Assembly: GCA_021789095.1 (NCBI GenBank)
Contig: JAJYJX010000049.1
Coordinates: 1 to 13,910, forward strand
Direction of reading: 5' to 3'
Source: a bacterium
GTDB lineage: Bacteria > JAMCPX01
Length of the DNA stretch: 13,910 nt
This document shows, one piece after another, positions 1-13,910 of this stretch. The translations under genes and the position numbers were made by a program. Below the pieces are notes generated by a model. The model searched no databases and was not told the DNA's origin. It saw only the letters and a list, made by a program, of their open reading frames with translations. Every line of letters starts with the position of its first letter. Position 1 is the stretch's first letter.

Positions 1-451
1 CATGACTGTGCTCAATCCGGAGCGTATCGGCGTGGCCATGATGGGTGTCGGCATTATCGCCGCCATCTATGATTTTTGCTTCAAGTACGTTCAGGAACGC
101 AACGCCTTCGGCGGGCCCATCAGCCGGTTCCAGATCCTGCAAAACTATCTGGCGGACATGTACATAAACCTGGAGACTTCCCGCAACCTGACCTACAAGG
201 CCGCCTGGCTCTGCGATACCGGCAAACCCTATCACCTGGAGGCGACCATGGCCAAGCTTGCGGCGGCCGAGGGTGCTCGTCATGCCGGGATCTTCGGCTC
301 CGAGATCTTCGGCGGGTACGGCATCTGCAACGAGTACCCGGTCTCCATGTTCCTGCGCGATGCTTACCAGATCCAGTTTTCGCCCATCTCCAACGAGATG
401 AGCCGGAACATATTGATGCAGTTTCAGGGTCTACCGAAATCCTGGCCATGA
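1..451 (+). CDS. Acyl-CoA dehydrogenase, C-terminal part (5' end outside window)
   Basis: This is the C-terminal four-helix domain of an FAD-dependent acyl-CoA dehydrogenase, which would introduce an alpha,beta double bond into an acyl-CoA and pass electrons to ETF. About 149 residues are visible. The sequence reads NPERIGVAMMG, then YVQERNAFGGPISRFQ (the Y..R..FG.PI..FQ signature of the family), then GSEIFGGYG and FLRDAYQIQ. The ATG at 2 is probably an internal Met, because the FAD- and substrate-binding N-terminal and beta domains are missing. The loop after RDAYQIQ, where MCAD-type enzymes have EGTxxI with the catalytic Glu, reads FSPISNEM instead, so that Glu is absent. A Glu in NPER lies where LCAD and isovaleryl-CoA dehydrogenases carry their base. 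The protein ends GLPKSWP. The ligase gene starts 34 nt downstream, suggesting one operon. Substrate unknown. Confidence 0.9.
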   Translation, partial: MTVLNPERIGVAMMGVGIIAAIYDFCFKYVQERNAFGGPISRFQILQNYLADMYINLETSRNLTYKAAWLCDTGKPYHLEATMAKLAAAEGARHAGIFGSEIFGGYGICNEYPVSMFLRDAYQIQFSPISNEMSRNILMQFQGLPKSWP

Positions 452-485
452 TCCGAATAGTTGACCACAAAAAGAGGAAACTTCT

Positions 486-2048
486 ATGTACACATTAGGA
501 GATATCCCGCGTTTCACGGCGATCCACTATCCGGATCGCATAGCAGTCGTTTTTGAAGGCACACGTTTCACCTATCGCGAATTCAATGCCCGTATCAACC
601 GCTTTGCCAATGCCATGATTGCGCTGGGATGTAGGAAAGGCGAACGTCTGACCATAATGGCCGACAACTGCTCCAACTATCTTGAGGTCTATTTCGCGGC
701 CGCCAAGCTCGGCATGAGTGTAACCCCGCTCAACACCCGCCTTGGCGACGATGAGCTTGTTTTCATTATCAACGACAGTGAAGCCTCGCTTCTGATCGTG
801 GGCGACGGGTACGAAGAAAAAATACAGAGCATGAAGCCGAAACTGAAGAACATAAAAAATTGGATCAGCTTTGAAAAGCTATCGGATGGATTTCTCTATT
901 ATGCCGCCCTTGTGGAAAAGGCCCCGGATACAGAGCCAGATATGGATCTCTATGATGTGCAGGAGGACGATCTCGCCATCCTCATGTACACCGGTGGAAC
1001 CACGGGTCGTCCGAAGGGCGTGATGCTCTCACACCGCAACGCTATGATTTCTGGCACTGTGGCTGCTTTGAGCATGAACCTGAACCGCGACGACGCCACC
1101 TGCTACGTACTGCCCATCTTTCATGTTTCCTGGTGGCCGATCCTGGCGATTATGATGGTGTGCGGCAAGGTTTGTATCAACCGCAAACCCGATCTTGACA
1201 CGATCTTCAAGCTCATCCAGGACGAGAAATGTACACACATGAACCTGGTGCCCACGATCTACGGCTGGATGGCTGACTATTCCAATATCGATAAATACGA
1301 TCTATCCAGCCTGCGCATCCTGTCCTATGCTGGCAGCCCGTTTCCAACCGAGGTCTTGGTTCGCTGCATCAAAAGATTCGGCAATATCTTCGGCCAGGGA
1401 TACGGCTCAACCGAGACCGCCGGTGCGCCCGTGACCATGCTGAGCTGGGATGATCATTACCTTGATGGTCCAAAAGCCAAATACCTTACCAGTGCCGGCA
1501 AGGCCGCCCCTTGTTCGCGCATCAAAATCGTGGATGAACACGACAACCCGGTGCCTCAAGGTGCGGTCGGCGAGATCTGCGTCAAGGGCAAGCACGTCAT
1601 GATGGGCTACTGGAAAAATCCAAAACTAACTGCCGAGACCCTGCGTGGCGGGTGGTTGCACATGAGCGATATGGGTTACATGGATGAGAATGGCTATGTT
1701 TTTCTGACCGATCGTAAGGCGGACATGATTATTTCAGGCGGCGAGAATGTTTATCCGAAAGAAGTTGAAGACATGATTTATCAACATCCGGCGGTAAAGG
1801 AATGTGCCGTCATTTCAGCGCCCGATACAAAATGGGGAGAAGTGGTTCAGGCCGTTATTGTGCTTCATCCCGGTAAACAAGCTTCGGCAGAGGAGATCAT
1901 TGAACACTGCAAGAAGAACCTGGCGGGATACAAGTGCCCCAAGGCGGTAGCCTTCTGGAACGATATCCCCAAAACCATTATCGGCAAGATCGACAAAAAA
2001 GATATCAAAAAGAAGTTTTGGGAAGGCACAGACAAAATGATCAGTTGA
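486..2048 (+). CDS. AMP-forming acyl-CoA ligase (fatty or aromatic acid--CoA ligase family)
   Basis: This ANL-superfamily enzyme activates a carboxylic acid with ATP to an acyl-adenylate and then to the CoA thioester in the cytoplasm. At 520 residues it is full length for a medium/long-chain or aryl-CoA ligase. The P-loop-like motif YTGGTTGRPKG is at residues 168-178, the adenine-binding motif GYGSTET at 305-311, the hinge region reads DRKADMIISGGENVYPKEVE, and the C-terminal catalytic Lys is K501 in the PKTIIGK motif. All core motifs are intact. The ATG at 486 has a purine-rich Shine-Dalgarno (AAGAGGAAA) just upstream. It lies between the acyl-CoA dehydrogenase and the amidohydrolase and probably supplies the CoA ester to the dehydrogenase. 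Arginine codons are almost all CGN, unlike genes after 3100. The acid cannot be named from sequence. Confidence 0.93.
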   Translation: MYTLGDIPRFTAIHYPDRIAVVFEGTRFTYREFNARINRFANAMIALGCRKGERLTIMADNCSNYLEVYFAAAKLGMSVTPLNTRLGDDELVFIINDSEASLLIVGDGYEEKIQSMKPKLKNIKNWISFEKLSDGFLYYAALVEKAPDTEPDMDLYDVQEDDLAILMYTGGTTGRPKGVMLSHRNAMISGTVAALSMNLNRDDATCYVLPIFHVSWWPILAIMMVCGKVCINRKPDLDTIFKLIQDEKCTHMNLVPTIYGWMADYSNIDKYDLSSLRILSYAGSPFPTEVLVRCIKRFGNIFGQGYGSTETAGAPVTMLSWDDHYLDGPKAKYLTSAGKAAPCSRIKIVDEHDNPVPQGAVGEICVKGKHVMMGYWKNPKLTAETLRGGWLHMSDMGYMDENGYVFLTDRKADMIISGGENVYPKEVEDMIYQHPAVKECAVISAPDTKWGEVVQAVIVLHPGKQASAEEIIEHCKKNLAGYKCPKAVAFWNDIPKTIIGKIDKKDIKKKFWEGTDKMIS

Positions 2049-2075
2049 GAATTTTTATAGCCAGGGAGGCTATGT

Positions 2076-3092
2076 ATGAGCAAAAAAAATACGGACAATT
2101 ATTTTAAGATCGATCCGGAGTGCCACCTTATCGGCGACATGGAGCACCTGAACCATTTTCCAGGTGTGCAGATGTGGTGGCGAGCTATTGAGCACATATC
2201 GCGGCCGCTGGTCACCGGTGCCCCCATGCCGCTCATGATGAGGGCACTGGAAGGTTTGGAAGAATGGGAGGCGGTGAAGAGCGGCGACCCTCAGATCATT
2301 CTGCAGGTTATGGATAAGTACGGGGTGGATGTCGCCTGCCTGCTCCCGGAATCCATGATGGATACTACCGGTTTTTCCAGCCGCTGGGTTTCCAATGGCC
2401 AGATGGCGAAGGTAGTGGAGACCAATCCGGAACGGTTCATGTACCAGCCCAACATTTCACCTATTAAACAGCGCGGAGTTAAGAACGCCATCTGGGAACT
2501 GGAGTATTGGGTCAAAGAGAAGGGGGCCAAGATCTTCAAGTATTATCCGCCCGAAGATACCTTCATGAACGACCCTGAACTGTGGCCGTTTTATGAAAAG
2601 GCTCAGGAATTCGGCATCGTGCTGGATATGCATACAGGGTTTTGCTGGGTACCGCCGGGTAAGAGCAAATATTGCCATCCCGAGCAGCTCGACGATGTGG
2701 CGCGCGATTTTCCGGGACTCATAATTAATGCCTTCCACATGGGCTATCCCTACAGCGATGTCCTGAACATGGTGGCCTTAGGCCACCCCAATGTCTACAT
2801 CTGCATGAGTCTGCTCGTACCATGGGCGATAACAGCACCGCGCAAGTTTGCCCGTCTTCTGGGTGAGGCAGTGCGTTTTGTGGGTCCGGACCGCATCACT
2901 TGGGGCACGGATTACGCCGGGTACGGCATTCAGGTTGCCAACGCAGTCAAGGGTCTGGCCGAGTTCCAGATTCCGGAAGACATGCAGCTCGCATACGGGT
3001 ACCCGCTAATCACCGAAGAAGATAAAGCCAAGATGTTTGGCGGAAACCTCGGCCGCCTCCTGGGAATTGATACGGGAAAAAGAAGAATGTAA
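2076..3092 (+). CDS. Amidohydrolase_2-family metalloenzyme (ACMSD/resorcylate decarboxylase-like)
   Basis: This 338-residue TIM-barrel protein fits the amidohydrolase-2 family (PF04909), which includes ACMSD and gamma-resorcylate decarboxylase as well as hydrolases. Candidate metal ligands occur in family order: E15-x-H17 at the N-terminus (an ExH instead of the common HxH), H186 in DMHTG, H221 in FHMGY, and D279 in WGTDY. A Glu/His/His/Asp set is the arrangement known from 2,6-dihydroxybenzoate-type decarboxylases, so nonoxidative decarboxylation, or its reverse or a hydrolysis, is plausible. No signal peptide is visible, so it is cytoplasmic. The start has a good Shine-Dalgarno (CCAGGGAGG). 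It lies 27 nt after the ligase stop and 18 nt before the binding-protein gene, so it is operonic. Codon use is CGN-rich and ATA-poor. The reaction remains unassigned. Confidence 0.85.
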   Translation: MSKKNTDNYFKIDPECHLIGDMEHLNHFPGVQMWWRAIEHISRPLVTGAPMPLMMRALEGLEEWEAVKSGDPQIILQVMDKYGVDVACLLPESMMDTTGFSSRWVSNGQMAKVVETNPERFMYQPNISPIKQRGVKNAIWELEYWVKEKGAKIFKYYPPEDTFMNDPELWPFYEKAQEFGIVLDMHTGFCWVPPGKSKYCHPEQLDDVARDFPGLIINAFHMGYPYSDVLNMVALGHPNVYICMSLLVPWAITAPRKFARLLGEAVRFVGPDRITWGTDYAGYGIQVANAVKGLAEFQIPEDMQLAYGYPLITEEDKAKMFGGNLGRLLGIDTGKRRM

Positions 3093-3110
3093 ATAAAATC
3101 CGGAGGGAAA

Positions 3111-4325
3111 ATGATCAGATCTTTAATAAGAGTTTTTATACTGGTAATCGTGATCTCTGTTGTCCCGTCTGTAACATTTTCGGAGCAAGCGAATCCCAGT
3201 GAAGTGGTGACGTTCGCGTCACTGTTTAAAATAAAGAACATAAACATAGCCAGGAATATCGTTCTGGAAATAAAAAAGAAATACGGGATCAAAGATGTAA
3301 TAAAAGAAAGGGTGATCGATGTTCTGGCAAGGAAATATCACACAAGCGTTGAGCAGCTCCAGCAGATACAACCCGTAATGATAAACATCGGCACGCTTGC
3401 ACCGGCAAATACACCGTGGATTAAGTACGCAATAGAAACAACCATCCCATTCCTGTCATGGGAAACAAGAGGCGTGGTCAACGCAAGGATTTATGCAGGC
3501 GGGGTAATGGGGGAGGATGCGGACATTTTAAGGAAGATGCGCCTTGGGGAGCTGCAGGGATGCGGATGTACTGCACAGGGGTTCATGAATGCTGCTCCGG
3601 AACTGTCTGTACTGACCCTGCCTTTACTTTTTACAAACTACAGCGAGGTTGATTGTGTTTTAGGCAGATTAAGAAAAGACATAGATGATATATTCGCCAA
3701 GCACGGATACATACTTGTTGGGCTTATACATACAGGGTTCTTTTACATATTCACCAAAAGCGATATAACGACCATTGATCAGTTAAGGCAACAAAAAGTA
3801 ATAACAACGTTCGGGCAGATAGAAAGTACATACTATAATGAACTCGGCATTACCCCGATTCCAATCGCTGTACCTGATGTCCTTTCATCATTACAAACAG
3901 GTATTATAAACGTGGACATAGGACCCCCTGCATGGATGCTTGGCGTACAGGCATTCTTATATTTAAGCTATTATATGACACCTCCGGTTTTCTATTCGCC
4001 TGCTGCAATATTTCTTGACCGCAAGCAGATAGATCAACAGGGCAAGAGGTTCCCGCCGGGACTTATTGACAACGCTATTATATTATACTCAGACTTTATG
4101 AAGATGTATGAGCCAGAATGGCGGAGTGACATCGTGTCGTTTGAAAACCAGAGTCTTAATGCTTTCAAAAAAGAAGGGCTAAAGGATATAAAGATCAACG
4201 ATTCTGACATGAAAACCATGAAGGCCGCTGCGGAAAGGACAGGGAAAAAACTTGCGGGTAAGCTTTATTCAAAAGAATTACTGAACAATGTCCTGCGTGA
4301 GACTAACAAATGCAGAGCTGATTAA
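3111..4325 (+). CDS. Exported DctP-like TRAP solute-binding protein with N-terminal extension
   Basis: The first 24 residues form a Sec signal peptide (basic start, hydrophobic core, VTFSE cleavage region). Residues from about 91 (INIGTLAPANTPWIKYA) match the DctP/TRAP periplasmic binding fold: G.LAP..., YAGGVMGED...LRKMRLGELQG, and later TGIINVDIGPPAWM. DctP domains usually start right after the signal peptide; here about 65 extra residues (25-90) intervene, with a helical stretch whose ARKYHTSVEQLQQIQP weakly resembles the second half of a LysM repeat. The usual KxRV segment with the carboxylate-binding Arg appears replaced by QKVITTF. No TRAP membrane subunits (DctQ/DctM) are adjacent. The ATG at 3111 has a strong GGAGGG Shine-Dalgarno 18 nt after the amidohydrolase. 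Unlike the preceding genes it uses mostly AGA/AGG and ATA. It probably binds the substrate, or a relative of it, handled by the operon; this is inference. Confidence 0.82.
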   Translation: MIRSLIRVFILVIVISVVPSVTFSEQANPSEVVTFASLFKIKNINIARNIVLEIKKKYGIKDVIKERVIDVLARKYHTSVEQLQQIQPVMINIGTLAPANTPWIKYAIETTIPFLSWETRGVVNARIYAGGVMGEDADILRKMRLGELQGCGCTAQGFMNAAPELSVLTLPLLFTNYSEVDCVLGRLRKDIDDIFAKHGYILVGLIHTGFFYIFTKSDITTIDQLRQQKVITTFGQIESTYYNELGITPIPIAVPDVLSSLQTGIINVDIGPPAWMLGVQAFLYLSYYMTPPVFYSPAAIFLDRKQIDQQGKRFPPGLIDNAIILYSDFMKMYEPEWRSDIVSFENQSLNAFKKEGLKDIKINDSDMKTMKAAAERTGKKLAGKLYSKELLNNVLRETNKCRAD

Positions 4326-4335
4326 GGGAAGAAGA

Positions 4336-4413
4336 ATGACTGGCTCCGTACAGCACAATATCACGCGTGGGATCCTAACCCCCGGTTTCCCCATGATTAT
4401 TAACAATAACTAA
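4336..4413 (+). CDS. Possible 25-residue small ORF after the binding-protein gene
   Basis: An ATG 11 nt after the dctP-like stop is preceded by a purine-rich AAGGGAAGAAG that could act as a ribosome site. It opens a 25-codon frame (MTGSVQHNITRGIL...) ending TAA, inside the same transcript and before the terminator. It could be a real small protein or the start of a gene deleted when the adjacent region decayed. No family is recognisable and short frames like this arise by chance. Confidence 0.2.
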   Translation: MTGSVQHNITRGILTPGFPMIINNN

Positions 4414-4438
4414 CAACCAAAAGCTTAAATGAACTACA

Positions 4439-4475
4439 GGAGAGGAAACTTATTCCTTCCTCTCCCCTTTTTTTT
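4439..4475 (+). terminator. Rho-independent terminator of the catabolic operon
   Basis: GGAGAGGAA (4439-4447) pairs perfectly with TTCCTCTCC (4457-4465) across a 9-nt loop, and two Cs then precede eight Ts (4468-4475). This is a classic intrinsic terminator on the plus strand, 113 nt after the binding-protein stop. It also isolates the operon from the radC relic, which lies on the other strand. Confidence 0.85.
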
Positions 4476-4480
4476 CTACT

Positions 4481-4712
4481 TTACCTTCTGTCCATGAAGC
4501 TGGTGTATTTCCCGTTCCCGACGGTGATATGGTCGGTGAGATTTAGGCCAACAAGCTCACAGGCTGCCTTGAGTTTTGACGTCAACAGACTGTCTTCATT
4601 TGATGGTTCAAACCTCGCCACACGGATGATTGTGGGCCACGATAATCCCCACTGCATTCGTAAGCAGGGCACCTTTCAGAACCTCTTTGGGATATATTAC
4701 AATACCTACTGT
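4481..4712 (-). pseudogene. radC: radC (JAMM/MPN-domain) 3' fragment, frameshifted
   Basis: Reading the minus strand, one frame gives TVGIVIYPKEVLKGALLTNA then VGIIVAHNHPCGEV, and the next frame continues EPSNEDSLLTSKLKAACE then LVGLNLTDHITVGNGKYTSF to a stop at 4481. Together these are the C-terminal part of RadC (YPREV..AL..NA..IIxAHNHPSG..PS.ED...T..L......LG..L.DHI.IG...Y.SF). Dropping one base from the AAA at 4610-4612 restores HNHPCGEVEPSNED, with the exact JAMM spacing HxHx10D. Upstream of about 4712 there is a stop and no recognisable radC, so more than half of a normal (about 225-residue) RadC is missing. It is a broken relic. radC-like genes often ride on integrative elements, but no such element is intact here. 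Confidence 0.85.
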
Positions 4713-5005
4713 TCATAGATACTCATGCCTTTACAAGGCATATATTCAATCCCCTTATCCGTCATCTGTCTATGAGGACCAAGTTATTGCTTGATTGTTT
4801 CCCGATGCCAGTTAAAATGTCGTTTATACGCTTTAAATGACATTCCTAGAAGAGATTTATGGGTTATGTATTTCTATAGCTCTATTGCTTTTGGCTCAAA
4901 TCAGGTATATATATATAGCCGTTTGACTGCTGGATTATGGTTCTAACGTTGTTTACGGTGTTCCGCCAGAAATTGTAGGCTTGACAGGACGCCCGTCTTC
5001 CTTTG
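4713..5005. other. AT-rich gap without an intact gene
   Basis: This stretch between the radC relic and the transglutaminase-like gene has no convincing gene. It holds a short perfect hairpin (TGCCTT-tac-AAGGCA wait-loop of 3 nt, 4726-4740), a TA-dinucleotide run near 4906-4918, and on the minus strand an open frame of roughly 35-40 codons (containing QAYNFWRNTVNNVRTIIQQ, stop at 4882-4884) that overlaps the transglutaminase end and matches nothing I recognise. It reads as decayed DNA, perhaps the rest of the event that truncated radC. Confidence 0.5.
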
Positions 5006-6496
5006 TTAGGGAGCAACCTGCATGATGTCTATCTTGAGTCTTCCAACAACCCCGAGTATGTCCATCCAGTTTGTGAGATCCCCGCTTGCAAGTATGATAT
5101 GCGTTGCATCGGCCGGGAATTCACCCAGTGTCGGATCAGCAGGTACCCAGCCGTTAAGATAAACAAGGGGCCATGCATGGTAATAAAAATAGCCGTCATT
5201 CATCAGTACTACTCCCATCGCCATCTTTGTAGGAATACCGGATGCCCTTGCCAATGCGGTAAACAGTATTGTATGCGCTTTGCAGTCTCCCTGCGGGTCT
5301 TTCAGCAGATCGACAGAACGCGGCAGGGCAACGGTAAAGCTGTCTGTTACATGGGTATAGACCCACTGGCTGAGTATCTCCACGGCCTTTTTTGCATCTG
5401 TCTGCCCGTTCAGTATGGATTTCGCCATGCTCACAATGTCCGGGTTATCGGTATTTATAATTGTATTGCTGCCAAGATATTCCTCTGCGGATAATGCCCC
5501 GGCACCACCTTCATTCCTGTAAGGCAGCCGGTATGTTCCAATCTTATGCGGCGTATCCAGAGTTACAAGGTTACCCTGCTGTTTCTGGAAATTAAAGGTC
5601 GGGAACGATTCTGTATCCGATATACCCGATACATAAGCCACCATATAACGTACCTGTGCAGGATCTGACACAGCAAGTCCATGTGCTCTTATGGCTGTGG
5701 AAGAAATCAGATCAACAGGCTCATTTCCCCATCCCTTTGTAAGGGCAACTGTCTTAGGCTCAAGTGCCGACCTGAAGCCAAGCGGACTTATCTCTTCAAT
5801 CGTTTCTCCCTGCGGGGTTACCCACATGGTCTCTTTCATGTCTTTTACCGCAACTTCAAGCTTGAATGTATCAACCGGGCTGTTCATGATTTCCTTTGTT
5901 TCCCTTCCCAGCACCTTTACATGCACCGGCAGTTCCTGCTGTACCGTCGGATCAAATATGTTAAAGTTGTAATCCGATCTGCTGAAGCCGTCCTTAACAA
6001 TCTTCATCACGATACCATCAGAACTGAGAACCGGTTCACTCAAACGGATCTTCTGTTTTGTTTCACCGCCCGGGCCTTTTAGGCTTACGGAAAGTACATT
6101 GTTGCTGACCGTGCAAACCGCTGCCACCTCAATAGCCGAGGTCTTTAAAGAAAAATCTATACTCTTAAGGAAATAGTCGCTGTTCGTTGTTGAATCCACT
6201 ATCGTGGTTATATCCTTCTGTTGGCCCATGAGCATTATCCTCATGAACATCCTTTTCCTGAAAATGTAGCCGTTGCCGGCAGGCAGCATCTGCTCATAAT
6301 CGTAGCCTATCTTTTTATCGCCCATATAAAGTCCCATCCATTCTGAAACAGGTGCAACGTCCTGTTTAACTGCAACAGATGCAGGTACAAATGTATTGCT
6401 GCGGTTCGCTGTGAACAGGTATACCATACTGCCTGCCCATGCGACGGCTATGATCGAGTAAATTACAAGCTTTAACGGCTTCCTGTTTATTTCCAT
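5006..6496 (-). CDS. Membrane-anchored transglutaminase-like (papain-fold) protein
   Basis: This 496-residue protein has one N-terminal membrane segment (about residues 9-28) after a basic start, placing the rest outside the inner membrane. A long middle region (about 40-330) resembles the beta-rich part found before transglutaminase-like domains. The C-terminal domain has the catalytic triad: C405 in GDCKAHTILFTALARASGIP, H440 in YYHAWPLVY and D454 in PADPTLGEF. Such bacterial proteins are usually cysteine proteases or amide-modifying enzymes of the envelope; its substrate is unknown. It is transcribed alone, divergent from lipA. The start at 6496 has no Shine-Dalgarno; a TTGACT box at 6526-6531 lies 35 nt upstream. 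The gene is intact. Confidence 0.87.
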   Translation of the reverse strand: MEINRKPLKLVIYSIIAVAWAGSMVYLFTANRSNTFVPASVAVKQDVAPVSEWMGLYMGDKKIGYDYEQMLPAGNGYIFRKRMFMRIMLMGQQKDITTIVDSTTNSDYFLKSIDFSLKTSAIEVAAVCTVSNNVLSVSLKGPGGETKQKIRLSEPVLSSDGIVMKIVKDGFSRSDYNFNIFDPTVQQELPVHVKVLGRETKEIMNSPVDTFKLEVAVKDMKETMWVTPQGETIEEISPLGFRSALEPKTVALTKGWGNEPVDLISSTAIRAHGLAVSDPAQVRYMVAYVSGISDTESFPTFNFQKQQGNLVTLDTPHKIGTYRLPYRNEGGAGALSAEEYLGSNTIINTDNPDIVSMAKSILNGQTDAKKAVEILSQWVYTHVTDSFTVALPRSVDLLKDPQGDCKAHTILFTALARASGIPTKMAMGVVLMNDGYFYYHAWPLVYLNGWVPADPTLGEFPADATHIILASGDLTNWMDILGVVGRLKIDIMQVAP

Positions 6497-6502
6497 ACAT
6501 CA

Positions 6503-6531
6503 AACCTACACATTAACAGGTGCGCAGTCAA
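6503..6531 (-). promoter_or_regulatory. Predicted promoter of the transglutaminase-like gene
   Basis: On the minus strand TTGACT (6526-6531) is followed after 17 bp by TAGGTT (6503-6508), a weak -10. The expected start of transcription falls at or next to the ATG (6496), implying an almost leaderless mRNA. Confidence 0.45.
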
Positions 6532-6548
6532 CTTTCAGGTGACGGCTT

Positions 6549-6577
6549 TTGACAAAACCCGGCACGCATGATACAGG
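6549..6577 (+). promoter_or_regulatory. Predicted promoter of lipA
   Basis: A perfect TTGACA (6549-6554) is followed after 17 bp by TACAGG (6572-6577), a poor -10. Transcription would begin near 6584, a few bases before the ATG at 6588. The TTG of this box is in frame with lipA and could be mistaken for its start codon. Confidence 0.45.
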
Positions 6578-6587
6578 GGCGTTTATC

Positions 6588-7460
6588 ATGGCTATACAAA
6601 GGCTCCCGTATTATTTAAAAAAAACTCTGGTTCTTGGCGGTGACGTTCATAAAACAAAAAGCATACTGAGGGCGCACGAACTGCACACCGTCTGCGAATC
6701 AGCCCGGTGTCCCAATATAAGCGAGTGTTTCTCGATGAAGCGGGCGACATTTCTAATCATGGGGCCTTCATGCACAAGGCAATGCAGGTTTTGTTCTGTT
6801 GATAAAGGCATCCCGGCAGTGCCTGACAGCAACGAACCGCACATGGTTGCGGACGCCGTAAAGGAGCTTGGCATAAAACATGTTGTTATAACATCCGTTA
6901 CCAGGGATGATCTTGCAGACGGAGGCGCAGATCATTTCCTCAGCGTTGCAAGGGCAGTAAAACAGTACAACCCGGGTGTTACTCTGGAGCTTCTTACGCC
7001 CGATTTTAAAGGCGATACAAATGCAATTTTGCGACTGCTCAAGGCTGATTTTGACATATTCAACCATAATGTAGAAACCGTACCGTACCTCTATAAAAAG
7101 GTAAGGCCGCAGGCAGATTACAGCCGTTCGATCCATGTATTAAAGTTTGTAAAGCAGCATAAGAACATATCCATTAAATCGGGGTTCATGGTGGGTCTGG
7201 GTGAAACAATCGATCAGGTAAAAGATGTTCTTACCGATTTGAAAGATACGGGATGTGATATTGTTACAATCGGGCAGTATCTTATGCCGACCTTAAAGAA
7301 TATGCCCGTGCATGCATATGTAGAAGAGGACGCTTACAAAGAATATGAACGTTTCGGACACGAGATCGGCATACGTCATGTCTATGCAGGGCCGTTCGTA
7401 AGAAGCTCGTACCACGCACAGGAAGTCATGGATGGGCTTGCCGCCGGCAAGCTGCTGTAG
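6588..7460 (+). CDS. lipA: Lipoyl synthase (radical SAM)
   Basis: LipA inserts two sulfurs into protein-bound octanoyl groups to make the lipoyl cofactor of 2-oxoacid dehydrogenases and the glycine cleavage system. From the ATG at 6588 the protein has 290 residues, normal for LipA. The auxiliary iron-sulfur cluster motif C36-x4-C41-x5-C47 (CESARCPNISEC) and the radical SAM motif C62-x3-C66-x2-C69 (CTRQCRFC) are intact, as are TSVTRDDLADGGA, FNHNVETV, GLGET, GQYLMPT and the C-terminal GPFVRSSYHA with the family's serines. The in-frame TTG at 6549 would add 13 residues but is part of a -35 box; MAIQRLPYYLKK is the natural N-terminus. No lipB or target-protein gene is nearby. Confidence 0.97.
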   Translation: MAIQRLPYYLKKTLVLGGDVHKTKSILRAHELHTVCESARCPNISECFSMKRATFLIMGPSCTRQCRFCSVDKGIPAVPDSNEPHMVADAVKELGIKHVVITSVTRDDLADGGADHFLSVARAVKQYNPGVTLELLTPDFKGDTNAILRLLKADFDIFNHNVETVPYLYKKVRPQADYSRSIHVLKFVKQHKNISIKSGFMVGLGETIDQVKDVLTDLKDTGCDIVTIGQYLMPTLKNMPVHAYVEEDAYKEYERFGHEIGIRHVYAGPFVRSSYHAQEVMDGLAAGKLL

Positions 7461-7555
7461 ATTAATCCGCACAATGCAACAGGAAGTTTGCTCATTCTTT
7501 CGGTGGTAATCACCCGAGAGGGAACCCTTCCCTTGTATAACAGTCTTTTTTGAAA
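7461..7555. other. Convergent gap between lipA and the ABC ATPase gene
   Basis: The gap holds a small perfect hairpin, AGGGAA-ccc-TTCCCT (7519-7533), with a run of six Ts (7546-7551) about 12 nt further on. The stem is short and the T-run detached, so an intrinsic terminator for lipA is possible but weakly supported. Confidence 0.3.
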
Positions 7556-8536
7556 TTACAGCAGCGGGTGGATGCACCGCGCAGGGTGGTCTTTGGTGTA
7601 CTCCGTAAGATCGGGCTCCCTGTCACGGCATTCCTTTGTCCTGTACGCGCACCTGTCATAAAACCTGCATCCTCTGTAATCATCGTAGTGTGATCTTACA
7701 TTTCCCGGTATTGCCGACAGCCTCGAAGGCGCATTTGCTGCTATATCCTCAAGCTCCGGTATGGCCATAAGCAATGCCCTTGTGTAAGGGTGATAAGGCT
7801 TTGAGAAAATCTCTTCCGCACCGCCCTGCTCAACTATAACGCCGGCATACATGACTATAATCCTGTCAACAAGTTCCGCAGCAATGCCCAGGTCATGCGT
7901 TATGAGGAGCAATGTAAGATCGTAGTGCGCCTTTGCGTATTTTATAAGATCAATGATCTGTGCCTGTATTGTTACATCGAGCGCGGTTGTCGGTTCATCT
8001 GCAATAAGCAGCAAGGGATGGTTTACAAGCGCAATGGCGAGCATAACCCTCTGCCTCATACCTCCGCTCAATTCATGCGGATATAGATCTTTTATTTTTT
8101 CAGGCTCCGGAAGACCCACGTCTCCGAGCATGGATAACACACGGGTCTCCCGATCGTTTTTTTTAATATCCGGATTGTGCGCCTTTACCGCCTCAGAAAT
8201 CTGGTATCCAACCGTAAACAGGGGATCAAGCGAAGAAAGAGGGTCCTGAAATACTATGGATATATCCCTGCCCCTTATCTGCCTCAATTCCCTGTCGTTG
8301 GCTGAAACGATGTCCCTGCCATTATAAAGAATCCTGCCTGTATCATACTTCGCATTTGACGGTAAAAGTTTTACCATTGATATTCCCAGGGTCGTTTTGC
8401 CGCTTCCGCTTTCACCGACAAGCCCTATGCTTTCACCTTTATCAATAAAAAAGGAAATAGTATCAAGAGCCTTATGAATACCTTCTGCAGATGCGTAAGA
8501 CACTGTCAGATTATTTACTTCAAGCAAATGCACCAT
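7556..8536 (-). CDS. OppD/DppD-type peptide ABC transporter ATP-binding protein (orphan)
   Basis: This 326-residue ATPase has Walker A GESGSGKTT (41-49), Q-loop Q97, signature LSGGM (156-160), Walker B LLIADEPTTALD ending at about 187 and H-loop H214. After the nucleotide-binding domain comes the oligopeptide/dipeptide-type C-terminal extension (PYHPYTRALLMAIP, then a cysteine-rich tail with C290, C296, C303 and C321). Proteins of this subfamily power import of peptides or nickel; in some, the tail cysteines bind a [4Fe-4S] cluster. The window contains no permease, binding protein or OppF partner, so it either pairs with subunits encoded elsewhere or is a leftover. The start at 8536 lacks a Shine-Dalgarno; TTGACA lies 35 nt upstream. 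Confidence 0.92.
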   Translation of the reverse strand: MVHLLEVNNLTVSYASAEGIHKALDTISFFIDKGESIGLVGESGSGKTTLGISMVKLLPSNAKYDTGRILYNGRDIVSANDRELRQIRGRDISIVFQDPLSSLDPLFTVGYQISEAVKAHNPDIKKNDRETRVLSMLGDVGLPEPEKIKDLYPHELSGGMRQRVMLAIALVNHPLLLIADEPTTALDVTIQAQIIDLIKYAKAHYDLTLLLITHDLGIAAELVDRIIVMYAGVIVEQGGAEEIFSKPYHPYTRALLMAIPELEDIAANAPSRLSAIPGNVRSHYDDYRGCRFYDRCAYRTKECRDREPDLTEYTKDHPARCIHPLL

Positions 8537-8542
8537 AGACTT

Positions 8543-8571
8543 TTATTGCCAGTTTGAAGCGCTGTTGTCAA
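8543..8571 (-). promoter_or_regulatory. Predicted promoter of the ABC ATPase gene
   Basis: On the minus strand a perfect TTGACA (8566-8571) is followed after 17-18 bp by CAATAA/AATAAA. The expected transcription start is at the ATG (8536), again suggesting a leaderless message. A 7-bp inverted repeat (TATTGCC near 8544-8550, GGCAATA near 8579-8585) flanks the -35 and could be an operator. Confidence 0.45.
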
Positions 8572-8588
8572 CTCAGTCGGCAATATCT

Positions 8589-9506
8589 TTATACCGTTAT
8601 TTTATATTTTTTCAGTATAGAAACGGGGTTGTATGACGATTTTGATCGCCTCAGCCCTGGACTGCCGAGATCCTGCTCACGGTTGATGTATTTATAGTTC
8701 ATACACGTATGTTCGCACAACTGCTGATTTATTACCTGAGTTATTCCTTCGCAGGAGGGGTCGTATTTTTCTATATGTATGACTGCTGTATCCTGGTTGA
8801 GCTGCTCTGCTATGGAAAACGCCTTAACTTTGCCGTCAATAATGATTGTTCCGCCAAAAAGGCCCAGTTCCGCATAATGTGTAAGCGCTTCTTTTGTAGC
8901 AATAACATCCGGCTCAAGTCTTTCATCATTTTTATTGTTATACCATGTTTCCGTAAGAAGTATGCAGTCTTCTATGAACCCGCCGCTCATGTCCGCATAC
9001 TCGTATGTATATTTTTCTTTGAAGTGCTTTATATGATTGCGCTTGCCGTCGTACCTGCGGCCTTTTAATTCTATAAGATCGGAAGTCAGATAAACATAGT
9101 CCGCGTTATCCCGGTCATACTCTTCCGACAGGGAAGGCAGTGCATGCTTCAACGGCTGGATAAACCTCTCCTCCACTCTGAAAAGCCTTAATACACTGCC
9201 GTTCTTTTTATAGATTGTTGAGAGGTGTTTTATGGTATCTATATAGGCGTTAACATCCTTTGCGATGATCAGGAAAAACTCCAGTCCGTTCCTGTCAATA
9301 CCTTTTATGCATAGAGCATCGCCCATGAGACAAAGCCTGAATTGATACATGTGGCGCCATATGAAAATATTGGTGAACGTATACTCCGACGCCATCGGAG
9401 GATTCATTTTTAACAGATAGTCAAAATACGGTTTCATCCTGATATTTACATCTGAAAAATCCGGGAATACCTTTATGTCTGCCTGCAACTGGGTGATATT
9501 GTCCAT
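8589..9506 (-). CDS. DUF2156 / phosphatidylglycerol lysyltransferase C-terminal-like protein
   Basis: This 305-residue protein matches the GNAT-fold family DUF2156 (LPG_synthase_C). Characteristic pieces are ASEYTFTNIFIWRHMY near the N-terminus, DYVYLTSDLIELKGRRYDGKRN in the middle, and INREQDLGSPGLRRSKSSYNP at the C-terminus. Fused versions transfer aminoacyl groups from tRNA to phosphatidylglycerol. This stand-alone cytosolic form has no membrane helices, so that role is not shown and its substrate is unknown; an aminoacyl or acyl transferase is the best guess. It is divergent from the Crp-type regulator and 52 nt upstream of the ABC ATPase on the same strand, each with its own promoter. 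No Shine-Dalgarno precedes the ATG at 9506. Confidence 0.85.
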   Translation of the reverse strand: MDNITQLQADIKVFPDFSDVNIRMKPYFDYLLKMNPPMASEYTFTNIFIWRHMYQFRLCLMGDALCIKGIDRNGLEFFLIIAKDVNAYIDTIKHLSTIYKKNGSVLRLFRVEERFIQPLKHALPSLSEEYDRDNADYVYLTSDLIELKGRRYDGKRNHIKHFKEKYTYEYADMSGGFIEDCILLTETWYNNKNDERLEPDVIATKEALTHYAELGLFGGTIIIDGKVKAFSIAEQLNQDTAVIHIEKYDPSCEGITQVINQQLCEHTCMNYKYINREQDLGSPGLRRSKSSYNPVSILKKYKITV

Positions 9507-9515
9507 AACTATGAT

Positions 9516-9543
9516 AAAATAACCTTTATCGGAGAAATTTCAA
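9516..9543 (-). promoter_or_regulatory. Predicted promoter of the DUF2156 gene
   Basis: Minus strand TTGAAA (9538-9543), 16 bp, TATTTT (9516-9521). The -35 lies 37 nt before the ATG at 9506, leaving at most a few untranslated bases. It is back to back with the regulator promoter, so the Crp-type protein could control both. Confidence 0.4.
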
Positions 9544-9564
9544 TAATCAAGCTTTCTGACTGGG

Positions 9565-9593
9565 TTGACATCAGCGGCGGTATATTGTTTAAA
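9565..9593 (+). promoter_or_regulatory. Predicted promoter of the Crp/Fnr-type regulator
   Basis: A perfect TTGACA (9565-9570), 17 bp, then TTTAAA (9588-9593). Transcription would start near 9600, at the ATG. The TTG of the -35 is in frame with the gene and could be mis-called as its start. Confidence 0.5.
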
Positions 9594-9600
9594 AGAGGTT

Positions 9601-10278
9601 ATGGTGAAACACGAGATAAAAAAGATCGGCATCTTTTCCGAACTGTCGGACGACGAGGTCAAAAAACTATCATTGTACATAAAAGAACAGCATGTGGATA
9701 AAAACACGGAGCTGTTTCATCAGGATGACCCCGGGGATGCAATGTACCTTATTTTAAAAGGCGGGGTAAGGATCTACCTTTATTCTCCGGCCGGAAGGGA
9801 ACTGACGCTTGCAGTGCTGAGGACAGGGCAGTTCTTCGGCGAGATGTCCCTTCTTGACGGCATGCCCCGTTCTGCAAACGCCATGACCATCGAAGATACC
9901 GATTTTATCGTCTTAAAAAGGAACGACTTCCTGAACGTCCTGCAGTCCTACCCTGTAATAGCAACAAAGATATTAAAAGATATGAGTATAAGGGTCAGAG
10001 AAGCTGATGCCATGATAGAGGATTTTGCACTGCTTAATGTTTATGACAGGCTCACCAAGTATATTGACAAACTCATGAAAGCAGAAGGGAAAAAGGAGGG
10101 CTACTGTACAGTGATTTCCGGCAATATAAAAAGGCAGGATATTGCCAATGCAATAGGTACAACACGCGAGACAGTGTCCAGGATCCTGTCGGCATGGCAG
10201 AGAAAGGGCTACATAAAACTGCTGCCTTCAAAGATGATTATGTACAGGGATATACTACTGAACAGACTGAAGAAATAA
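9601..10278 (+). CDS. Crp/Fnr-family transcriptional regulator
   Basis: From the ATG at 9601 this is a 225-residue regulator of normal family length. The N-terminal cyclic-nucleotide-binding beta-roll carries ELFHQDDPGDAMYLILKG (37-54) and the phosphate-binding cassette FGEMSLLDGMPRSA (79-92), with the Glu and the Arg-Ser pair that contact cyclic nucleotide in CRP. A dimer helix follows, then a winged helix-turn-helix (about 176-207) with KRQDIANAIGTTRETVSRIL. There are no Fnr-type cysteine clusters, so oxygen sensing by Fe-S is unlikely; cAMP or a similar nucleotide is a reasonable ligand. AGAGG (9594-9598) is too close to the ATG but well spaced for GTG at 9604, so the start may be 3 nt later. 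The gene leads the rsmG-queD-folE2 cluster and is divergent from the DUF2156 gene. Targets unknown. Confidence 0.94.
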   Translation: MVKHEIKKIGIFSELSDDEVKKLSLYIKEQHVDKNTELFHQDDPGDAMYLILKGGVRIYLYSPAGRELTLAVLRTGQFFGEMSLLDGMPRSANAMTIEDTDFIVLKRNDFLNVLQSYPVIATKILKDMSIRVREADAMIEDFALLNVYDRLTKYIDKLMKAEGKKEGYCTVISGNIKRQDIANAIGTTRETVSRILSAWQRKGYIKLLPSKMIMYRDILLNRLKK

Positions 10279-10309
10279 GGTTTACAAATCAGCTTCAACC
10301 CTATTAACT

Positions 10310-10945
10310 ATGACACCGGCGCATAGAGAACTTTTACAGGCTTTTTTGAGACAGAACAATATTGATGGCATAGATTCCTGTCTGCACGACTTCGAGCTAT
10401 ACATGAATGAGCTTGTCAGATGGAACAAGGTTGTCAATCTCACAGCCATAAAAAATGAAAAAGACATCGTTATAAAACATTTTATAGACTCCTTAACACC
10501 GATGAAGTTCATAGGCGGCGGTGATTTCATACTGGACATCGGAAGCGGGGCAGGCTTCCCCGGACTGCCGATCAAGATCGTAAAATCTACCGTTAGAGTG
10601 GTAATGATCGATTCAAGATTGAAAAAAGTAAATTTTATTAATAACATTATAGGCATCCTGAATATAAAAGGTGCGGTAGCGTTGCATCAGCGCGCCGAGG
10701 CAAAAGATTTTCAGGATATAATGGGTAACAGTTTTGACGTCGTGATCTCGCGGGCGTCCTTACCGCTGCCGGAACTCGCAGAGCTGTCAATGCCGTATAT
10801 GAAGGACAATGGTAAACTGATTGCAATGAAGGCAAAAATAGTCGAAGGAATAGATGAGATGAAAGGTCTTAAACAGACAGATGAACTGAGGACAACCCTG
10901 CCGGGTGGCTCTTTCAGGAAAATACTGGTATTCGGCAAGGCATGA
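10310..10945 (+). CDS. rsmG: 16S rRNA (guanine527-N7)-methyltransferase RsmG (GidB)
   Basis: RsmG methylates G527 of 16S rRNA with SAM; loss gives low-level streptomycin resistance in other bacteria. This is a full-length 211-residue copy with the N-terminal helical part (MNELVRWNKVVNLTAI), HFIDSL, the SAM-binding motif DIGSGAGFPGLPIKI (76-90), the acidic end of the next strand (VVMIDSRLKKVNFI), and VVISRASLPLPELAELS before the C-terminal strands. It starts 31 nt after the regulator stop; no clear Shine-Dalgarno precedes it. In many genomes rsmG neighbours gidA and parAB near oriC; here it sits with pterin genes instead. It is followed 13 nt later by queD. Confidence 0.96.
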   Translation: MTPAHRELLQAFLRQNNIDGIDSCLHDFELYMNELVRWNKVVNLTAIKNEKDIVIKHFIDSLTPMKFIGGGDFILDIGSGAGFPGLPIKIVKSTVRVVMIDSRLKKVNFINNIIGILNIKGAVALHQRAEAKDFQDIMGNSFDVVISRASLPLPELAELSMPYMKDNGKLIAMKAKIVEGIDEMKGLKQTDELRTTLPGGSFRKILVFGKA

Positions 10946-10958
10946 TCCCGGGTGATTT

Positions 10959-11327
10959 ATGTATGAAGTAGGCATTACACGCAGATTCTCTTCAGCACAC
11001 AGGCTCAGAAACTACAACGGCAAATGCGAAAACCTCCATGGCCACAATTACAGGGTAGAGGTCGTGGTTTACGGCGATAAACTTGTAAACGGTATGCTCA
11101 TCGATTTCGTGCTGCTGAAACAGAAGCTTGACGGGATAATAAAATTTTTGGACCACGCTTACTTGAATGATATAAAACCGTTTACAGAACTTGAGCCGTC
11201 CGCGGAAAACATTGCTGAATACATATATACTACACTATCAGAAAACTTTACCGGCCGGGTTCATCTAAGCTGCGTCAAGGTATGGGAGTCTGACGACAAC
11301 TGGGCTCTTTACAGGAAGGACAAATGA
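10959..11327 (+). CDS. queD: 6-carboxy-5,6,7,8-tetrahydropterin synthase (QueD/PTPS family)
   Basis: QueD converts 7,8-dihydroneopterin triphosphate to 6-carboxytetrahydropterin, the second step toward preQ0 and queuosine. The 122-residue protein is normal length. Zinc ligands are H14 (FSSAHRL) and H27, H29 in CENLHGHNY; C23 gives the C-x3-HGH pattern typical of QueD, in contrast to the E-x3-HGH of folate-type PTPS-III. The LDHAYLN motif and the C-terminal Glu in KVWESDDNWA are also present. The gene overlaps folE2 by 4 bp (ATGA), so the product of FolE2 is its direct substrate. QueE and QueC are not in the window. Confidence 0.94.
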   Translation: MYEVGITRRFSSAHRLRNYNGKCENLHGHNYRVEVVVYGDKLVNGMLIDFVLLKQKLDGIIKFLDHAYLNDIKPFTELEPSAENIAEYIYTTLSENFTGRVHLSCVKVWESDDNWALYRKDK

Positions 11328-12091
11328 AGGATATCCAGAGTACGTTCGATAACAGGGGCATAGGTATTGACAAGGTTGGTGTTAAGAACATCAGATACCC
11401 AATCACGGTGCTGGACAGGGCAAACGGCATGCAGCACACCATTGCAAGCATAAATATGTATGTAGATCTGCCAAAGCAGTTTAAAGGCACTCACATGAGC
11501 AGGTTTATCGAGATTATAAATGAGCACCGCGGTAATATAAATATAAGGGACTATCCCAGGATACTTGAGAAGATGCAGAAGAGGTTTAATGCCAGATCGG
11601 CACATCTTGAAATAGAATTTCCCTATTTTATTGAAAAGAAAGCGCCGGTAACACACGCCCGCAGTCTTATGGAATACAACTGCAGGTTTACCGGTGTCAT
11701 AAACGGCAACGGAACAGACTTTATCCTTATGGTAAGCGTGCCTGTCCATACATTATGTCCATGCTCGAAGGAGATAAGCAGCAGAGGCGCGCACAACCAG
11801 AGAAGCTTTGTCACGGTACGGCTGCGGTTCAGTGGACTTGTATGGATCGAAGAGATCGTCGAGATTGTGGAAAGCTCTGCATCTGCCCAGTTATTTTCCT
11901 TGCTCAAAAGGCCGGATGAAAAACACATTACCGAACACGCTTACAATAACCCCATGTTCGTGGAGGACGTTGTAAGAGAGGTTGCAAAGAAATTAAAAAA
12001 GAACAAAAAGATCATAAATTTTTCTGTAGAAGCTGAAAACCTCGAATCGATCCACAATCACAATGTTTATGCGTACGTGGAGTCAAGATAG
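11324..12091 (+). CDS. folE2: GTP cyclohydrolase IB (FolE2)
   Basis: FolE2 hydrolyses GTP to 7,8-dihydroneopterin triphosphate, the shared entry to folate and queuosine. It is unrelated in sequence to FolE (type IA) and can use metals other than zinc. The 255-residue protein has all the usual blocks: GVKNIRYPITVLDR, LPKQFKGTHMSRF, FPYFIEKKAPVTHARS, the active-site stretch PVHTLCPCSKEISSRGAHNQRS (C145, C147, E150, H157), and the C-terminal NLESIHNHNVYAYVE. It is translationally coupled to queD (ATGA overlap). Coupling suggests that its main output feeds 7-deazaguanine synthesis, with folate as a second sink. No Zur-box or preQ1 riboswitch was recognised upstream of the cluster. Confidence 0.96.
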   Translation: MKDIQSTFDNRGIGIDKVGVKNIRYPITVLDRANGMQHTIASINMYVDLPKQFKGTHMSRFIEIINEHRGNINIRDYPRILEKMQKRFNARSAHLEIEFPYFIEKKAPVTHARSLMEYNCRFTGVINGNGTDFILMVSVPVHTLCPCSKEISSRGAHNQRSFVTVRLRFSGLVWIEEIVEIVESSASAQLFSLLKRPDEKHITEHAYNNPMFVEDVVREVAKKLKKNKKIINFSVEAENLESIHNHNVYAYVESR

Positions 12092-12129
12092 ACCCGAATA
12101 ATGCATTTGAAAATAAGAGAGTTTGTGTA

Positions 12130-12207
12130 ATGAGCAAAAAACCTGCGTCAAAAAGGGACTGCTCCGAATGTATGCAAAACCAAAAAAGACAAGCTACCTG
12201 CATATAA
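12130..12207 (+). CDS. Possible 25-residue Cys/Lys-rich small ORF
   Basis: Downstream of folE2 an ATG at 12130, with AAGAGAG 8-14 nt upstream, opens MSKKPASKRDCSEC followed by a basic tail with a third Cys and a TAA stop. The basic, CxxC-containing peptide could be a tiny metal-binding protein. It may equally be a chance frame in the 240-bp gap before the convergent oxidoreductase gene. No family recognised. Confidence 0.2.
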   Translation: MSKKPASKRDCSECMQNQKRQATCI

Positions 12208-12331
12208 ACTTACAGGGGACTTAAACATCGTTTATAACAAAAGCCCTCAGTATCTTAGGTGGATCGCAGGTTTGAGCGAATGGACAAACTTTCTTATTGT
12301 ATTCTTTGGATAAACCCAGTATTCCCGCAAA

Positions 12332-13420
12332 TCACGCCCCTATTAGCTTCTGGACCAGGCCGCCAGCCTTTATGCTTTGCGCAACACCGTGCCCTGAGTA
12401 TCCTCCGGCGTAAACGATCTTCCTGTCTTCTATCACCTTGATAACCGGCTTCATATCTGGTGTTATTGCAATAGGTCCTGCCCACCTGTGCGTCACCTGT
12501 ATGCCGCTGAAAGCAGGATGCATCGACTTTATTCTTGATTCAATGGCCTGAAATAATTCCTGTACGTATCTGTCGCTTATGAATTCAGCCTCGCCCTCGA
12601 AAACAAGCCCCGAACCAAAAACAGCACCTTCATTTATTCCTTCTCTTCCCCACAGGTAAGGAAAATCCGTTGTGTAAAACGGTGTCTTTTCCTCCCATCC
12701 TGCACGCCCGGCATCCGCCCTATTGATCCGGCCGGTCGCAAGGGCCAGCGTCATGCACGGGGTCAGAGTGCCTTCAATGCCCGATAGGTTAAGCGACATG
12801 GAGTTTGTTGCAATTATAACGGCCGATGCATTAAGGCTCTTCTGCATACCGCTGACCACTACATGGTCCTCCTTGAGATCTACCCTGGCGACGGTAACGT
12901 TTGTGCGTATCTCGGCTTTTTTCGATTGGGCGGCGTTTGCAAGACCGTGAAGAAGCTGCGCCGGATCCACAATGCCTCCCTGCAGCCTTTTTGTCACCCT
13001 CAGTATGCCTGAATCATTCCATGAAATAGGCGAGGAAGGCTCGCCGCCGGTCCTTGCGACCTCAAAACACCCCGTCCGCTTAAATCCGCAGTTTATGCCC
13101 TGATTGTTCATAAAGTCCTCGAAATAATCTATGCAGTTTTCAAAACCAGGGTGCGGCCCTCCAGCCGTATGCTCAAGAACGATACCGCCGCTCCTCATGC
13201 TGGCGCCATTACCCATACTTCCCGACTCAAGTACAATCACTCGTGATCCAGGACTTGAACCAAGCACATGCAGGGCGCACGCAAGACCTGTAAAACCTGC
13301 ACCTATTATCGCGATGTCGCACGAGCCATTTTCAGGCCATCCGGATTTGTACCGGAAGGACGGTATTGGCCATACAGGCGTGCCCCAGTTTTTTGTTATT
13401 TCCGGAGGATTTGAGAACAT
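12332..13420 (-). CDS. DAO-family FAD-dependent oxidoreductase
   Basis: This 362-residue flavoprotein has the Rossmann motif DIAIIGAGFTGLACA (35-49) with E65 at the end of the second strand for the FAD ribose, the GASMRSGG loop that follows it in amine/amino-acid oxidases of the D-amino-acid-oxidase family, a middle substrate domain, and the C-terminal FAD motif YAGGYSGHGVAQS. The family oxidises amines or N-methylated/D-amino acids (for example gamma-glutamylputrescine oxidase, glycine oxidase, sarcosine oxidase); WAGPIAITPDMKPVI is typical. The substrate cannot be told. It lies 24 nt after a small membrane-protein gene and in line with gyrB. There is no Shine-Dalgarno; a TATAAA sits 17-22 nt before the ATG. 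About 30 residues precede the FAD fold and may be genuine or an over-long start. Confidence 0.88.
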   Translation of the reverse strand: MFSNPPEITKNWGTPVWPIPSFRYKSGWPENGSCDIAIIGAGFTGLACALHVLGSSPGSRVIVLESGSMGNGASMRSGGIVLEHTAGGPHPGFENCIDYFEDFMNNQGINCGFKRTGCFEVARTGGEPSSPISWNDSGILRVTKRLQGGIVDPAQLLHGLANAAQSKKAEIRTNVTVARVDLKEDHVVVSGMQKSLNASAVIIATNSMSLNLSGIEGTLTPCMTLALATGRINRADAGRAGWEEKTPFYTTDFPYLWGREGINEGAVFGSGLVFEGEAEFISDRYVQELFQAIESRIKSMHPAFSGIQVTHRWAGPIAITPDMKPVIKVIEDRKIVYAGGYSGHGVAQSIKAGGLVQKLIGA

Positions 13421-13444
13421 AGAAGGAGTATGAAGTTTATACCA

Positions 13445-13585
13445 TTACCATGGGCCGAGCCATCTGAACCAGCCCAGGTTAAATACCTCGTTTACGGCTC
13501 CCATGACTAGTATTGCGGCGTAAGCCGCAAGTATTGCAAGATATATCTGTGCCTTATGCTTCTTCAAAAAGTCTTTTACTTTCAT
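13445..13585 (-). CDS. 46-residue single-helix membrane protein
   Basis: An ATG at 13585, two bases after the gyrB stop, opens a 46-codon frame. The peptide has a basic N-terminus (MKVKDFLKKHKAQ), one hydrophobic helix (about residues 14-31: IYLAILAAYAAILVMGAV) and an aromatic C-terminal tail (NLGWFRWLGPW), giving an N-in single-span topology by the positive-inside rule. The tight spacing to gyrB and the 24-nt gap to the oxidoreductase argue that it is a real operon member. I do not recognise a family. It may anchor or regulate a partner; that is a guess. Confidence 0.6.
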   Translation of the reverse strand: MKVKDFLKKHKAQIYLAILAAYAAILVMGAVNEVFNLGWFRWLGPW

Positions 13586-13587
13586 AA

Positions 13588-13910
13588 TTATATATCAAGG
13601 TTTACAACATACAGTGCGTTTTCTTCGATGAAGCTCCTCCTTGCCTGCACATTATCCCCCATAAGTATGGTAAATATCTCATCCGCGGCAACCGCATCTT
13701 CTATCCTGACCTGCAGCATTATCCTTTTTCCCGGATTCATCGTCGTTTCCCACAACTGCTCCGGGTTCATTTCTCCAAGACCTTTATAGCGCTGGATGGA
13801 TAGGCCCTTCTGTGAATGTTCAATGCAGTACTCAAGCAGTCCTTTTACCGTCTGTATGGATATTTTTTTTACATCATCTGCAACGGTATAGGGCGGCGGT
13901 ATCTTTTCCA
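13588..13910 (-). CDS. gyrB: DNA gyrase subunit B, C-terminal end (rest beyond window)
   Basis: The minus strand is open from the window edge to the stop at 13588 and encodes about 107 C-terminal residues: a linker ([14 protein letters not shown]...), then the TOPRIM-adjacent signature [20 protein letters not shown], then [21 protein letters not shown], and the ending [18 protein letters not shown]. The [17 protein letters not shown] and final NLDI point to GyrB rather than ParE. GyrB is the ATPase half of DNA gyrase. The ATG at 13770 is an internal Met (E-M-NPEQLW), not a start. A small membrane-protein gene follows 2 nt after the stop. Confidence 0.95.

Follow-up and report, generated by a model that had tools for sequence, protein, structure and literature searches.

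Background

Zheng et al. (2011, PMC3160421) predicted leaderless genes of the TA-led type in 207 of the 953 bacterial genomes that they surveyed; the same survey reports leaderless genes in 8 of 33 deltaproteobacterial genomes, at a mean of 15.8%, and discusses why the leaderless state is confined to operon-proximal genes. Predictions with GeneMarkS-2 (Lomsadze 2018), as described in PMC9581028, put leaderless transcription in 21.6% of bacterial species. Here we describe five genes of an uncultured bacterium (GTDB lineage JAMCPX01) that very probably have leaderless or near-leaderless mRNAs, with 5' ends predicted from the position of the promoter relative to the ATG. They lie in a window of 13,910 nt that forms the whole of contig C182 (JAJYJX010000049.1).

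Methods

The assembly (GCA_021789095.1) comprises 2.15 Mb in 203 contigs and is 92% complete. The closest genomes for comparison were eight of the same family (G001-G008), the next candidates sharing the domain only. Genes were called by codon statistics alone, so that the choice of start was blind to upstream signals, and were identified with Pfam. Among starts whose scores lay within a tolerance, the one furthest upstream was taken; an alternative rule had shortened lipA and rsmG. Genome-wide tests covered 1.42 of the 2.15 Mb of the host genome, the window being left out. A gene was counted as leading if the gap exceeded 50 nt for a divergent or 120 nt for a co-oriented neighbour, and a Shine-Dalgarno (SD) match in the comparison of leading with inner genes meant at least 4 bases.

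Promoters were sought with a two-box scan of the 140 nt upstream of each start, from which the transcription start site (TSS) is predicted to an accuracy of only a few nt. For -35 boxes, the distance given runs from the box's first base to the ATG. The strict pattern TTGACA-N16-18-TATAAT has no more than six matches in the genome, which is too small a number for a test, and the exact 16S 3'-end pattern has no match in the assembly, which is uninformative since rRNA is often missing in such assemblies. Patterns were also counted over whole genomes; these counts contain chance hits within genes and serve as context only. The identical pipeline was run on 450 kb of E. coli K-12 as a control.

Results

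Five promoters close to their start codons

When re-measured, the -35 boxes of all five genes lie 35-39 nt before the ATG: TTGACT at 35 nt for the transglutaminase-like gene, TTGACA at 39 nt for lipA, TTGACA at 35 nt for the ABC ATPase gene, TTGAAA at 37 nt for the DUF2156 gene, and TTGACA at 36 nt for the Crp/Fnr-type regulator gene, exactly the distances reported in an initial annotation of this DNA. The best-scoring two-box promoter of each of the five upstream regions is the one proposed there, and the predicted TSSs fall at 0 (the A of the ATG), -4, +1, -3, and -1, respectively, in agreement with the suggestion that transcription starts at the ATG or a few bases before it. In operon-internal genes a TTGACA-like hexamer (at most 1 mismatch) is found at a background rate of ~4% per 5-nt bin (~20/528). 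Five such boxes in one stretch would thus arise by chance with an estimated probability of ~6 x 0.04^5, that is 1e-6 or less, and we therefore exclude chance.

The gene neighbourhood is conserved in the relatives and the upstream regions can be compared from the homologous ATG, the start codon of the genes being conserved in the alignments. The -35-to-ATG distance is kept across genera of the family, clearly for the transglutaminase-like, ABC, DUF2156, and Crp-type genes and more weakly for lipA, while identity at -60..-41 amounts to 0.19-0.48 versus ~0.8 for the boxes of the transglutaminase-like and ABC genes. Leaderless starts are supported by this pattern because a constant box-to-ATG distance amid changing flanks is what they predict. 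The start calls come from sequence alone, and misassigned starts, with the true ones downstream behind SDs of their own and the leaders ordinary, would be an alternative; yet relatives with 60-79% identity align from residue 1, mostly at the same ATG, and the genome-wide TSS peak described below is sharp even though calling used no upstream information, and persists with unambiguous starts. We regard misassignment as highly improbable.

The transglutaminase-like protein gene (Pfam Transglut_core; 5006..6496, minus strand) has an N-terminus conserved in the relatives. Its -35 box (6526..6531, minus strand), invariant at -35 in G001, G002, and G004, is followed after a 17-nt spacer by the -10 box TAGGTT (6503..6508, minus strand). 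Four genomes share GTTGACTG at -36..-29 and TAGNTTTG near -12, the remainder of the upstream region having diverged. The AGGT 7 nt before the ATG was considered as a conserved SD and ruled out: it is part of the -10 sequence and reads AGCT or AGTT in the relatives, whereas TAGNTT is conserved in four genomes. Elsewhere in the window, at ~4590-4650 of the minus strand, a region without a long ORF contains IIVAHNHPCGEV, which, read by eye, resembles the RadC/JAB metal-binding motif and is probably a decayed radC fragment.

The lipA gene encodes lipoyl synthase (Pfam LIAS_N, Radical_SAM; 6588..7460, plus strand), and its start at 6588 agrees with the relatives. Upstream on the same strand are the -35 box (6549..6554) and, after 17 nt, the -10-like TACAGG (6572..6577). 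This footprint is the weakest of the five, with TTGACA at -39 in the host and at -41 in G003, and TTGCAT at -38 in G001, G004, and G007. The lipA of G002 has a different N-terminus and AGGAG upstream; within the family, a leaderless start has apparently given way here to an SD-led one. A second lipA-like gene with 47% identity is present in the host genome (G000:C147:3172-3936), and most family members also have two.

The Crp/Fnr-type regulator gene (Pfam; 9601..10278, plus strand) is preceded by its -35 box (9565..9570, plus strand) and, after 17 nt, by TTTAAA as the -10 box (9588..9593, plus strand), which reads TTTATA or is TTTAAA-like in the relatives. All nine genomes have TTGACA or TTGACT at -34 to -36, and the SD-like letters here are not conserved. 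GTG 9604, put forward with AGAGG as an alternative start of the regulator, had to be rejected: all eight relatives align from the conserved ATG 9601 and none has GTG at +3.

The DUF2156/LPG_synthase_C gene (Pfam; 8589..9506, minus strand) has its -35 box at 9538..9543 and, after a 16-nt spacer, the -10 box TATTTT at 9516..9521 (both minus strand), with TAATTT in relatives. G001, G004, G006, G007, and G008 carry TTGAAATT at -37, and in all five GTTAATTTATNATAATT extends to the ATG; the -35 footprint is absent in G002, and the G003 and G005 genes cannot be aligned from this start. AAGG 15 nt before the ATG is too far away to be used as an SD, and in G001 and G008 an AGGAG stands at about -19.

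The fifth gene encodes an oligopeptide-type ABC transporter ATPase (Pfam ABC_tran and oligo_HPY; 7556..8536, minus strand). Only 52 nt separate it from the co-oriented DUF2156 gene ahead of it, so it may also be co-transcribed as the second gene. Its -35 box (8566..8571, minus strand) is part of a TTGACAA that five genomes share unchanged at -35, and its -10 region, GGCAATAAA (8542..8550, minus strand; exact hexamer uncertain), lies within the invariant block CAAACTGGCAAT. This block (8542-8571, minus strand) is unchanged in the five genomes beyond the needs of a -10 box; the imperfect inverted repeat that it forms, TTGACA-N14-TGGCAA, may be an operator. Such a repeat within an invariant block is also what would speak for the TTGAC boxes being regulator binding sites instead of -35 elements, with the real promoters elsewhere. 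We give this very little credence, as TA follows at 17-nt spacing genome-wide, the distances are linked to the position of the start codon and the absence of an SD, and the genes have unrelated functions.

The same arrangement across the genome

In the stretches analysed, 12 of the 18 occurrences of exact TTGACA within 100 nt of SD-less leading ATG genes fall at -40..-31; in SD-bearing leading genes they are spread over -70..-45, and inner genes show neither pattern. The contrast persists without the window: at -39..-34 exact TTGACA is found in 10/112 SD-less versus 2/160 SD-bearing leading genes, and TTGACA with at most 1 mismatch in 18/112 versus 6/160 (Fisher P 8e-4). A flat distribution of TTGACA, named in the initial annotation as evidence against leaderless mRNAs, is thus not what is seen.

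Predicted TSSs of SD-less leading ATG genes have a peak at -4..+1 and a trough at -12..-7, and those of SD-bearing leading genes begin at about -12 and extend further upstream. A two-box promoter with a TSS at -4..+1 precedes 18/112 SD-less versus 3/160 SD-bearing leading genes, so that 18 of these 21 genes are without an SD (P about 5e-5 by label permutation, the lowest value that 20,000 shuffles can give). When the upstream sequences themselves were shuffled, a mean of 2.0 and a maximum of 7 promoters were obtained at this position, and with unambiguous starts only the counts were 13/65 SD-less versus 1/98 SD-bearing. The boxes resemble TTGACA and TATAAT at a 16-18 nt spacing, as in sigma-70-type promoters. 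Individual -10 boxes are weak (2-4 of 6 matches in the five genes), and this caveat, raised at the outset, holds gene by gene; it is answered at the population level, where in 26 TTGAC-aligned upstream regions a TA stands out at a spacing of exactly 17 nt (0.65 for T, 0.73 for A), which supports a real -10 element. TANNNT at -13 and -12 is enriched in SD-less leading genes; a -10-type signal ~12 nt before the start codon, the mark of bacterial leaderless genes, is thus present genome-wide.

The lack of a functional SD is seen genome-wide as an anticorrelation and in the five genes as the lack of a conserved SD. The initial annotation had gone further in stating that none has a well-placed SD; this stands for most of them, the possible exceptions being lipA, with AGGGG at a usable distance 8 nt before the ATG, and some DUF2156 relatives. 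These exceptions bear on the possibility of short-leader mRNAs, made from real promoters with a TSS 5-15 nt upstream and relying on a weak SD or an unstructured leader: the AGGGG of lipA occurs together with a predicted TSS at -4, AGGAG is found in the DUF2156 relatives, and the precision of a few nt in TSS prediction would leave room for such leaders. Short leaders are nevertheless unlikely: TSSs of SD-less leading genes are sparse at -12..-7 and peak at -4..+1, and the SD-like letters at the transglutaminase and Crp-type genes are not conserved.

Leaderless first genes and SDs inside operons had been described as a split. The genes at 2076 and 3111 do carry good SD sequences, and the split is found as a tendency, with SD matches in 59% of leading ATG genes versus 72% of inner genes; most leading genes keep an SD. 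A rough calculation, in which the SD-less excess is scaled by the SD-bearing detection rate under the assumption of equal detectability, suggests that a fraction of 0.17-0.52 (90% bootstrap interval) of leading ATG genes is leaderless. In the 450 kb of E. coli K-12, a TSS at -4..+1 was predicted for 0/49 SD-less and 0/93 SD-bearing leading genes. As a control this is fair without being strong, because the detection rate was lower (12/142 leading genes at -45..-7 versus 69/273 in the host) and the sample smaller.

Discussion

The five promoters are most probably ordinary sigma-70-type promoters, so near their genes that transcription would begin on the A of the ATG or as much as ~4 nt ahead of it. 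By analogy with other bacteria, translation would then begin on a 5'-terminal AUG without an SD. Leaderless and near-leaderless genes would coexist with SD-led leading genes, whose promoters lie further upstream, and with mostly SD-led inner genes. Box positions, statistics, and conservation are direct observations; the actual 5' ends and the translation mode are inferred. A broader reading, which we offer tentatively and consider rather less probable than its opposite, is that leaderless starts may be the normal mode for SD-less leading genes throughout the family, with the box-to-ATG distance selected across genera and single genes, such as lipA in G002, having switched start type.

A deep uncultured lineage thus appears to mix leaderless and SD starts, as seen from DNA alone with a control and the footprints in relatives. 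In this family, start-codon callers that insist on a ribosome-binding site will put starts in the wrong place. The box-to-ATG footprint offers a cheap means of finding leaderless genes in further uncultured bacteria. Knowledge of how leaderless mRNAs work is left unchanged.

The description of this arrangement as unusual for this kind of bacterium does not hold up: leaderless genes are predicted in about one fifth of bacteria, similar spacing is found in unrelated genomes, and most leading genes here are SD-bearing. TTGACA-N16-18-TANNNT is followed by ATG after 4-9 versus 11-16 nt in 215 versus 147 cases in the nine family genomes and in 930 versus 684 cases in 51 unrelated genomes, both counts including chance matches inside genes. 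Because the excess is similar in unrelated genomes and leaderless genes are predicted widely, the family is not exceptional. Three unrelated genomes (G036, G047, and G051) have a stronger excess at 4-9 nt than the host family (51 versus 17, 57 versus 28, and 34 versus 14).

The closest match is with the TA-led genes (PMC3160421), which share the -10 TANNNT ~12 nt before the start, the lack of an SD, and coexistence with SD-led genes; unlike them, the genes described here have a clear TTGACA -35 box, and their lineage has no order- or phylum-mates among the compared genomes. In Deinococcus-Thermus, a -10 motif adjoining the ORF likewise places the promoter immediately upstream and gives leaderless mRNA, but D. 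radiodurans, where ~one third of genes are of this kind, shows weak -35 dependence (PMC12340547), whereas the -35 box is conserved in our host. The leaderless class of GeneMarkS-2, as described in PMC9581028, also mixes leaderless and SD-led starts, and no tested feature separates the host genome from it. The split in Sulfolobus, with leaderless leading genes and SD-led distal genes, is similar as cited in PMC3160421; its promoter is archaeal, and here only a minority of leading genes is involved. We conclude that, in a lineage without a known report of leaderless genes, this is a known kind of gene start.
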